A stretch of DNA of 64,000 bases. Source: Puniceicoccaceae bacterium 5H (GTDB taxonomy: Bacteria; Verrucomicrobiota; Verrucomicrobiia; Opitutales; Oceanipulchritudinaceae). The notes beneath the pieces are model-generated. The model was not told the origin of the DNA. It did not search any database and worked only from the letters and a program-made list of their open reading frames with translations. Numbering within the stretch: position 1 is the stretch's first letter; each line of letters starts with the position of its first letter. Made by a program: the position numbers and the translations under genes. Location: positions 62,001 to 126,000 of the forward strand of contig WOUP01000007.1 in NCBI GenBank assembly GCA_009772895.1, read 5' to 3'. This document shows, in pieces, positions 1-64,000 of this stretch.

Positions 1-1020
1 TTCCAGCCCTGGCTGAGTGGGTACGCGTTTCTTTGCTACGCAGTTGCGCTCATCCTGCTCTACGCCGGCGGCTTTACGACCACGATCGGTGCCGGGATGG
101 TCTTCCCGGACTGGCCCTTGAGCAACGGTTCGCTCAACCCTCCGGGTTGGACGGTCGACCAGGCGATGATGGCCGAGCATGGGCACCGCCTGCTGGGCAG
201 TACCGTGGGCAGCCTCTGCATTGGGCTGGTGGTGTGGACGCAGCTGCGCGAGGGGCGCAAGTGGGTGCGCCGACTGGCGATCTTCGCCCTCGGTTTCGTG
301 ATTTTTCAAGGCCTGCTCGGCGGGGCGCGCGTGTTGCTGGTCAATACCGACCTCGCAATGGTGCACGGCATCACGGCGCAGGTGTTTTTGTGCATCCTGG
401 CCTCGATGGCGGTGGCGTGTTCGCGCTGGTGGCGCAACCTGCCGACGCCCGATTCCCTCGATGCGGACGCGCAAGCCTATTGGCGCCAGCAGCGCTGGAT
501 CGGCGGGGTACTGGTACTCCTGACGTTGACGCAGCTGACGATCGGCTCGGTTTTGCGCCACGCCGGGGTGGGGATGGCGATCCCGTATTTTCCAGAGGCG
601 ACCGCCGATGGCAGCCTGTTGCCGGCCTCGTGGAACTGGGCGACGGGCATCAACATGGCCCACCGCGCTACCGCCCTCATCATTTTCCTTTTCGTTCCCT
701 TTTGGGCGCACCGCACCTGGCGCGCTCCCGGCGCCACTCGCGCGATGAAAGGCTTTGTCATGGCCTCGCTCGTGCTGGTGTTCGCGCAAGTTCTCCTGGG
801 CGCCAGCATCATCTGGACGGGCCGCGCGCCGATCCAGACGACGCTGCACGTGCTCAACGGGGCGATTTTTCTGAGCGTCACCTGGGTTTCCGTATTTGCG
901 TACGCCAAACCCTTGCTTTCCCAGTCGGAATGTGCTCAGAATCTAATAGCTCCTGATAAAGATGCTAATACAGTGACGACTGCTGCGTGGCAAACCCCAG
1001 CCACATCCTCGCGCTCCTGA
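1..1020 (+). CDS. ctaA: Heme A synthase, COX15/CtaA family (5' end outside window)
   Basis: This membrane enzyme oxidises a methyl group of heme O to make heme A for the aa3-type oxidase encoded downstream. The frame is open from base 1, so the N-terminus lies outside the window. Alternating hydrophobic segments carry the family's paired histidines: EHGHR near base 180, MVHG near 360, NMAHR near 655 and TLHVLNG near 845. The stop is 12 bp before the heme O synthase gene, so both are probably co-transcribed with the oxidase operon. The last 30 codons are hydrophilic and lower in GC, which is unremarkable for a C-terminal tail. Confidence 0.9.
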   Translation, partial: FQPWLSGYAFLCYAVALILLYAGGFTTTIGAGMVFPDWPLSNGSLNPPGWTVDQAMMAEHGHRLLGSTVGSLCIGLVVWTQLREGRKWVRRLAIFALGFVIFQGLLGGARVLLVNTDLAMVHGITAQVFLCILASMAVACSRWWRNLPTPDSLDADAQAYWRQQRWIGGVLVLLTLTQLTIGSVLRHAGVGMAIPYFPEATADGSLLPASWNWATGINMAHRATALIIFLFVPFWAHRTWRAPGATRAMKGFVMASLVLVFAQVLLGASIIWTGRAPIQTTLHVLNGAIFLSVTWVSVFAYAKPLLSQSECAQNLIAPDKDANTVTTAAWQTPATSSRS

Positions 1021-1032
1021 GTTACCTTTCTT

Positions 1033-1944
1033 ATGTCTTCCACCGGTCAAACTTTGGTTCCTGCCGCCTCCGTGGCAGGTGAGTCTCGTCTAGGCGATTA
1101 CCTCGAACTTACGAAGCCACGGTTGAGCCTGATGTCAGTGCTCACCGCGGTTCTGGGCTATTTCGCTGCCGGCCCCCACGTCGAGCAATCGGTGTTCTGG
1201 AGCCTGTTGATCGGGACCAGTCTGGCCGCGGGCGGAGCCGGCGCGCTCAACCAGTGGGCCGAGCGCGATGCCGACGCCAAGATGCGGCGCACCGCCGATC
1301 GGCCGGTGGCTGCAGGGCGTGTTTCACCCTGGGCGGCGATGGCCTACGGGCTGGCGTTGAGCCTCGGCGGCGTGCTGTGCCTCGCGGTGGGCGTCAACTT
1401 GATAGCCAGTATGCTCGCGGCCGCTACGGTGTTGCTTTACATCCTGGCCTACACGCCGATGAAGCGCCTCACGCCGTGGTCCACCGAAGTCGGTGCGATC
1501 CCGGGTGCGATCCCGCCGCTGATCGGCTGGGTGGCGGCCGGGGCTGGCTTCAGCGCGATGGGCTGGGTGCTGTTTGCAGTGCTCTTTGCGTGGCAGATCC
1601 CGCACTTCATGGCGATCTGCTGGAACTGTCGCGAAGACTACCGTGAGGGCGGCTTCAAGATGCTCTCATTGGTGGATGCCGACGGCAGCCGCACCGCGCG
1701 CAAGGCCTTTATCTGGAGCGTGTTGCTGGTAGGCATCAGCTTCCTGCCGCTGATGGAGCCGGAGTTCAACTGGTTCCTCGGGGCGGCGGCCGCCGTGCTG
1801 GGTGTCTACCTGCTGCGTCCGGCCTGGCAATTCTGGCGGGTAGCCCGTCAACGCGAGGCCAGCGCGCGTCCCCTGTTCTTTGCGACCATCGTCTACCTGC
1901 CGCTGTATCTGTCGGCCTTGGTGATCGACCGCTTCTTCCTTTAA
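1033..1944 (+). CDS. ctaB: Protoheme IX farnesyltransferase (heme O synthase)
   Basis: This UbiA-family integral membrane prenyltransferase transfers farnesyl to heme B to give heme O. The protein is 303 aa, normal for the family. The prenyl-diphosphate-binding region NQWAERDADAKM lies around residues 74-85, followed by RTADRP and, later, YTPMKR, both typical of CyoE/CtaB. About nine hydrophobic segments are visible. It starts at an ATG 12 bp after the heme A synthase stop and lies 27 bp before subunit II of the oxidase, in the usual order for caa3 operons. Confidence 0.95.
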   Translation: MSSTGQTLVPAASVAGESRLGDYLELTKPRLSLMSVLTAVLGYFAAGPHVEQSVFWSLLIGTSLAAGGAGALNQWAERDADAKMRRTADRPVAAGRVSPWAAMAYGLALSLGGVLCLAVGVNLIASMLAAATVLLYILAYTPMKRLTPWSTEVGAIPGAIPPLIGWVAAGAGFSAMGWVLFAVLFAWQIPHFMAICWNCREDYREGGFKMLSLVDADGSRTARKAFIWSVLLVGISFLPLMEPEFNWFLGAAAAVLGVYLLRPAWQFWRVARQREASARPLFFATIVYLPLYLSALVIDRFFL

Positions 1945-1971
1945 TCCGCTCTCTTCGACTCCTCCTTCCTC

Positions 1972-3168
1972 ATGAGCAAATGGCTGCCCCGCATCTGGAT
2001 GCTGGCGCTGTTGGTCCTGGTGGCCTTCGCCATCCCACAGTGTCTCTTTACCGATCACGGCCTGTTCAACGCGACGTCTCAACAATCGGCCCTGGACCCC
2101 AAGGGCATGGTTTCGCGTGACCAGGCACATACCTTTTACCTGATCCTCTGGGTCACGCTCGGCCTGTTTGTGGTCGTCGGCGGCGCGTTGGCCTGGGTGC
2201 TGATCCGCTTCCGCCGCCGCAAGGGCGACGACCCCAACTACATCCCGCCGCAGAGCCACGGCAATCCGTTGATCGAAGTGGGGCTGGTCATGCTCTCGGC
2301 TGGCGTGCTGGTCATCATCGCGTTCCCGACCTTTGCCGGCATCGTGCTGAAGGAGCGCCTGCCCGCAGGTGAGTTCGAGGAAGAGCCGCTGGTGATCAAC
2401 GTCACCGGCTATCAGTGGTGGTGGGCGTTCGAGTATCCCAACGAAGGCGGCTTCTACACAGCCAACGAGATCGTCTTCCCGGTGGGGCGCCCGGTGCAGA
2501 TCAACCTGCAGACCAATGACGTGATCCACAGCTTCTGGCTGCCCAAGCTGGCGGGCAAGAAGGACTTGATGGCCGGCCAGACCAACCACCTCTGGTTTGT
2601 GGCCGACGAGGAGGGTGAGTATTGGGGCCAGTGCGCCGAATATTGCGGCGACAGCCACGCCTACATGCTCTTCCGCGCCCATGCCGTCTCGCCGGAGGAA
2701 TTTCGCGACTGGCGCCATGCCCAGGAAGACCCGGCGGTACGCATCGGCCAGAATGACGGCCCGGCTGACCTGTTGCCGACGATGCCGCGCGAAGAATGGG
2801 TCGACGCCCAGCGGGTGGAGCAGGGTGCACAACTTTTCCAGCAAAACTGCGCTACTTGCCACAGCGTCAACCCGGCCGTGCAGAGCCCGGGCCCGAATCT
2901 CGCCCACTTCGCTTCGCGCAGCACGATCGCCGCGGGCTGGTATGAAAACGACTGGGAAGTCGCCGACGGGCAGGTGAGCAACGAATACCTGCACCGCTGG
3001 ATCAAGGAGCCCAATCATGTGAAGCCTGGTAACTTCATGTGGAACGGTTTCTACAACTTCGACCGCACGACGCACGAGCGCGCGCTGGTGATGGAGGGCC
3101 TGAAGGAAAAGGGCCTGACGGACAGCGACGTCGATACGCTCATCACCTACCTCTACAATTTGAAGTAA
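1972..3168 (+). CDS. ctaC: Cytochrome c oxidase subunit II fused to cytochrome c (caa3 type)
   Basis: This 398-aa subunit accepts electrons and passes them to subunit I. Two N-terminal hydrophobic helices (about residues 8-26 and 53-77) are followed by a third segment near 101-125. The CuA domain has His186 (IHSFW), Cys221, Glu223, Cys225, His229 and Met232 in the CAEYCGDSHAYM block. A covalent-heme domain follows with CATCH at 293-297 and a likely axial Met at 356. The fusion means the complex can carry its own cytochrome c, as in caa3 oxidases. The gene sits between ctaB and ctaD with short gaps. Confidence 0.95.
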   Translation: MSKWLPRIWMLALLVLVAFAIPQCLFTDHGLFNATSQQSALDPKGMVSRDQAHTFYLILWVTLGLFVVVGGALAWVLIRFRRRKGDDPNYIPPQSHGNPLIEVGLVMLSAGVLVIIAFPTFAGIVLKERLPAGEFEEEPLVINVTGYQWWWAFEYPNEGGFYTANEIVFPVGRPVQINLQTNDVIHSFWLPKLAGKKDLMAGQTNHLWFVADEEGEYWGQCAEYCGDSHAYMLFRAHAVSPEEFRDWRHAQEDPAVRIGQNDGPADLLPTMPREEWVDAQRVEQGAQLFQQNCATCHSVNPAVQSPGPNLAHFASRSTIAAGWYENDWEVADGQVSNEYLHRWIKEPNHVKPGNFMWNGFYNFDRTTHERALVMEGLKEKGLTDSDVDTLITYLYNLK

Positions 3169-3187
3169 TTCGCCGACCCCCTGCGCC

Positions 3188-5239
3188 ATGGCCTCCACTC
3201 AAAGCCCCGACACTCTTTCGCACCCCCAGCCGGGCTCCGGTCACGACGAACCGAAACACACCGGCATCTGGAAACGTCCGCTCAAGCCCGACGGCCTCGT
3301 CGGCTGGCTCACGACGGTCGACCACAAGAAGATCGGCATCGCCTACGCGATCGCCGCGCTGTTTTTCTTCCTCATCGGCGGCGTCGAAGCCCTGCTCATC
3401 CGCGTGCAGCTGTTCCGCCCGGAGCAGGAGCTGATTTCTGCCGAGCTTTACAACCGGCTCTTCACCATGCACGGGACGACGATGATCTTCCTGGCGGTGA
3501 TGCCCCTGAGTACCGCGTTTTTCAATTACATCATGCCGCTTCAGATCGGGGCACGAGACGTAGCCTTCCCGAGATTGAATGCGCTGGGGCTCTGGACGTT
3601 CATCCTCGGCGGCATCCTGGTCAACCTCTCGTGGATCTTCCCCGGCAGCGCGCCCGGCATCGGCTGGTTTGGTTACGCCCCGCTGACCGGACGCGAGTTC
3701 AGTCCGGATATCGGGACGGATTTCTGGGTGCTCGGGCTGCAGATCCTCGGCATCGCCTCGCTGGTCGGCTCCTTCAATTTCATCACGACTATCCTCAACA
3801 TGCGGGCGCCGGGCCTCAGCATGATGCGCCTGCCGCTGTTTACCTGGATGACGCTCATCACGAGCTTCCTCATCATTCTGGCCTTTCCCGCGATCACGAT
3901 CGCGCTGGTCGAGCTGATGTTCGACCGCCACTTCGGCACGATGTTCTTCGACGTGCTGGGCGGGGGTAAGCCGATCCTGTGGCAACACCTGTTCTGGGTC
4001 TTCGGTCACCCCGAGGTCTACATTCTCATCCTGCCGGCCATGGGCATCATCTCCGAGGTGCTGCCGGTGTTTTCCCGCAAGCCGCTTTTTGGCTATCCGC
4101 TGGTGGTCTTCTCCGGTGCGGTCATCGGCTTTTTGGGCTTTGCGGTGTGGAGCCACCACATGTTCACGACCGGTCTTGGCGTGGTGGCCACCAGTGCCTT
4201 CGCCTTTCTCACCATGCTGATCTCGATCCCCACGGGCGTGAAGATCTTCAACTGGATCGGCACGATGTGGGGCGGCCGCATCACCTTTACCACGCCGATG
4301 CTCTTTGCGGTCGGCTTTATCTGGATGTTCATGATCGGCGGCTTTACCGGCATCATGCACAGTTCCCCGCCGGTGGACTCGCAGCAGCAGGACACCTATT
4401 TCGTGGTGGCGCACTTCCACTATGTGCTGATCGGCGGCTCCATCTTCGCCCTGTTCGCGGGCCTGTATTACTGGTTCCCGAAAGTCTCGGGCCGCATGCT
4501 CAACGAGACCTGGGGCAAGCTGGTGTTCTACACCATGTTCGTGGGCTTCAACATGGCCTTCTTCCCCATGCACATCCTGGGAATGACGGGCATGCCGCGC
4601 CGCACGCACACCTACCAGACGGAGCTGGGGCTCAACGGGCCCAACATGTGGAGCACCATCGGCGCGTTCCTGCTCGGCTTCGGCGTGCTGCTCTTCATCG
4701 TGCAGCTGATCTATTCGGCCAAAAAGGGCAAACCCGCCGGTCGCGATCCCTGGGATGCGCGCACGCTGGAGTGGGTCACCGACAGCCCGCCCAAGTTCTA
4801 CAACTTTGCCTATACGCCGGTGGTGCACGCCCGCGACCAGTTCTTCGAGAGCAAGCACGGCCAGGCCGAGCGCAAGATGGAGAAGCTGGCCCCCGACGCC
4901 CACGGCATCCACATGCCCGACCAGAGCTGGTGGCCGCTCATCCTCGGTTTCGGCCTGTTCATCGCCGCCTTCGGCATGGTGTTGCTGGGGCAGCCGCGGG
5001 AGGCCTTCCCGCTGATCGGTGGCCTGCTGCCGGAGGGTGAGTTCAGCATCTGGAACGTCTGCGTGCCGGGCCTGGCGCTGACGCTCTTTGCTGCCTACGG
5101 CTGGGCCTATGAAGGTCCGGGCGGCTATCACGTGCATCCCACGCCCGCCGAGGTGCAGGACGACGAGATCGGCACGGTGTTGCAGCCAGGCTCCGATCCG
5201 CAGGTCGACCACGGCCCCTCGTCCCAGCAGCAGCCGTAA
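3188..5239 (+). CDS. ctaD: Cytochrome c oxidase subunit I
   Basis: This is the catalytic heme-copper subunit, which reduces O2 and pumps protons. Visible family blocks are TMHGTTMIF near residue 94 (heme ligand), GHPEVY near 272 (CuB His and the crosslinked Tyr), SHHMF near 321 (two CuB His) and HFHYVLIGG near 408 (heme a3 and heme a His). At 683 aa it is longer than the roughly 530-aa core. The tail from about residue 575 has two more hydrophobic segments, as in caa3 oxidases whose subunit I carries extra C-terminal helices. The start is an ATG 19 bp after the subunit II stop. Confidence 0.95.
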   Translation: MASTQSPDTLSHPQPGSGHDEPKHTGIWKRPLKPDGLVGWLTTVDHKKIGIAYAIAALFFFLIGGVEALLIRVQLFRPEQELISAELYNRLFTMHGTTMIFLAVMPLSTAFFNYIMPLQIGARDVAFPRLNALGLWTFILGGILVNLSWIFPGSAPGIGWFGYAPLTGREFSPDIGTDFWVLGLQILGIASLVGSFNFITTILNMRAPGLSMMRLPLFTWMTLITSFLIILAFPAITIALVELMFDRHFGTMFFDVLGGGKPILWQHLFWVFGHPEVYILILPAMGIISEVLPVFSRKPLFGYPLVVFSGAVIGFLGFAVWSHHMFTTGLGVVATSAFAFLTMLISIPTGVKIFNWIGTMWGGRITFTTPMLFAVGFIWMFMIGGFTGIMHSSPPVDSQQQDTYFVVAHFHYVLIGGSIFALFAGLYYWFPKVSGRMLNETWGKLVFYTMFVGFNMAFFPMHILGMTGMPRRTHTYQTELGLNGPNMWSTIGAFLLGFGVLLFIVQLIYSAKKGKPAGRDPWDARTLEWVTDSPPKFYNFAYTPVVHARDQFFESKHGQAERKMEKLAPDAHGIHMPDQSWWPLILGFGLFIAAFGMVLLGQPREAFPLIGGLLPEGEFSIWNVCVPGLALTLFAAYGWAYEGPGGYHVHPTPAEVQDDEIGTVLQPGSDPQVDHGPSSQQQP

Positions 5240-5279
5240 TCCGCCCGCCTCCGACCCTCCCTCACAACCACCCCTTTCC

Positions 5280-5897
5280 ATGTCTCATTCCACTACCGCC
5301 GATCCGCTCGAAGAGCTGAAGCAGACGAACACCGGCATTGAAAACAAGAAGCTCGCCATGTGGGCTTTTCTGGCGTCGGACTGCATGTTCTTCGGCACGC
5401 TGATCTCGACCCACCTGATCTATCGCCGCGTCTACGCCGATGTGGTGGACCCGACCCAGATCTTCGATATCGAGCTGACCGGCATCAGCTCCTTTGTGCT
5501 GCTCGCCTCGTCATTCTCGATGGCGCTGGCGGTCTCCTCGGCCCACAAGGGCAACATGCTGCTCACCCGGCTGGCCTTGAGCGCGACGATCTTCGGCGGG
5601 CTGGTCTTCCTCGGCGGCCAGGTCTACGAGTTTTCGCACTTCGTGCACGAGAAGGGGCTGACGCTGGACGGCAACATCTTCGGCTCGTCCTTTTATCTGC
5701 TCACCGGCACGCACGGCACCCACGTGGCGATCGGCGTGCTTTGGCTGATCAGTCACCTCGTGCACACTTTCACGCCCGGCCACGGACGGCAGAACGCGCT
5801 CGATATCGAGTCGACCGGCCTCTACTGGCACTTTGTCGACATCGTGTGGATCGTGATCTTCACCGCCGTCTACCTGGTCGAATACCTCCACTTCTAG
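5280..5897 (+). CDS. ctaE: Cytochrome c oxidase subunit III
   Basis: This 205-aa membrane subunit supports subunit I. I chose the ATG at 5280 (MSHSTTADPLEEL) because the open frame upstream of it only repeats subunit I sequence in another frame. Five hydrophobic helices are present. Typical blocks are KLAMWAFLASDCMFF near the N-terminus, the conserved FxGSSFYLLTGTHGTHV region, and YWHFVDIVWIVIF near the C-terminus. The short form without the first two helices is usual in bacterial caa3 and bo3 oxidases. Confidence 0.95.
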   Translation: MSHSTTADPLEELKQTNTGIENKKLAMWAFLASDCMFFGTLISTHLIYRRVYADVVDPTQIFDIELTGISSFVLLASSFSMALAVSSAHKGNMLLTRLALSATIFGGLVFLGGQVYEFSHFVHEKGLTLDGNIFGSSFYLLTGTHGTHVAIGVLWLISHLVHTFTPGHGRQNALDIESTGLYWHFVDIVWIVIFTAVYLVEYLHF

Positions 5898-5901
5898 CGC
5901 C

Positions 5902-6252
5902 ATGAGTGATTCCAATCATCTGACTGCCGGCCACCAGGTCGACCAACACCACCTGGCCGAAGAAAACGAGAAGTATTTCACCTTCAACACGGTGGCGATG
6001 GCCCTGGCTTTCATCACCATGACGGAGCTGATCATCGTCTATCTGCCCATCCACGGCACGATCGTCTTCACCGTCCTCACCGCGCTCTCCATCATCAAGT
6101 TCGCCGCGGTCTGCTGGTGGTTCATGCACCTGAAGTGGGACAAGGCCCTGCTGACGATGCTCTTCTGCCTCGGCCTGTTGCTGGCGGGCGGCACGGTGAT
6201 CGCGCTTTACTTCCTCTTCCAGCCTGACCCCAACGGCGCGCCCACGCTGTAG
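5902..6252 (+). CDS. ctaF: Cytochrome c oxidase subunit IV (CtaF/CyoD-like)
   Basis: This small 116-aa membrane protein begins 4 bp after the subunit III stop. It has a hydrophilic N-terminus and three hydrophobic segments (about 31-50, 54-75 and 84-108). The pattern VCWWFMHLKWDK between the second and third helices is characteristic of prokaryotic subunit IV. It probably stabilises the CuB site and the assembly of the complex. No catalytic residues are expected. Confidence 0.88.
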   Translation: MSDSNHLTAGHQVDQHHLAEENEKYFTFNTVAMALAFITMTELIIVYLPIHGTIVFTVLTALSIIKFAAVCWWFMHLKWDKALLTMLFCLGLLLAGGTVIALYFLFQPDPNGAPTL

Positions 6253-6343
6253 GTACAGGGCAGGTCTTTTCAACCGGGTACGAAGTTCGTCAACGCGTCC
6301 TTCGTGCGCCTCGTGAGCATCGTTCCTTTCGTGACATTCTCCC

Positions 6344-7168
6344 ATGCTTCGGTGGACGCACTGGCATAATGAACCCCTTCTGGTCGGCGGTATCCTGCTG
6401 GCGGTGTGGCTCTATGCCTTGCTGGTAGGGCCGCTGCGCCGCCGGATCGATCCAGAGGTCGAGTTCCCGCGCAGGGAGGTGACGTGGTTCGTCATCGCGG
6501 TGCTCAGCTTTTACTTTGCGGTGGGCTCGCCCCTCGATGCGGCGGGGGAGAACTTCCTCTTCAGCGCTCACATGGTGCAGCACAACATCCTGATGTACCT
6601 CACACCGCTGTTCACGATCTGGGCGCTGCCGGAGTGGCTGGTCGATGGGATTCTGGACCGCTCGCGCACGCTGCGTGTGCTGGGGCGCTTTTTCGTGCAT
6701 CCAGTGGTCGCGGGCTTCATCTTTACGGTGGTCTTCAACGGCTGGCACGCGCCGGAACTCTACGAGCTGGCCCTGCGTCACAAGGACGTGCACATGCTGG
6801 AGCACCTGATGATGTACGGCACCTCCGTGCTCATGTGCTGGCCGGTGCTTGGGCGCAGCATGTATCTGCCGCGACTGCACCCGGGCATGCAGATGATCTA
6901 CCTCTTCCTGCTCATGGTCGCGCAGATCCCGTTGTTTGCGATCCTGACCTTTGCGCCCGACGTGCTCTACACGACCTACGAATACGCGCCGCGTCTGGTG
7001 GACCTTGGCCCGCTGGAAGACCAGCGCCTCGGCGGTCTGGTCATGAAGGTGGCCAATATGGTCTTCTCGCTCAGCTTCATCGCCTACGCCTTCATCGTCT
7101 GGCAACGCCAGAGTGAGGACGACCTGACGCCCGCTCGCGTGCGCATCGCCAGCCGCCGTCCGGCGTAG
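6344..7168 (+). CDS. ctaG: Cytochrome c oxidase assembly factor CtaG (caa3 type)
   Basis: This 274-aa polytopic membrane protein of the CtaG_caa3 family assists copper insertion or assembly of caa3 oxidase. Histidine-rich blocks AHMVQHNILMYL (about residue 74), NGWHAPELYELALRH and HMLEHLMMYG are visible, as in the family. It is the last gene of the oxidase operon, 91 bp after subunit IV, and ends 28 bp before a strong hairpin terminator. Its C-terminus is basic and hydrophilic. Confidence 0.9.
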   Translation: MLRWTHWHNEPLLVGGILLAVWLYALLVGPLRRRIDPEVEFPRREVTWFVIAVLSFYFAVGSPLDAAGENFLFSAHMVQHNILMYLTPLFTIWALPEWLVDGILDRSRTLRVLGRFFVHPVVAGFIFTVVFNGWHAPELYELALRHKDVHMLEHLMMYGTSVLMCWPVLGRSMYLPRLHPGMQMIYLFLLMVAQIPLFAILTFAPDVLYTTYEYAPRLVDLGPLEDQRLGGLVMKVANMVFSLSFIAYAFIVWQRQSEDDLTPARVRIASRRPA

Positions 7169-7196
7169 AAGCCCGGGCCATTGACTCTGTGCACGC

Positions 7197-7227
7197 AAAA
7201 AAGCCCACCGGGTGAGGGTGGGCTTTT
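7197..7227. terminator. Bidirectional rho-independent terminator
   Basis: An inverted repeat AAAAGCCCACC / GGTGGGCTTTT has an 11-bp stem (7199-7209 with 7217-7227) and a 7-base loop. A-rich and T-rich flanks lie on both sides, so it can end transcription from ctaG on the plus strand and from the converging GspE/PilB-like gene on the minus strand. Confidence 0.85.
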
Positions 7228-7259
7228 CGGACAGGGAATCTCTAATAGCAGTTGCGCCC

Positions 7260-9524
7260 TCAGGCTTGAATGGCCGTGGCCAGTTCATCGAGGACAGGAT
7301 CGCTGACAGGGTCCTTCGGCGTGGTACCAACCAGGTCCGGAGGAACGGTGGAAAGGGCTTCGATCACGGTCGAGGTGCCTTCGCGGACCTTGAGCATGCT
7401 GTCCTGGTGCAGGGTTTTCATGCCGGTCGCCATGGCGATGCGCTTCAGCTCTGCCGTGTCGGCGCCGCGGTTGATGGCGCGGGTCAATTCGTCGTTGTTG
7501 CGCATCAGCTCGTGGATACCGATCCGGCCTTTCATGCCCTTGCCACCGCAGACGGGGCAGCCGCCCTCCTTGTGCTTGTGGATGGGGCCATGCCAGCCGT
7601 CGAGGGCCTTGGCGATGATTTCGGCTTCGTTGCCTTCGGGCTCGTATTCGATGCGGCACTTCGTGCAGACGCGGCGCATGAGGCGCTGGGCGCAGACGAC
7701 GAGCATGGAGGCCGAGATCATGAACGGCTCGATGCCCATGTCGGTAAAGCGGGCGATGGTGGAGGGCGCGTCGTTGGTGTGCAGCGTGGAGAGCAGCAAG
7801 TGACCGGTGAGCGCGGCTTCGACCGATATTTCCGCCGTCTCCTGGTCGCGGATTTCCCCCACCAGGATGATGTCGGGGTCCATGCGCAGATAGCAGCGCA
7901 GGGCGCGGGCAAAAGTGAGCCCGATGTGCTTGTGCATCTGCATCTGGTTGATGCCCGGGATCGTGTATTCGATCGGGTCTTCCGCCGTCTGGATGTTGAT
8001 CTCGGGCGAGGCGACCTCGCGCAGGGCGGAGAACAGCGTCATCGACTTGCCGGAACCGGTCGGGCCGCAGTGCAGGATCATGCCGTAGGGCTGGACGATA
8101 CACTCGCGGTAGGACTCCAGATTCTCTTCCGAGAAGCCCAGTTTGGTGATCGGCAATGCGCTCTTGGTCTTGTCCAGGATACGCATAACGACCTTCTCGC
8201 CAAAGTTCATCGGGCCGACTGCCACGCGAAGGTCGATGTCGATGTTCTTCTTGGTAAAGCGCTTGAAGACGATACGGCCGTCTTGCGGTAGGCGTTTTTC
8301 CGCAATGTCGAGCTCGCTCATCACCTTGATGCGGGCCACCAGCGCGCCGGCAACCTTCTTGGGCAGGTGCAGCTTCTGCGAACAGATACCGTCCACGCGA
8401 TAGCGCACGGACACGCCGTCTTCCTGCGGCTCCACGTGGATATCGGACGCGCCGGAGATGTAGGCGTCTTCGATGATGCGGTTGGCCAGCTGAATGATGG
8501 GGGCGGAGTCCTCGTCGGTGTCGTCGTCGGAGCTCGTGTCAACGTGGACTTCGCCGTACTCCATGCCGATGACGTCCGCGATCTCGGCCATGTCTTCGTC
8601 CATCGCGGACGTATCGACACTCGGCTCTTCGCCCGGGGCGGCTCCGCCTCCGGTGAAGCGGCGCAGCAGGTCGTCGATCAGCGACATCGGGGCGACGGCC
8701 ACTTCCTCGACAAAGAGGTCGGTGCTGGTGTGGAAGCTCTCCCGGCTGGGGTAGTCCAGCGGGTTGGTCATCAACACCGCAACGCTGCTGGGCGAGAGGC
8801 GTTTGTAGGGCAGGATGTGTGTGCGGCGCACGATCGCTTCGCCCACCACCTCGATCAGCTTTTCGTCGATCGTCAGCTGGTCCTCGCGCGTGATGAGCGG
8901 GTTGTCGGTGAAGCGGGAGACGAACTTGGCGGTCTCGTGGTCGTCGATCTGGAAGTTGGGGTCCAGCATGCGCTGGAGCAACGGCGTCGAGTATTCGGCC
9001 ACTTCTTCGACCACATCCAGGTCGTCTTCGGTAAAGATGTCGTCGTCGGCGGAGGGCTCCTTGTTGAGCACCTGGATGGCACCGATGCAACGGCCGTCGG
9101 AGCCCCGCAGCGGCACGGTGAGCATCGAGTGGATCTCGAAGCCGGTCTGCCGCGTCATGGAGTGAAAGTTGTCGCCGTCGAGCTCGCGCGAAAAGATGAA
9201 GGGCTCACCGGTGTCGATCACGCGGCCCACGATGCCGGTCCCCTTGGGCAGGCGCATGTTGAGCAGCGTCTGCCGCTTTTCGTCAAACTCGTGCTGCCGC
9301 TCTGGCTCGTCCTCCCACAGGGTGGGGGAGTAGTAGACGTATTTGAAGGCGATGGCGTCTCCCTCTACCAGGTAGAGCGTCATGGACTGGGCCTGCAGCG
9401 TTTCGGCCACACGGCTCGACGTCAGTTCGATCACCGTCTCGACGTCCTCACGCGTCGGCTGGGGCTTGGAAATGACTTTTAAGAGCAGCGTGCGTCGCAG
9501 TGCGCCGGAGATATTCTGTCTCAT
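7260..9524 (-). CDS. GAF-domain GspE/PilB-type ATPase (type IV pilus or type II secretion)
   Basis: This is a 754-aa assembly ATPase. Residues about 12-175 form a GAF-like sensor domain ([27 protein letters not shown]). A GspE N-domain-like stretch follows (about 190-260), then an acidic linker. The secretion ATPase core begins near 345. Its key sites are Walker A GPTGSGKS (about 484), Walker B ILVGEIRD (about 545) and a zinc-binding tetracysteine, CTKC near 620 and CPVC near 656. The GAF fusion suggests control by a small ligand. No other pilus assembly gene is adjacent; a pilin gene lies 34 kb away. Transcription converges on ctaG. Confidence 0.88.
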
Positions 9525-9599
9525 CGTGAAGGCGGGATATCAGCAATAAATCGGATGCCCCAACGAAGGGTTAGGGCTCCTTTTCATCTATAGGATGTT

Positions 9600-10307
9600 T
9601 TATCGAGAACTAAACCGCAATTTCGAACGTGTCGCTGAAGATGAAGGATTTACCTCAACTACGTTGGACGCCGTGATGGCAAACGCACGGTGGCCCGGCG
9701 GCAGCGTCTTGTTCGCGGCCATGCCGTCGGTGAAAGCGCTGAAAGCGGGCAGCACGCCGACGTCTTCCGCGATGGCGAAACAGGGGAAGCGCAGGCTCTC
9801 GCGTCCCCGCCCGACGCGCACGGTCGGGTGCACGTGCCCGGCCCAGGTAAAGCGTCCCGCACTAGGCTCCGGGTAGTGCGCGAGGCGAAAGGTGCCTCGG
9901 TCGAGCGGCGGCGGAACGCGCGCGATGCGCCAGGCGGCAGGCAGTTGGGGCGCATGGCGGTCATGGTTGCCCTCGATCAGCGTGATCGGCAGGGTGACGC
10001 GTTCGCGCCACGCGGCCACGGCGTCCACTACCGCTGGGTGCAGGGAGGTGCGGGCGTGGATCAGGTCGCCCAGGATGAGGATCTCGCGCGCCTGCCAGGC
10101 CCCGACCAGCTGTTCCAGCCGCTGAAGCTCTTCGCCGAGCAGCCCTGCCGGCAGTGCCACCCCGGCCGCCCGAAACGCCGCATCCTTGCCCCAATGCAGG
10201 TCCGCCACCAGCAACGCGCCTTGCTCCACCCAATACACCGCGCGCTCCGGCAGCAGCTGAAAGGTCTGGTCGTGGATCGTGAGCGAGGTTGGGCTGGAGG
10301 CGTTCAC
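9600..10307 (-). CDS. pdeM: Ligase-associated DNA damage response endonuclease PdeM
   Basis: This 235-aa calcineurin-like metallophosphoesterase shows all the metal-binding motifs of the family: ADLHWGKD near residue 34, GDLIHA near 100, GNHD near 136 and GHVHP near 177. PdeM proteins are usually encoded with an ATP-dependent DNA ligase, a metallo-beta-lactamase exonuclease and an Lhr-type helicase. Here the helicase is the next gene upstream on the same strand. The only start at the expected place is GTG at 10307. The last 25 residues are unlike the family core. Confidence 0.85.
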   Translation of the reverse strand: MNASSPTSLTIHDQTFQLLPERAVYWVEQGALLVADLHWGKDAAFRAAGVALPAGLLGEELQRLEQLVGAWQAREILILGDLIHARTSLHPAVVDAVAAWRERVTLPITLIEGNHDRHAPQLPAAWRIARVPPPLDRGTFRLAHYPEPSAGRFTWAGHVHPTVRVGRGRESLRFPCFAIAEDVGVLPAFSAFTDGMAANKTLPPGHRAFAITASNVVEVNPSSSATRSKLRFSSR

Positions 10308-10748
10308 AGGCGGGAGGGGACGCGATGACTTTCCTTCCGTTTATCATCCTCAGACAGACCCAATGGAAAGTTTTTTCTCAGCGGACGGCCAGGGGCCTGC
10401 CTCTGTCCGAGCTTTAGGATCCACCGATTTATGGAATCGAGCGGATGATGAACCGGCATCCGAAACGGGATCAGACATTGCTTCTAAGAAACGGGAAATC
10501 CACAGAATCCCTTTGATCTGTGGATTATAACACCCTGCACAAAAATGACTTATCCGCAGATTTTCAGGATTACGCAGATTTCCAAAGACGCAGGCATTTC
10601 CACATGTGCTTGGTGGTTCGCAGCGTCAGAAAAGAGGCAGAAGTCGGAATGGTCCACCGGTTGAGAGGGTTTCTTCTGGGGCCAGGAATGCCCGTGGGCA
10701 TCTTCCGAACGTCCCCCTGTAATCCTCTCAACTCCCGCAATCTATGGA
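10308..10748. other. Intergenic region with a short hairpin and CGCAGATT-type repeat text
   Basis: These 441 bases between two minus-strand repair genes are lower in GC and hold no convincing gene. A 9-bp hairpin ATCCACAGA / TCTGTGGAT pairs 10498-10506 with 10517-10525. It is followed by related phrases (TTATCCGCAGATT, ATTACGCAGATT) at about 10550-10582. This resembles a decayed dispersed intergenic repeat. Confidence 0.5.
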
Positions 10749-13232
10749 TCATTTCCAGTCCTGCTGCGGCCCGGAATCCTCCCGTTTGCGCTCGCGCTTT
10801 TCCTCTGCGCGGCCGGTCAGGCGGGCGAGGCGGGCGCCCAAGTCTTCGGTCGAGAGCTCGGCGGTGAGGCGGTCGGCGATGAGGGGCGTGGAGAGCGGGG
10901 TGGGACGTTTGACCTCACGCCAGAGCAGGTGGCTGCGTTGCAGGCGGCGCAGGGTCGCTTCGAGGCGGGCTTGCTCGAATTGCTCTTCCAGGACCTCGCG
11001 CTGGGCCTGTTGCAGCAGCAGGTTGTCGGGATCGAAGCGCGCGAAGACGTCGTAGATGAGGCCGCTGGAGGCCTGGAGCTGCTTCATGCTCTTGCGTTGC
11101 GAGGGATAGCCCTCGAAGACCAGCCCGGCGACGCGCGCGATGGTGCGGAACTGGCGGCGGGCGAGCTCGGCGAGGTTGATGCTCTCCAGCGTGTCGCGCA
11201 ACAGGTGGCGTCGGGTGAGCAGGCGCACGAGCGCAGGCGGATCCTGCAGCCAGCGACCGAAGTCGAACCCGCCCGGGCAGAGCAGCTCAAAGCCGTAGTC
11301 GTTGGCCGCATAGGTGAAGGTGACCGGGTGCAGCTGCGAGAGGCGGTAGGCGAGCAGCGCGGCGAGCCCCGTGTGCACGCGCCGCCCCTCGAAGGGAAAG
11401 ATGAACGCGTGATCGCCCTCGCGCGTGTGGCAGGTCTCGACCAGGATCTCGTTTGCGCGCGGCAGGGCGGAGATCTGTTGCTGGGTCTGGAGGACCGGGG
11501 CCATGCGCTGCAGCTCTTCGCTGTGCAGGTCGCCCTGCGCGGCGGCGTCCAACTCGCGGCGCAGGGCGGCGGATAGCTCGTTGCTCAGCGGCATGCGACC
11601 ACCGGCGTAGTGGGGCACGTAGGTGTGCTTGCGCTTGGCCCGCGAGACCTGCAGCACGAGGTCGCGGAAGCGCTCGTATTTGAGCAGGCGCCCGGCAAAG
11701 AGAAAGACATCGCCCCGGCGCAGGCGCGCGACAAAGCCCTCCTCGACCTGCCCGATGGTGGCCCCGTGCACGAAGCGCACCGTCACCATGCCCTCGCTCG
11801 TGATGGTGCCGATCATGGCCCGATGGCGGCGTGCGAGCTTGGCCGTGCTCACGTAGTGGCCGTCGTCGAGCCGCGTGAGGCGGTGGTGCTCCGGGTAGGC
11901 CATCAGCGTCTTGCCGCCGGTGGAAAGGTGGTCGAGGCACCAGTCGAAGGCCTCGCGCGTGAGGTGGGCGTAGGCAGCGGCAGTGCGGATTTCGGCGAAG
12001 AGCGCGTCCGGATCGAAAGCCGCCTGCAGGCCGACCGTCACCAGGTGCTGACACAGCACGTCGAGCGGCTGGTTGAGGCTGGGCGTATGCTCGAGTTCGC
12101 CGCGCTCCAGGGCGGCCCGTCCGGCCGAAAATTCGGTGATCTGCAGCACGTGGGTCGGTACGCAATAGAGGTCGCTCTCCGCCACGCCGGGGCGGTGCCG
12201 GGCCCGTCCTCCGCGTTGCCGCAGCCGCGCGACGCCTTTGGGCGAGCCGATCTGGAAGATGCGCTCCACGGGCGAAAAGTCGACGCCGAGGTCCAGTGAC
12301 GACGTACTGACGACCAGGCGGATTTCGCCCGACTTCAGCCCCGCCTCCACGCGGTCGCGCTCGTCGCGGTCGAGCGACCCGTGGTGGATGGCGAGGTGGT
12401 CCTCCCATTCCGGGCGGGCGCGGCGGATGGCCTCGTGCCACAGCTCGGCCTGCGCGCGGGTGTTGGTAAAGAGGATCGCCGGCTCTTCGGGGCGTAACTC
12501 CTTTAACACGTGCGGTAGCATCTGCGTGCCGAAGTGGCCCGCCCACGGCATGTGCTCGATGTCGTCGGGGAAGATGGTGCGGAGGTTGAGCCGCCGTTCC
12601 GCCTCGGCCTGAATCAGGGTGTAGGTGCCGCCGACGCCCACCACGGCCCGCGCCGCGTCGTCGGGATTGGCGAGGGTGGCACTCAAGGCCCACGTGCGCA
12701 TCCGGGGGTTCCAGGCGCGCAGGCGGGCCAGCGCGAGCTCCGTCTGCGTGCCGCGTTTGCTGGCCAGCAGCTCGTGCCATTCGTCGACGATCACGCAGCG
12801 CAGCTTCGCGAAAAACCGGTCGGCATCGGCGTAGGAAAGCAGCAGCGAAAGGCTCTCGGGGGTCGTCAGGAGCACGTGCGGTGGCTTTTTGCGCTGACGC
12901 GCCCGAGCGCTGCTGCCGGTATCGCCTGTGCGGGCCTCGACGCGTAGATCCCAGCCCATCTGCACGGCGGGCGCCTGCAACGCCTTCTCGAGGTCGCGAG
13001 TCATGGCGCGCAGGGGCGTGAGGTAGAGGATCGAGAGCCCCTCCTGGGGGTCCGCCAGCCACTCGGCGACGGGGCCGCCATAGGCCGCATAGGTCTTGCC
13101 CGAGCCCGTCGCGACCTGTACCAGCCCGTTGTGCCCGGCGGCATAGGCCTGCCACGCCTCCCGCTGGAAGGCCTTCGGCTCCCACCCCTGCCGCGCAAAC
13201 CATGCGGCCAGTCCGGTCAGTGTTTCGGGCAT
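10749..13232 (-). CDS. Lhr-like DEXH-box helicase (ligase-associated type)
   Basis: This is an 827-aa superfamily 2 helicase. Motif I ATGSGKT is near residue 42, motif Ia TPLRAM near 91, motif II DEWH near 148, motif III SATL near 184 and motif VI QRGGRARHR near 338. A long Lhr-type C-terminal region (winged-helix and Lhr core) follows. The length and the DEWH box match the helicase of the ligase-associated DNA-repair cluster. The partner nuclease PdeM lies downstream on the same strand, but the ligase and exonuclease are not in this window. Confidence 0.9.
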   Translation of the reverse strand: MPETLTGLAAWFARQGWEPKAFQREAWQAYAAGHNGLVQVATGSGKTYAAYGGPVAEWLADPQEGLSILYLTPLRAMTRDLEKALQAPAVQMGWDLRVEARTGDTGSSARARQRKKPPHVLLTTPESLSLLLSYADADRFFAKLRCVIVDEWHELLASKRGTQTELALARLRAWNPRMRTWALSATLANPDDAARAVVGVGGTYTLIQAEAERRLNLRTIFPDDIEHMPWAGHFGTQMLPHVLKELRPEEPAILFTNTRAQAELWHEAIRRARPEWEDHLAIHHGSLDRDERDRVEAGLKSGEIRLVVSTSSLDLGVDFSPVERIFQIGSPKGVARLRQRGGRARHRPGVAESDLYCVPTHVLQITEFSAGRAALERGELEHTPSLNQPLDVLCQHLVTVGLQAAFDPDALFAEIRTAAAYAHLTREAFDWCLDHLSTGGKTLMAYPEHHRLTRLDDGHYVSTAKLARRHRAMIGTITSEGMVTVRFVHGATIGQVEEGFVARLRRGDVFLFAGRLLKYERFRDLVLQVSRAKRKHTYVPHYAGGRMPLSNELSAALRRELDAAAQGDLHSEELQRMAPVLQTQQQISALPRANEILVETCHTREGDHAFIFPFEGRRVHTGLAALLAYRLSQLHPVTFTYAANDYGFELLCPGGFDFGRWLQDPPALVRLLTRRHLLRDTLESINLAELARRQFRTIARVAGLVFEGYPSQRKSMKQLQASSGLIYDVFARFDPDNLLLQQAQREVLEEQFEQARLEATLRRLQRSHLLWREVKRPTPLSTPLIADRLTAELSTEDLGARLARLTGRAEEKRERKREDSGPQQDWK

Positions 13233-13249
13233 AGGGCTAGAATAAGTTT

Positions 13250-13456
13250 ACATGGATGAAACAGCGACGAAACACGGATAAGTGGCTGGATTGGAATATA
13301 AAAACGTCACAGGGGCGATCGTTGGTGCAGCTTTTGAATGAGCTGAAGTCGGGACAGATCAAGGTGGACTCGCTGCTCAATTCTGGGCGTCAGAAGGTGG
13401 AATTCAAGCGCATGGTCTTTTCAATCCGTGTAGCTCCGTGTTTCATCCGTGGCCGA
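13250..13456. repeat. MITE-like element with inverted ATGAAACACGGA arms
   Basis: The left arm (about 13253-13283, GGATGAAACAGCGACGAAAC then ACGGAT) is roughly the reverse complement of the right arm (about 13424-13456, TCCGTGTAGCTCCGTGTTTC then ATCCGTGG). The element fills the gap upstream of an orphan gene. An arm of the same type occurs near 47808-47835. An open frame of 88 codons across it (13256-13522) is treated as non-coding because it translates the arms. Confidence 0.55.
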
Positions 13457-13536
13457 AGCATTCAGGACAGTTCGTCGGCGACATCTGGCGTTCCAGCGTT
13501 GCAGAGTGGGCAAAAGCGGTGACAATACGGGCAGGT

Positions 13537-13860
13537 ATGGAGGTCCCTTATCATACGACGGACATCTTTGGCGTCACGCTGGTGGCACCGGAAGAGGAGG
13601 AGATGCGCGAGGTGCTGGAGTCGCTGGAAGATGCGGACTTCGGCGAGCACCCCTACGTGAGCCTGACGCATGAGAGCGGTTGGACGCTGAGCTACTACGA
13701 GAGCGGCGTGCTATTGCTCGAAAACCTTTCCGGCGACGAAGAGCTGGAGGCGCCGCGCTACCTGCGCGACGTGGAGCAGAAGCAGGTGCTCGAATACTGG
13801 AAGCTGCTGGCGGCGGGCAAGATGAAGGACATCCGCGCCCTCAAGTGGCAACGAGATTAG
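13537..13860 (+). CDS. Hypothetical acidic protein
   Basis: I do not recognise this 107-aa protein. I chose the ATG at 13537 (MEVPYHTTDIFGV); the open frame upstream of it runs into the repeat arms. The protein is acidic, with EEEEMREVLESLED near residue 17 and a predicted mixed alpha/beta content (LTHESGWTLSYYESGVLLLEN), and no signal peptide or membrane segment. It ends with KDIRALKWQRD. It is a single gene between the helicase and a convergent anchored protein. Codon use is like that of its neighbours, so it is probably a real gene. Confidence 0.6.
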   Translation: MEVPYHTTDIFGVTLVAPEEEEMREVLESLEDADFGEHPYVSLTHESGWTLSYYESGVLLLENLSGDEELEAPRYLRDVEQKQVLEYWKLLAAGKMKDIRALKWQRD

Positions 13861-13874
13861 GCGGCCTCATGTCT

Positions 13875-14747
13875 TCAGCGTCGGGGGCCGCCGCGGCCAC
13901 CGAAGTTGCTGTTTTCGAGGCGCTGGCGGATCTGCTCGTATTCGTTGGCGGGTAACGTCTGCTCCAGTTGGTTGAGCAGGGTGCTGCCAAAGCTGTCGAA
14001 ATCTGGACCGCCGTCTTCATTGTCGTCGGCGAAGGTGGTTTCGGCGGCGCGGTAGACGGCGCTATAGAGCTGGTCCTTTTGCTGTTCATCGAGGCCGAGC
14101 CCCGCGGAGAGTCGGCTCATGGTGGCGTTGGACATCGTTTCGAGGCGCCCCTGCTGCAAATCGGCCTGATAGGCATTGTAGTCGGCCAGCTGCTCGGGAG
14201 TGAGGATGTTGGCCAGCTCCTGCTCCATCTGGTCCATGGGGTTGGGCCCGTCGGTTTCTTCGCCGCGGGCGCGGGCGAGCAGGCGCTCCTGCATCGCTTG
14301 CTGGATCTGCTGGGTCATGAACTCGATGCGTTCCTGCTGCCACGGCTCGAGTTCGGCGATTTGGCCGACTTCGCGCAGCCGCCAGTCCATCCGGCGCGAG
14401 GCACCGCGCAACATGCGCTCGTAGCGGCGCTGCTGGTCGGGCGTCAAACCGTTGGCTTCGGCGGCGGCCTGCAATTCGGAAGGCACATCTTCGGCGTCCG
14501 CCGGGCCCTCCTGCAGGCGCAGCATCTCGTCTTCGAGCGCGGCGATACGGCGGTTGGCCTGAGCAAGCTCGACGTTGGCATTGTCGAGCGCGGCGACCAG
14601 CCGGGTCCAGTCCTGTCCATCGTCCTGAGCGGCGGCCTCGGCTGGCTCGACCGGCTCGGGTCCGGGTGCTTGCAACGAATAGGCCACGGCCCCGCCAAGG
14701 ACGGTTCCGGCCACCAAACCCACCAACAGTGCGGACCAAGCTTTCAT
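13875..14747 (-). CDS. Hypothetical membrane-anchored periplasmic helical protein
   Basis: The 290-aa product starts MKAWSALLVGLVAG, an uncleaved signal anchor or signal peptide, and is then almost wholly helical and Gln/Glu/Arg-rich. Near residues 45-70 there is a short coiled coil (ANRRIAALEDEMLRLQ). Two stretches, LTPDQQRRYERMLRG and LTPEQLADYNAYQ, resemble the LTxxQ-type repeats of periplasmic Spy/CpxP-like proteins. The C-terminus is Gly/Arg-rich. I chose 14747 because the frame upstream lacks a signal and overlaps the divergent gene. Its function is unknown; a periplasmic sensor or chaperone is a guess. Confidence 0.65.
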   Translation of the reverse strand: MKAWSALLVGLVAGTVLGGAVAYSLQAPGPEPVEPAEAAAQDDGQDWTRLVAALDNANVELAQANRRIAALEDEMLRLQEGPADAEDVPSELQAAAEANGLTPDQQRRYERMLRGASRRMDWRLREVGQIAELEPWQQERIEFMTQQIQQAMQERLLARARGEETDGPNPMDQMEQELANILTPEQLADYNAYQADLQQGRLETMSNATMSRLSAGLGLDEQQKDQLYSAVYRAAETTFADDNEDGGPDFDSFGSTLLNQLEQTLPANEYEQIRQRLENSNFGGRGGPRR

Positions 14748-14839
14748 CTTCAAAGCCTTAAACCACCGGAAAAGGCCGGATGATGCAAGGGACGGTGGAT
14801 TTTTTCCGTGAATCGGCGCCGCGAAGCCCATAGACAAAG

Positions 14840-15613
14840 ATGATGGAGTCGTCCTCCCCATCGCCATGGCGCTGGATTGTCTGGCTGTCCCTGGATGCCC
14901 CACTGGTCGCGCTGTTCTGGACCTTCGCGTGGGGGCGTCAGCTGACGGGTGCAGCCTTTCACCCCCCGGCCGTGCTGGTGGGGCTCGCGATCTGGCTCGG
15001 CTACGTGGCGGATCGGTTGCTGGACGTGAAGCGCTACGACGGCGAAGGGCCGGAGTCGGCGCGGCACGCGTTTTACCAGCGGCACGAGCGCACCTGGTGG
15101 CGTATCTGGATCGCGGGGGTGGGGCTGGAGTTTGTGCTGGCCCTATGCTGGCTCGACGGCGCGATGTGGCTGCGTGGGGTGCTGTTGGCCCTGCTGGCCG
15201 CCGCCTATGCGCTCAGCCTCTCGTGGTGGCAGGGTTGGACGCGTCTCTATTACAAGCGGGTGGCGGTGGCCCTGCTCTTTGCGGCGGGCGTGGTGGTGTT
15301 TCTGCCCTGGCAGATCGAGACCCTGCACGCGTGGCTGTGTATGGCCTTGCTGGCCCTGATCAACCTGGTGCAGGTGACGAGTTGGCAGGCCCAATCGCGG
15401 CGGCTGGTGTGGTTTGGGGTGCAGTTTGTGCTCGCGACCGGCGTGATGCAGCTCGCGATGCTCGACTGGACGCCGCACCTGCGGGTGGGCCTGCTCGTGG
15501 CGGCGCTGAGCATGATGTTACTCCAGCTCTGGAAGCCGCCGGAGACCGAGATGGACCGCTTGCTGCCAGACGCCTGCCTCATGCTCGGCGGCCTGATTGC
15601 ATGGCTGGGGTAG
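14840..15613 (+). CDS. Hypothetical multi-pass membrane protein, possibly UbiA-like
   Basis: This 257-aa hydrophobic protein has about seven membrane segments. The sequence WLGYVADRLLDVKRYDG (about residues 53-69) is placed like the aspartate-rich loop of UbiA prenyltransferases, but the full NDxxDxxxD motif is absent, so the relation is only suggested. Later text LWKPPETEMDRLLPDACLM is conserved-looking. It is divergent from the anchored helical protein and convergent with the acyltransferase gene, 3 bp from that gene's stop. Confidence 0.65.
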   Translation: MMESSSPSPWRWIVWLSLDAPLVALFWTFAWGRQLTGAAFHPPAVLVGLAIWLGYVADRLLDVKRYDGEGPESARHAFYQRHERTWWRIWIAGVGLEFVLALCWLDGAMWLRGVLLALLAAAYALSLSWWQGWTRLYYKRVAVALLFAAGVVVFLPWQIETLHAWLCMALLALINLVQVTSWQAQSRRLVWFGVQFVLATGVMQLAMLDWTPHLRVGLLVAALSMMLLQLWKPPETEMDRLLPDACLMLGGLIAWLG

Positions 15614-15616
15614 CGG

Positions 15617-16910
15617 CTAGGGCATGGCCTTGCGTGTAACCGGTTCGGGGGACGGGATCCAGGCCCACTGGAAGGGATAGCGGCGCCCGTTCAGCAGGCG
15701 GCCGAGCCAGGTGCTGCGGACGCAGATGCGGTAGCTGAGGAAGAGGATGGGCACCACGACCAGGCAACCGCCCAGGTATTTGAGCGCAGAGGGCCAGGCG
15801 AGCGGATAGACCGCGATTTGCCAGGCCACGATCAGCGGCAGGTGTACGAGGTAGATCCAGTAGGAAGAGTCAGCCACGTAGCGCCAGAAAGGCGTCGGGC
15901 GGTTGGCCAGCTTTTGAAACATGCCCATGAAGCCCATGATGTAGAGGGCCGTGCCGACACCGTAGATGGCCTGATAGAATGAGTGCACGCCTGGTCGACC
16001 AAACCACGCGCGCTGGCCGCCGAACGCCTCCGCGATCTCCACGGGGAAGAAGCTCAGCACGAGGATTACGGTGGCACCGAGCAGGTGTTGCGGCCAGTGG
16101 CGGGTCAGCGATTGCAGCAGCTCGGGGGCGCGGTGCAGCATCCAGCCCAGGCTGAACAGCGTACCATAATACACCGTGGAGCCGAGTTCGGGCACGGCGG
16201 AGTCGTTGGGCGTGTCGACGCTCCAGATGCGCATGAGCAACATGCCGGGCAGCAGCAGCAGGCTGAGAAACAGCACGCGCCAGCGGGATTGGACGGCGTT
16301 CCTGAACAGGCGGTCGAGGCAACCCATCACACGTTCGCTCGCGGTGGGCAGCAGGCGAGCGCCGGAAAGCAGCAGGCCGGTCGCAGCGTAAAACAGCACG
16401 AGGTAATACAGAAACCAGAGGTGTAACAGGCTGAAGTGCTCGAACCACAGGCGCGGCTGCGTGGCCAGGTAGGCGCCGATCTCCAGGGGCGTATAGGCGG
16501 CGTCACTCTCGGCGTAACCCACCGCGGGTAGGCGTCCGGCGGTTTTGCCGCCCCAGAACCAGAGCGTCGAAATGATCACATACAGGATGGGCCAGAACAG
16601 GACGAAGGGCAGCAGGATGCGCTTGGTCCGATTGCCGAGGTAGCGCCGCGGGCCGCGTTTTTGTAGCAGCAGGTGGGCGAAAAAGCCGGCCATGACGAAA
16701 AAACAGCTGCATGCGGAAGCTGTGGCAGATGTGTTGGAACAGGGCGAAAGCCCAATGGGCGCCCGGATCGATCAGCGCCCAGGATCCACGCCCCGGGCAG
16801 TAGGCTTCGGCGAGGTGAAAGTAGACGCCCAGCAGCAAGGCGGAGGCGCGCAGGGCATCGAGTGAGTGGTAACGGTCAGGTGCCGCCGGTAGGAGTGTAG
16901 GCGTTGTCAT
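15617..16910 (-). pseudogene. Acyltransferase 3 family membrane protein, frameshifted
   Basis: The gene is split between two frames. The 5' part (16910 down to about 16700) encodes RYHSLDALRASALLLGVYFH, the usual first helix of acyltransferase-3/OpgC proteins, and ends FRMQLFF. The 3' part (from about 16693) continues with MAGFFAHLLLQKRG and at least eight membrane segments. A run of six A on the plus strand (16698-16703) is one base too long: with five, the text reads FFVMAGFF, as in the family. The product would O-acylate a glycan or lipid at the membrane. This may be a true mutation or a homopolymer sequencing error. Confidence 0.8.
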
Positions 16911-17003
16911 GAGCGGAAGGAGAGGAGAAGGGATGCGCGGTCGCAGGTTAAATGTGGGTCGCCCCATACAGGAAGTCACGCATCGATCATAAGTCATGAC
17001 GGG

Positions 17004-17032
17004 TATCAGGAATGCTACTGTTAGGGTATAAT
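17004..17032 (+). promoter_or_regulatory. Possible promoter for the methyltransferase-sufE pair
   Basis: A perfect TATAAT at 17027-17032 lies 85 bp before the methyltransferase start in the AT-rich gap between two divergent genes. The -35 position (TATCAG at 17004-17009) is poor, so this is only a candidate. Confidence 0.35.
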
Positions 17033-17116
17033 CTATTTAACGTTTTTGGTTGCGCCGATTTTCACGCCTGCTGAAGAAGCATTGTAAAACGACCGCCTTA
17101 CTGTCAGAAGGGCTGC

Positions 17117-17767
17117 ATGAGCGGGAAGCCGGATCGCTACAGCCGCCTGGCCGGGATTTACCCCTGGCTGGAAGCGCTGGTGTTTGGCGGCAAGCTGCAA
17201 TGGGCGCGCGTTTCGTTGCTGGAACACGTCAAGCCGCCCGTGCGCGTGCTGTTGCTGGGGGATTCGGAGGCCAAGATGCTGCGCGCGTTGGGCCAGCGTT
17301 TTGCCGTGCGCGAAGTGACGAGCGTCGAGTTCAGCGAGGGCATGATCAGCCACGCCATCACGCAGGCGGAGTATGAGGGGCTCGACCGCACGAAGCACTT
17401 GCGTTGGGAGCTGGCCGATGCCCGCGAGTGGGACTACCCGGAGCGCTACTTCGACCTCGTGGTGACGACCTTTTTCCTCGACCTCTTTACGCCCGACGAT
17501 GCGCGGGCGCTGGTGGCCAAGTTCGCCCGCACGCTCAAGCCGGGCGGCCAATGGCTGGAGGTCGATTTCGCGTCCGATGCGCCCTGGTGGTCGGGCTGGC
17601 GGCGTGCGGCCAGTTACCGGTTCTTTCGTTGGGCGGTGAAGCTGCGCGCCCAGAAGCTGCCGCCCACGCAAACGCTGGCCGAAGAGGCGGGCTTTGGGGT
17701 CTTGCAGCGCTGGCACGATCCCTCCCGCGAATGCCGTGCGCTGCTCCTGGGCCTTGCCTCACGCTGA
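17117..17767 (+). CDS. Class I SAM-dependent methyltransferase
   Basis: This 216-aa protein follows the class I methyltransferase plan: VRVLLLGDSEAKML at the motif I position (about 42-55), an acidic strand end at VEFSEGM, LADAREWDY for motif II, FDLVVTTFFLDLF for motif IV and LKPGGQWLEVDF for motif V. Motif I reads GDSEA instead of GxGxG, so cofactor binding may be atypical. AGAAGGG lies 7 bases before the ATG. The substrate is unknown. The gene is followed 21 bp later by sufE. Confidence 0.75.
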   Translation: MSGKPDRYSRLAGIYPWLEALVFGGKLQWARVSLLEHVKPPVRVLLLGDSEAKMLRALGQRFAVREVTSVEFSEGMISHAITQAEYEGLDRTKHLRWELADAREWDYPERYFDLVVTTFFLDLFTPDDARALVAKFARTLKPGGQWLEVDFASDAPWWSGWRRAASYRFFRWAVKLRAQKLPPTQTLAEEAGFGVLQRWHDPSRECRALLLGLASR

Positions 17768-17788
17768 TCGGCCCTTACCGTGGGGGCC

Positions 17789-18196
17789 ATGACGATCCGC
17801 GAAAAGGAAGCGCAGATGATCGAAGAGCTGAACCTGTTGCCCGACGCGCAGGAGCGCCTGAGCTACGTGGTAGAGCTGGGAGAGGCACGCCCGGCATTGC
17901 CGCACGAGCAGCGCGTCGAAGCCTACCGCGTGCAAGGTTGCCAATCCGCCGTTTGGGTGGTGCCGCAGTCGGAGGGGCAGCGCTTCGCCACCGATGCGGA
18001 TTCGACCATCGTCAAAGGCCTGGCCTGGCTGCTCTGCGACCTCTACTCGACCGGCTCCGCGGTGGAAGCAGCCACCCATGTAAGTGAGCTGCTCACCGCC
18101 ACCCGGCTCGACAGTCAGCTTTCGCCCAACCGCCGCCGCGGCCTCGGCCTGGTGATGAACCGCCTACGCGCCCTCGCCCAAGCCCAGGCCGAGTAG
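17789..18196 (+). CDS. sufE: Cysteine desulfuration protein SufE
   Basis: SufE takes persulfide sulfur from the desulfurase SufS for Fe-S cluster assembly. The 135-aa product has the family pattern RVQGCQSAVWV with the sulfur-accepting Cys near residue 49, and a conserved C-terminal SPNRRRGLG block. I chose the ATG at 17789 over an in-frame GTG nine bases upstream. No other suf gene is in the window. The gene is followed by a repeat array. Confidence 0.9.
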   Translation: MTIREKEAQMIEELNLLPDAQERLSYVVELGEARPALPHEQRVEAYRVQGCQSAVWVVPQSEGQRFATDADSTIVKGLAWLLCDLYSTGSAVEAATHVSELLTATRLDSQLSPNRRRGLGLVMNRLRALAQAQAE

Positions 18197-18205
18197 ACGG
18201 CAGGA

Positions 18206-18470
18206 TGGTATGGCGCATCCCACGGACCCCGGAGGGGTCGCAGCTTCTAGCCGGTGGTTGAGGGGGCCGTAGGCACCCGACACCACCGGGGAACGCCCCC
18301 CTCGCGATCGCACCCCGAAGGGCGTGCCACCGTAGCGGGCGGGAATGGGCAGGTTGCTGGCACCTCTTCAAGGTGCGCCCGTTGGGGTGAGGGGCGACCG
18401 GTGGTGTCGCCCGCCGCGCGTGCTCAACCACCGGCTATAAGCTGGCATCCCGTCGGGATGCTGCCGGTGC
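18206..18470. repeat. Composite palindromic repeat, array 1 copy A
   Basis: This unit of about 260 bases joins several inverted repeats: GACCCCGGAGGGGTC, CCGGTGGTTGAG facing CGACACCACCGG, GCACCTCTTCAAGGTGC, then ACCGGTGGTGTCG facing CAACCACCGG, and finally GGCATCCCGTCGGGATGC. It is almost identical to copy B at 18698-18960. Frames across it are not genes. Confidence 0.8.
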
Positions 18471-18697
18471 AGATAGAGCGTTTGGGTGTCTCCACGCAGC
18501 GAAAAAGCTCCCGCGACGCAATGGAGTGCGGCGCATGCCGTCGCTTTTCCGCTACGAACGGAGACCCGTTTTCCCCTGCAATCATCCCTCATCAAGGCCT
18601 TCTTTTCGTTCAGCCCTTGCGCTCGGAAATGATTCCACCGATCCGACGGCTTGTCTGGAGACGGCGCCCTATCTCGCGCTCCAGGTGGGCTTACGTG

Positions 18698-18960
18698 GCG
18701 CATCCCACGGACCCCGGAGGGGTCACCGCTTCTAGCCGGTGGTTGAGGGGGCCGCAGGGCACCCGACACCACCGGGGAACGTCCCCCCTCACGATCGCAC
18801 CCCGAAGGGCGTGCCATCGTAGCGGGCGGGAATGGGCATGTTGCTGGCACCTCTTCAAGGTGCGCCCGTTGGGGTGAGGGGCGACAGGTGGTGTTGCCCG
18901 CCGCGCGTGCTCAACCACCGGCTATAAGCTGGCATCCCGTCGGGATGCTACCGGTGAGGG
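18698..18960. repeat. Composite palindromic repeat, array 1 copy B
   Basis: This is a near-identical direct copy of 18206-18470 with the same order of palindromes, about 490 bases downstream. The text between and after the copies (phrases such as CTTGTCTGGAGACG at 18648 and 19111) also recurs. The whole 18.2-19.15 kb gap is therefore an older duplication of a unit of about 490 bp. Confidence 0.8.
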
Positions 18961-19155
18961 GGAAGACGCCGTGTTCCCCAAGCCTTCCAAGGACCGATGT
19001 TGCGGCGGCGACAACCAGCTGGATTCAGCTCTTCTCGCGCCAGAAAAGCGGCTGGATGCGGCGCGCTGCATATCACGTTGCGCCATCCGCTCATACTTCT
19101 GGATGCTTTCGCGACTTGTCTGGAGACGACTCTCTACCGCGTTCGTTGCGCCGTG

Positions 19156-20613
19156 CTATCGCAATTCCGGCGGTGCTTCCATGCCCTCCGCTTCGAGGGC
19201 GCGGGTGCGTTCGGTGGCGAAGGCGAGCAGCGACCAGAAGAGGATCGCGCCCATCGGCCCTTCGAGCACCACGCCAAAGGCCGCGCCGCTGAGCACCATC
19301 CAGCACCAGCACCAATAGCGCAGGGCCGGGTGCAGGCGCCCCTCCCTCCGGCTCCAGCGCAGGGTGCGCCAGGTGCCGCGCAGAAGGCCCCAGAGGATCA
19401 CGCCAAAGGCGGTCAGCCCGAGCAGCCCCATGCGGCCGTAGACGGTCAGGATCACACTGTGGGGGCTGCGCGCGGTAAAGTGGTCGATCTCGTTGTCGTA
19501 GTAGGTTTCGACAAAAGCGGCGGAGAGGTTGTAGCCGAAGCCCAGGCCGGTCAGCGGGGCCTGGGCGGTGGTCTCGCGCACGACCGTCTGCCACCAGACG
19601 AGGCGAAAGCGGTTGTTGCTGCCGCTGGAGCGCGCCTCGCGGTTGGCGTAATGGAAGTCGCCATCCACATCGACCAACGAGAGCGTGTGTTCGTAGACGG
19701 ACCACGCCCGCGTCTGGCGGTAGTCGTCCGCGGCAGCAAAGCTCAGCCACACGGCGGGGATCGCCAGCAGCAGCGTGCCTCCCGCCGTCAGCCACGGGGC
19801 CTTGCGCTCACCGGCGAGGTAGAGCAGCAGCAGACAAAAGACAAAGCCGGGAATGGCGGCGCGATTGGTGGTGTGCAGCATCAGCAGACACGAGACGAGC
19901 CCGAGCAGTAGCCACACGACCTGGCGCGACCGGCGGTAGTAGTGGTAATAGAGAAAGAACGCGCCGCCGAAGTAGCAGGCCACCAGGTCGCCCTTGTAGT
20001 AGATCAGCGGGATTCCAGCCACGCGGAACTCGCCGGTGAAGAAGTCGCGGAATTGCGTGAAGAGCAGGTAGCCGGGGATCAGGACCAGACAACCGGCGAC
20101 GAGCGCGATCTCGACGCAGCGGCGGCTTTCGCCGTGGCGGGCGACGGGCTGGCAAAGAAAGTAAAAGCCGCTGTAGTAGACGAGCGCGAAGTCGCGCAGC
20201 GCCAGAAAGCCGTATTGCTGCAAATCCCCCAACAGCAGGCGGGCGCAACCGACGACCATGAAGAGCAGGATGCCGATGCCGACCGTGTCGAAGCGGTAGG
20301 GCAGGGCGCGGGCTTGGGCCATGGAGCGCAGGCCGAGCAGCGCCAGCAGCACCAGCGCGATCTCGCCGACGAAGATGCCGCCGAGGTTGAGCTGGGCAAA
20401 GCCGCGATTACCCACCAGATAGCCGAACACGAGCACCGCAAACACGAGGGCTTCCAGCGAGACGGGACGAGCCCGTTGCAGGGCATACAGGCCGACGCCC
20501 AGCGGCAACCCGAGCGCCCACAGCCAGCCGCCCGTCGCCACCTGCACGCCGAGGAAGCCGCCGCCCAGCAGGAGGGCTACGCCGGTCCAGATTCGCCGCC
20601 AGCGCCCGTCCAT
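19156..20613 (-). CDS. O-antigen ligase/polymerase-like membrane protein
   Basis: This 485-aa polytopic protein has about eleven hydrophobic segments and a large hydrophilic loop around residues 290-370, typical of the Wzy/WaaL superfamily. The ligase-type motif RSPHSVILTVYGRMGLLGL sits near residue 390 after the loop, with TGLGFGYNLS before it. It is expected to polymerise or ligate lipid-linked glycan at the outer face of the inner membrane. Its start at 20613 overlaps the flippase stop (TGATG), so the two are translationally coupled. Longer frames upstream are out-of-family text. Confidence 0.8.
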   Translation of the reverse strand: MDGRWRRIWTGVALLLGGGFLGVQVATGGWLWALGLPLGVGLYALQRARPVSLEALVFAVLVFGYLVGNRGFAQLNLGGIFVGEIALVLLALLGLRSMAQARALPYRFDTVGIGILLFMVVGCARLLLGDLQQYGFLALRDFALVYYSGFYFLCQPVARHGESRRCVEIALVAGCLVLIPGYLLFTQFRDFFTGEFRVAGIPLIYYKGDLVACYFGGAFFLYYHYYRRSRQVVWLLLGLVSCLLMLHTTNRAAIPGFVFCLLLLYLAGERKAPWLTAGGTLLLAIPAVWLSFAAADDYRQTRAWSVYEHTLSLVDVDGDFHYANREARSSGSNNRFRLVWWQTVVRETTAQAPLTGLGFGYNLSAAFVETYYDNEIDHFTARSPHSVILTVYGRMGLLGLTAFGVILWGLLRGTWRTLRWSRREGRLHPALRYWCWCWMVLSGAAFGVVLEGPMGAILFWSLLAFATERTRALEAEGMEAPPELR

Positions 20614-22067
20614 CAGCGCATTCCTCCCCGGCGCAGCAGCAACTCGCGCCACGTGTGCAGCTCGGCCCGCGCTTGCGGGTTGCGCAGGATCCACGCCGCG
20701 AGCAGAGAGCCGGTCAACAGGCTGGCGAGGGCGAGACGTTCGAGCGGGGGCCAGGCCTGCCAGTATTCGGCGGCGGCAAAGATGAGACCGGTCACGAACG
20801 CGCCCGCCAGCGGAGGACAGAAGCGCGGCCAGCCCCACGATTCGTGGACGCGGAGGCGCCGAAAGGTCCGGTGCAGGCGCAGCAGCGTGAGGCCGAAGCC
20901 GCTCAGCGCGTAGGCCCAGGCCAGGGCGAGCGGCGAGACGCACGCGCCGACGCCGACGGCACCGAAGACGATGCCGGCCTGCAGCAGGGCCCAGTTGCGG
21001 CTGCGCGTGGTGGCGCCCTGGGCGAGGTCGAGCCACGAACAGGCATGCCAGAAGAGGAAGCCCGTGGCGGCCCAGGCCAGCGCGTGCAGGTAGGGCAAGC
21101 CGTCCACCCAATCTGACCCCAGGGCGACCCGGATGAGGCTATGCCCGGCCGTGAGCACGATCGCGACGATGGGCAGCCATAGCCAGCCCAGCACCTGCAC
21201 CAGCCGCAGAAAGTAGCGGGCCTGACGCTCTGGATAGGCCTGCAAGTGGCTGAGGGAGGCGTGTGACACCTCTCCCAGGGCGATGCGCAGGTTGCGGGTC
21301 GGCATTTCTACCAGTGTGAATGCGCGGTTGTAGAGGCCGAGCGTTGCGGCGGGCGCGATGGCCCCCAGCAAAAACTGGTCGAGCCGCAGAGCGTGCACGC
21401 TGAGGATGCGCTGCACCAGCAGATCGCGGCAGTAGCGTCGAAAGACCGGCGGTAGCGGGTGCCAGCTCCAGCGGTAAGGCCCCCGACGCTGGCACCACAG
21501 CAGCAGGAGTGAGAGAAAGCCTTCGCGGCTGACGTGCATCACGACGAGCGCCCAGAGGCCGAGGCCTTGCCACGCGGCGAGCATCGCGAGGGAAACGCCC
21601 ACCACCGCCGCGAGCGTGAGGGCGACGTTGAGTTCGAGGAAGCGCATCTGCCGTCGCCAACGGGCCTGCGGTTGCAGGTTGAACCCCCCGACGACGAAAA
21701 ACGCGGCGAGGCCCACTGCAGGCAGGCTCAGCCCGGGCTCGGCGTAAGCCCACTCCAGCAGCGGGCCGCAGAGCGCCATGACCAGCGCAAAGCCGAAGCC
21801 CAGCACCACGGTGCGCCAAAAGAGGCTGCGCTGAGTCACCTCATCGAGGTCCGGCACCTGCACGACGGCCTCGATCCAGCCGAAGCTGCGCAGGTTGTCG
21901 AGAAAGATGACGACGCTCCAGAGCAGGGCAAACTGGCCGAAGGTCGCCGGGTCGATCAGGCGTGCCAGCACCATGATGCCCGCGATGTTGATCACGGCGC
22001 GCGCCAGCTGGCCGATTACGGCCGCCAGCAGGGAGGTGCGGTTCGATTGCCCGGGAGCACGCGTCAC
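20613..22067 (-). CDS. Polysaccharide flippase (Wzx/MATE-like oligosaccharide flippase family)
   Basis: This 484-aa protein of 12-14 hydrophobic segments begins with the pattern LLAAVIGQLARAVINIAGI and LARLIDPATFGQFAL, usual for polysaccharide biosynthesis flippases. RLDQFLLG and LGLYNRAFTLVEMP follow. I chose a GTG at 22067, which overlaps the sulfotransferase stop as GTGA; no ATG is available before the first helix. It would move an undecaprenyl-linked oligosaccharide across the inner membrane. The gene lies in a sulfotransferase-flippase-ligase operon. Confidence 0.85.
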   Translation of the reverse strand: MTRAPGQSNRTSLLAAVIGQLARAVINIAGIMVLARLIDPATFGQFALLWSVVIFLDNLRSFGWIEAVVQVPDLDEVTQRSLFWRTVVLGFGFALVMALCGPLLEWAYAEPGLSLPAVGLAAFFVVGGFNLQPQARWRRQMRFLELNVALTLAAVVGVSLAMLAAWQGLGLWALVVMHVSREGFLSLLLLWCQRRGPYRWSWHPLPPVFRRYCRDLLVQRILSVHALRLDQFLLGAIAPAATLGLYNRAFTLVEMPTRNLRIALGEVSHASLSHLQAYPERQARYFLRLVQVLGWLWLPIVAIVLTAGHSLIRVALGSDWVDGLPYLHALAWAATGFLFWHACSWLDLAQGATTRSRNWALLQAGIVFGAVGVGACVSPLALAWAYALSGFGLTLLRLHRTFRRLRVHESWGWPRFCPPLAGAFVTGLIFAAAEYWQAWPPLERLALASLLTGSLLAAWILRNPQARAELHTWRELLLRRGGMR

Positions 22068-22972
22068 GGCTTCATCCAGTGGTCGAGCGAACGCCCCGTC
22101 AACTCCGCGAGCAAGGCAATGTCGTCCGCAAAGTCGCGCGTCAGCGTCGCCCGCACCTGGGGATCGAGCGGCGGACGCGCCTGCTCCCGGCGGTTGAGAT
22201 CGAGCAGGGCGGTGGCGGCTCGATGGCGCAGGCGCGCGGGCAGCAGCTGTCGGGCAAGGCGCTGGGCGGCACGCGGTCGCCAGAGCAACAGGCGTTGCAG
22301 GGTGGGGCTGCGAAGCTGCTTTTGCGCGTTGTGGCGGGCGAAGTCGCCCCTGGCTGGCGGTTCGACGCCGAGGAAGCGGCAGGTCTCGGCGACGCACGCG
22401 GCGGTGTCGGCGGCAAAGTCTTCGTGCCAGATCACGTGCACCTGGTCGCGGGGGAAGAGGCGGTAAACGCGTTGCAGTTGCGCGCCCAGGCGCGCGACCG
22501 GGCGGTATACGAGCGGAAAGGGGCGGTCGAGCTCCAGCGCGCGGGCAAAGTCGGGCTCCGGTTCGGCCAGCGAGTAGCGGTAGTGCCCGTGCAGGCTGTA
22601 AAGCAGGTCCACCGGGTGCCGCAGCATGACGATGATCTTTGCCTCCGGGCGCAGCTCACGGATGCGCGGCAGAGCCCGTTGCGAGTAGAGATAAAAGACG
22701 GAGGCATCGCCCAGAAGCGCCTCGAGCGGAGCGGCGGCGTAGAGGGAGGCGTAGACGGCGGGATCCTGCGTATAGTCCCGCCAGAGCAGGTCGGGCGCGA
22801 AAAAGTGGGGCTCCTTGTAGTTCAGGCCGGAGTGGGCGGTGGCGTCCTTGGGATCGTGGGGCAGGAAGAGGCGTGGGTGGGCCGAGAGGTAGGCGTAGAG
22901 CGCGGTGGTGCCGCACTTGGGCGCACCCGCGATATAGAAATGCGGCACAGGGTGGTTCAGGCCAGCGACCAT
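22064..22972 (-). CDS. PAPS-dependent sulfotransferase
   Basis: The 302-aa product has the 5'-phosphosulfate loop AGAPKCGTTALYAYL near residue 15 and the 3'-phosphate-binding block IIVMLRHPVDLLYSLHGHY near residue 112. It also has a central YKEPHFF as in carbohydrate sulfotransferases. It would transfer sulfate from PAPS to a sugar hydroxyl. Being coupled to a flippase and an O-antigen ligase-like gene, it most likely sulfates a surface glycan precursor. It is divergent from a glycosyltransferase gene. Confidence 0.88.
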   Translation of the reverse strand: MVAGLNHPVPHFYIAGAPKCGTTALYAYLSAHPRLFLPHDPKDATAHSGLNYKEPHFFAPDLLWRDYTQDPAVYASLYAAAPLEALLGDASVFYLYSQRALPRIRELRPEAKIIVMLRHPVDLLYSLHGHYRYSLAEPEPDFARALELDRPFPLVYRPVARLGAQLQRVYRLFPRDQVHVIWHEDFAADTAACVAETCRFLGVEPPARGDFARHNAQKQLRSPTLQRLLLWRPRAAQRLARQLLPARLRHRAATALLDLNRREQARPPLDPQVRATLTRDFADDIALLAELTGRSLDHWMKP

Positions 22973-23025
22973 CCACGCGGCATTGTGTTGCGGGCGGGCG
23001 GGGATTCAACCTCAATTGAGCCGCT

Positions 23026-23916
23026 GTGCCCGCTACGCCGTTTTTCAGTGTGATCTTGCCCACTTATGGCCGCCCGGAACTCCTGGGGCGGGCGCTGGCG
23101 AGCCTGTGGGCGCAGACGTGGCAAGACTTCGAGGTGATCCTGGTCGACGCCAACCCGCCCGAACATCGGATGCGCACCGTTCCCACCCTGCAACCGCTGT
23201 TGGCCGACGAGCGCCTGCGCATCGTGGAACTGCCATCGCCCGCAGTCGCCGGGGGCGCACGCAATGCCGGGCGGGCGGAGGCGCGCGGGCAGTGGATCGT
23301 CTATCAGGACGACGACGACGCGTCCCGACCGGAGCGCTTGGCGGCGCTGCAGACGCGCATTCGGCAGGAGCCGGATTGTCCGCTGCTGCTCAGCGCCTTG
23401 TGTTGCCACCTGCAGGCGCGGAAGCGGGTGGTGCCGGCCGACGTCGAGGAACTGGTAGGCGAGGCGCGTTGGACGCAGGCCTTTCCGGTCACCATGGCGC
23501 TGTGCCACCGCCGGGAGGGGGCGCCGCGTTTTCTGGCGGAATTGGCGGCAGCGGAAGACAACTACCTCTACTACGCGTTGCTGCAGGCCTGGCGGCCGGC
23601 GCGGGTGCCGGTGGTTACGCAACCGCTGGCAGACATCTACCCGCAGTCAAGCGCACATCTGGAGGCCAAACAGCGGCGGCTGACGCGTGGCTGGCAGCGC
23701 ATCTTGCGGGACTTTGGCGGTTCATGGCCGGCGGCGGTGCGGCGTCACTTCGTCTTGCACACGGTGCTGGCGCGTTACCGTTATCACCGGCTCGATCGTG
23801 GCTTCTGGCGCTACGGCGTCGCCTACCTGCGCACGACAAAGGGCCGCGGCTGGCGTTACCTGCTCAACCTCTTGCTCTCCCGCATCCGCTGGGGGCGCGA
23901 GCGGGTCGTGTCGTAA
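23026..23916 (+). CDS. Glycosyltransferase family 2
   Basis: This 296-aa cytoplasmic GT-A fold enzyme has FFSVILPTYGRPELLGRAL at the N-terminus, FEVILVDANPP for the nucleotide-binding strand, GGARNAGRAEARG and the metal-binding QDDDDASRP (DxD) near residue 94. The start is a GTG at 23026; no ATG fits. It faces away from the sulfotransferase operon across a 53-bp gap and probably builds the same glycan. The C-terminus is basic (RYRYHR), which may help membrane association. Confidence 0.85.
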   Translation: MPATPFFSVILPTYGRPELLGRALASLWAQTWQDFEVILVDANPPEHRMRTVPTLQPLLADERLRIVELPSPAVAGGARNAGRAEARGQWIVYQDDDDASRPERLAALQTRIRQEPDCPLLLSALCCHLQARKRVVPADVEELVGEARWTQAFPVTMALCHRREGAPRFLAELAAAEDNYLYYALLQAWRPARVPVVTQPLADIYPQSSAHLEAKQRRLTRGWQRILRDFGGSWPAAVRRHFVLHTVLARYRYHRLDRGFWRYGVAYLRTTKGRGWRYLLNLLLSRIRWGRERVVS

Positions 23917-23929
23917 TGACGACCCGGCT

Positions 23930-24415
23930 TTACTCCGGCTCGGGCACGTCGAGTTCGTAGTGGACCGAGCGATCGAGGGAGAGCGAAACGGGGAACTCGA
24001 CGTAATACTTCACGGGCAGGCCGTTGCGCAGGCCGGGCTCGCATTTCAACTGCTTCAGCGCGGCGGCGAGTTCTGGCAGGCCAAACTCGGAATTGGCGCT
24101 GCGGATCTGCACGTCGTAGGCCAGGCCCACCTCGTTCACGAAGACCACCACGTTGTAGTCAAAGGTGTATTCGCCGTAAAAGAGGCTGATCGAGCGGCCG
24201 AAGCGCCGCCAGAGCTCGCTGTGGCGCACCCAATCCTCGTTCAGCGGCTGCGGGTTGTTGTGCAGCTCGGTGCGCGCGTAAACGCCCTCCGGGATGGAGA
24301 CATCCTGGAAATAGACCAGTTCGCTGGTCGGCGGCGTGAAGCTGGTCGACGCACAGCCGAAAAGGCTGAGGCTCGCGAGGGCGAGAACAGGGGCAGCGCG
24401 TAAGGACATTGGCAT
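23930..24415 (-). CDS. Lipoprotein with a TonB C-terminal-like domain
   Basis: The 161-aa product has a lipoprotein signal (LALASLSLFGC, lipobox Cys near residue 21). The last 75 residues follow the TonB C-terminal plan: VVVFVNEVGLAYDVQI, then LPELAAALKQLKCEPGLRNG, then PVKYYVEFPVSL. Free-standing TonB-C-like domains of this kind occur in envelope lipoproteins of unknown role. It is the last gene before the low-GC gap that precedes the STING-like gene and is transcribed away from it. The start may be the ATG at 24415 or 24409. Confidence 0.65.
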   Translation of the reverse strand: MPMSLRAAPVLALASLSLFGCASTSFTPPTSELVYFQDVSIPEGVYARTELHNNPQPLNEDWVRHSELWRRFGRSISLFYGEYTFDYNVVVFVNEVGLAYDVQIRSANSEFGLPELAAALKQLKCEPGLRNGLPVKYYVEFPVSLSLDRSVHYELDVPEPE

Positions 24416-24613
24416 AGCGAACGTTTGGATGCCCGCTGCCGCAAGCCTTAAATTAGGTGGTTTGGCTCAGTCTTGCCCAAGGCTTCGTACCAGAGGGACT
24501 TCAGGCAGTGGCAGGGACGCGCCCGAGCCACCCAGGAATTGGTGTGATGGCCTCGGCGTTACTGGTTGGCTTACCTTAGTCTTTATTCTGTCTTATTGTG
24601 AAGATTAGCTTAT

Positions 24614-25318
24614 TTGCGCTTGTGGTGGAGTCCGGTGAGGCATAAAACTGTATATAGCGTAGCCTGCTCGCTCGCATTCACCTACGTCTGTTCCAAGCTC
24701 CAATCTCTGCCGCTCATGTGGGAAATGGTCGCAACCAAAATAGGCCTGGTCGCCGTCGAACGCTTCTTTGACCGGCGGAACGAGGATCTGGACGAAGATA
24801 ACCCGCAGGTCGTTTCGATCGGCTTGGCCGTGGGCTATTACTACAACTTCCTCGACCCGGTCTCGATGGTGTTGCGCATGGGCATCTTCTCACTCTATGC
24901 CTCGCCGGAAGACAAGGACCCGCGCACCTTTACCGCTGACGATGTGCGGCTGCAGATCATCCTGCCGGGGCAGCTGAACGTCTATGCCTTCCAACGTTGC
25001 GAGGCCGACTTCAAGAAATACGACAAGGGCTTCGTTTTCCTGCCACAAAACCATCGTTACTACGGCATCAATTACTTTACGACTGAATGCGGCGGGCGCA
25101 CCGAGCTGACAATCCTCGACCTGGCCCGGCCCATCATGTCGGCCAAGCGTTATTACGAGGACATCGTGAAGCTCGACACCCATGTCGGTACCGATCCCAA
25201 GTGGATGAACATCCAGACGGCCGAGATTACCGCCTTCAAGGAATCCCTGCGCCGCCTGCAGAAGCGGGGCTACGGCGATGCCTTCGTCAACAAGCTTGAC
25301 TTCCGCGAGTGCAATTAG
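24614..25318 (+). CDS. Prokaryotic STING-domain protein (putative cyclic dinucleotide receptor)
   Basis: Numbered from the first possible start (TTG 24614), this is a 234-aa product. Residues 69-80 read IGLAVGYYYNFL and line up with the human STING helix GLAWSYYIGYL. Phe79 falls where Tyr167 (Phe92 in a bacterial STING) stacks on the base. RLQIILPG (112-119) matches RLYILLP. Arg148-Tyr149-Tyr150 matches the R-V-Y of the lid strand. TILDLARPI (166-174) matches VLEYATPL. Residues 13-31 are hydrophobic and could be one membrane helix. GTG at 24635 after GGAG, or ATG at 24716, are alternative starts. No CD-NTase, TIR, nuclease or other effector is next to it. The assignment is from residue pattern only. 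Confidence 0.7.
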   Translation: MRLWWSPVRHKTVYSVACSLAFTYVCSKLQSLPLMWEMVATKIGLVAVERFFDRRNEDLDEDNPQVVSIGLAVGYYYNFLDPVSMVLRMGIFSLYASPEDKDPRTFTADDVRLQIILPGQLNVYAFQRCEADFKKYDKGFVFLPQNHRYYGINYFTTECGGRTELTILDLARPIMSAKRYYEDIVKLDTHVGTDPKWMNIQTAEITAFKESLRRLQKRGYGDAFVNKLDFRECN

Positions 25319-25342
25319 CGGGTGGCAGGCGCCATGAAAAAT

Positions 25343-25377
25343 AGCCCGAGCGCGTGCAGATCGTGTTCTCTCGGGCT
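25343..25377. terminator. Hairpin after the STING-like gene
   Basis: AGCCCGAG (25343-25350) pairs with CTCGGGCT (25370-25377) around a 19-base loop. There is an A-run before it and no T-run after it on the plus strand. It lies 25 bp after the STING-like stop and may slow or end transcription, or act as part of the leader of the next gene. Confidence 0.4.
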
Positions 25378-25411
25378 AATAGTAGCGGTGCGGCGCATTC
25401 CGCAGCCTCCC

Positions 25412-25855
25412 ATGTTACCTCCGCGAGTCGAAACCAACACCTTTCAAACCGCACTCCGCATCCTGCTCGGCGCCCTCATGGTGCTGGCGGCGATCGGACA
25501 CTTCACCTTTTAACGGGCGGAATTTCAGGCCCAGGTGCCCGACTGGGTGCCCCTGAGCAAGGATCTCGTGGTGCTGCTCTCCGGCGGGGCCGAGTTGGTG
25601 CTGGGGCTGGCGATGATCTTTGGTGCGCGCTGGAAGGTGTGGATCGGGGTCGCTCTGGCCGTCTTTTACGTGCTGATCTTCCCCGGCAACATTTCCCAGT
25701 ATGCGAACCATGTGGATGCGTTCGGGCTCGATACGGACCGCAAACGGCTCATCCGCCTGTTTTTTCAGCCGGTATTGATCCTCTGGGCCTTGTGGGCCAC
25801 GGGGGCGTTGAAGGCGCTCCGGCACCTGCGCCGGAGCGGTAAGCGTGGCGCTTAA
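25412..25855 (+). pseudogene. DoxX-like membrane protein interrupted by an in-frame TAA
   Basis: From ATG 25412 the frame encodes TFQTALRILLGALMVLAAIGHFTF, then a TAA stop at 25511-25513. It continues in the same frame as RAEFQAQVPDWVPLSKDLVVLLSG and ELVLGLAMIFG up to 25855. The two parts together form a normal four-helix DoxX-like protein of about 147 residues: the GHFTF-xxxF-VPxWVP junction is the family's conserved spot. A single nonsense change therefore breaks it. The stop overlaps the convergent rpiB stop in TTAA. A short protein from an internal GTG or ATG after the stop is conceivable. Confidence 0.7.
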
Positions 25856-26298
25856 CCCTGGCGCGCTTCCACCGCGTGCACCTTTTCGAGGCGCTTGATG
25901 TGGCGGCCGCCTTCGAAGGCGGTGTCGAGCCACGTGTCCACGATCTGGGGCACGATTTCCGGCGGCATCATGCGCCCGCCGAGCGCGATGACGTTGGCGT
26001 TGTTGTGCAGCTTGGTCAGCCGGGCGCTCTCGACGTTCCAGCACACGCCGCAGCGCACGCCCTTTACCTTGTTGGCCGCGATGGCCTCACCGTTGCCGCT
26101 GCCGCCAAAGACGATGCCGTAGTCGGCCTTGCCCTGAACGACGGCCTCGGCCGCCGGCACGACGAAGTCCGCATAGTCGACGGAGTCCTCGCTGTGGGTC
26201 CCGAAATCCAGCACCTCGATGCCACGGCCCTCGAGATGAGCCTTGACGATTTCCTTGAACCGGTAGCCGGCGTGATCTGTGCCCAGCGCGATCTTCAT
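25852..26298 (-). CDS. rpiB: Ribose 5-phosphate isomerase B (RpiB/LacAB family)
   Basis: RpiB interconverts ribose 5-phosphate and ribulose 5-phosphate. The 148-aa product starts MKIALGTDHAGYRFKE, with the catalytic region GVRCGVCW (Cys near 66), GGSGNGEAIAANKVKG and HNNANVIALGGR, all typical. I chose the ATG at 26298; the frame upstream is out of family. It converges on the DoxX-like gene, the two stop codons sharing TTAA. Confidence 0.92.
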   Translation of the reverse strand: MKIALGTDHAGYRFKEIVKAHLEGRGIEVLDFGTHSEDSVDYADFVVPAAEAVVQGKADYGIVFGGSGNGEAIAANKVKGVRCGVCWNVESARLTKLHNNANVIALGGRMMPPEIVPQIVDTWLDTAFEGGRHIKRLEKVHAVEARQG

Positions 26299-26446
26299 GA
26301 TGTCCCGAGGATGGGCGTAAGCCGCGACGGGGCAAGTGCGTTGTGCCCCCATCGCAGGCTAAGTATTGAATTTCAGGGTAAGCGAGGCTCGGTGAAACGG
26401 CGAAAAGCAAGCGTATGACCTTGCCTTGACGGTCAAGCAAGCCACT

Positions 26447-26812
26447 GGTCGGCGAGGGCTCTGGCACCCCTTCAGGGTGCCATTACGGTAAAGTATCCCG
26501 GTGGTGTCCGGTGCCTGCGGCCCCCTCAACCACCGGCTAGAGGCGGTGACCCCTTCGGGGTCGGCAGTGGCCCTGGCATGTCTTGGAAGGCGGCGGTTGC
26601 ATCCAATGGCCGGCGCTGCGTTGCGCGGTGGCGTCTCCCTCCGCTCGGGAGATCTCGGCCTTCGTTTCCGCTGTGTATCTACCTCTTGCTCTGGCGAAGC
26701 GGCCTCACCCGAGCAAGCGCACATAGCCGGTGGTTGAGGCCGCTTTGCGGACGACACCACCGGTTGCCTATCGGTGCGACGGAAGCACCTTGAAGAGGTA
26801 CCAGCAGGGGGG
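26447..26812. repeat. Composite palindromic repeat, array 2
   Basis: The gap between rpiB and hemB holds the same palindrome family in a looser arrangement. GGCACCCCTTCAGGGTGCC is at about 26461-26480, CCGGTGGTGTCCG facing CTCAACCACCGG at 26499-26539, and TGACCCCTTCGGGGTCG at 26547-26563. GCCGGTGGTTGAG facing CGACACCACCGG is at 26726-26762, and CACCTTGAAGAGGTACC at 26788-26804. The rest (26299-26446) shows nothing clear. Confidence 0.75.
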
Positions 26813-27880
26813 CTAGATGCCGGCCTGGTGCTCGAAGAAGGGTTCGACCGTGCGCTCGCCGTGTTTGAGGGCGTGGGCGACGTCGCGGGCAAAGTAGGTC
26901 AGGATCATGTCGGCGCCGGCGCGCTTGATTGCGAGCAGGCTCTCGTCGCGCGTGCGCTTGAGGTCCAGCCAGCCTAGCTTGGCCGCCGCCATGATCTGCG
27001 AATATTCGCCGCTCACCTGGTATGCCGCGACGGGCAGGTCGGTGTTTTCGCGCGTCTGGCGAATGATGTCGAGGTAGGCGCCCGCGGGTTTGACCATCAC
27101 GGCGTCCGCGCCCTCCATCACGTCCAACTCCACTTCGAGTGCCGCTTCGCGTGCATTGCCCGGGTCGAGCTGGTAGGTGTGCTTGCCGAGCAGCGTGGTG
27201 CCCGCCGCCTGGGCGCTGCCCACGGCGTCGCGGAAAGGCCCGTAGTAGGCGCTGTTGAACTTGGCGCTGTAGGCCATGATGCCGACGCCGGAGAAGCCCG
27301 CCTCGTCCAGCGCCTCGCGGATCACCGCCACGCGCCCGTCCATCATGTCGCTGGGGGCGACGAAATCCACGCCCGCCTCGGCCTGCAACACGGCCATTTT
27401 GGCCAGGCGCTCGAGGGTCAGATCGTTGTCCACATCACGGCCGTCGGCCGTCAGCACGCCATCATGGCCGTGGGTGGTATAGGGGTCGAGCGCCACGTCG
27501 GTGATGACGCACAGCTCCGGCACGGCCTGCTTGATCGCCCGGACGGCGCGCAGCACGAGGGTGTCGCGGTCGAGCGCGTTTTCGCCGGTGGGATCTTTGA
27601 GCGAAGGGTCGATCTTGGGAAAGATCGCGACGCCGCGCACGCCGAGTTGGGCCAGTTGCAGGCACTCACGCACCAGTTGACGGATCGGCCAGCGCTGTTG
27701 TCCCGGCATCGACGCGATGGGCTCGGGCGCTCCGTCGCCGTCGATCGCGAACAGCGGCATGATCAAGTCGTCTGCCGTGACGCGCGTCTCCTGCACCAGG
27801 GCGCGAATGGCGGCCGTGCGGCGATTCCGACGCGGGCGGTGAACAAGGCGAAAACCAGGCGTATTCGATCCTTCAGACAT
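26813..27880 (-). CDS. hemB: Delta-aminolevulinic acid dehydratase (porphobilinogen synthase)
   Basis: HemB joins two 5-aminolevulinate molecules to porphobilinogen in tetrapyrrole synthesis. The 355-aa protein has both active-site lysines, in YSAKFNSAYYGPFRDA (about residue 206) and VMVKPAGAYLDI (about 259). The metal region reads DVALDPYTTHGHDG where zinc enzymes have three cysteines, so this is the Mg/K-dependent type. The gene is flanked by repeat arrays, so it is probably a single transcription unit. Its product feeds the heme A pathway at the start of the window. Confidence 0.95.
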   Translation of the reverse strand: MSEGSNTPGFRLVHRPRRNRRTAAIRALVQETRVTADDLIMPLFAIDGDGAPEPIASMPGQQRWPIRQLVRECLQLAQLGVRGVAIFPKIDPSLKDPTGENALDRDTLVLRAVRAIKQAVPELCVITDVALDPYTTHGHDGVLTADGRDVDNDLTLERLAKMAVLQAEAGVDFVAPSDMMDGRVAVIREALDEAGFSGVGIMAYSAKFNSAYYGPFRDAVGSAQAAGTTLLGKHTYQLDPGNAREAALEVELDVMEGADAVMVKPAGAYLDIIRQTRENTDLPVAAYQVSGEYSQIMAAAKLGWLDLKRTRDESLLAIKRAGADMILTYFARDVAHALKHGERTVEPFFEHQAGI

Positions 27881-27984
27881 GATGGTCTACCTCTACGCCT
27901 GCTCCGCCCGCGAGGCAAGGGCGATGGCAAGAGAGGCGGCCAGAAGGGTTTGAAACAGAAGGACACAAAGAACACGAAGAGGAG

Positions 27985-28225
27985 GGGCTTGGCCACAGAA
28001 GCCACAGAAAGAAAAACGAACCGATGACTCCTCATCAGCAGAGAACCCAAGCCCGCTCCCTTTCCTGATCTACCTTTTGTGTCTTTTGTGCCTTCTGTGG
28101 CTAAACAAAGACCGACCACCACGCTGCTCGATCGATAATCCAGCCAGAGAAAGCAGAAAAAACCGAGAACACGGCCGGCTTCTCTGGTTATTAGCCACAA
28201 AAAGCACAAAAGCCACCGAAGGATG
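27985..28225 (-). repeat. CACAAAAG-type composite repeat, inverted copy
   Basis: Phrases such as GCCACAGAAGCCACAG, TTTTGTGCCTTCTGTGGC and GCACAAAAGCCACC recur with a core CAAGCCCGCTCCCTTTCCTG and a second core AATCCAGCCAGAGAAAGC. Read on the minus strand, the block matches 29980-30230 almost base for base, so the two are inverted copies on either side of cysS. Confidence 0.75.
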
Positions 28226-28361
28226 AATGGATTGAAGAGACTCCGCACCAGAAGGGATGCAGGGCCCGCGCCTAATCACCCAAGGCCGTTTTTCGGGTGG
28301 CTCGGGCGGTGGACGGGATTTCCTGTTTGCGTCCTGTGTCTGCAGGCCTTCACTTCCGGAT

Positions 28362-29822
28362 ATGGTGATCAAGTTGCACGATACCCTGAGCCGTGAAGTC
28401 AAGGCGCTCGAGAAGCGGGCGGGCGAGCCATACAAGGTCTACGTCTGCGGGCCGACGGTGTATGGACCGGCGCACATCGGTAACTTCATCACCTTCACGC
28501 GCTTCGATGTGCTCTACCGCACGCTGAAGGTGGCCGGCTACGAGCCCTATTACGTGCGCAACATCACCGATGTGGACGACAAGACGATCAAGCGTTCGCA
28601 GGAAGAGGGCCTGTCATTGCAGGCTTTCACGGAAAAGTGGACCCAGAAGTTCCATGACGACTGCGCCGCGCTGAACCTGCTCGAGCCCGACGTCGAACCG
28701 CGGGCGACCGAGCACCTGCAGGAGCAGATCGACCTGGTCGAAAAGCTGATCGAGAAGGGCAACGCCTACGTCGGCGGCGACGGCAGCGTCTACTACCGCG
28801 TGACGAGTTTTGCGGACTACGGCAAGCTGGCCCACTTCGACCCGGAGCAGCTGCGCACGCAGGACACCAACAGCGCGGGCACGGCCAATCTGGCCGACGA
28901 ATACGAGCGCGAGGCGGTGGCGGATTTTGCCCTCTGGAAGGCGCAGAAGGCCGACGATGGTGCCAACAGCTGGCCGGGGCCGCGCCATCCGGAGACAGGT
29001 GAGCGCATCGCGGGTCGCCCGGGCTGGCACCTGGAGTGCAGCGCCATGAGCATGCGCTACCTCGGGCCGTCCTTCGACCTGCACGGCGGTGGGGAAGACC
29101 TCTGCTTCCCGCACCACGAAAACGAGATCGCGCAGAGCGAGGCCGCCACGGGCGAGACTTTCTGCCGCCACTGGATGCACAGCACGCACCTGCTGGTGGA
29201 GGGCAAGAAGATGTCCAAGAGCCTCGGTAACTTCTTCACGATCGAGGATTTGCTGGAAAAGGGCTATGCGCCCGCCGCGATCCGCCTCGCCTTTCTGCAG
29301 GGGCACTACCGCCAACAGTTCAACTTCACGCTCAGTGGCATCGATGCCGCCAAAAGCGGGCTGGAAAAGCTCGAGAAGGGCCTGCAGCCGCTGCTGGAAA
29401 AGGCGGGCATGAGCCGCGAGCAATTCACCGGCCTGGTGCCGCCTTTCGCGGAGAACCTCGGCGCATTCCAGAACGCCTGGAACGCGCTCTGCCACGACCT
29501 CAATACGCCCGCCGCCCTCGGCAGCCTCTTCAGCGCGGTGAAGCGCGCCAGCAAGCAGGCGGAAACGGCCGAGGACGCCCAGGCGGCCCTGCGCGCGGCC
29601 GCCACGCTGCTCTTTGCGCTGGGCCTGCCGCTGTTCGCGGCTCAGGAGGCCGAGCCGGAAGCCGTCGAAGTGCCGTCCGACATCGCAGAGCTGGCCGAAC
29701 GTCGCTGGCAGGCCAAGCAGTCCAAGGACTTTGCCACCGCCGATGCCCTACGTGCCGAGCTGACCGAAAAGGGCTGGCAAGTCCTCGACCGCAAGGACGG
29801 CTACGACGTGGTGCAGGCGTAG
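28362..29822 (+). CDS. cysS: Cysteine--tRNA ligase
   Basis: This is a 486-aa class I aminoacyl-tRNA synthetase. The HIGH-type signature is HIGN in [11 protein letters not shown] (near residue 33), preceded by the zinc Cys in YVCGPTVYG. The KMSKS loop is exact in [10 protein letters not shown] (about 287), and WHLECSAMS carries another zinc Cys. I chose the ATG at 28362; the frame upstream is repeat. Inverted copies of a repeat element flank the gene. Confidence 0.95.
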
Positions 29823-29844
29823 CCGGGACGCCGCGAGTAGCTTG

Positions 29845-29990
29845 GTTTGGCCAAAGAAGGCACAAAAACCACAAAAGGTGGGTCAGGAAGAGGAGTGGTG
29901 ATGTGGAACGGGCTTGGGTTCTCTTCTGGTAAAGAGTCGCTCCCATGCATTACTCTTTCTGTGTCTTCTGTGCCTTTTGTGGCTACCTAG
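29845..29990 (+). repeat. CACAAAAG-type repeat element downstream of cysS
   Basis: AAGAAGGCACAAAAACCACAAAAGG (29855-29879) and CTGTGTCTTCTGTGCC then TTTTGTGGC (29960-29984) form inverted arms around a core with CGGGCTTGGGTTCTCT. The core matches that of the copies at 27985-28225 and 30092-30230. Confidence 0.7.
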
Positions 29991-30230
29991 TATCTCATGA
30001 TACCAGAAAAGGCAGATAGGGCGGCCGTGTTCTCTGTTATTTTTGCTTTCTCTGGCTGGATTCTCGATCGCAGGAGCAGCGTGACGGTTGCTCTTTGGTT
30101 GGACCACAGAAGGCACAAAAGCCACAAAAGGTAGATCAGGAAAGGGAGCGGGCTTGGGGTTTCTCTGCTGGGGAGGAGTCTTCGATTTATTCCTCTGCGG
30201 TCTCTGCGGTGTTTTTGTGGCGGACGAGCT
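29991..30230 (+). repeat. CACAAAAG-type composite repeat, direct copy
   Basis: The block holds GCGGCCGTGTTCTCT, TGCTTTCTCTGGCTGGATT, then CACAGAAGGCACAAAAGCC and AGATCAGGAAAGGGAGCGGG. It is the reverse complement of most of 27985-28225 with few differences. It lies directly upstream of purE. Confidence 0.75.
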
Positions 30231-30311
30231 CTTTCCTCGCGCGAAAAAAAGGCGGCGTAGTCCGTCGCAAATGTGCTTCACGCGGGCGGCAGGCTTTGCC
30301 ACAGTGGCAGC

Positions 30312-30812
<501 letters not shown>

Positions 30813-30948
30813 CCTGGGTTCTTTGGCACCGAAGCACACGAAGCGCGGGGAAAGGACTCTTCGAGACCACGAGGATCCGTTCGGCCAGCTCCTATCCTGA
30901 GCTTCCGCTTGCGTTCAAGGCGAGGGTGGCGTGTATTGCTCTGCTTTC

Positions 30949-32121
30949 ATGAGTGCCGTATCTTCCAAGAACGACGTGATTCTACCTCCGGCGACGATCG
31001 GGATCCTCGGTGGGGGGCAGCTGGGCCGCATGAGCATCATGGCCGGGCGCAAGTTGGGCTACCGCTTTGTGGTGTATGAGCCCAAGGGACCGAACTCACC
31101 CGCCGGGGTGCTGGCGGACGAGGAGATCAATGCGCCCTACGACGACATGGATGCCCTGCGCACGTTTGCGCAGAAGTGCGACGTGGTGACCTACGAGTTT
31201 GAGAACGTGCCGAGCGGGCCCTTGCAGATGATCTCGAGCTACGCCCCGGTGCGACCGGGCGCCAAGGCCTTGCATACCTGCCAGAACCGCCGCCGTGAAA
31301 AACAGTTCCTGCAGGACAACAACTTCCCCTGCGCGCCCTTTGCGATCGTCAACAATGCGGACGAGCTGCAGAGCGCGTGGCGTCAGCTGGGCGGCGAGGT
31401 GGTGCTCAAGAGCGCCGACTTTGGCTATGACGGCAAGGGCCAGCGCAAGCTCGAGGCCGGCGACGATACGGCCAAGGTATGGCGCGAGATGAACGTGGAG
31501 GCGGCGGTGCTGGAAAAGTGGATCCGCTTCAAGGGCGAGTATTCCGTCATCTGCGCCCGCAACGCCAACGGCGACGAAATGGCGTTCCCGCTTACGGCCA
31601 ACGAGCACCGCAACCACATCCTGCACCTTTCGCAGGCCCCCGCGCGCGGCGTCGACGCGACCCGCCAGATGGAGGCCGAAGAGCTGGCGATGGGCATCGC
31701 GCGCGCGCTGGATGTCGAAGGCCTGATCGCGGTCGAGCTGTTCCTGACCGACGAAGGCTGGCTGGTCAACGAGATGGCGCCGCGCCCGCACAACAGCGGC
31801 CACTACAGCTTTGACGCCTGCCTCACCAGCCAGTTCGAGCAGCACATCCGCGCGATCTGCAACCTGCCGCTGGGCGATCCCAGGCTGCTGTCGCCGGTCG
31901 CGATGGTCAACCTGCTGGGCGACGTGTGGAAGGCCGCCGGCGAAGCCGGGCCGGATTGGCCGACGCTGTTGCGCCACCCGCGCGCCAAGCTGCACCTGTA
32001 TGGCAAGGACGCACCCAAGGCGGGCCGCAAGATGGGCCACTTTTGCGTGATGGCCGACAGCGCGGGCGAAGCCGCCAAGGAAGCCGAGACGCTGCTCCAG
32101 CAGATCAGCCGTCAGGCCTAG
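30949..32121 (+). CDS. purK: 5-(Carboxyamino)imidazole ribonucleotide synthase
   Basis: PurK is an ATP-grasp enzyme that makes N5-CAIR from AIR, ATP and bicarbonate for PurE. The 390-aa protein has IGILGGGQLGRMSIMAG at the N-terminus, VLKSADFGYDGKGQ in the ATP-grasp lid, and EMAPRPHNSGHY in the metal site near residue 270. I chose the ATG at 30949 (MSAVSSKND) over a GTG 18 bases upstream. The gap before it has a decayed CACGAAG repeat phrase at about 30833. Confidence 0.95.
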   Translation: MSAVSSKNDVILPPATIGILGGGQLGRMSIMAGRKLGYRFVVYEPKGPNSPAGVLADEEINAPYDDMDALRTFAQKCDVVTYEFENVPSGPLQMISSYAPVRPGAKALHTCQNRRREKQFLQDNNFPCAPFAIVNNADELQSAWRQLGGEVVLKSADFGYDGKGQRKLEAGDDTAKVWREMNVEAAVLEKWIRFKGEYSVICARNANGDEMAFPLTANEHRNHILHLSQAPARGVDATRQMEAEELAMGIARALDVEGLIAVELFLTDEGWLVNEMAPRPHNSGHYSFDACLTSQFEQHIRAICNLPLGDPRLLSPVAMVNLLGDVWKAAGEAGPDWPTLLRHPRAKLHLYGKDAPKAGRKMGHFCVMADSAGEAAKEAETLLQQISRQA

Positions 32122-32134
32122 CGCCGACCGCATG

Positions 32135-32165
32135 AAAAAGGCCGGCCATCCAGGGATGACCGGCC
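32135..32165 (-). terminator. Rho-independent terminator for the GH5 gene
   Basis: On the minus strand the sequence reads GGCCGGTCATCC, a 2-base spacer, GGATGGCCGGCC, then TTTTT. The stem is 12 bp (32140-32151 with 32154-32165, one G-T pair). It lies 37 bp after the stop of the GH5 gene and just beyond the convergent purK stop. Confidence 0.85.
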
Positions 32166-32201
32166 AGTGGGGAGTCGGAGACGCGCGGAGGGTCGCGGCG
32201 T

Positions 32202-33506
32202 CTATTTGACGCGCACGTAATCGAAGTTCATCCAGCCCCAGCCGGCGCTGATCTGCACGGTGTTGCTGCCGGCGTTGAGGTAGACGCTTCGGTCGACTTC
32301 GGACCAGCTGGAGGTCTGATTGAAGGTCAGGCTGCCTTGCGCGCTGCCGTTGACGCTCAGGTTTTGGGTTTTGTCGCCGTAGGGAGCGCTGAAGCCGAAG
32401 CCGAGCGTGTAGTTGCCGGAGCTGGCGACGGTGACGTCCCAGGTGAGGGTGCCGCTGTTGGTGAGGGAGACGTATTGGCCGCCCGCGGCATTGCTGTCGC
32501 TCTGCACGGAGGTATCGCCGCTCAAGTTGGCGTATTCGGCCTGAAACCAGGTCTGGGTGGAGCCGCCGCCGTTGTTACCGCCGCCCGAGGCGCTGCCACT
32601 GCCGAGTTTGTCGTAGACGGTGTTGAAGTAGGCGCTGGGGCTGTAGGAGGTGGCATACGGGTTGTTGGCCCAGCTGGGGGAGGCCATGTTCATGCTGCCG
32701 CCGTCGCCGTTCCACGCCCAGCCGATGACGGTCCAGCCGAGGGACTTGGCGTAATCGACGAGGCCGGACCAGTCCGCGCCGCCGCTGTTGCCACTGCCGA
32801 ATTCGCCCACGATGACCGGCCGACCGGTATTTGCCAACGCATCGAGGTCGCCCGTCGTCATCCAGTTGCCGGAGTTATATTGGACGTAAGCACTGGGGTA
32901 GATGTGGGTGGAGAAGACGATATTGCTATCGTTGATCATGCTGGAGGCGGCCGCTGCGACGTGGGTTTCCTGAGCCCAGCCGGGGATGTCGATAATCAGC
33001 GGGCCGCTGTAGACCTGGCGCACGGTGCTGATGGCGTTGTTGTAGGCTGCGGCGTAGGTGCTGGGCGTCTGATTGTGGCTGCCCCACTCGTTCATGAGGT
33101 TGACGGTGAAGCTGCCGCTCTGGGCGAGCGTGCTGTAGTTTTGCACCCACCAGTTGGCGGCGGCATTGAGCGCCGAGGTGCTGTCGCTACCGTTATCCTG
33201 ATAGTTGTGGTAGGTCGCGATGACGTTGTAGCCGTTGGCGTTGGCTTCGGCGATCCAGTTCGCGGCCGTGTTGATCGAGAGGCCTTCATCGGGCTCGATC
33301 TCGATCCGCACCGTCTGGATTTCGGAGTATTGGTTCATCAGGCTCCAGCCGAGGTCCACATTGCCACTGTTGTAGTAGGCGGGCTGGAGGTTGACGCCGT
33401 CACCCCAGCCGAGCGTGGCGGCGTCGGTAGGCGAGGAGAGCAGTGCGGCTGCGGTGAGGGCGGCGAGAGGGAGCATTTTGCCTTTCAGGCAGTCGAGTTG
33501 GATCAT
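32202..33506 (-). CDS. Secreted GH5-family glycoside hydrolase with CBM35-like domain
   Basis: A 434-aa secreted enzyme. The signal peptide ends near residue 29 (LLSSPTDAA). The GH5 barrel has the acid/base Glu140 in NLMNEWGSH, HIY at 201-203, the nucleophile Glu235 in VIVGEFGSG, and Trp265. A Gly/Ser linker spans 302-317. A beta-sandwich of about 115 residues (FQAEYANLSGDTS to FDYVRV) resembles CBM35/CBM6 domains. NEWG and IPGWAQET are more like mannanases than cellulases, so endo-mannanase is my best guess. The gene is monocistronic with a strong terminator. Confidence 0.85.
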   Translation of the reverse strand: MIQLDCLKGKMLPLAALTAAALLSSPTDAATLGWGDGVNLQPAYYNSGNVDLGWSLMNQYSEIQTVRIEIEPDEGLSINTAANWIAEANANGYNVIATYHNYQDNGSDSTSALNAAANWWVQNYSTLAQSGSFTVNLMNEWGSHNQTPSTYAAAYNNAISTVRQVYSGPLIIDIPGWAQETHVAAAASSMINDSNIVFSTHIYPSAYVQYNSGNWMTTGDLDALANTGRPVIVGEFGSGNSGGADWSGLVDYAKSLGWTVIGWAWNGDGGSMNMASPSWANNPYATSYSPSAYFNTVYDKLGSGSASGGGNNGGGSTQTWFQAEYANLSGDTSVQSDSNAAGGQYVSLTNSGTLTWDVTVASSGNYTLGFGFSAPYGDKTQNLSVNGSAQGSLTFNQTSSWSEVDRSVYLNAGSNTVQISAGWGWMNFDYVRVK

Positions 33507-34178
33507 ATCGTATTTCTAGGGGTTTGGAAAACCCATGCCCATATCGCGATGAGACATGAGGATTCCGTTCTGGGGTTTTGTTTGGCGCCTCCTCAAGAGG
33601 TTGGGTAGGCTCCGCCCTAGGGCTTATTGATTAAGTACAAGCCAAGGTAGCAGGGGCGGAAACCGCCTGAGTAGGCGCATCGAAAAGACGCGTTATGTAG
33701 ACGCGTGATACTGGCTATCTCGGCGCCAAGGCGTCGGCACAGCTTTCCTGGTCGAGGGCGCGTCTATTACTGCAGGCACACAACGCGTGTGCCGCGAAAC
33801 TCTGGGGATCTAGCATGGGAGGGCCTTTCTGGGGTGGAAGGTGAAAGTTGCCCTGTTGGGTATGTAGCGACGGGATCTAACCTTCAAGTGACCTCAGAGT
33901 CTTTTCCTGTGTATGACAACGCTGCTTCTATCGCCTATGAGGATGGGTGTGTCAAGGATAGTCTACATTCGCGATCGTGGAAAGGTGATGTTAAATGCAT
34001 AAGCATAAAGATTAAATCATCTTTGTTTGATGAAGGATGGGCAGTTGATGCATACCGGTGATGTGCACACCCAGTGGTGACGACAGCTTCGACGGTCGGG
34101 TGAGAATTCTCCTCTCCGACTGCCCTCAGGCGGGCCAACGGTTGCAATCGCTGGGAAACGGGGCATGTTAGCACTACG
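33507..34178. other. Long intergenic region, no convincing gene
   Basis: This 672-base divergent gap separates the GH5 gene and ndh. A hairpin GGCGG-AAA-CCGCC is at about 33656-33668, repeated GACGCG phrases at 33689-33708, and a possible stem GTCGG / CCGAC at about 34095-34120. A 118-codon open frame at 33705-34061 starts with GTG, has uneven base composition and no recognisable domain, so I do not call it. The region probably carries promoters and leaders for both flanking genes. Confidence 0.5.
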
Positions 34179-35594
34179 ATGGCTGATAATCTATATAAGG
34201 CTGAGCGCGATCGGCCCCGGGTCGTCGTGCTGGGGGCCGGCTTCGGCGGGCTGACCTTTGCCCAACATTTCGACGACTCCCAGGCGGAGCTCGTGGTGGT
34301 CGACCGTCAGAATCACCACCTCTTTCAGCCGCTGCTGTACCAGGTAGCGACCGCTGGCCTCTCCGCGCCCGAGATCGCCAAGCCGATTCGCCAGATCTTG
34401 CGCCACAAGGACAATACCACCGTGCTGATGGACGAAGTGGTGGATCTCGACCTGAACCGGCGCGAGGTGCAGATGCGCGACCACCAGCAGCCGCTGGCTT
34501 ACGACTACCTCGTGCTGGCGGTGGGGGCGCGTACCAACTATTTTGGCAACGATCAGTGGGAGCAGTTCGCCCCGGGCCTCAAGAGCCTCGACGATGCGAC
34601 GCGCCTGCGCCACAACCTGTTGCTCGCCTTCGAGGAAGCGGAAAACACCGACGATCCGGAGGAGCGGGAGCGCCTGATGACCTTTGTGGTGATCGGTGCC
34701 GGCCCGACGGGCGTCGAAATGGCCGGTGCGATCTCCGAGCTGGCGCGACACGTGTTGGACCGCGACTTCAGCCACGTGAACCCGGCGGCCGCCAAGGTGA
34801 TCCTCGTCGAGGGCGCCGATCGCGTGCTGCCGCCCTTCGATCCCAAGCTCTCCGATAGCGCCCGCCGTCAGTTGGAAGGCATGGGCGTCGAGATCATTAC
34901 GGGGGAGCTGGCCAACGACATCCGCAAGGGTGAGGTGGTGCTGCCGAGCCGCACGATCAAGGCCGAGAATATCATCTGGACCGCCGGAGTGCGTTCGAGC
35001 CCGTTGCTCGATCAGCTACCGGTGGAGAAGGACCGTGCGGGTCGCATCATGGTCAAGCCAGACTGCTCGCTGCCGGGCTTCGACCACGTGTTTGCGGTGG
35101 GCGACATCATCAACCTGAAGGACCCGAAAGGTCAGCAGGTGCCGGGCATTGCTCCGGGTGCCATGCAGACCGGCGAATACACGGCCAAGCTGATCAACGA
35201 CGAGATCAAGGCGCACGCCAAGCAGGAGAAGCTGCCGGAGCGCAAGCCCTTCACCTACTGGGACAAGGGCAACATGGCGACGATCGGCAAGAAGCGTGCG
35301 GTGGCCCAGGTCGGCAAGTTTCAGTTCAGCGGCTTCTTTGCCTGGATCGGTTGGCTCTTCATCCACCTGATGTTCCTGATCGGCTTCCGCAACAAGATCG
35401 CGGTGCTGCTGCAGTGGGCCTACGCCTACATCCGGGATAAGCGCGGGGCGCGTGTCATCACCAACATGGATGCCTCCTACCTGCTCAAGAATCAGAAAGC
35501 GAATCCCGTTCATCGCGCGCTGATGCGCCGGGGGCGACCCCACGCCACCCCTGCCGGGGCGACCGCTCACGAGAAAGAGCCTTCGAAGACCTGA
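34179..35594 (+). CDS. ndh: Type II NADH:quinone oxidoreductase
   Basis: NDH-2 passes electrons from NADH to quinone without proton pumping. The 471-aa protein has two dinucleotide folds: VVVLGAGFGGLTFA (about residue 15) for FAD and FVVIGAGPTGVEMAG (about 168) for NADH. It also has FQPLLYQVATAGLS and the FAD-contacting FAVGDIINL. The C-terminal third has a hydrophobic patch (FSGFFAWIGWLFIHLMFLIGF) that would anchor it to the membrane. It would feed the quinone pool upstream of the cytochrome c branch. It is monocistronic, followed by a repeat array. Confidence 0.93.
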   Translation: MADNLYKAERDRPRVVVLGAGFGGLTFAQHFDDSQAELVVVDRQNHHLFQPLLYQVATAGLSAPEIAKPIRQILRHKDNTTVLMDEVVDLDLNRREVQMRDHQQPLAYDYLVLAVGARTNYFGNDQWEQFAPGLKSLDDATRLRHNLLLAFEEAENTDDPEERERLMTFVVIGAGPTGVEMAGAISELARHVLDRDFSHVNPAAAKVILVEGADRVLPPFDPKLSDSARRQLEGMGVEIITGELANDIRKGEVVLPSRTIKAENIIWTAGVRSSPLLDQLPVEKDRAGRIMVKPDCSLPGFDHVFAVGDIINLKDPKGQQVPGIAPGAMQTGEYTAKLINDEIKAHAKQEKLPERKPFTYWDKGNMATIGKKRAVAQVGKFQFSGFFAWIGWLFIHLMFLIGFRNKIAVLLQWAYAYIRDKRGARVITNMDASYLLKNQKANPVHRALMRRGRPHATPAGATAHEKEPSKT

Positions 35595-35639
35595 GGCGGG
35601 TAGGGCGCAGCCTCCAGGCAAGCCGCCGCATGCGTAATC

Positions 35640-35938
35640 CTTCCCGCTGCAACGGTGGCACCCGCTTCGGGGTGCTGCGGCGCGAGAGGGGGCGTTTCCG
35701 GTGGTGTCGGGTGCCTGCGGCTCCCTCAACCACCGGCTACAGGCTGTGACCCCTCCGGGGTCGTGTCGATTGGGCCGAAGTGGCGTGCAGGTGTTAAGCT
35801 CGGGTGCGATTCCGGCATCCCGACGGGGATGCCAGCTTCTAGCCGGTGGTTGAGCCTGCGCAGCGGGCGACACCACCGGTGGCCCTCACGCCAACGGGCG
35901 CACCTTGAAGAGGTGCCAGCAACGGGTGAATCCCTTCC
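35640..35938. repeat. Composite palindromic repeat, array 3 tandem unit A
   Basis: This unit of about 297 bases carries, in order, GGCACCCCGCTTCGGGGTGC-like, CCGGTGGTGTCGGG facing CTCAACCACCGG, TGACCCCTCCGGGGTCG, GGCATCCCGACGGGGATGCC, AGCCGGTGGTTGAG facing CGACACCACCGG, and GCACCTTGAAGAGGTGCC. It is followed at once by an almost identical unit. Confidence 0.8.
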
Positions 35939-36232
35939 CGCTACGGTGGCACCCGCTTCGGGGTGCGCTGGTGAGAGGGGGCGTTTCCGGTGGTGTCGGG
36001 TGCCTGCGGCTCCCTCAACCACCGGCTACAGGCTGTGACCCCTCCGGGGTCGTGTGAGATTGGCCGATGTGGCGTGCAGGTGTTAAGCTCGGGTGCGATT
36101 CCGGCATCCCGACGGGGATGCCAGCTTCTAGCCGGTGGTTGAGCCTGCGTAGCGGGCGACACCACCGGTGACCCTCATGCGAACGGGCGCACCTTGAAGA
36201 GGTGCCAGCAACGGGTGAAACCCTTCCCGCAT
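35939..36232. repeat. Composite palindromic repeat, array 3 tandem unit B
   Basis: This is a head-to-tail copy of 35640-35938 with only scattered differences (for example GATTGGCCGATGTGGCG against GATTGGGCCGAAGTGGCG). It ends 41 bases before the cmk stop. The high identity points to a recent duplication. Confidence 0.8.
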
Positions 36233-36273
36233 CCAGAGCGAGCTGGAGGCTCGCACGCCACAATGTGTCGAAA

Positions 36274-36954
36274 TCAGGCTTCCTTGGCGTTGCGGGTCTC
36301 GGTAATGAGGCGGGAGACGTGGGCGATCACTTCTTCGAGGGAGAGGTCACCCGTGTCCACGCGGTGGGCGTCGGATGCCGCCTGCAGGGGCGCGATCTTG
36401 CGTTGCTGGTCGGCTTTGTCGCGGTCGCCGATGGCGTCCACCTGGCCCTCGGCGGCACGACGCTCCGAGCGCGTACGCTCGTCGGCAAAGAGGAAGATCT
36501 TGAGGTCGGCATCCGGAAAGATGACGGTGCCGATGTCGCGGCCATCCATGATGAGGCCGTCGAAGCCTTTCTGGCGGGCGACGTCGGCGAGGCTGCGCTG
36601 GTAGGCCTTCACGGCGTCACGCACATCGGGCAGGGCGGCGTAGCGTGAGACGAGGGCGTTGACTTCTTCGGAGCGCAGCTCGGTCAGGGCGGGGGCGCGT
36701 CCGTTGAGGGTGATGCTGGCCTCTCGCTCGCGGACCTGGCAACCGAGTTCGAGCTCTTGCAGCAGGGTTACGAGATCCGGGCTGGGGGCCGGGGCGACGG
36801 CCGCGTCGAGGCAGGCGAGCGTCAAGGCGCGGTAATGCGTGCCGGTGTCGACGTGCAGCAGGTTATGCTGCTGGGCCACGCCGCGCGAAGTCGAGGACTT
36901 GCCAGTGGCGGCCCCGCCGTCGAGGGCAATGATGAGAAACTGCGGTTGCGCCAT
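36274..36954 (-). CDS. cmk: Cytidylate kinase
   Basis: Cmk phosphorylates CMP and dCMP. The 226-aa protein has the P-loop ALDGGAATGKSSTSRGVA (about residues 9-26), HVDTGTHYRAL, and GLIMDGRDIGTVIFPDADLK with the conserved R-D of the NMP site. I chose the ATG at 36954. It is the last gene of a tyrA-aroA-cmk set, a common order in bacteria, 57 bp after aroA. Confidence 0.93.
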   Translation of the reverse strand: MAQPQFLIIALDGGAATGKSSTSRGVAQQHNLLHVDTGTHYRALTLACLDAAVAPAPSPDLVTLLQELELGCQVREREASITLNGRAPALTELRSEEVNALVSRYAALPDVRDAVKAYQRSLADVARQKGFDGLIMDGRDIGTVIFPDADLKIFLFADERTRSERRAAEGQVDAIGDRDKADQQRKIAPLQAASDAHRVDTGDLSLEEVIAHVSRLITETRNAKEA

Positions 36955-37011
36955 GCGCAAGAAGCTGGGCTCAAAAGGGAAAGAGCGCAAACGCAAACGC
37001 TCGCCGTGCCG

Positions 37012-38454
37012 CTAGGCGCGGGCTCCCCAGGGCGTGCGCGTCTGGTATTGGTAGTCAGAGTCTTCGCGAATGAGGCGCAGGATCTCGAAGAAGTGAGGGA
37101 AGGTCTTGCCGCAGCACTGTGGGTCGCGGATCTTCAGCCACGGCTGGTTGTCGCCGCGGACGTTGGCGCAACCCAGGATAGCGAAGCTCATGGCGACGCG
37201 ATGGTCCTCGTAGGTCTCGATCTCCACCCCCCGCTCGGCCGCGGCGCGCAGCGATTCCGGGTCGGGGATGATTTCGAGGGAGTCTTCCTCTTCGATCACG
37301 TTGGCGGGGCCCAGCAGCTTGCGCAGTTCCGTGGCCATGGCGGAGACGCGGTCGGTCTCCTGATGGCGTGTGTGGGCGATGCCGGTGATCTTCGTCGGGC
37401 CGTCGAACAGCGGTGCGATGGCGGCCAAGGTGAGGAAGGTGTCGGAAAATTCGCGAAAATCCACCGTGCCCGGGCTTTCGGCGACGCTCGGCTGGTGGGT
37501 GGGGCCGGTCGTGTCGGGCGTGAACTCGGCAATGACATCGCCGTTGGGGCGATAGTAGACCTGGAGGCCGCATTGCTCCATCACCGGGATGAACTGGCGG
37601 TCGCCCTGCCAGGTGAGGCCGCGCTGGAGGTCGGCGATGGCCACCGACCAGGTGGGCCCGCCCCGGTTGACGAGCGGGAGGGCGAGGAAGTAGGAGGCGG
37701 CCGTCATGTCGGCGCCGATCACATATTCGTCGCTGGTAAACTTGTAGCTGTTGCCGCGCGCCACGCGGAAGTTGAGCAGGTTGCCGTTGATCGACTCATC
37801 GATTTCCTGCCCCAGTTCCTTCATCAGGCCGAGCGTCATGTGGACGAAGGGGCGCCGCACATTGGTGGCATTGAGCTCAAAGCTGCATTCGCTGAGCGCA
37901 TAGGGCGCGATCATGAGCAGCGCGGAGAGGATCTGGCTGCTGGCGCTGGCATCGACCGCTACCTCGCCTCCCTTCAGCCCGTGCGTGCGCATGGTGAAGG
38001 GAAAGTAGCCTCGCTCGCCTTGAAATTCGAACTCTGCGCCTTGGGATTCGAGGGCTTCGAGCAGGCCCTCCATCGGGCGCTTGCGCATCGCCTCGTCACC
38101 ATCGAGGTGGTAGACGCCGTCTTCGCGCAGGGCGAGAAAGGCCGTCAGAAAGCGCGCGACGGTGCCGGCGTTGCCCACGTGCAGAGTGGCTTCCTCGTTC
38201 GGGATCCAGCCGCCGGTGCCGTCGACCACGATGGTCGAGCTGCCTTCGTCCGTCTCCACGCGAATGCCGAGCTGGTCGAGTGCTTGCACCATAATGCGGG
38301 TATCGCGGCTGAAGAGAGCGTTGCGAAACGTTATCTGCTGATTGCTCAATGCGGCCAGGATGAGGACGCGATTGGTCAGGCTCTTGGAGCCGGGCACGCG
38401 AACGCGCGCGCGAATCGGTTGTGCAAACGGGACGATGGGCAGGGGATCTTGCAT
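37012..38454 (-). CDS. aroA: 3-Phosphoshikimate 1-carboxyvinyltransferase (EPSP synthase)
   Basis: AroA makes EPSP in the shikimate pathway. The 480-aa protein has VPGSKSLTNRVLILAAL near residue 20, LHVGNAGTVARFLTAFLAL near 90, RKRPMEGLLEAL near 123, and DHRVAMSFAILG near the C-terminus. It is about 50 residues longer than the Escherichia coli enzyme, mostly in the middle and at the tail. It lies between tyrA (128 bp upstream) and cmk. Confidence 0.95.
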   Translation of the reverse strand: MQDPLPIVPFAQPIRARVRVPGSKSLTNRVLILAALSNQQITFRNALFSRDTRIMVQALDQLGIRVETDEGSSTIVVDGTGGWIPNEEATLHVGNAGTVARFLTAFLALREDGVYHLDGDEAMRKRPMEGLLEALESQGAEFEFQGERGYFPFTMRTHGLKGGEVAVDASASSQILSALLMIAPYALSECSFELNATNVRRPFVHMTLGLMKELGQEIDESINGNLLNFRVARGNSYKFTSDEYVIGADMTAASYFLALPLVNRGGPTWSVAIADLQRGLTWQGDRQFIPVMEQCGLQVYYRPNGDVIAEFTPDTTGPTHQPSVAESPGTVDFREFSDTFLTLAAIAPLFDGPTKITGIAHTRHQETDRVSAMATELRKLLGPANVIEEEDSLEIIPDPESLRAAAERGVEIETYEDHRVAMSFAILGCANVRGDNQPWLKIRDPQCCGKTFPHFFEILRLIREDSDYQYQTRTPWGARA

Positions 38455-38582
38455 GGCGAGTGGGCAGCGCGCTTAAGTGAATGGGCTTTTCCCCGGAAGT
38501 GAATCTAAAAGTGACCCTACCGGTAGAGGATTTACATTATTTTCGCAGGAAAATGGGGTATGGTCGGTCGCGGAGACCATTT

Positions 38583-39431
38583 TCAGGCCAGTAAGTCGCG
38601 ATAATGTTTACCCCTTTCAAGCAAATGGCGAACCGATGGCCAGTCTCGATTGGCAATTGAAGAGCGTAAGAGGGCCAATTCGTCTTCAAAGGATGAGAGC
38701 GTGCGCAACACTTCGTCACGATTTTGCTCCACGATGTCGCGCCAGAGGGTGGGGCTGCCGGCGGCGATGCGGGTCGTGTCGCGCAGGCCGTTGCCCGCAA
38801 ACGCCTGCCAGGTGCCCGGATCTTGTTGCGCGAGCATGCTGCAGAGCGCGCTGGCGAGCAAATGCGGCACGTGGCTGATGTGCGCCACGATCTCGTCGTG
38901 ACGGTCGGGACTCATCGTCGTCACCTCCATATCCAGCCCGCGCCAGAAGCGACAGACCGTTTCGACGGCGGGTTGCGGGGTCTGGGGCAGCGGTGTGACG
39001 AGGCAGGCGCGCTCGCGAAACAGATCGGCCTGGGCGTTGGCGAGGCCGGTCTTTTCCGAGCCAGCCATGGGGTGCGAGCCCACGAAGGCAACGCCCTCGG
39101 GCATAGAGGCATGGGCTTCGCGACAGAGCAGGCCCTTGGTGCTGCCCACGTCGGTGACGACCGCTCCGGGCCGGAGGCGCGGCGCGAGCATCGCGGCATA
39201 GCGGGCGATCTCTCCCACGGGGGTGCAGATGACGACGAGGTCCGCGCCATCGGCAGCTTCGGCCGGTTCGGCAAAGACGGCGTCACACCAGGGCTGGGCC
39301 TCACATTCCAGTCGGGTCTCGATGCGGCGTGCCCAAACGTGGACGCGCTGGACAAGGCCGAGGTGCTTCGCGGCCATGCCCAGGGAGGCCCCCAAGAGGC
39401 CGGGGGCGATGATGGTGAGTTGTTGCAGCAA
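38583..39431 (-). CDS. tyrA: Prephenate dehydrogenase
   Basis: TyrA oxidises prephenate on the tyrosine branch. The 282-aa protein has an N-terminal Rossmann fold, IIAPGLLGASLGMAAKHLG; the first glycine of GxGxxG is Ala. VICTPVGE and the catalytic histidine in VGSHPMAGSEKTG (His120) follow. The C-terminal helical dimer domain includes LWRDIVEQNRDEV. The start is TTG at 39431 with no clear ribosome-binding site, so translation may be weak. It heads the tyrA-aroA-cmk group and is divergent from the FGE-domain gene. Confidence 0.9.
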   Translation of the reverse strand: MLQQLTIIAPGLLGASLGMAAKHLGLVQRVHVWARRIETRLECEAQPWCDAVFAEPAEAADGADLVVICTPVGEIARYAAMLAPRLRPGAVVTDVGSTKGLLCREAHASMPEGVAFVGSHPMAGSEKTGLANAQADLFRERACLVTPLPQTPQPAVETVCRFWRGLDMEVTTMSPDRHDEIVAHISHVPHLLASALCSMLAQQDPGTWQAFAGNGLRDTTRIAAGSPTLWRDIVEQNRDEVLRTLSSFEDELALLRSSIANRDWPSVRHLLERGKHYRDLLA

Positions 39432-39560
39432 GTTTGTCGGTGCTGGGGTTTCTAGACTTGCGCCACCCGATTCACTGGGCGGTAATGGCGGCTTGCGCCC
39501 GTCGCCTTAGGTTTCCGAGCCGTCGGGCGCTGACAAGCCTGAAAATCTGTCTTGCTCGAT

Positions 39561-41378
39561 ATGGTCCGTCGCCGAAAACCCCTGGTACGTAGAGAGGAAC
39601 GCCGGCGCATGCGGCGGGATCGCTGGCGCTGGGCCCTGATCGTGGCCGCAATCGTGGCGGTGCCCACCCTTGCGTTTCTGCTCGCGATCCCCGGCCAACG
39701 CTGGGATCGCTCCGAGGTCGAAAACCTGCCGATCGAGCTGGAAACGGAACAGATCCAGGATCTACGGGCCGAGTTGCAGCATACGCTGGAGCAGGCACGC
39801 GAGAGCTGGGAGACGCAGGGTGAAATCGAACCGGAGCGGATCGCTGATCTGGAAGCAGCGATCCGCCATCAAAGGGCGCTCATCCTGGCCCTGCGCCCAC
39901 ATATGAGCGGGGCCGACCAGACGGCGCTGCGCAGCGATCGTGAGCGGCTGAATGCGCTCAGGAAACTGCGGGACCAGGGGCAGGGGCAACGTTTGGCGGA
40001 CCAGTCCCATGCTTTGGAAGCAGAAGCAAAGCGCCTGCGTGCAGCGGGGGACATCGAGGCCGCACTCCCGCGCCTGGAGCAGGCTCTGGAGCTGCAGGAG
40101 CGCATCGACAACCAGTATGCCGGCAGCGATGCCCGTAACAAGGAGCGTTCACAGAGCCTGACGTTTCGCGTGAACGAATGGCAGATGGAGCCCGAGCTGG
40201 AGCGACTGGCAGCCCTGCAGGCGCAGGCCCAGGAAGCAATCGAGGCCGAAGACTTCGACCAGGCGTTGCGCGATCTCCACAGCGCCTTGAGCTACCGCCG
40301 GCGCCTGAACCGGATGAGCGAGAGTGTGCGACGTAGCGATGTCGAGGCCGAGCGCGCACTGGAAATGCAGATTGCGGATCTGGAGAGCCACGAGATCAAG
40401 GCCGAGCTCGACGCCGCCATCGCGCAGGGGGAAGCCTCACTCGAGGCGGGCGATTCCAACCGTGCGCTGGAGGCCTTTCGGCGGGCGGCGGACCGGCAGC
40501 GCACGCTCAACACCGATTACGCGGACAGTTCCTACGCGAGCAGCGAGCGTCTGCAAGTATTGCAGGACAAGACTTTGGCGGCGCCGTTGTTGCCCGCGAT
40601 TGCCAAGATCCAGAAGGCCTTGGGCGACGTTCGGCTGCGGCTTGCCCGGGGGGAAGGCTCCGCCACCGCGCCGAGCGTGACCGAGATCTACCGTCAACTT
40701 GAGCGGTTGCGCGATCAGCCGGATGCAAGCCGGTATCTCCCGCCCGACATGGTGGCCGAGGTGGAGTTGCTCTACGATCTGCGCGATGAGCTGGACGTGC
40801 TCTACCGGTGGTTTGACGAGCGCCTGCGGCCACTGCCGGAGCAGGAAGCCATTCATCTTTTGAATCAGGAAGTGTCGCAGTCTCTGTTCGAACGTCTGAT
40901 GGGGCGGAACCCCTCTGCGACCGAGGGCATGAGCCTGCCTGTCGAATCGGTGACGTTTGAAGAAGCGCGTGAGATGGCGCGGCGGGCCGGTTGGGTCCTG
41001 GGCCGGCAGGGACGCCTGCCGTTGGAGGCCGAGTTCCGCCTCGCTGTCGGCACACCGGATAGCGGAGATGTCTCCCGTATCGCCTGGAACAGTGCCAGTG
41101 CCGGTTTGGACCCGGAGAACCCTGTGCCGCAGGAGCCCGCGCAATTGCAGCCCAACGCCGCCGGCTTTTACGACCTGCTGGGCAACGTTTCCGAGTGGGT
41201 GGTCGTGCCCGAGCCGGAAGAAGGCGCGCAGGGCGTGGCCGGGGGCACGCTACGGGATAATCCGATCCGTCTGCGTTCTATCCCGGTGGAAGAGCGTGCG
41301 GTGGGCGAGCGCAATCCGTTTACGGGCTTCCGCGTCATCATCGAGCCCCGGGCAGAAACGGCAGAAGGCGAAGCATGA
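39561..41378 (+). CDS. Membrane-anchored coiled-coil protein with FGE-sulfatase (SUMF1-like) domain
   Basis: This 605-aa protein starts very basic, then one membrane helix (WALIVAAIVAVPTLAFLLAI, about residues 22-41). Long charged helices from about 50 to 400 look like coiled coil or TPR-like hairpins. From about 433 on it follows the FGE-sulfatase fold: LNQEVSQSLFERLMGRNPS, SLPVESVTFEEAREMARR, GRLPLEAEFRLA, GFYDLLGNVSEWV, NPFTGFRVI. The catalytic cysteines of formylglycine-generating enzymes are absent, so it is probably a binding or structural domain outside the membrane. Its stop overlaps a small membrane gene (ATGA). Confidence 0.75.
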   Translation: MVRRRKPLVRREERRRMRRDRWRWALIVAAIVAVPTLAFLLAIPGQRWDRSEVENLPIELETEQIQDLRAELQHTLEQARESWETQGEIEPERIADLEAAIRHQRALILALRPHMSGADQTALRSDRERLNALRKLRDQGQGQRLADQSHALEAEAKRLRAAGDIEAALPRLEQALELQERIDNQYAGSDARNKERSQSLTFRVNEWQMEPELERLAALQAQAQEAIEAEDFDQALRDLHSALSYRRRLNRMSESVRRSDVEAERALEMQIADLESHEIKAELDAAIAQGEASLEAGDSNRALEAFRRAADRQRTLNTDYADSSYASSERLQVLQDKTLAAPLLPAIAKIQKALGDVRLRLARGEGSATAPSVTEIYRQLERLRDQPDASRYLPPDMVAEVELLYDLRDELDVLYRWFDERLRPLPEQEAIHLLNQEVSQSLFERLMGRNPSATEGMSLPVESVTFEEAREMARRAGWVLGRQGRLPLEAEFRLAVGTPDSGDVSRIAWNSASAGLDPENPVPQEPAQLQPNAAGFYDLLGNVSEWVVVPEPEEGAQGVAGGTLRDNPIRLRSIPVEERAVGERNPFTGFRVIIEPRAETAEGEA

Positions 41379-41530
41379 GCGAACTGGAACCGGAACACGC
41401 ATCGGAACAGGAGCCGCCAGCGCAGGAGCAGGGCTCGGGCGTCACGGTCTGGCTGGTCCTTCTCGTCATGGTGATGACGCTGCTGCCGCTGGTCCTCTGG
41501 GCCGGCCGCTATGTCTGGCACTGGTATTGA
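41375..41530 (+). CDS. Small single-helix membrane protein
   Basis: This 51-aa protein overlaps the stop of the FGE-domain gene by four bases (ATGA). The first 22 residues are acidic and Gln-rich. The rest is one hydrophobic helix (TVWLVLLVMVMTLLPLVLWAG) ending RYVWHWY. The overlap and the matching membrane topology suggest it is a partner of the preceding protein. It has no family that I recognise. Confidence 0.7.
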   Translation: MSELEPEHASEQEPPAQEQGSGVTVWLVLLVMVMTLLPLVLWAGRYVWHWY

Positions 41531-41536
41531 GCGCGC

Positions 41537-42145
41537 CTACTCGGGGCGGGGGCGGCTCAAGGTCTCGCCCAATCGCGCAAAGTGGGTTCCACCGAGGCGT
41601 GCGAGCGGGTTGAGCTTTTCGACCGGCAAATCCGTTTTTTCGTCCCATTCCGTTACGCCCAGTTCGTCGCTCAGGAAGACGCGGTCTACTTGGCAGAGCA
41701 CGAGCGCCTGCTGGCCTTCGCCGATTTCGTGCACGGCATACAAGCTGGCGTAGAGGACTGCCTTTGAGGAGGCAAGGCGGGGCAGCGGGTTGTCGTCCTG
41801 CACCAGCGGCAGCCCCTGCGCCTCGACCTCGGAGATTTCCGGCGGGAGCGGTTTCGAGGACTGGTTGACGGCGTCCAGTTCCTCGACCGATGGCAGGTGA
41901 ATCACGGCCTGCCGTTCGCGTTCCAGGTTACGCAGCGTGTCCTTTTGCTCGCCATCGCGCCGACCGATGGAGATCGAGACGATGGGTGGGTTGCTGGTGA
42001 CGGCGTTGCAGTAGGAGAACGGGGCGAGGTTGTGGCTGCCGTTTTCGTTGCGAGTCAGCACCCACGCAATCGGGCGCGGCACGATGAGGTGCGTCATCCA
42101 ACGGTAATGAGCGCGGGAACTGAGGCGGTGACGTTCGATCCACAT
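41537..42145 (-). CDS. Flavin reductase-like FMN-binding split-barrel protein
   Basis: The 202-aa product follows the flavin reductase-like family: LIVPRPIAWVLTRNENGSHNLAPFSYCNAVTSNPP split over residues 20-54, then SISIGRRDGEQKDTLRNLE and a DxxL barrel strand VLCQVDRVFL. It would bind FMN and may reduce flavin or act as a reductase partner; the substrate is unknown. I chose the ATG at 42145 (MWIERHR) because the upstream frame is out of family. It converges on the small membrane gene. Confidence 0.82.
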   Translation of the reverse strand: MWIERHRLSSRAHYRWMTHLIVPRPIAWVLTRNENGSHNLAPFSYCNAVTSNPPIVSISIGRRDGEQKDTLRNLERERQAVIHLPSVEELDAVNQSSKPLPPEISEVEAQGLPLVQDDNPLPRLASSKAVLYASLYAVHEIGEGQQALVLCQVDRVFLSDELGVTEWDEKTDLPVEKLNPLARLGGTHFARLGETLSRPRPE

Positions 42146-42214
42146 ACGTGTATTTAAGTTTGCCTTGGAAAAATCGCTAGGGCAAAAGTAGGGTACGGCT
42201 GTCGTCACTGTGTC

Positions 42215-43234
42215 ATGAGAGAAACGATTCGCACTATTCGCATCTTTTTCCTGCTGCTCTGCATTACCGCGGCGCTGCTGGTCACTGTGGCCGTGCCGGA
42301 GTGGGAAGGCTACTGGATGCGGTCGGTGGTGATCGGCGGCTGCATCGGCGCGCTGGTGGTCCTGATCGACATCATGCTCAAGGGCTTTTCCCTGCGCGGC
42401 CTGTCGGCGCTGACCTTCGGTTTGTTCGTTGGCTGGCTGATGGCCACGCTCATTTCGAGTTCGCCATTTTTCGACATTCCCTACGAGAGCTTGTCCGGGC
42501 CGTTGCGACAAAACATGTACCTCATCCGCCTGGGGATCTTCGTCATCATGATGTACCTCGGCGCCGTGCTTGCGTTACGTGGCCGGGATGAGTTCAACCT
42601 CGTGATCCCCTACGTGCGGTTCGTGCCTCACCAGGTGGATGTGCCGCTGGCGGTGGTAGACACCAGTGCCCTGATCGACTCGCGTATTGCAGGGATTTGC
42701 GAGAGCAAGTTCTTCGGTTACGCTCTGGTCATCCCTCGTTTCGTTATGGATGAGTTGCAGAAGATCGCCGATTCGCCGGATCCGGTGCGTCAGGCCAAGG
42801 GGCGCCGCGGCCTGGAGACCCTGCGTCGTCTGCGCGATCTCGAGCATCTGGATTTGCGGATCAACGAGAGCGAGGTGGAGAACCGTCAGAACGTCGACGC
42901 GAAGCTGATCTTCCTCGCGCAAAGCCTCAATGCCCGCATCCTGACGACCGACTTCAATCTGGCCCAGATCGCGGAGTTTCACAACGTGGAGTGGCTCAAC
43001 CTGGCCGCCTTGAGCAAGGCCCTGGTGCCGCGGCCCGTGGTGGGCGAGCAGTTTGAGCTCAAGCTGGTCAAGCCGGGCAAGGATGCGGACCAGGCCGTGG
43101 GCTATCTGGCCGACGGCTCGATGGTGGTGGTGACCGACGCGCGCTCCTTTATCGGCAAAGAAGTCTTTGTGGAGGTTCAGAGCGTGGTGCCCTCCAATGC
43201 CGGCATCATTCTGTTTGCCCAGCGGGTTTCGTAA
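42215..43234 (+). CDS. PIN-TRAM domain membrane protein (YacL-like)
   Basis: The 339-aa product has four hydrophobic helices in the first 125 residues. A PIN nuclease domain follows, with acidic residues in AVVDTSALIDSRI (about 148), MDELQ (about 180), NVDAKLIFLAQ and LTTDFNLA (about 246). The C-terminus is a TRAM-like RNA-binding barrel (VGYLADGSMVVVTDA). This is the architecture of YacL-type proteins, presumed membrane-bound ribonucleases of unsettled role. It is monocistronic, divergent from the flavin reductase-like gene. Confidence 0.9.
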   Translation: MRETIRTIRIFFLLLCITAALLVTVAVPEWEGYWMRSVVIGGCIGALVVLIDIMLKGFSLRGLSALTFGLFVGWLMATLISSSPFFDIPYESLSGPLRQNMYLIRLGIFVIMMYLGAVLALRGRDEFNLVIPYVRFVPHQVDVPLAVVDTSALIDSRIAGICESKFFGYALVIPRFVMDELQKIADSPDPVRQAKGRRGLETLRRLRDLEHLDLRINESEVENRQNVDAKLIFLAQSLNARILTTDFNLAQIAEFHNVEWLNLAALSKALVPRPVVGEQFELKLVKPGKDADQAVGYLADGSMVVVTDARSFIGKEVFVEVQSVVPSNAGIILFAQRVS

Positions 43235-43474
43235 GCCTTGGCCGATCGCCCCCTTAAGCTGTGAAGGTTTTAGCCGATCGGGCATAGGCAGTTTAGCGGA
43301 TCTCAAAGGGTGAGGTTAAAGCAATGGTTAGGGTAAAGATGGTGTTAAAACGGATTGCGTGATGGCAACACCCTACAATTTGCTTGGCTTTACAGAACGG
43401 GCCGCTAGACGTAAGCTTCATAGCCTAATCTTCTGGCTATTATTATACGCTAACCCGCAACGAATATTATTCTC
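43235..43474 (+). promoter_or_regulatory. Upstream region of the pilin gene
   Basis: This is a 240-base gap with lower GC than the genes around it. A TATTAT box at about 43438-43443 lies roughly 32 bp before the pilin ATG and could be a -10 element; CTTCAT, 17 bases before it, is a weak -35. No sigma-54 GG-N10-GC pair was found. Confidence 0.3.
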
Positions 43475-43891
43475 ATGAACAAGAAGAAGTCTGGTTTTAC
43501 CCTCGTGGAAATCATGATTGTGGTGGTCATCATCGGCCTCCTCGCCGCCATGGCCATCCCCGCTTTCCAAAGCGTCCGAGTTTCCTCCCAAGCCGGTGCT
43601 GCTGAAAACAACCTGAAGCAAATCGCTCAGACCGGTCAGCGCGCCATCATTGAAAACGGCCTCAAATCCGTTTCCTATGACGAACTGATCACCACTTCGG
43701 GCACGCCGTGGGAGCTCCCCTACCTGAAGGAGATTCAGCCGGCCTCTCGCGAAAGCTACACCGGCCTGACGGTGTATGAAGATGGTGGTTACCTGGCCGT
43801 CAGCCTCAAGGGCGGGGAAGACGGCACGGCTGCTGGCTCCGTTGCCTACTCTGGCACGACCGGCGGCTCCTGGGTTGTCTGGGAATACTAG
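43475..43891 (+). CDS. Type IV pilin-like protein (prepilin N-terminal methylation motif)
   Basis: The 138-aa product has a short basic leader MNKKKSG cut before the Phe of FTLVEIMIVVVIIGLLAAMA, with Glu at mature position 5, as in type IV prepilins and pseudopilins. The rest is a small globular domain with Gly/Ser-rich strands ending TGGSWVVWEY; no cysteines form a C-terminal loop. It is monocistronic with its own terminator, as expected for an abundant major pilin. It may be polymerised by the GAF-PilB-type ATPase at 7.3-9.5 kb. Confidence 0.88.
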   Translation: MNKKKSGFTLVEIMIVVVIIGLLAAMAIPAFQSVRVSSQAGAAENNLKQIAQTGQRAIIENGLKSVSYDELITTSGTPWELPYLKEIQPASRESYTGLTVYEDGGYLAVSLKGGEDGTAAGSVAYSGTTGGSWVVWEY

Positions 43892-43922
43892 TTCCTGAGC
43901 CTCCATTTCGAGTCACATTTTG

Positions 43923-43949
43923 AAACCCGCCTTTTGGCGGGTTTTTTTT
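43923..43949 (+). terminator. Rho-independent terminator after the pilin gene
   Basis: AAACCCGCC (43923-43931) and GGCGGGTTT (43936-43944) form a 9-bp stem with a TTTT loop and a run of eight T (43942-43949). It ends the pilin transcript 32 bp after the stop. Confidence 0.92.
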
Positions 43950-44000
43950 ATGGCTTACGGTCCTTGCGTATTGGTGGGAGCTGCCTAGAAACGAAGGGCA

Positions 44001-44714
44001 ATGCAGGGTTTCTCTCCCGATAAACGTGCGCTGGCGCGCCAGCTAATGCCGTTGTTGATCTTTTGCGGCGTTGCGGCGGTGGCGAGTGCGGGCCTCTGGC
44101 TGTGGCTGGGTACGGATCAGCTGTTGGCGTGGGTAAATGCGGTCCGTGAGGCCCTGCAAAGCTGGTTGCGCATCATTCCGGTCTGGGCCTATTGGGTAGC
44201 CTTCGCCTTGCTGCCTGCTTTTGGGGTGCCGCTCACGCTGTTTTATCTCAGCGCGATTCCCATCATGGGTGGACCCTTCGGCCTCTACGGCATACTCGGT
44301 GCGCTGAGCGCCCTGGGCGTCAACATGTGGCTGAGCTATGCGGTCACGGATTCCGGGCTGCGTCCGTTTTTACAGCACCAACTGGAGAAGCGTGGCTGGA
44401 AAATTCCTTCGCTGCCGGAGGGGGAAGAAGGGCAGACGATTCTGATGATCCGCTTTTCGCCCATGCCCTATGCGATGCAGAACTACCTGCTGGCGATGAC
44501 CAATTGTGGATTGCGGCGCTACATGCTGTTTTCATTTCCAGCTCAGGCACTGGTCGGCATTGCCATGATGCTGATGGGCGGTAGCGCGATGAAGGGGCAT
44601 TTCGGCCTGTTGCTGTTGGGGATCTTCATGCTGCTGCTGATTTCGCTACTGGTGCGGCATATGCGTGGACGCTTGAAATCCTCGCCCGATGCGGCAGGAT
44701 CCTCGGATGCGTGA
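44001..44714 (+). CDS. TVP38/TMEM64 (DedA-like) membrane protein
   Basis: This is a 237-aa protein with about five hydrophobic segments. It has the family core FGVPLTLFYLSAIPIMGGPFGLYG (re-entrant loop, residues about 73-96) and LMIRFSPMPYAMQNYLLAM. Such proteins are thought to move or scramble lipids, but the exact role here is unknown. CGAAGGGCA precedes the ATG. Its end overlaps xseA by eight bases, so the two are coupled. Confidence 0.82.
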   Translation: MQGFSPDKRALARQLMPLLIFCGVAAVASAGLWLWLGTDQLLAWVNAVREALQSWLRIIPVWAYWVAFALLPAFGVPLTLFYLSAIPIMGGPFGLYGILGALSALGVNMWLSYAVTDSGLRPFLQHQLEKRGWKIPSLPEGEEGQTILMIRFSPMPYAMQNYLLAMTNCGLRRYMLFSFPAQALVGIAMMLMGGSAMKGHFGLLLLGIFMLLLISLLVRHMRGRLKSSPDAAGSSDA

Positions 44715-46014
44715 TGCCCTGGAGAGCGCGGCCCAGAATGCCTGGACCGTGAGCGAGCTGACAGAGCGGGTGCGGTCGATGCTCGAGACCGGCTTTGCCG
44801 AAGTATGGGTGCGCGGCGAGGTGAGCAACCTGCGCCGGCAGAGCAGCGGGCACATCTATTTTTCGCTGAAAGACGCGGGTGCGCAGGTCAGTACGGTGGC
44901 CTTTAGACAGGTGGCCTCGCGATTGCCGTTCGAACTCAAGGACGGGCAGCAGGTCGTGGCCTTTGGGCGCATGTCGGTTTTCCCGCCGCGTGGCAGCTAC
45001 CAGCTCGTCGTGCAACTGCTGATCGAGGAGGGGCTGGGCCGCCTGCAGGCGAAGTTTGAGGCGCTCAAGCGCAAGCTGGCCGAGGAGGGCCTTTTCGCGC
45101 CCGAGCGCAAGCAGGCGATCCCGCCGCTACCCAAGACGGTCGGCTTCGTGACCTCGCCCACCGGCGCGGCCCTGCGGGACTTTGTCAGCATCCTGCGGCG
45201 GCGGGGCTGGGGCGGCACCTTGCGCGTCTTCCCCGTCCGCGTGCAGGGGCAGGGCGCCGCGGAGGAGATTGCCCGCCAGATCCAGGTGGCCGAACGGTGT
45301 CAGGGCTGTGAGCTGCTGGTGATCGGGCGCGGCGGGGGCAGTCTCGAGGATCTCTGGCCCTTCAACGAGGAGGTCGTGGTGCGGGCCGTGGCGGCGTGTC
45401 GGCTGCCCATTATTTCCGCCGTGGGGCACGAGATTGATTACGCGCTGAGCGACTTCGCGGCAGACCGGCGGGCGGAGACCCCCTCGGCGGCGGCGGAGTT
45501 GATCACCAGTGCGTTTCTGGAGCAACGGGAGCGTCTGCGCGCCTTGGTCGAACGCCTGGACGAGCGCGTCGAACTCGGGATCGAGCGCCGGGCGGTCAAG
45601 CTGGAGCGCCTGAAGCACCGTTGGCAAAAGCAGGCCCCGCAGCACCGCATCGAGCAGGGCTGGCTGCGGCTGGACGACCTCGGCAATCGACTGCGTGGAG
45701 CGGGGCAGCGGCGACTGGCGGGCTACGCGCAGCGGCTCTACCGGCTGGAGCGTCGCTTCCTTGAATTGCATCCGGAAGCGTCGGCGCGGTTGGCGCGGGA
45801 GCGTTTGCGGCAGCTGGCGTTGCGGCTCAAGGCGAGCAGTCCCGACCAGATCCTCCAGCGCGGCTTCGTCATGGCCACCGACGCCAAGGGGCGCCTGATC
45901 AGCGACGCTAGAAAAATCAGGCCGCACCAGTCGTTTGTGCTGCAGTTCCGCGACGGCCAGATCCAGGTCAAGCGCGAGGTGCGCAGCGAGCAGACCGAGC
46001 TGGGGCTGGAGTAG
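44707..46014 (+). CDS. xseA: Exodeoxyribonuclease VII large subunit
   Basis: XseA, with XseB, degrades single-stranded DNA to short oligonucleotides. The 435-aa protein has an N-terminal OB fold (AWTVSELTERVRSMLE, EVWVRGEVSNLRRQSSGHIYF) and the core VGFVTSPTGAALRDF, VIGRGGGSLEDLWPFNEE and ISAVGHEIDYALSDF. A long helical arm rich in Arg and Gln follows. I chose the ATG at 44707, which has AGGA seven bases before it, over the ATG at 44689. The xseB gene is not in the window. Confidence 0.94.
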   Translation: MRDALESAAQNAWTVSELTERVRSMLETGFAEVWVRGEVSNLRRQSSGHIYFSLKDAGAQVSTVAFRQVASRLPFELKDGQQVVAFGRMSVFPPRGSYQLVVQLLIEEGLGRLQAKFEALKRKLAEEGLFAPERKQAIPPLPKTVGFVTSPTGAALRDFVSILRRRGWGGTLRVFPVRVQGQGAAEEIARQIQVAERCQGCELLVIGRGGGSLEDLWPFNEEVVVRAVAACRLPIISAVGHEIDYALSDFAADRRAETPSAAAELITSAFLEQRERLRALVERLDERVELGIERRAVKLERLKHRWQKQAPQHRIEQGWLRLDDLGNRLRGAGQRRLAGYAQRLYRLERRFLELHPEASARLARERLRQLALRLKASSPDQILQRGFVMATDAKGRLISDARKIRPHQSFVLQFRDGQIQVKREVRSEQTELGLE

Positions 46015-46065
46015 CTTCTGCCGCTCGAGCGTTGCAGGGACGGCGGCGTAGGCTAAGGTGCGGAC

Positions 46066-46893
46066 ATGCCTGAGTTGGGGGAAGTCGAGTTTTTCCGCAA
46101 AGTCTGGAATCCGGGGATCGGCCATCGCGTGGAGCGCGTGCACCTGCATCCCGCCAAACGCATCTTTCGCGATGTAGATTGTGAGGCGCTCAAGCGCGGG
46201 CTGACCGGCGCGACGCTCGAGCACTCGCAGGCCGCAGCCAAGCAGATGCTCTTCACCTTTTCGGGACCGGTGCACCTGGGCATTCATTTGGGCATGACGG
46301 GGCGCATGTTGGTGGAGGCTGCCGATTTCCAGCCCGGCAAGCACGACCATCTGGTGCTGTTCCAGCCGGAGCGCGCGCTGGTTTTCCGCGATCCGCGCAT
46401 CTTCGGGCGCGTGCACTACGACACGGGGGCGGACCTGCCCGATTACTGGCAGCGCATCCCCTTCTCGGTGCTCGACGCGCGCTTCACGGTCGAAGTGGTG
46501 CAGGCGTTTCTTACCCGGCGCGCCCGCAGTCCGCTCAAGGCCGTGTTGTTGATGCAGGACCGCTTCCCGGGCATCGGCAACTGGATGGCCGACGAAATCC
46601 TCTGGCGCGCCCGGTTGAAGCCCCACGCCAAGGCGGGCGAGCTGGACGCCGAACAGGTGCGCGAGCTGCACGCGCGGATTCAGGAGGTCGCGCACGACGC
46701 GATGGAGACGATTGCCGGTCGCGACGAGGAAGACCTGCCGCACTACCTCAACGAACGCATCCCCGAAAGCTGGCTCTTCAACCACCGTTGGCGGGACGGC
46801 GGAACCTGCCCGCAAACCGGCCTGCCGCTCGAACGTGAACAGGTCGGCGGTCGCACCACCTGCTGGAGCCCTGCCTGGCAGACGCGGCCATAG
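46066..46893 (+). CDS. mutM: Formamidopyrimidine-DNA glycosylase (Fpg/MutM family) with altered zinc finger
   Basis: This is a 275-aa base-excision repair enzyme that removes oxidised purines. The catalytic N-terminus is MPELGEVEFFRK (Pro2, Glu3). HLGMTGRM and LLMQDRFPGIGNWMADEILW (helix-two-turn-helix region) are typical. The zinc finger is unusual: only two cysteines are visible, in GTCPQTGLPLE and RTTCWSPAWQ, where Fpg has four. It could be a zincless variant, as in some Nei-like enzymes. It follows xseA by 51 bp, possibly in one operon. Confidence 0.85.
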   Translation: MPELGEVEFFRKVWNPGIGHRVERVHLHPAKRIFRDVDCEALKRGLTGATLEHSQAAAKQMLFTFSGPVHLGIHLGMTGRMLVEAADFQPGKHDHLVLFQPERALVFRDPRIFGRVHYDTGADLPDYWQRIPFSVLDARFTVEVVQAFLTRRARSPLKAVLLMQDRFPGIGNWMADEILWRARLKPHAKAGELDAEQVRELHARIQEVAHDAMETIAGRDEEDLPHYLNERIPESWLFNHRWRDGGTCPQTGLPLEREQVGGRTTCWSPAWQTRP

Positions 46894-46976
46894 GAAGACG
46901 CGGGCAAGCTAACGGCTTTTGATGTATCCGCCGCCGACCCCCTAAGGGATGCACAGATGCGGTTTGGATCGTTCGT

Positions 46977-47217
46977 TGCTGGCACCTCTTCAAGGTGCTC
47001 CCGTGGGTGGAATGGGTTACCGGTGGTGTCGCCCGCTGCGCGTGCTCAACCACCGGCTATAAGCTGGCATCCCTTCAGGATGCCGGGATGGGCTCTCGAT
47101 CGCCGGTAGCACGCCGTCTAAGCTGCTCCGTGGGCGGTTCAACGGCTTGCATGGGCGCTGTGCCCTGCCTTGTCCCGCCGTCGGGGACCCCCGACACCAC
47201 CGGAACGCCCCTTGCAG
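46977..47217. repeat. Composite palindromic repeat, array 4
   Basis: After mutM come GGCACCTCTTCAAGGTGC (46981-46998), ACCGGTGGTGTCGCCC facing CTCAACCACCGG (47020-47055), and GGCATCCCTTCAGGATGCC (47066-47084). A decayed half-unit at 47175-47202 has GACACCACCGG without its partner. The rest of the gap to 47326 shows nothing clear. Confidence 0.75.
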
Positions 47218-47326
47218 ACGGCAGACTATGCCTCGCAAATCCTGGCGCTCGACTTGGATGCCATCTTCCGCCGCCATTCGGCTCAGAATCAGCCGGTTTT
47301 CGATCCAATTGATCGCAGCAATCGGC

Positions 47327-47536
47327 TCACTTTTTCCTTATCAGACCATCTTTGATCATCTGCTTCCGCGTCCTACGACTGCGGATGATGTCACGAATGG
47401 ACGTAACGATTAAATGGAGGCCGATCGCGATCGCAAAATACCAGAAGATGAACTTGTGGAGCAGGTGATACCGTTCCTCCACAGTTAAATACTCGGGGCT
47501 ATCCAGCTCTGCCAGCAATGTCTGCAGCCAATCCAT
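47327..47536 (-). CDS. Small hypothetical membrane protein
   Basis: This 69-aa protein has an acidic N-terminus (MDWLQTLLAELDSPEY), one central hydrophobic helix (FIFWYFAIAIGLHLIVTSI) and a very basic tail (RSRRTRKQMIKDGLIRKK), a typical single-pass topology with a cytoplasmic C-terminus. I know no family for it. It is divergent from another small frame at 47583. Plausible topology supports it; no clear ribosome-binding site does. Confidence 0.5.
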   Translation of the reverse strand: MDWLQTLLAELDSPEYLTVEERYHLLHKFIFWYFAIAIGLHLIVTSIRDIIRSRRTRKQMIKDGLIRKK

Positions 47537-47582
47537 GAGGATTGACTGCAGTTTAATACCGCTACCTCATTGGAGTCAAACA

Positions 47583-47900
47583 ATGAAAGCAACAATGAAC
47601 CAGCGCCGCAGCAGCCTACGCAGACACGGCGCTCCACAAGATGCTCAGGCGCATAATCTGGCAAAGGCTCAAGACAGGAACTTGCCGTTATTGGCGCGCC
47701 GCGCGCATCTGCTCAACTACATTGCATCTCTGAGGCCTGACGAGTCATTGCCCGCAGACCTGATGCAGGAGCTTGATTGCATCCTGAAGGAAGGCCATTC
47801 ATCTGTGCAAATCCGTGTTCTTTCCGTGGCCAAGCCAAAGTCTTTCTCCGGCCTCCAGTGCCTCAGTCGAAATAGGCACCGTTTTCGATGCTGGCGATGA
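47583..47900 (+). CDS. Hypothetical small basic protein (doubtful)
   Basis: A 105-aa frame from ATG 47583, seven bases after GGAG. The first 75 residues are Arg/Gln/Leu-rich and helical (NLPLLARRAHLLNYIASL, LPADLMQELDCIL). The end from about residue 78 translates an ATCCGTG-type repeat arm and runs antisense into the next gene, so the true C-terminus may be altered. No family is recognised. It may be a small gene disrupted by the repeat. Confidence 0.35.
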   Translation: MKATMNQRRSSLRRHGAPQDAQAHNLAKAQDRNLPLLARRAHLLNYIASLRPDESLPADLMQELDCILKEGHSSVQIRVLSVAKPKSFSGLQCLSRNRHRFRCWR

Positions 47901-48504
47901 CGGCGGTGGGCAGGCCGGATTCACTGAGGCCAGTGTGGTTGAGGTCGCCGTTGTGGTAAGCTTCGGCAAAGATCTCGGTGACGGCCTGTTGGCGGCGTTC
48001 CGCGTCGAAGATCGAGGAGGCCCAGTTGTAGGCCAGCTCGTATTGGCGGGAATCGAGCAGGTATTGGGCGACCAGGTGGATGCTGTCGTCGTAGAGTGCG
48101 CTGTTGGCGTGCTGGTTCAGCCAGGCGGTGGCGGCATCCGGATCCTCGATCACCCACTGCTTCAGGCGGCGGTTGAGGGCTTCCCGGTCGAGCTGGGCGA
48201 GCGGAGTCGCTTCGGCGGGCTCGGGCTCGCTGGAAGCGGTTGCCTCCGTCGGTGGGGCAATGGGGGCGGCTTGGGCGGCTTCGAGTTCGGCGACGCGCTG
48301 CTCGGCCTGGGCGAGTTCGGCGCGGGTGTCGGAAAGCTGCTGGTAGAGCGCCATCAGCTTGCGGCCCTGGTCGGGGAGGGACGGTTTCGGCTCGGGGGCG
48401 GCCACCGCAGGGGTAGGGGCGGGATTGGATAAAACCATCCAGCCCGCGAGACCGATGGCGACGAGCCAGCCTGAACCCTGTGCGCTTTTGCCCCAAAAAC
48501 TCAT
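47863..48504 (-). CDS. Hypothetical membrane-anchored protein, last gene of the SPFH-ATPase operon
   Basis: The 213-aa product has an N-terminal hydrophobic segment (WLVAIGLAGWMVLS), then a short coiled coil (SDTRAELAQAEQRVAELEAA) and a Pro/Ala/Glu linker. A helical C-terminal part with TPR-like text follows (ATAWLNQHANSALYDDSI, LVAQYLLDSRQYELAYNW). Its ATG overlaps the P-type ATPase stop (ATGA), so it belongs to that operon. It has no known family that I can name; a periplasmic accessory subunit is possible. Confidence 0.7.
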   Translation of the reverse strand: MSFWGKSAQGSGWLVAIGLAGWMVLSNPAPTPAVAAPEPKPSLPDQGRKLMALYQQLSDTRAELAQAEQRVAELEAAQAAPIAPPTEATASSEPEPAEATPLAQLDREALNRRLKQWVIEDPDAATAWLNQHANSALYDDSIHLVAQYLLDSRQYELAYNWASSIFDAERRQQAVTEIFAEAYHNGDLNHTGLSESGLPTAVIASIENGAYFD

Positions 48505-50447
48505 GACAGGGCAGGAGCGGGTGCCGTGCCAGCTGCCAGGTCCTGCTCGATTGTGACCTCTTCCTCCGCCAGTTCTTCGTCGAGGCCGTCGAAGCGCATC
48601 AGGCGTGCGCTGTTGAAGATCACGAAAAAGGCGCTGAATTCGTGGAAAAAGGCCGCGAGGATCGGGCTGACGAAGCCGGCGGTGGACAGCACGATGGCGA
48701 CCACGATCAGGCCGAAGCCGCAGAGCAGGTTCTGGTTGATGATGCCCACCGTGCGGTGCGAGAGCTCGAGCAGGTCGGCCAGCCGGCGCAGGTCGTTGGT
48801 CATGAGGGCTACGTCGGCGGTGTTCACGGCCACGTCATTGCCCAGCGCGCCCATCGCGACGCCCAGATCGCCCGCTGCGAGGGCCGGAGCGTCATTGAGG
48901 CCGTCCCCCACCACCAGCACCTTGCAGCCGGCGTCCTTCAGTTTGGCGATCTCGATCTGCTTGTCTTCGGGCAGGCATTCCGCGCGAAAATCGCTGATGC
49001 CGACGCGCTCGGCAATGGCCTCGGCGACCGGCGTGCGATCGCCCGTGAGCATGACGAAGCGGTCGATGCCGATGTAGCGCAGGCGTTCGAGGGCCTCCGC
49101 CGTCTCGGGGCGCAACTGGTCGGCCAGGCCGAAGGTGGCAACTTGGCGGCCGTCGACCGCGAGGTGGATCAGGCTCAGCGGCTGGTCGGTCGGCAGCCCC
49201 TCGATCGCGATGCCTTGCTCTTCCAGCCAGCTCTGGCGGCCGACCAGCACCGTACGGCCGTCCACCGTCGCGGTGACGCCGCGGCCCGAGGCTTCGCTGA
49301 GGTCGTGCACGTCGGGCAGGTGCAGCGCGCGGGCGGCCTCGCGGATGGCCTTGGCGACCGGGTGGTTGGAGTGTTGCTCGAGCGCGGAGGCGAGGGCGAG
49401 GGCCTCCTGTTCCGGCCAGCCCTGATGGGTGCGGATCTGCTCGATGCGCAGCACGCCCTGGGTCAGCGTGCCAGTCTTGTCAAAGACGACGGTGTCGATG
49501 TGGCGGCCCAGCTCGAGGTTGCGCGTGCTCTTGACCAACATGCCGAGGCGGGAGGCGCTGGAGATGGCGCCGACCATGGCGGACGGGCTGGCGAGCACGA
49601 ACGCGCAGGGGATCGAGACGATGAGCACGGCGATGGCGCGGTCCACATCGCGGGTAAAGAAGAAGACGCAGGCGGCGATGAGGATGATCAGCGGCGTGTA
49701 ATAGCGCGCGTAGTCTTCGGCCATGCGGATGATCGGGGCCTCGGATTCCTTGGCCTCCTCGATAATCTGTTGGACCTTGGCCACGACGGTGTCGCCGGCC
49801 TCCTTTTTCACGCGGGCCTCGAGCAACCCGGTGAGGTTGGTCGTGCCGGCAAAGATCTCGGCGCCCTCGGCGGCATCGACGGGCAGGGATTCGCCGGTGA
49901 TGTTGGCCTGATCGAGCTGCGAGTGGCCGCTGATGACGACGGAGTCGGTCGGCACGTAATCACCGGGGCGGATGCGGACGCGGTCGCCGATCTTGAGGTC
50001 CGCGGCGTCGACTTCCTCCTCGGTGCCGTCGGCGCGCAGGCGGCGGGCGCGGACTTCGGAGAGTTTGCGCAGGCGGGCCAGCGCGCTTTCGACGCCCAGC
50101 ACGGTGCGCTCTTCCAGCATCTGCCCGAGCACAAGGATGATGGCGACGATGCCGCCGGTCACGTATTTGCCGGTGGCGAGGGTGGCGGCGAGGGCGAGGA
50201 CCACATACTGGTCCATATAAAACTGGGTGGCGGCAAAGCCGGAGGTGCGGATCGAGCCCAACACGTCGATGAGGATGGGCGCGGCGATCACCACGGCGCC
50301 GATCAGGGCGAGCATGTGGGCCAGCGCGGCCTGATCGGGGCGCAGCCAGGGCAGGATGAGGCCGGTGAGCAGGAAGGCGCTGGAGATGAAGACCAGGCGC
50401 AGGCGACCCTGCATTTCTTCGGGGATGGAAAGGCTTTCCTGAGACAT
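48501..50447 (-). CDS. P1B-type (heavy metal) P-type ATPase with IPC metal motif
   Basis: A 648-aa membrane pump. It has TGES at 184-187, the phosphorylated Asp323 in FDKTGTLTQG, SNHPVAKAI for nucleotide binding, and VVGDGLNDAPAL. The intramembrane motif reads SIPCAFVLASP (Cys281), where most metal pumps have CPC or SPC. There is no N-terminal metal-binding domain. The transported ion cannot be told from this. I chose the ATG at 50447, 4 bp after the HflK-like stop. It sits in an operon with three SPFH proteins. Confidence 0.85.
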   Translation of the reverse strand: MSQESLSIPEEMQGRLRLVFISSAFLLTGLILPWLRPDQAALAHMLALIGAVVIAAPILIDVLGSIRTSGFAATQFYMDQYVVLALAATLATGKYVTGGIVAIILVLGQMLEERTVLGVESALARLRKLSEVRARRLRADGTEEEVDAADLKIGDRVRIRPGDYVPTDSVVISGHSQLDQANITGESLPVDAAEGAEIFAGTTNLTGLLEARVKKEAGDTVVAKVQQIIEEAKESEAPIIRMAEDYARYYTPLIILIAACVFFFTRDVDRAIAVLIVSIPCAFVLASPSAMVGAISSASRLGMLVKSTRNLELGRHIDTVVFDKTGTLTQGVLRIEQIRTHQGWPEQEALALASALEQHSNHPVAKAIREAARALHLPDVHDLSEASGRGVTATVDGRTVLVGRQSWLEEQGIAIEGLPTDQPLSLIHLAVDGRQVATFGLADQLRPETAEALERLRYIGIDRFVMLTGDRTPVAEAIAERVGISDFRAECLPEDKQIEIAKLKDAGCKVLVVGDGLNDAPALAAGDLGVAMGALGNDVAVNTADVALMTNDLRRLADLLELSHRTVGIINQNLLCGFGLIVVAIVLSTAGFVSPILAAFFHEFSAFFVIFNSARLMRFDGLDEELAEEEVTIEQDLAAGTAPAPALS

Positions 50448-50451
50448 GGTG

Positions 50452-51549
50452 CTAGCGCGTATATTTGGGCGAGGGCTCGATGAAGAGCGTCGGCTGGGCG
50501 TGCTCGGAGCCAAAGAGGGCGGACGACTGGGCCTGCTGCATCACGTAGTCGAGCGAGTCGAGGTAGAGGCGCGAGACGATGGCGTCCGGGTTGGTCTGAT
50601 ATTCGGCGTAAAAGGCCTTGAAGGCTTCGGCCTCGCCCTCGGATTTGGCGAGCAGGTCGTTGGCGTAGGCTTCGGCGCGGCGGCGGATGGCGGCGGCCTG
50701 GCCCCCGGCCTGCGTGAGGGAATTGGTGCGGTATTCGCGCGCGTTTTCGAGCAGCGTCTTGGCAAACATCTGGGCGTTGATCACGTCTTCGAAGGCCGCG
50801 AGCACCTGACGCGGCGGCCCCAGCTCCTGCAGTTCGCAGGCAGTCAGGGTGATGCCGAGCTGCAGGGCGTCGGCGCGGGCCTGGGCGTGTGCTTCGATCG
50901 CGCCGATCATGGCGTCGCGCTTCTCGGTCAGGCAGTCGTCGATGCGCATCTGGCCGATGGTGTGGCTGGCGCTCTGGTAGAGCAGGCTGCCGATCAGCTC
51001 GTCGCGGCGGTCGCCGAGGCGGAAGTAGGCCACCGGATCGTGGATGCGGTAGCGCAGGGTAAAGCGGGCCTGCAGGATGTTGCGGTCGCCCGTGAGCGTG
51101 TAGCCGTCGACGACCGGGTCCAGCGTGGTGGCGCCGTCGATCTGCACCTTTTTGGGCGGGGGCATGTTGCCGCCGTTCTCGTCCATCCAGGCCTGGACCT
51201 CCTCCATCGTGTATTGATATTCGCGGTCGGGATCGCCGATCTTCTTGCCGCCGGAGGCCCAGGATTCGAGCGTCAGACTGTGCTCGGTGCCGGTCTGGAC
51301 CAGTACCACTTCGTCGAAGGGCTCGGGCAGGCTGAAGACGAGGCCCGCGTCGTAGGTCTTGGGTTGGAGCTTGCCGAAGCGCAGGAGCAATCCCGTCTCG
51401 CTCGGGCCGACGGTGCGGATGCCGGAGACGAGGTAGAGGCCGAGCAGCAGCAGGAAGACCCAGAAGGCGGCGGGCTTGAGGTTTTTGAGCGTCAGGAGCA
51501 GGGCCTGGACCATCAGGCCGTCCTGGTTCTGGCGTTGCTTACGGCGCAT
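50452..51549 (-). CDS. SPFH-domain (HflK-like) membrane protein
   Basis: This 365-aa protein has an N-terminal helix (FWVFLLLLGLYLVSG), then the SPFH core (TVGPSETGLLLRFGKL, LTGDRNILQARFTLRYRI, DDCLTEKRDAM). A long Ala/Glu/Arg helix follows (RRRAEAYANDLLAKSEGEA). An insert of about 50 residues with PPPKKVQIDGATT is unusual for HflK. Such proteins form membrane cages that hold proteases or organise microdomains. It overlaps the preceding HflC-like gene by 11 bp. Confidence 0.85.
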   Translation of the reverse strand: MRRKQRQNQDGLMVQALLLTLKNLKPAAFWVFLLLLGLYLVSGIRTVGPSETGLLLRFGKLQPKTYDAGLVFSLPEPFDEVVLVQTGTEHSLTLESWASGGKKIGDPDREYQYTMEEVQAWMDENGGNMPPPKKVQIDGATTLDPVVDGYTLTGDRNILQARFTLRYRIHDPVAYFRLGDRRDELIGSLLYQSASHTIGQMRIDDCLTEKRDAMIGAIEAHAQARADALQLGITLTACELQELGPPRQVLAAFEDVINAQMFAKTLLENAREYRTNSLTQAGGQAAAIRRRAEAYANDLLAKSEGEAEAFKAFYAEYQTNPDAIVSRLYLDSLDYVMQQAQSSALFGSEHAQPTLFIEPSPKYTR

Positions 51550-52555
51550 CGGGCGTGTCCTCCGGGTCGAGGCCGATCGCGGCGGCGGTGGGGAAGTTCT
51601 TTTGGGTGCTCGGCACCTGCTGGGTGCGGATCATCTGGGCTTCCATCTCACCGCTGGGCTTGATGAGGCTGAACGGCGGGGTGCTGGTGTCGAGCAACAG
51701 CGTGGTGTTCTGGTCGACGACGGAGCGCAGGCTCTGGAGCTGGCGCATGAAGAGGTAAAACTCGAGGTCCTGGCTGTGGGCGGCGGCGTAGATGCGGGCG
51801 GCCTCGGCCTCGGCTTCGCCATGCTTCTCCTCGGCGTAGCGCTTGGCCTCGGCGATCAGGATCGAGGTTTCCTTGTCCGTTTCGGCGCGCAGGCGCTCGG
51901 CCTCGCTCTTGCCCTCGGCACGGTATTTGGAGGCCTCGCGCTTGCGTTCGGCCCGCATGCGGCGGAAGACCGACTCGGTGTTGTTTTCCGGCAGGTTGAG
52001 CTGGAGCACGCCGACGCTGCTCAGGCCGATGCCGAGGTACTCGTGGGCGTCGTCCGCGGCCTGGGCGAGGATCTGACCCTCGAGCGCGTCCATCGTTTCA
52101 TCGCTCTTTTCGACGGAGACGAGGTCGGCGTAATCGGTGCGACCCAACACGGAGTTGCGCGCGCTGGAAATGATGGAGTCAAGCTTTTCGTTGCCCGACT
52201 CGAGCGTGCCGACGCTGCGCAGAAACTTCAGCGGGTCTTCGACGCGCCAGGCGTAATACATCGGCACGATGATGTTGCGCTTGTCGCGGGTCAGCGTCTC
52301 GGAGAGGCGGATTTCGCCGTATTGCAGGCGCCCGTCGAGGCGCTCGACCTGCTCGACCGGCCACGGCCATTTGCCATACCAGCCCGCTTCGTTGACTTCC
52401 CGGACCGGTTTGCCGAAGCGCAGCACGACGGCGCGCTCGTTGTCGCGTAGCATGAAGCTGGCGGAGGTGAGGGTGACGACCACGGCGCCCAGGCCAAACA
52501 GGGCGAGGCGGGCGATCCATTGGCGGTTGGAGCCTTCGGTGCTTTCGGAACTCAT
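51539..52555 (-). CDS. SPFH-domain (HflC-like) membrane protein
   Basis: The 338-aa product has one helix (LALFGLGAVVVTLTSASFML), then a typical HflC head (RDNERAVVLRFGKPVREVNEAGWYGKWP, in two blocks), DKRNIIVPMYYAWRVEDPLKF and the HflC-like tail FRRMRAERKREASKYRAEG. It likely pairs with the HflK-like product in a hetero-oligomeric ring at the inner membrane. Its ATG overlaps the upstream gene's stop by four bases. Confidence 0.87.
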   Translation of the reverse strand: MSSESTEGSNRQWIARLALFGLGAVVVTLTSASFMLRDNERAVVLRFGKPVREVNEAGWYGKWPWPVEQVERLDGRLQYGEIRLSETLTRDKRNIIVPMYYAWRVEDPLKFLRSVGTLESGNEKLDSIISSARNSVLGRTDYADLVSVEKSDETMDALEGQILAQAADDAHEYLGIGLSSVGVLQLNLPENNTESVFRRMRAERKREASKYRAEGKSEAERLRAETDKETSILIAEAKRYAEEKHGEAEAEAARIYAAAHSQDLEFYLFMRQLQSLRSVVDQNTTLLLDTSTPPFSLIKPSGEMEAQMIRTQQVPSTQKNFPTAAAIGLDPEDTPDAP

Positions 52556-54534
52556 TGTGCGTCCTCCAGGAGGTAGTCAGCGTCGGATGGGTTGGGATTG
52601 ACGGCCGGGATGGCGCCGGAACCGGCGCGCAGGTAGCCGTCGACCGCGCGGTCAAAGTCGGTGGGTTTGGCGTCGAGCGCCGGGATCAAGGTCTGGACGT
52701 CCGGCACGCTCTCGTTGAGCAAGTCGGGGTTCAGCGTCTTGCGCACGTCGATGTAGGCCGGGATGGCGCCCTGGAAGCTCTCGTCGACGATCAGCTTCTT
52801 CACGCCGGCGAGGCTGGCGTCGAAGGCCTCATAGGCCTTGCGCACGCGGAAGACCTCGGGGGCCTCATTGTAGCTGGCATCGAGCGCGGTAAAGCTGTGG
52901 GCCTGGCCACTGGCGGCTTCGATGCGCGACTGGTATTTGCCGTCGGAGGCGGCCATCAGGGCGTATTGGCGGGCCTCGGCGCGCGGCAGGTTCTGGCTGC
53001 GGTAGGCCTGGCCTTCGTAGATAAAGGCTTCGCGGTCTTCCTCGGCACTCACGACCTCCTGATAGCTGGGACCGACGTTGACCGGCGGGTGGATGTCGCG
53101 CAGGCAGACGAGGTCGATCTCGATGCCCGATTCCTTGCGGTCGAGGTCGGCCTGGATGGCCTCGTGCAGCGCCTGTTGCAGGTCGGAGCGCTCGGTCGTC
53201 ATGATGTCGAAGGCCGACTCGTGCAGCGTCTGGTGCAACAGGGCTCGGTAACCCGCCTGGGTGATCGTCAGCTGAGGATCGGTGGTGTGGAGAAAGAGGC
53301 GGCGCGGGTCCTTGATGTGGTAGTAGATCGGCACGCTGATAGTCAGCAGCTCTTCGCCCACGCCCACCAGCTGGTTGACCTCGCCGACGTAGTGGGCGCG
53401 GTCCCAGAGGATGGGATCGCCGGTGTCGGCTTCGAGGCCCAGCACGACCATGCGCAGCTCGTCCGAGGGAATGGTCTTCACGCGACCGAAGGGGTAGGGG
53501 AGGGTCACGTGCAGGCCCGGCTGCAGCAGTTGCTCCTGCGTGCGACCGAGGTGCTGGTGCAGGCCCTGGCTACCGAGCGGCACGGCGTGGAAGGCGGTGG
53601 ACACCCAGGTCATCACCGCCACGGCGACGGCCAGGGCCGGAAGCGCGCGCAGGATGCTGGGCAGGAACCACATCTCCGAGAGCTTGAAGAGCGCCTCGGC
53701 GTCGCCGACCTCGACCCGTTGCCAGAGCGGGTGGCGCCGCGGTGTGATGAGGCGCAGGGGCTGCGTGGTGCCGAGCGGCGGGGCCTGACGCCAGACGCGC
53801 ACGGGTTGGTAAAAGCGCAGGGCCCAGCGCAACAGCGTTTCGACGATCCAGAAGCCGAGCAGCACGGTGCAGATCAGCAGCACCCAGGGGTGGAAGACGA
53901 GCTGGGCGTAGAGCTCGACCAGCAGCACAACGGCGAGCAGACCGAAGAGGCAGGCTGCGAGCTGGTGCACCCCGCCGATCACGTCGAGGCGCAGCTGCGA
54001 GACGCGGTCACCGTCCTTTTGCGAGATCTGGGCGTAGAGGCGGCCAAAGTAGCCGAGGAAGGCGGTCACGAGCAGCACGATGGCCGGAAACGTCATCTGG
54101 TCGGGCGTCTCGGCCGGGTGCAGCATGGGGCTGAACTGGAGCAGAAAGGGCGCGAGCAAGGCGGCCGCGGCCAGGGCGCCGAGGGCGAGCAAACACTGGC
54201 GCAGGCCGCGCAGGGTGCAGGGGACGAAGCGCCGCGTGCGGAACCACAGGTGGCGCCAGAACTTGCCGCGGGGAGCGGTGCGGGGCAGGCTGGCGGGCGG
54301 CAGGACCAGGTTGAGCTGCAGGGCGAGCACCCAGGCGGCGAGCGCGGCTACGGGGTAGGCGAAGGGCAGCTGCTGGAAGTAGGCGAGGGCGGCGAATCCG
54401 ACCGCTTCCAATGCGCTCAGACTGGTCAGGATCCAGCACCAGGCGGGCGTTTTGCGTGGGGCGGCAGTGGCAGTTGAAGGCATGGGAAGACGTCGGGAAA
54501 GGTGTGAGAGAAACGCAGTCGGGAGACGCAGCAT
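52552..54534 (-). CDS. Polytopic SPFH/HflK-like protein, first gene of the operon
   Basis: This 660-aa protein has about seven hydrophobic helices in the first 310 residues. An HflK-like SPFH domain follows: FHAVPLGSQGLHQHLGRT, PGLHVTLPYPFGRVKTIPSDE, LLTISVPIYYHIKDPRR, then ALHEAIQADLDRKESGIEID and a helical tail. The multi-helix N-terminus is not found in classic HflK. The start could be 54534 or the ATG at 54483; neither has a clear ribosome-binding site. It leads a coupled run: SPFH, HflC-like, HflK-like, P-type ATPase, anchored protein. Confidence 0.82.
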   Translation of the reverse strand: MLRLPTAFLSHLSRRLPMPSTATAAPRKTPAWCWILTSLSALEAVGFAALAYFQQLPFAYPVAALAAWVLALQLNLVLPPASLPRTAPRGKFWRHLWFRTRRFVPCTLRGLRQCLLALGALAAAALLAPFLLQFSPMLHPAETPDQMTFPAIVLLVTAFLGYFGRLYAQISQKDGDRVSQLRLDVIGGVHQLAACLFGLLAVVLLVELYAQLVFHPWVLLICTVLLGFWIVETLLRWALRFYQPVRVWRQAPPLGTTQPLRLITPRRHPLWQRVEVGDAEALFKLSEMWFLPSILRALPALAVAVAVMTWVSTAFHAVPLGSQGLHQHLGRTQEQLLQPGLHVTLPYPFGRVKTIPSDELRMVVLGLEADTGDPILWDRAHYVGEVNQLVGVGEELLTISVPIYYHIKDPRRLFLHTTDPQLTITQAGYRALLHQTLHESAFDIMTTERSDLQQALHEAIQADLDRKESGIEIDLVCLRDIHPPVNVGPSYQEVVSAEEDREAFIYEGQAYRSQNLPRAEARQYALMAASDGKYQSRIEAASGQAHSFTALDASYNEAPEVFRVRKAYEAFDASLAGVKKLIVDESFQGAIPAYIDVRKTLNPDLLNESVPDVQTLIPALDAKPTDFDRAVDGYLRAGSGAIPAVNPNPSDADYLLEDAQ

Positions 54535-54591
54535 CCGGCGGGAGTGGGACCGGCCGGACGCTTAAGGTGTGACTGAATCGCAGGCGTCCGC

Positions 54592-56211
54592 TTACAGGCG
54601 CGGGCGCATGATCAGGAGCTGGCCGTCTTCGGCGAAGCGGGTGTTGGCCTCGCTGCTGGAGAGGTAGCCGCCCATGCCGTCGGGGGCATTGGTGCGGTCG
54701 GTGCCGTGGGCCTGGATCTCGATGAGGAAGGTGTCGGGGCCAAACGCGGTGCTGGCGTCGATCACCCCGGTGGCTTCCCAGCGGCCGGCGCTGAGGCTCA
54801 CGTTGTCGCGGGCTTCCACGTAATCGAGGTTGAACTGGGACTGGAACTTGGCCGCGTAGTCGTTGTTGCGGTCGAGCGTCCACACGCCGCCGTTACGGCC
54901 ATACTTGGCGTAGACGGCATTGGCGGGGCTGTTCGTGTCTTCGCAGATCACGATGTAGTTGTCGTTTACCGCGATGTTGTCGATGCTGACGGCGAAGTTG
55001 GTGCCGTTGTCGATGTTGTAGCCGGTGTATTCCGGCTGGACTTCGGGGCCGCCGTTGACGCTGTAGTAGGGGCCGGTGTAGGCGTCCTGGATGGAGCCGC
55101 CCGGGGTCACGATCTGGTCGGCGTTGTAGATGACTTCCATCGAGCCGGTCGACCAGGGCATGCGGGGGTTGAAGTGCACTTCGTAGAGACGGCCGAGGCG
55201 GTTCGGGCCGTAGCCGCCGGTGGTGGCGACGAAGAGGCGACGGGTCGGGTCTTGCGGGTCGAACTCCATGTCTTCCACGCGCACAAAGCCGTAGCCGCCC
55301 ACTTCGTCGGCCTTCAGCTTCATCTGCGAGGCGTCGAGGCTGGCCGCATTGGGGACTTCGATCCATTCGACGTTGATGGAGCCGTCGGTGAAGGTGGAGG
55401 CGTTCTTGCCGGCGTCGCCGTTGGAGCCGCCGAGCACGTAGACCTTGCCGCCCGTGAAGCCGTTCTTGTCCAATGCATTGCCGCGGCGGGCCTTGGTGCC
55501 GACATACATGTAGACGTAGGACGGAAAGCCGCCGTCTTCAGACGAAACGACCACGGTGTAGCGGTCGCGGCGGGGCTGGACCACGGTGTTTTCACGCACC
55601 ACGCGGCCGAGGGCCGGCAGGGTATGCATCTCGCCGTCGAAGATCGCGACGGACTGCGGGCCCTGGGCGTCGAAGGAGTCGGTGCTCTCTTCGTTGGTGA
55701 TGAAGATCGGGCGGTCCATGCCGTGCGCCGGACCGGCGAAGGAGCCGGAGCAGAAACGGGTGAAGGAGGTGCCGTCGCCGGCCTTGGGCGGCTCGGGGCT
55801 GTAGAAGGCGTTCTCCATGTAGAGCGACTGGTGGGCGAGGCCGCCACTGACGATGGAGGCATCGTCGTCGAGCACCCAGCGGGAAACGAGCGAACCGATG
55901 TAGGTGTCGCCGTCGACGATCGGCTGCGAGGTGGTGCCGCTGGTCAACTCGTGGGCCATGAACATGATGTTCTCGCCCGTGACGGGGTCGACGTAGATGC
56001 CGGAAGCGTCGGGGATACCGACCATGGTGTATTCTTCACTGCCGGTCGCGCCGGTCATCGGCACGCGGTCGCCCGTGGTCATCAGGGCTTCGAAGTCGAA
56101 GTCAGCCATCGGCTGGGCATCGAGGTAGGCAGGTTCGGTGGTCTTGAAACCGCCGAAAACCGAGGCGCAGAGAGAGGTAGCGCCCAGGAGGATTGCGAGG
56201 TTGTTCTTCAT
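54592..56211 (-). CDS. PhoX-like secreted phosphatase (DUF839 family)
   Basis: The 539-aa product starts with a Sec-type signal (LAILLGATSLCASVFGG), not the Tat signal of classic PhoX. Family-like blocks are EEYTMVGIPDASGIYVD, FMAHELTSGT, FITNEESTDSFD, VVVSSEDGGFPSYVYMYVG, RVEDMEFDP and VICEDTNSP, each placing acidic residues that in PhoX bind Ca and Fe. RWEATGVIDAS lies near the end. It probably hydrolyses phosphate esters in the periplasm. It follows the PEP-CTERM gene by 52 bp, likely in one transcript. Confidence 0.8.
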   Translation of the reverse strand: MKNNLAILLGATSLCASVFGGFKTTEPAYLDAQPMADFDFEALMTTGDRVPMTGATGSEEYTMVGIPDASGIYVDPVTGENIMFMAHELTSGTTSQPIVDGDTYIGSLVSRWVLDDDASIVSGGLAHQSLYMENAFYSPEPPKAGDGTSFTRFCSGSFAGPAHGMDRPIFITNEESTDSFDAQGPQSVAIFDGEMHTLPALGRVVRENTVVQPRRDRYTVVVSSEDGGFPSYVYMYVGTKARRGNALDKNGFTGGKVYVLGGSNGDAGKNASTFTDGSINVEWIEVPNAASLDASQMKLKADEVGGYGFVRVEDMEFDPQDPTRRLFVATTGGYGPNRLGRLYEVHFNPRMPWSTGSMEVIYNADQIVTPGGSIQDAYTGPYYSVNGGPEVQPEYTGYNIDNGTNFAVSIDNIAVNDNYIVICEDTNSPANAVYAKYGRNGGVWTLDRNNDYAAKFQSQFNLDYVEARDNVSLSAGRWEATGVIDASTAFGPDTFLIEIQAHGTDRTNAPDGMGGYLSSSEANTRFAEDGQLLIMRPRL

Positions 56212-56263
56212 GTGAGAGACCTAAGTAACGAAGGGATAGGTGGATCTGTGATTGAGAGAGTTT

Positions 56264-57085
56264 TTAGGCGCGGCGGCGGCGAAAGGCGGCCACGGCGAGG
56301 GCGAGCACGCCGGCGAGGGCGGCGTAGGTGCGCGGTTCCGGCACGGCAATGGCGTTGATGCCCTGGCCGAAATCGCCGACCAGCGTCGCGGAGCCGTCCA
56401 TCAGGTCGATGGAGTAGAGGCCGGAGGTCAGGCCGTCCACGGAGAGGCTGGCCAGCAGGTTGCCGTTGCCGTCGACCATCAGTGAGGAGTAGCCCGTGAT
56501 GTCGAGGCCGAGGCTGCCGATCGTGAAGAGCTCGCCGCCGTCCGGATCGAAGGACTGGGCCAGGATGTCGAGCTCGGGGTCGATCACGAACAGTTCCCCG
56601 AAGTCCGGGTCGATGCCGATGCCGCTGAGGTAGGGCGCCGCGCCTTCGTTGGCGTCGCCGCTGCCGTAGAAAAAGTCGGTGGCGTAGCTGGTGCTGCCGT
56701 CGGTCTCCAGGGCCACGTTTTCAGCCATGTCGCTGACCCAGCGGAAGTTCGAGTAGAACGGGTCGTAGGCCATGTCGGCATCGTAGCCGCTGGGCAGGAA
56801 GGTATCGCTCAACAGGGTCGCCTGGCCCTTGGTGTTGAAGCGGTAGATATAGGCGTTGTTGTCGACGCCGTAGAAGTAGCCGTCGTTGGGATTGTAGTCG
56901 AAATCGACGATCGAGGAAAAGGCGTCGTTGAGGCCGGTGATTGCGGTCGAGCTGTAGACCGTGCCGGGGTTCGTGGACTCGAACTTGACCAGTTCGTTGG
57001 CGTCGTTGACACCCCAGAGGGCGTAGGCGTGAGCGGCCGAGGCGGCGAGCCCCAGAAGAGCAAGCGAAGCAAGGGTCTTTTTCAT
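56264..57085 (-). CDS. Secreted DUF4394-like protein with PEP-CTERM sorting signal
   Basis: This 273-aa protein has a signal peptide ending AASAAHA, then beta-propeller-like repeats typical of DUF4394 (ALWGVNDANELVKF, FDYNPNDGYFYGVDNNAYIYRF, GIGIDPDFGELFVID). The C-terminus is a PEP-CTERM signal: VPEPRTYAAL, a hydrophobic helix, then FRRRRA. PEP-CTERM proteins are processed by an exosortase and linked to surface polysaccharide; the exosortase is not in this window. It is the first gene of a pair with the PhoX-like gene. Confidence 0.85.
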   Translation of the reverse strand: MKKTLASLALLGLAASAAHAYALWGVNDANELVKFESTNPGTVYSSTAITGLNDAFSSIVDFDYNPNDGYFYGVDNNAYIYRFNTKGQATLLSDTFLPSGYDADMAYDPFYSNFRWVSDMAENVALETDGSTSYATDFFYGSGDANEGAAPYLSGIGIDPDFGELFVIDPELDILAQSFDPDGGELFTIGSLGLDITGYSSLMVDGNGNLLASLSVDGLTSGLYSIDLMDGSATLVGDFGQGINAIAVPEPRTYAALAGVLALAVAAFRRRRA

Positions 57086-57538
57086 GAGTGAGAGAAAAGT
57101 AACGGGTGAGAATCGGTTACCAGAGACTCTCAGGATAAGGGCGAAGCCTCGCTTCTACTCAACGCCTTTATCGTAACTTTTCTGCGAACTAATAGCGCTA
57201 TATAAATGAGCGCATTAGTGACGTAATAGCTGCGATCGCTAATACATTAGTATCATTTATAGGATGCAATTGCGTGCTAATAGATGCTGTCTGGCGGCGG
57301 TTTAAGGGGCTTCAGCGGCAGCACAGCTGTAGTTTAGCGGCCATTACGGGACTGAAACCAAGGGACAGTCCGCAGATAAAAGCTGGATTCAGAACCTTAA
57401 AAAAGCCCGGCGATCTGGCGAGACGTGTAGCCAGATTCCGGGGGATGATTACGTATCTTAAGGTAGGTATAATTGTCAGGCGTCACTCGACCGTAACGAA
57501 TAGTCACAGACGGTTGAGAGGCACCGTCCTGGCAAACG
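57086..57538. promoter_or_regulatory. AT-rich regulatory region with CTAAT/ATTAG boxes
   Basis: This 453-base gap lies upstream of the PEP-CTERM gene and downstream of the PepSY gene, both on the minus strand. Boxes CTAAT at 57189, 57239 and 57277 and ATTAG at 57214 and 57246 form two inverted pairs: CTAATAGCGC facing GCGCATTAG, and CTAAT-AC-ATTAG. They look like operator sites 100-190 bp from the start codon. No gene is convincing here. Confidence 0.45.
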
Positions 57539-58753
57539 TCATGATGCGGCTGGAGCGGTCGCGTTGGGCTTGCCCTTGCGCTTCGATTTGCCGAAGAAAC
57601 GGCGCCAGGCGAGCGCGAAGCCCGTCCACACCAGCACCACAGCGGCGAGGCAGGCGAGGGCGCCCAGGATCTGGCCGATCGGGCCGATCACCCGCGAGGT
57701 GTGAATATCGCGGATCGCCATGCCCATCTTGGCCCGAAAGGGGTAGTCGGCGGCTGCCTGATAGTAGAGCACTTCGCCCGTCACCGGGTGCAGCAAGAGC
57801 TGGTCGGGGCGCCGGGGGAAAAACGTCTCCGCATTGCGCACGTTGATGCTGACGGGCTGGGGGCCCTGCGGCTCGGCGGCTGCCTGACCGCCTTGCGGGC
57901 CGTGCCCACCGGGGCCGCGGCGGGGGGGACTGCTTTCACCGGTTTGCAGCTGGACTTCCTGCCAGTGCGGCACCTGCTCGAGCGCCGCGGTGACGAGCGT
58001 CTCGAGGCTGGCTTTGGGTCCGGTCACCGTGGCGGGATCGATCGTGATTTGCGGGGCCTGTGGGCGCGCGGAGCCGGTCCAGTTTTGATAGGCCGTGCGC
58101 GCCCAGCCGTAGGACCAGTAGGTGGCGGTGACGGAGAAGATGAGCAGGGGCAGAGCCGACCAGAAGCCGAGCACGTTGTGCCAGTTGAAGTCGCGCGCCT
58201 TGGGCTTGAGGCCGCCCTTGAACCAGAGCTGGCCGCGCAAGACCTTGGCGGTCCAGCGCCGGGGCCACCAGAGGTAGATGCCGGTGGCGATGAGCACCAC
58301 AAATGCGAGATTGCAGATACCGGTGATCACCCGGCCGATGTCGCGCTGCTCTCCGCTGAGCGCGAGCCAGCGGTGCCAGAACATCATCTCGTGCATGAAG
58401 TCCTCCATCCACGTGCCGCCCGGCTCGATCAGCGCGCCGGTGTAGGGGTTGAGGTATTGGTGCTCGCGGCGGCCAAAGCTCACCTGCGCGGCGCGGTCGG
58501 GCTCGGGGTAAAGGGTGATGCCGGTGGCGGGCTGCTCGGTGTCCGCGGCTTGCACCTTGGTGAGCAGTTCATCTGCAGTGAGGCGTTCCGCGTTTTCGGG
58601 TACCTCGACGTGGGCCTGCGCCCGCTGGCTCCAGTCGACCAGCTCCGTCTCAAAAGCCAACACGGCGCCGGTAAAGGACATGATCGCGATGACGATGCCG
58701 CTGATAATGCCCGCGACCAGGTGTATCCAGAAAAGCAGTTTGCGAAAACTCAT
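57539..58753 (-). CDS. PepSY-associated transmembrane protein
   Basis: The 404-aa product starts MSFRKLLFWIHLVAGIISG with an in-helix His, then FTGAVLAFETELVDW, MMFWHRWLAL, TGIYLWWPRR and FNWHNVLGFW. These are the PepSY_TM pattern of helices with paired histidines that may bind heme. A His/Gly/Pro-rich loop sits near residue 300, followed by IRDIHTSRVIG and a last helix. Relatives act in ferric-siderophore reduction or iron uptake, so an iron role is likely. I chose the ATG at 58753. No receptor gene is adjacent. Confidence 0.82.
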   Translation of the reverse strand: MSFRKLLFWIHLVAGIISGIVIAIMSFTGAVLAFETELVDWSQRAQAHVEVPENAERLTADELLTKVQAADTEQPATGITLYPEPDRAAQVSFGRREHQYLNPYTGALIEPGGTWMEDFMHEMMFWHRWLALSGEQRDIGRVITGICNLAFVVLIATGIYLWWPRRWTAKVLRGQLWFKGGLKPKARDFNWHNVLGFWSALPLLIFSVTATYWSYGWARTAYQNWTGSARPQAPQITIDPATVTGPKASLETLVTAALEQVPHWQEVQLQTGESSPPRRGPGGHGPQGGQAAAEPQGPQPVSINVRNAETFFPRRPDQLLLHPVTGEVLYYQAAADYPFRAKMGMAIRDIHTSRVIGPIGQILGALACLAAVVLVWTGFALAWRRFFGKSKRKGKPNATAPAAS

Positions 58754-58931
58754 GATGCAGATAAGAAAAGCGAATAAAGTGAGAGCCGGTCTCATTGCTA
58801 AAACACCGGACATGGATGGCAAGTTGAATCTGAGAATAAATCTCAATAATTCAGTCAAACCACTTATCGCCAGGATCAACCGTTGTGGGGCAGCTGGTTG
58901 AGAACTAGCCGATTCTACTTAAGCTCAGGGC

Positions 58932-59600
58932 ATGGAACGCGTTGTTGAGCCCGAAATCCTGGATACCCTCGCCTGGGACGATCCCGCTGCGTTGGGGAAC
59001 CGCCGGGACCTGCGCGTGATCAATGCCCTCATGGGCAATTTCTCGTGGTTTGGCAGTGAGCTGCGGCAGCACTTGCACCCCGGCGAAAACGTGCTGGAGC
59101 TGGCCGCTGGCGACGGAGCGCTCGGGCGCTACCTCTACCGGCACGTCTTCAGCCCGCTCGCCCATCAGGGCGACTACTACGGGCTCGACCGCATCCCGCG
59201 CCCGGAACGTTGGCCGGACGAATGGCGGTGGCTGGAGGCCGACCTCGAGGGGTGGTGTGCCGAAGAAGCGTGCGACATCGTCATCGGCAACTTCATCCTG
59301 CACCAGTTGACGCGCGAGCAGTTGGCCGGCTTGGGAGAGAAGCTGCAATCGGCCCGCGTGCTGTTGTTTAACGAGACGGCGCGCAACCAGGCTGCACTTT
59401 ATCTCGCTCGCCTCGGTTATGTCCTTGGCTTTAATCATGTTTCCCGCCACGATGCCCCGGTGAGCGTACGCGCGGGCTTCAAGGGCCATGAACTGCCGCA
59501 ATGGCTGGGCCTGAGCGATGACGCGTGGCGCATCCAAACGTCATGGACCCCGTGGGGCAGCTATCGGATGAAGGCGATTAGAAAGGACACTCAGCGTTGA
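58932..59600 (+). CDS. SAM-dependent methyltransferase of the type III PKS operon
   Basis: This 222-aa class I methyltransferase has motif I NVLELAAGDGALGRYL (about residue 56), YYGLDRIPRP after the second strand, CDIVIGNFILHQL for motif IV, and a C-terminal sheet. FNHVSRHDAPVSVRAGF resembles the tail of methyltransferases found with type III polyketide synthases. It probably O- or C-methylates the polyketide. Its stop overlaps the start of the FAD enzyme gene (TTGA). Confidence 0.8.
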   Translation: MERVVEPEILDTLAWDDPAALGNRRDLRVINALMGNFSWFGSELRQHLHPGENVLELAAGDGALGRYLYRHVFSPLAHQGDYYGLDRIPRPERWPDEWRWLEADLEGWCAEEACDIVIGNFILHQLTREQLAGLGEKLQSARVLLFNETARNQAALYLARLGYVLGFNHVSRHDAPVSVRAGFKGHELPQWLGLSDDAWRIQTSWTPWGSYRMKAIRKDTQR

Positions 59601-60628
59601 CGCGTACTGTGCACATCATGGGCGGCGGGGTCGCGGGGTTGGCCCTCGGCATCGGCCTGCGGCGCCACGAGGTGCCGGTGCAGGTGCGTGAGGCGGGCGA
59701 ATACCCGCGCCACCGCGTCTGCGGCGAGTTCCTGGCCGGCGTGCGCCCGGAGACTTTGCAGTTTCTGGGCGTGGAGGACTTGTTGCGCGACGCCTTGCGG
59801 CTGACCTCGACCAGTTGGTACCGGCGGGACGACCTGATCATGGAGCAGGATCTGCCCGAGCCGGCCCTCGCCCTCTCGCGCTACGAAATGGACGCGCGTT
59901 TCAGCCACCGCTTACAGGATTTGGGCGGCGACTTGTTGCAGCGCTCGCGGGCACACCCGCAGGACAATGGAGATGGCGTGGTCTGGGCAACCGGTCGGCG
60001 CCGCGCGCCCAAAAAGGCCGGGACGCGCTGGCTGGGGCTCAAGATCCACGCGCGAGACTTGCCGATGGAGCACGATCTGGAGCTGCACTTCGGTCGTGGA
60101 GGTTACGTGGGCGTGGCACGCCTGCCGCGCCGGCGGGCCAACATCAGCGGTCTGTTCCAGCTGCAAAGCTCCCTGCAAGGCCGCGATACGGACTTGATCC
60201 TGGCCTATCTGCAGCAGACGGGATTGAAGAAGCTGAGTCATCGCCTGCAATACGAAGAACTGGATCAGGAGTCGTTCCAGGCCGTCACCGCGCTCGACTA
60301 CGGCAGTCAGCGTCCCCCCAAGGGCCAGCTCTGCGTCGGCGACTGCTGGAGCATGATCCCCCCTTTCACGGGCAACGGCATGACGCGCGCGCTCGAGCAG
60401 GCTGCGCTGGCGATCCCGCCGTTGCTGGGCTACGCGCTCAAGCACCGCGAATGGCCCGAGGTGCGCCGCACGATCGAGCAGCAAAGTCGGCAAGTCTTCG
60501 GTCCGCGGCTGCGGCGGGCACACCTCCTGCATCAGCTACTGCTCAACTCGGTGGGGCAGGCCGGTCTGGCCTTTGTCGCGCGCCGCAACTGGCTGCCCTT
60601 CGACAAGCTCTACCACGCGCTGCACTAG
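59597..60628 (+). CDS. FAD-dependent oxidoreductase (geranylgeranyl reductase/monooxygenase-like)
   Basis: A 343-aa flavoprotein with an N-terminal dinucleotide fold (HIMGGGVAGLALGIGLRR), the PRHRVCGEFLAG block common to geranylgeranyl reductase-like enzymes, and the FAD-ribityl motif CVGDCWSMIPPFTGNGM near residue 250. It starts with TTG overlapping the methyltransferase stop, so the three genes are tightly coupled. It likely oxidises or reduces the polyketide made by the next gene. Confidence 0.85.
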   Translation: MTRTVHIMGGGVAGLALGIGLRRHEVPVQVREAGEYPRHRVCGEFLAGVRPETLQFLGVEDLLRDALRLTSTSWYRRDDLIMEQDLPEPALALSRYEMDARFSHRLQDLGGDLLQRSRAHPQDNGDGVVWATGRRRAPKKAGTRWLGLKIHARDLPMEHDLELHFGRGGYVGVARLPRRRANISGLFQLQSSLQGRDTDLILAYLQQTGLKKLSHRLQYEELDQESFQAVTALDYGSQRPPKGQLCVGDCWSMIPPFTGNGMTRALEQAALAIPPLLGYALKHREWPEVRRTIEQQSRQVFGPRLRRAHLLHQLLLNSVGQAGLAFVARRNWLPFDKLYHALH

Positions 60629-60638
60629 GCTCCTTTTC

Positions 60639-61685
60639 ATGTATCTCTCCAGCATTGCCACCGCCCTGCCGCAAGCCTGTTACCGGCAGGCGGACTTGTG
60701 GAACGTCTACGCACAATCTGCGCTGAAGGAGCGCCTGCGCCCGCGCACCAGCGACCTCCTGCAAAAGGTATTGCTGGGCGACAACGGGATTCAGACGCGG
60801 CACCTTGCCACCCAGCCGATCGACCAGATTTTCGACCTCGATGCGCAGGCGCTCAACCGCACCTTCGAGGCCATCGCGCCGGAGCTGGCCCAGGAGGCGC
60901 TCGAAAAGGCGTTGGCCGAGGCGGGGCTGCGCGCGGATCAGCTGGACGCGCTCTACATCTGCACCTGCACGGGCTACCTCTGTCCGGGCGTGACCAGCTA
61001 TGTGAGTGAGCGTCTGGGGCTGCGCCCCGACGCCTACCTGCAGGACCTGGTGGGCTTGGGCTGCGGCGCGGCGATCCCGGCCTTGCGGTCGGCCGCCCAC
61101 CAGTTGCAGGCCGAGCCGGAGGCCACGGTCGCGGTCGTGGCGGTGGAGATTTGCAGCGCCGCCTTTTACCTCGACGACGACCCGGGCGTGATCATCAGTG
61201 CCTGCCTGTTTGGTGACGGCGCGGCCGCCACGATTTGGCAGGGGCAGCCGACGTCGGGCGCGTGGCAGGCGAACGGTTTCGACACGTTGCTGGAACCGCA
61301 GAAGCGCGACATCCTTCGCTTTGAAAACCGCGAGGGCAAGTTGCGCAACCTGTTGCACCGCTCCGTGCCCCGCGAAGCCGCTCGCGCCGTGCAATGGCTC
61401 TTCGAGCGCGACCAGGAACGCAGTGGTGCCGTGCCGGATCGCCTGATCTTGCACGCCGGGGGGCGCGATGTGCTCGACGCTATCGAGACGACGCTGCCCG
61501 GCCATACTGCCCCGGAATCACGCGAGGTGTTGGCGCAATGCGGTAACATGAGCAGCCCCAGCGTGCTCTTTGCCCTGCAGCGCTTCCTCGACAAGCCCGA
61601 GGCGCAGGACGCCCGTCGCCTCTGGCTGAGCAGCTTCGGCGCCGGCTTTGCCGCCCACAGCTGCGCCCTCGAGCGCGTGGAGTAG
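60639..61685 (+). CDS. Type III polyketide synthase (chalcone synthase-like)
   Basis: The 348-aa ketosynthase-fold enzyme has the catalytic triad in place: Cys in DLVGLGCGAAIPALRSA (near residue 141), His in LILHAGGRDVLDAIE (near 274) and Asn in QCGNMSSPSVLF (near 307). The N-terminus is SSIATALPQACYRQ. I chose the ATG at 60639, 10 bp after the FAD enzyme. It would extend an acyl starter with malonyl-CoA and cyclise it, perhaps to an alkylated phenol, resorcinol or pyrone; the product is unknown. It is followed by a repeat array. Confidence 0.92.
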   Translation: MYLSSIATALPQACYRQADLWNVYAQSALKERLRPRTSDLLQKVLLGDNGIQTRHLATQPIDQIFDLDAQALNRTFEAIAPELAQEALEKALAEAGLRADQLDALYICTCTGYLCPGVTSYVSERLGLRPDAYLQDLVGLGCGAAIPALRSAAHQLQAEPEATVAVVAVEICSAAFYLDDDPGVIISACLFGDGAAATIWQGQPTSGAWQANGFDTLLEPQKRDILRFENREGKLRNLLHRSVPREAARAVQWLFERDQERSGAVPDRLILHAGGRDVLDAIETTLPGHTAPESREVLAQCGNMSSPSVLFALQRFLDKPEAQDARRLWLSSFGAGFAAHSCALERVE

Positions 61686-61689
61686 CGTC

Positions 61690-62340
61690 ATTTCGGTCCC
61701 CTATGGGACCCCTTCAGGGTCCGGCCACGTTCCGGGTAGGACCGGGGGTCTTCGCTACGCTTGACACCCCGGCTACGTTATGTGACCCCTTCGGGGTCGG
61801 TGCGGCGTGGAGGCGTTCCGGGCAGATGGTTGCCCTTGGTTGACCCTGTCGACCGCGGGGGGATGCTCCGTTGTTTATCGTATCCAATCGGGATGCTGAA
61901 TTATCGAGCAGGCTATGGGCTGTGACCCCTTCGGGGTCGGGGCACCGCTTCGGGCTGTGAGGGCGTGGGCGGATGGCCCGGTGGTGTCGGGGTGCCTATG
62001 GCCCCCTCAACCACCGGCAATAGGCTGTGCCCCCTTCGGGGTCGGGGCGTGGAGGCGTTCCGGGCCAGATGGCCGCCCTTGGTTGTGCTTGTCGATCGCT
62101 GAAGGATGCTCCGTTGGTTATCGTATCCAATCGGGGAATGCGTTGGAGGGGGGATGAGATGGGCGCACCGGGGCTTTATGGCCCCTCCTTTTGTATCCCC
62201 TCGGGCTGGCTGCATTCTCGAGCAAGCTGAAGGCTTGCGAGCTTATAGCCGGTGGTTGAGTCCGCACCGCGGACGACACCACCGGAATCCGCCACCCACC
62301 CATGCACCTTGAAGAGGTGCCAGAGCGGGGATACCCGCGC
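61690..62340. repeat. Composite palindromic repeat, array 5 (upstream of the FucU gene)
   Basis: This is a long array with several TGACCCCTTCGGGGTCG palindromes (61789, 61922, 62029), CCGGTGGTGTCGGGG facing CTCAACCACCGG, GCAAGCTGAAGGCTTGCGAGC, CCGGTGGTTGAG facing CGACACCACCGG, and GCACCTTGAAGAGGTGCC at the end. The part from about 61980 to 62325 is nearly identical to 62928-63285. Confidence 0.8.
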
Positions 62341-62432
62341 TTATGACACCCCCTTAAGGTGTGAGTGGAAATAGCGCCGCTACGGCGAAGATCGCCATTG
62401 CGGCTACGGAGGGTAATATTTATAAGTTTCAC

Positions 62433-62867
62433 ATGCTTAAAACTCCGGTCATCCATCCCCAAATCCTCGAAGCTCTGGGCCGCTCCGGCCATTTCGCTCA
62501 AGTCGTGATCGCCGACGGCAACCTGGCGACCGGCGCGCTGAAAGGGCCCAACGCGACGCTCGTGCACCTGAATTTTCGCCCTGGCCTGCTCGATGCCGTG
62601 CAGGTGTTGGACGGCTTGTTGGAGGTCTGCCCGGTGCAAGCGGCCGCCGTGATGCAGAAGCCGGCCGAAGCCAGTGCAGACATTCAGCGTCAATACCGCG
62701 AACGGCTGGGCGACATCGAGTGGACGGAGATGGAGCGTTGGGCCTTTTACGATCAGATCCGTGCGCCGTCCACCACCTTGCTGATTGCCACCGGCGAGCA
62801 GCGTCGCTTCGCCAATCTCATCCTGACCGTCGGCGTCGTGAAGCTGCCGGAAGAATCGAGCTTCTAG
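62433..62867 (+). CDS. FucU/RbsD family sugar mutarotase
   Basis: The 144-aa protein follows the RbsD/FucU plan: MLKTPVIHPQILEALGRSGHF (in two parts) with the catalytic-type His near residue 20, VVIADGNLATGALKGP, and FYDQIR plus the C-terminal TGEQRRFANLILTVG. These enzymes interconvert anomers of fucose or ribose. I chose the ATG at 62433 because the frame upstream is repeat-derived. It stands alone between two near-identical repeat arrays, with no fucose pathway gene adjacent. Confidence 0.9.
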   Translation: MLKTPVIHPQILEALGRSGHFAQVVIADGNLATGALKGPNATLVHLNFRPGLLDAVQVLDGLLEVCPVQAAAVMQKPAEASADIQRQYRERLGDIEWTEMERWAFYDQIRAPSTTLLIATGEQRRFANLILTVGVVKLPEESSF

Positions 62868-62884
62868 CCCAACGGCTCGAGGTC

Positions 62885-63292
62885 GACAGGATTCTGGAGC
62901 AAGCTAAAGGCTTGCTAGCTTATAGCCGGTGGTGTCGGGGTGCCTACGGCCCCTCAACCACCGGCTACGTTATGTGACCCCTTCGGGGTCGGGGCGTGGA
63001 GGTGTTCTGGGCCAGATGGCCGCCCTTGGTTGTGCTTGTCGATCGCTGGAGGATGCTCCGTTGGTTATCGTATCCAATCGGGGAATGCGTTTGAGGGGTT
63101 GGCGGGTGAGATGGGCGCACCGCGGCTTATAGTCTCGATCGCTGCCCCTGTTGCATCCGGTCCGGATACGGGATTCTCTGAGCAAGCTGAAGGCTTGCCA
63201 GCTTATAGCCGGTGGTTGAGGCCGCACCGCGGACGACACCACCGGTAAGCGCCACCCACCCATGCACCTTGAAGAGGTGCCAGCGTCGGCAT
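62885..63292. repeat. Composite palindromic repeat, array 6 (downstream of the FucU gene)
   Basis: The order is CCGGTGGTGTCGGGG facing CTCAACCACCGG (62929-62963), TGACCCCTTCGGGGTCG (62974-62990), a long unique-looking stretch, CAAGCTGAAGGCTTGCCAGC, CCGGTGGTTGAG facing CGACACCACCGG (63208-63244) and GCACCTTGAAGAGGTGCC. From about 62928 it is a direct copy of the upstream array. Confidence 0.8.
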
Positions 63293-63320
63293 ACTCGCCC
63301 CCCTCCGCGACGCCCAAAAA

Positions 63321-64000
63321 TCAACTGCGCACCGCGTAGACCTCGGCGCTGATCTTGGCGCGGGGCTCGATGTTCCAGCTGACGCGGATCTTGGCGGGGG
63401 TAGAGAGGCTGAAGCGGCGGGCGACCCACGAGACGTCCGACCACGAGGGGGCCGCGGGGACTTCCTGCATGGCGCTGAGCCGCTCGCCTTTGGCTTCGAC
63501 CGAAATGGTCAGGGCCTGATGGGCTTTAGGGCGCGAGGCGTCGTCGATGCGGGTGTTCTGGGCACCAAAGGCGCGTGGCAGCAGGGCGTGCAAGGCACCG
63601 GGCTCGACGTCCCAGGCACGTGCGATGATCAGCAGTTCGTAGCCCTGCGGCACCGGCTGGCTGAGCGTCGCTTCCAGCCCGTAGATCGAAGTCTCGAACG
63701 TCAGCGGCAACAGGCGCACCTCACGCGGCAGGGGCGGTTGCAGTTGGGGTAGTTGCGGTTGCTCCCAGGCATAGCTGCCGAGGCCGATCAAGGTCATTTG
63801 CTCCGGCGCCAGCTCCACCTGCAGGCGGTCTTCGCTCAGCTGCAGCGGCGGCGTCTGAGAGCCGTCGGAAAAGAGCACGGTGGCCTGGCTCAATTCGACC
63901 AGCGACAGGTCGATCCACTGCGGGCGCAGGGTGCTGTTGACGAGGTAGAGCAGGCCGTTTTGCGCGCCACCGGTCAACCAGCCGTGCCAAGGCGCGACGG
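63321..64000 (-). CDS. Unknown protein, C-terminal part (5' end outside window)
   Basis: The frame is open to the right edge of the window, so only the last 226 or so residues are visible. They form strand-rich, Pro/Gln/Leu-rich sequence with no membrane segment (RPQWIDLSLVELSQATVLF, LTLIGLGSYAWEQ-like, RRFSLSTPAKIRVSW). The style fits a C-terminal beta-sandwich of a secreted enzyme such as a glycoside hydrolase, but I recognise no family. It converges on the repeat array downstream of the FucU gene. Confidence 0.6.
   Translation of the reverse strand, partial: VAPWHGWLTGGAQNGLLYLVNSTLRPQWIDLSLVELSQATVLFSDGSQTPPLQLSEDRLQVELAPEQMTLIGLGSYAWEQPQLPQLQPPLPREVRLLPLTFETSIYGLEATLSQPVPQGYELLIIARAWDVEPGALHALLPRAFGAQNTRIDDASRPKAHQALTISVEAKGERLSAMQEVPAAPSWSDVSWVARRFSLSTPAKIRVSWNIEPRAKISAEVYAVRS

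Follow-up and report, generated by a model that had tools for sequence, protein, structure and literature searches.

HmtA, a P1B-type ATPase of Pseudomonas aeruginosa, is said to have been described by Lewinson in 2009 as a Zn/Cu importer, and HflKC are known partners of FtsH. In a znuA mutant starved of zinc, the genes PA2434–PA2439, the hmtA locus, are induced (PMC4542158), and their proteins are likewise raised on zinc starvation (PMC11761036). Zur shifts the PA2439 promoter, and zinc did not repress hmtA mRNA in the study concerned (PMC8531726). HmtA is reported as an importer (PMC8456098; PMC10393844); a review, which makes hmtA an exception to Zur binding, holds that the import direction of HmtA needs confirmation (PMC10393844). 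A 2026 study of all nine P. aeruginosa SPFH proteins reports only subtle phenotypes for a three-SPFH operon, i.e., slightly less biofilm and weaker virulence in an insect model (PMC13086221); the word "ATPase" was not found in its main text. The SPFH proteins of the hmtA locus are probably PaFlo5-6-7. Stomatin, in turn, encloses AQP1 and UT-B as a "membrane encapsulin" (PMC12407830).

The operon analyzed here occupies positions 47863–54534 of the window (the whole stretch of 64,000 nucleotides) and consists of five tightly packed genes, all five ORFs being found in the window; all features given below are on the minus strand. The gene order, 5' to 3', is a 7TM SPFH protein (P0005, 52552–54534), an HflC-like protein (P0004, 51539–52555), an HflK-like protein (P0003, 50452–51549), the ATPase (48501–50447), and the anchored helical protein P0001 (47863–48504), with a 4-bp ATGA overlap between P0005 and P0004, an 11-bp overlap between P0004 and P0003, a 4-bp gap before the ATPase, and a 4-bp overlap between the ATPase and P0001. 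ORFs and coordinates thus bear out the five genes and the junction lengths given in the first-pass annotation; the three SPFH proteins it had named all contain the Band_7/SPFH domain, and its metal-type P-ATPase is a P1B ATPase passing NCBIfam TIGR01525 (533.3 bits, cut-off 346.25), TIGR01512 (458 bits), and TIGR01511.

Since the SPFH-linked ATPases placed in the tree share one clade with the HmtA-type ATPase, the operon is a verrucomicrobial version of hmtA, the zinc-responsive locus PA2434–PA2439. The comparison is made with a P. aeruginosa-like genome (G798, locus L145), whose ATPase we infer to be HmtA; the genome owes this name to its LpxC, a 99% match. Both loci have the order 7TM SPFH, HflC-like, HflK-like, P1B ATPase, and a downstream small protein. 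They differ in that the window ATPase is only 37.6% identical to that of L145 (over 591 aligned columns), has IPC instead of CPC, and has no His-rich N-terminus; in that L145 has an extra 162-aa ORF between the HflK-like and ATPase genes (frame set by eye); and in that P0001 is not detected by profile in L145. Four Fur-family matches are found in the window's genome. The earlier interpretation is partly supported, and strongly so as regards the coupling of SPFH proteins and pump; it had not named the hmtA locus, an operon of the same kind.

Among the 150 ATPase matches listed (not all matches; 387 genomes of the phylum), an SPFH gene adjoins the ATPase in 146; of the four exceptions, one lies at a contig edge, and for the other three an HflC-like match is present on a different contig. 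The HflC survey likewise lists 150 rows, and on that account 27 loci were read directly. The linkage also occurs in Lentisphaera and in Pseudomonadota, in the latter at 10 of 10 matched loci. An adjoining SPFH gene is seen with none of the genome's four other P1B matches (one of them below the family cut-off) and at none of six remote P1B loci (L021–L026; some with short flanks, only 4.9 kb for L023), nor is one found beside the Phycisphaerae relatives of the ATPase, at 40–47% identity. The linkage is more than chance because it holds for 146/150 of the matches listed vs. 0/4 of the genome's own P1B paralogues. The pairing is not confined to this genome, hence a one-genome coincidence is rejected, and the link between SPFH set and pump that was proposed from the sequence is strongly supported; a general association of SPFH genes with any P1B ATPase is rejected as well (0/4 and 0/6, as above). 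At one locus, on an Aquibium plasmid (L031), an SPFH trio lies near a P1B gene whose ATPase groups with ZntA.

The cassette SPFH(7TM)–HflC–HflK–ATPase is conserved across phyla in the same gene order, and its four genes have a shared inheritance: path distances among the four proteins correlate with rho 0.70–0.86 over 45 loci (L007, L010, L014, L027, L031, and L110 were left out, as was any locus in which fewer than four of the proteins reached 150 bits). Five genomes carry two cassettes; in each of the four trees, the three rows nearest to one cassette never include its partner from the same genome. Its distribution is patchy; within the window's own taxonomic order, one other sampled genome matched, among the matches listed. 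As the pairing recurs in distant phyla, the scaffold may well act on behalf of the pump, and we lean towards a self-contained metal-pump module, in which the P1B ATPase would have its own hetero-oligomeric SPFH scaffold or, by extension, cage.

Counted from the ATG at 50447, the ATPase is 648 aa long (the searched protein, P0002, is one residue longer at the front). Similar to ZntA/CopA-type P1B ATPases, which share TIGR01525/01512/01511, it has all of the motifs DKTGT (phosphorylation, 49467–49481), TGE, HP, and GDGxND; Pfam lists no N-terminal metal-binding domain. In a set of 79 family ATPases (52 tree rows and L161–L187, including L162, L180, L185, and L186, all with no adjoining SPFH gene), these motifs are present in 78, 77, 79, and 79 members, respectively. 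The family alignment places IPC (49605–49613) at TM6 of the window ATPase in place of CPC, so that one Cys is kept and the first is lost; four family members have VPA, with no Cys, and His-rich N-termini are seen in 31 of 55 CPC members. The tree was built by a quick method from 66 loci plus added rows, leaving out near-copies or short sequences (L007, L018, L027, L112, L115), ATPases of at most 550 aa (L014, L020), and L161–L187. It shows a single clade (SH-aLRT 100) of 56 rows, that is, 52 SPFH-linked ATPases and four from Phycisphaerae, with the ATPase of the P. aeruginosa-like genome inside; ZntA and CopA of E. coli lie outside, as do the four paralogues from the window's genome.

If P. 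aeruginosa HmtA is a guide, import of a scarce transition metal (Zn or Cu) is the probable role of the pump; we are less sure about the ion of the window's own subclade, and the metal of the window's clade is uncertain due to the IPC at TM6 and the missing His-rich N-terminus. The same two features could instead point to an exporter for detoxification, which the scaffold would only place and to which the importer reading of HmtA would not carry over; most P1B ATPases do export (PMC8456098), and the gene conserved beside the cassette is PhoX-like and not one for zinc uptake. Against this stand the grouping of the window ATPase with the HmtA-type ATPase in a single clade and the induction of the hmtA locus by zinc depletion, not excess (PMC4542158, PMC11761036), and we regard export as unlikely, though the strongest of the alternatives to the importing module.

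The other alternatives concern the SPFH proteins. P0004 (338 aa) exceeds the NCBIfam hflC equivalog cut-off (TIGR01932; 162.7 vs. 134.4 bits) and matches HflC chains in the PDB with E 4e-35, while its L104 orthologue stays under that cut-off (96.5 bits). P0003 (365 aa) is just under the hflK cut-off (TIGR01933; 149.4 vs. 159.4 bits) and matches HflK chains in the PDB with E 4e-21; P0005 is also under this cut-off (115.7 vs. 159.4 bits). The likeness to the HflK/HflC–FtsH complex thus comprises the hflC-level score of P0004, the HflK matches of P0003 and P0005, and the same SPFH plus coiled-coil fold. Unlike that complex, the operon has three SPFH subunits, not two, one of them with about six extra membrane helices, and the trio is linked to a P1B ATPase, not to hfq/hflX (as in E. 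coli) or ftsH.

The first-pass annotation had assigned the cage to the pump and not to a protease as no FtsH gene was present. None is seen within the operon; however, the sole Peptidase_M41 (FtsH) match of the genome lies on another contig (G000:C2:136118-136684), so its absence from the operon proves little. A second HflK/HflC pair was not found in the genome, the only other Band_7 match scoring 28.7 where the hflC cut-off is 134.4, so that service to FtsH as well is possible. The trio could then be the genome's own HflK/HflC complex modulating its single FtsH, with the ATPase as a co-regulated neighbor, as the hflC-level score of P0004 would also allow; but the trio keeps to one ATPase clade across phyla, and, to our knowledge, E. 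coli HflKC has no counterpart of the 7TM CDF-like subunit. A better argument against FtsH than the missing ftsH gene is that P. aeruginosa has a canonical hflKC separate from, and in addition to, a three-SPFH operon (PMC13086221). On the linkage grounds given, we hold a canonical HflKC for FtsH to be an improbable rival. We give equally little credit to a variant in which the trio recruits FtsH to degrade the pump when metal is plentiful, so that the linkage would reflect turnover and not a resident cage: HflKC do partner FtsH, and the amount of pump follows zinc in P. aeruginosa (PMC4542158, PMC11761036), but ftsH is not linked to the cassette in this genome. Finally, a lipid microdomain organized by the SPFH proteins generally, with the pump as one client among many and without specific contact, would fit the general model for bacterial SPFH proteins, but is hardly probable given the near one-to-one linkage and the co-inheritance, which point to a dedicated client.

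The dedicated module that we favor has its most unusual component in P0005 (660 aa), with a Band_7 score of 35.7 bits. Its seven hydrophobic segments and loop charges (K+R 26 inside, 0 outside) predict a 7TM protein whose SPFH part lies outside; the family reaches as far as Pseudomonas. In the AF2 model (pLDDT 77.8, pTM 0.55), the SPFH1/SPFH2 region (residues 315–482; 53089–53592) matches HflK/C of the nautilus-like HflK/C–FtsH assembly 9cz2 (Foldseek E 4e-15) and likewise structure 7wi3, and phmmer finds HflK chains at 1.4e-14. Coiled-coil helices follow at residues 485–576 (52807–53082; modeled as 485–557 and 559–576), and the alignment with HflK extends to residue 586.

The membrane domain of P0005 (residues about 29–243; 53806–54450) shows a six-helix CDF-like fold in the predicted model of whole P0005. 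VIA-align matches it to YiiP (8f6h_B; Z 17.0, rmsd 3.1, 188 residues), ZnT3 (Z 16.5), and ZnT1 (Z 16.0), and all 16 rows confined to residues 1–251 are CDFs; no CDF is among the best 50 Foldseek rows for the P0005 model. Profile comparison gives Prob 63, E 6.8e-5 over 186 columns, with a CDF profile built from two E. coli sequences and those 14 of 24 fetched CDF loci that passed a length/motif filter. A Pfam sequence match to Cation_efflux is rejected: at E 10, P0005 matches Band_7 alone, and Cation_efflux is absent from the 25 of 47 families listed for the other 43 family members. Unlike in YiiP and ZnT, whose fold the domain shares in the predicted model, no Asp, His, or Cys column is conserved at 70% or more in residues 29–243 of the P0005 family (only E232 is), there is no Pfam CDF match, and the domain is fused to a further TM segment plus SPFH. 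Because no Asp or His column is conserved, the CDF-like domain itself is probably not a transporter. P0005 looks like an HflK-type cage subunit to which a CDF (YiiP/ZnT) membrane domain has been fused, a proposal that is new here and comes from the model, with weak sequence support; if right, this CDF–SPFH fusion is a domain combination for which no precedent was found in open-licence PMC papers.

In the proposed module, the HflC-like, HflK-like, and 7TM-SPFH subunits would form a dome over the inner membrane on its periplasmic side, analogous to HflK/C round FtsH and to stomatin over aquaporin-1. Through the 7TM subunit, the ring would gain a CDF-fold membrane domain that might contact or corral the ATPase, and the dome may hold, stabilize, or gate the pump and its periplasmic metal supply. 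A SPFH dome over a transport protein is the principle shared with stomatin (PMC12407830); unlike here, stomatin is a eukaryotic homo-oligomer, its cargo is a passive channel or transporter, and that paper gives all SPFH proteins a single membrane segment, vs. about seven in P0005. More tentatively, and with slightly less than even confidence, one may think of a bacterial membrane encapsulin, in which a periplasmic dome of three SPFH proteins, one of them a CDF–HflK fusion, encloses a P1B ATPase and controls its access to metal, in several phyla and also on plasmids, with ions diversified beyond Zn/Cu, as the family's TM6 motifs IPC, LPC, MPC, CPV, CPI, and VPA might reflect. If true, this would parallel, in bacteria, stomatin over aquaporin and add a new way in which P-type pumps are controlled. 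Through its near one-to-one linkage across phyla, the trio acquires a named client in the metal pump; with zinc starvation taken from P. aeruginosa as the inducing condition, the function of bacterial SPFH proteins becomes directly testable. No proposal that the trio serves the pump was met in open-licence PMC papers on SPFH proteins and P-type ATPases.

Upstream of the cassette lie two genes of uncertain operon membership, coding for the PhoX-like protein P0006 (54592–56211; PF05787, 44.4 bits, partial) and a DUF4394/PEP-CTERM-like protein (56264–57085). P0006-type homologues are found upstream of the cassette at 10 loci, as a conserved neighbor in the window's branch; the second protein shares 40–48% identity with homologues occupying this position in seven loci, one of which (L011) shows a DUF4394 match. 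Among the neighbor families scanned (PhoX-like, DUF4394, Rieske, ABC-2 transporter; 1–2 members per repeated family), no zinc-uptake gene is a constant neighbor. At the other end, P0001 (213 aa) matches no family above a cut-off and has no significant fold match (best E 0.17). Its AF2 model combines a confident helical C-terminal domain (about 107–207) with a long helix (43–78) and an anchor helix (11–26), both of low confidence. Homologues directly follow the ATPase in 13 loci (L005–L012, L014, L019, L027, L082, L084), making P0001 a Verrucomicrobiae member of the cassette.

Five minus-strand genes occupy positions 47863–54534 of the window, and re-reading of the DNA finds them and their junctions where the first-pass annotation placed them. 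Three of the five encode SPFH proteins according to domain search: by NCBIfam, the polytopic product of gene 1 is a more distant HflK relative, the HflC-like product of gene 2 is above the hflC cut-off, and the HflK-like product of gene 3 is slightly below the hflK cut-off. Gene 4 encodes a P1B ATPase with the catalytic motifs present, for which Pfam lists no N-terminal metal-binding domain. In the AF2 model of the gene 5 product, the C-terminal domain is helical and confidently predicted, and an anchor and a long helix are modelled with lower confidence; fold search with this protein gave only insignificant matches, some TPR-like. The host genome (4.1 Mb, 40 contigs) has four Band_7 matches, namely the trio of SPFH genes and one far below the hflC cut-off, which by eye resembles prohibitin; its FtsH gene is on a different contig from the operon. 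An SPFH gene is found near one of its five P1B matches (one of them below the family cut-off), that is, the window ATPase. Directly upstream, on the same strand, are PhoX-like and DUF4394/PEP-CTERM-like genes (54592–57085), with same-position homologues in the window's branch at 10 and 7 loci, respectively.

The operon linkage proposed in the first-pass annotation is real, and more general than was thought there. A scan of genome contigs yielded 23 loci. SPFH genes of the trio precede the ATPase at all 11 loci with ATPases at least 59% identical (three truncated by contig ends, of which one is also frameshifted), and likewise in Lentisphaera (40% identity); no SPFH genes are seen at the other 11, comprising six remote P1B loci and five from Phycisphaerae-type bacteria, some of the latter at contig edges. 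An ATPase match at E 1e-100 or better was obtained in 163 of the 387 phylum genomes searched. At least 120 of the 150 ATPase matches listed lie within 8 kb of an HflC-like match, 150 of which were listed; of the remaining 30, 26 adjoin an SPFH gene on DNA reading (3 and 23 in two rounds), one is at a contig edge, and three have no SPFH gene nearby, though the genome has an HflC-like match on a different contig. At 1e-105, the ATPase matches 10 of 398 Pseudomonadota genomes, with the trio at 10/10 loci (the HflC gene split in one); in a Pseudomonas sample, the ATPase is found in 13 of 25 genomes at 1e-200, with the trio at all five loci read. Gene order differs at L094, L118, L119, and L187, where the ATPase gene is ahead of the trio. 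Both plasmid loci read carry the cassette, and since one of these plasmids, pYD-K10_1 of Klebsiella aerogenes, is conjugative, the cassette can travel. The pYD-K10_1 cassette (L030:3140-8866) has four genes, with genes for a Tn3 transposase and an aminoglycoside phosphotransferase some kilobases off.

The cassette is conserved and co-inherited, and its ATPases form one clade with an HmtA-type pump. Path distances of four cassette proteins correlate with rho 0.70–0.86 (45 loci, FastTree trees), values inflated by shared species history; a better test is provided by five genomes with two complete cassettes, where the other cassette of a genome is never among the three nearest rows (10 cassettes, four trees each). 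In a 69-row tree, built by a quick method with L161–L187 left out and some outgroup rows flagged as long branches, a single clade (SH-aLRT 100) unites the 52 SPFH-linked ATPases with four Phycisphaerae ATPases and leaves E. coli ZntA, CopA, and the genome's four own paralogues outside. The Phycisphaerae-type ATPases at L013, L016–L018, L020, L112, L113, and L115 fall inside this clade where tested; no SPFH genes are seen nearby, some of these loci ending at contig edges.

The clade includes the ATPase of genome G798 (37.6% identical to the window ATPase), whose LpxC is 99% identical to a PDB chain that we take to be from P. aeruginosa, vs. 90–96% for the remaining 24 genomes sampled in this genus. 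Gene order here is 7TM SPFH (667 aa), HflC-like (344 aa), HflK-like, 162-aa ORF, ATPase (662 aa), and 181-aa ORF, both short ORFs being picked by eye among overlapping frames.

This kind of locus is already known from P. aeruginosa. In PMC4542158, a table annotates PA2434–PA2439 as HflK family, HflC, HflC family, HmtA, and hypothetical, in agreement with the G798 gene content; expression of these genes (PA2436 not tabled) rises 5.6- to 14.4-fold when znuA is mutated, and a weak Zur box is reported. HmtA is reported as an importer (PMC8456098). Zinc depletion raises the PA2434–PA2439 proteins, some not significantly (PMC11761036), and calprotectin raises HmtA (PMC8557868); Zur shifts the PA2439 promoter, and hmtA mRNA is low throughout, without repression (PMC8531726), in conflict with PMC10393844, which names hmtA as an exception to Zur binding and states that the import direction of HmtA still needs confirmation. 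We infer that the SPFH proteins PaFlo5-6-7 are PA2437–PA2439, because PaFlo5-6-7 make up the sole three-SPFH-gene operon described in PMC13086221. The word "ATPase" is absent from PMC2636767, and no description of an SPFH scaffold serving a pump, or of a CDF–SPFH subunit, was found in open-licence PMC papers.

The TM6 motif of 79 ATPases is CPC in 55, IPC in 11 (the window ATPase and its close relatives), VPA in four, LPC and CPV in three each, CPI in two, and MPC in one. A His-rich N-terminus (at least five His within the first 45 residues, ORF starts uncurated) is seen in 31/55 CPC ATPases vs. 0/24 others, counts strongly clustered by descent. The polytopic subunit has a His-rich insert (6–8 His) in its SPFH1 part at VPA loci L092, L116, and L165, the fourth, L179, being absent from this alignment; CPC locus L121 has an SPFH1 insert too, with four His. 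The VPA motif of the four ATPases lacks any cysteine. These TM6 variants, His-rich N-termini, and His-rich inserts suggest that the family handles metal and that the window's branch has changed in its ion or mechanism.

Before residue 450, the polytopic subunit has seven hydrophobic segments in 35 of 44 family members, six in seven, five in one, and three in one. Lys and Arg are commoner in loops predicted inside in 34/35 seven-segment members (26 vs. 0 in the window protein), hence the SPFH part would lie outside; six helices returning to the cytoplasm and one further crossing are the arrangement that would place an SPFH domain of HflK type on the periplasmic side. The AF2 model (42 sequences; pLDDT 77.8, pTM 0.55) runs from membrane helices through SPFH to a coiled coil. 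Its top Foldseek match is a nautilus-like HflK/C assembly, with no CDF (cation diffusion facilitator) structures among the 50 rows listed. VIA-align, run on the first 1000 chains from Foldseek, places residues 29–243 onto YiiP/ZnT structures with a best Z of 17.0 (188 residues, rmsd 3.1), on a scale where helical bundles may score about Z 13–14 from arrangement alone; among its 50 rows, all 16 confined to residues 1–251 are CDFs (YiiP, ZnT1, ZnT3, ZnT7, SLC30A10). By profile comparison, the subunit matches 16 CDF sequences across 186 columns with a probability of 63% (E 6.8e-5, calculated for a single comparison), vs. 11% for subunit and ATPase (75 columns) and 0.6% for CDF and ATPase (27 columns). 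No conserved Asp/His/Cys column is found in this membrane domain. Given these matches and the lack of such a column, a CDF-like fold is likely, judging from the model, and CDF transport unlikely. The SPFH subunits would form a dome, as stomatin does in enclosing AQP1 and UT-B (PMC12407830), with the CDF-like domain docking in the dome–pump assembly; the dome may gate or stabilise the pump, and the pump may import a transition metal.

At nine loci of the other branch from the Verrucomicrobiota phylum (L088, L090, L091, L094, L095, L097, L099, L101, L114), a related gene lies near the cassette. With one or two members scanned, the one from L090 matched an ABC-2 permease and, weakly, GldF. Alongside this gene family is an ABC ATPase gene, which resembles GldA/DrrA at L090 and L097, and eight of the nine loci encode an additional conserved protein (about 540 aa). 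Another family adjoins the cassette end in nine loci (L011:11604-12356 and equivalents), with a Rieske [2Fe-2S] domain in the L011 protein.
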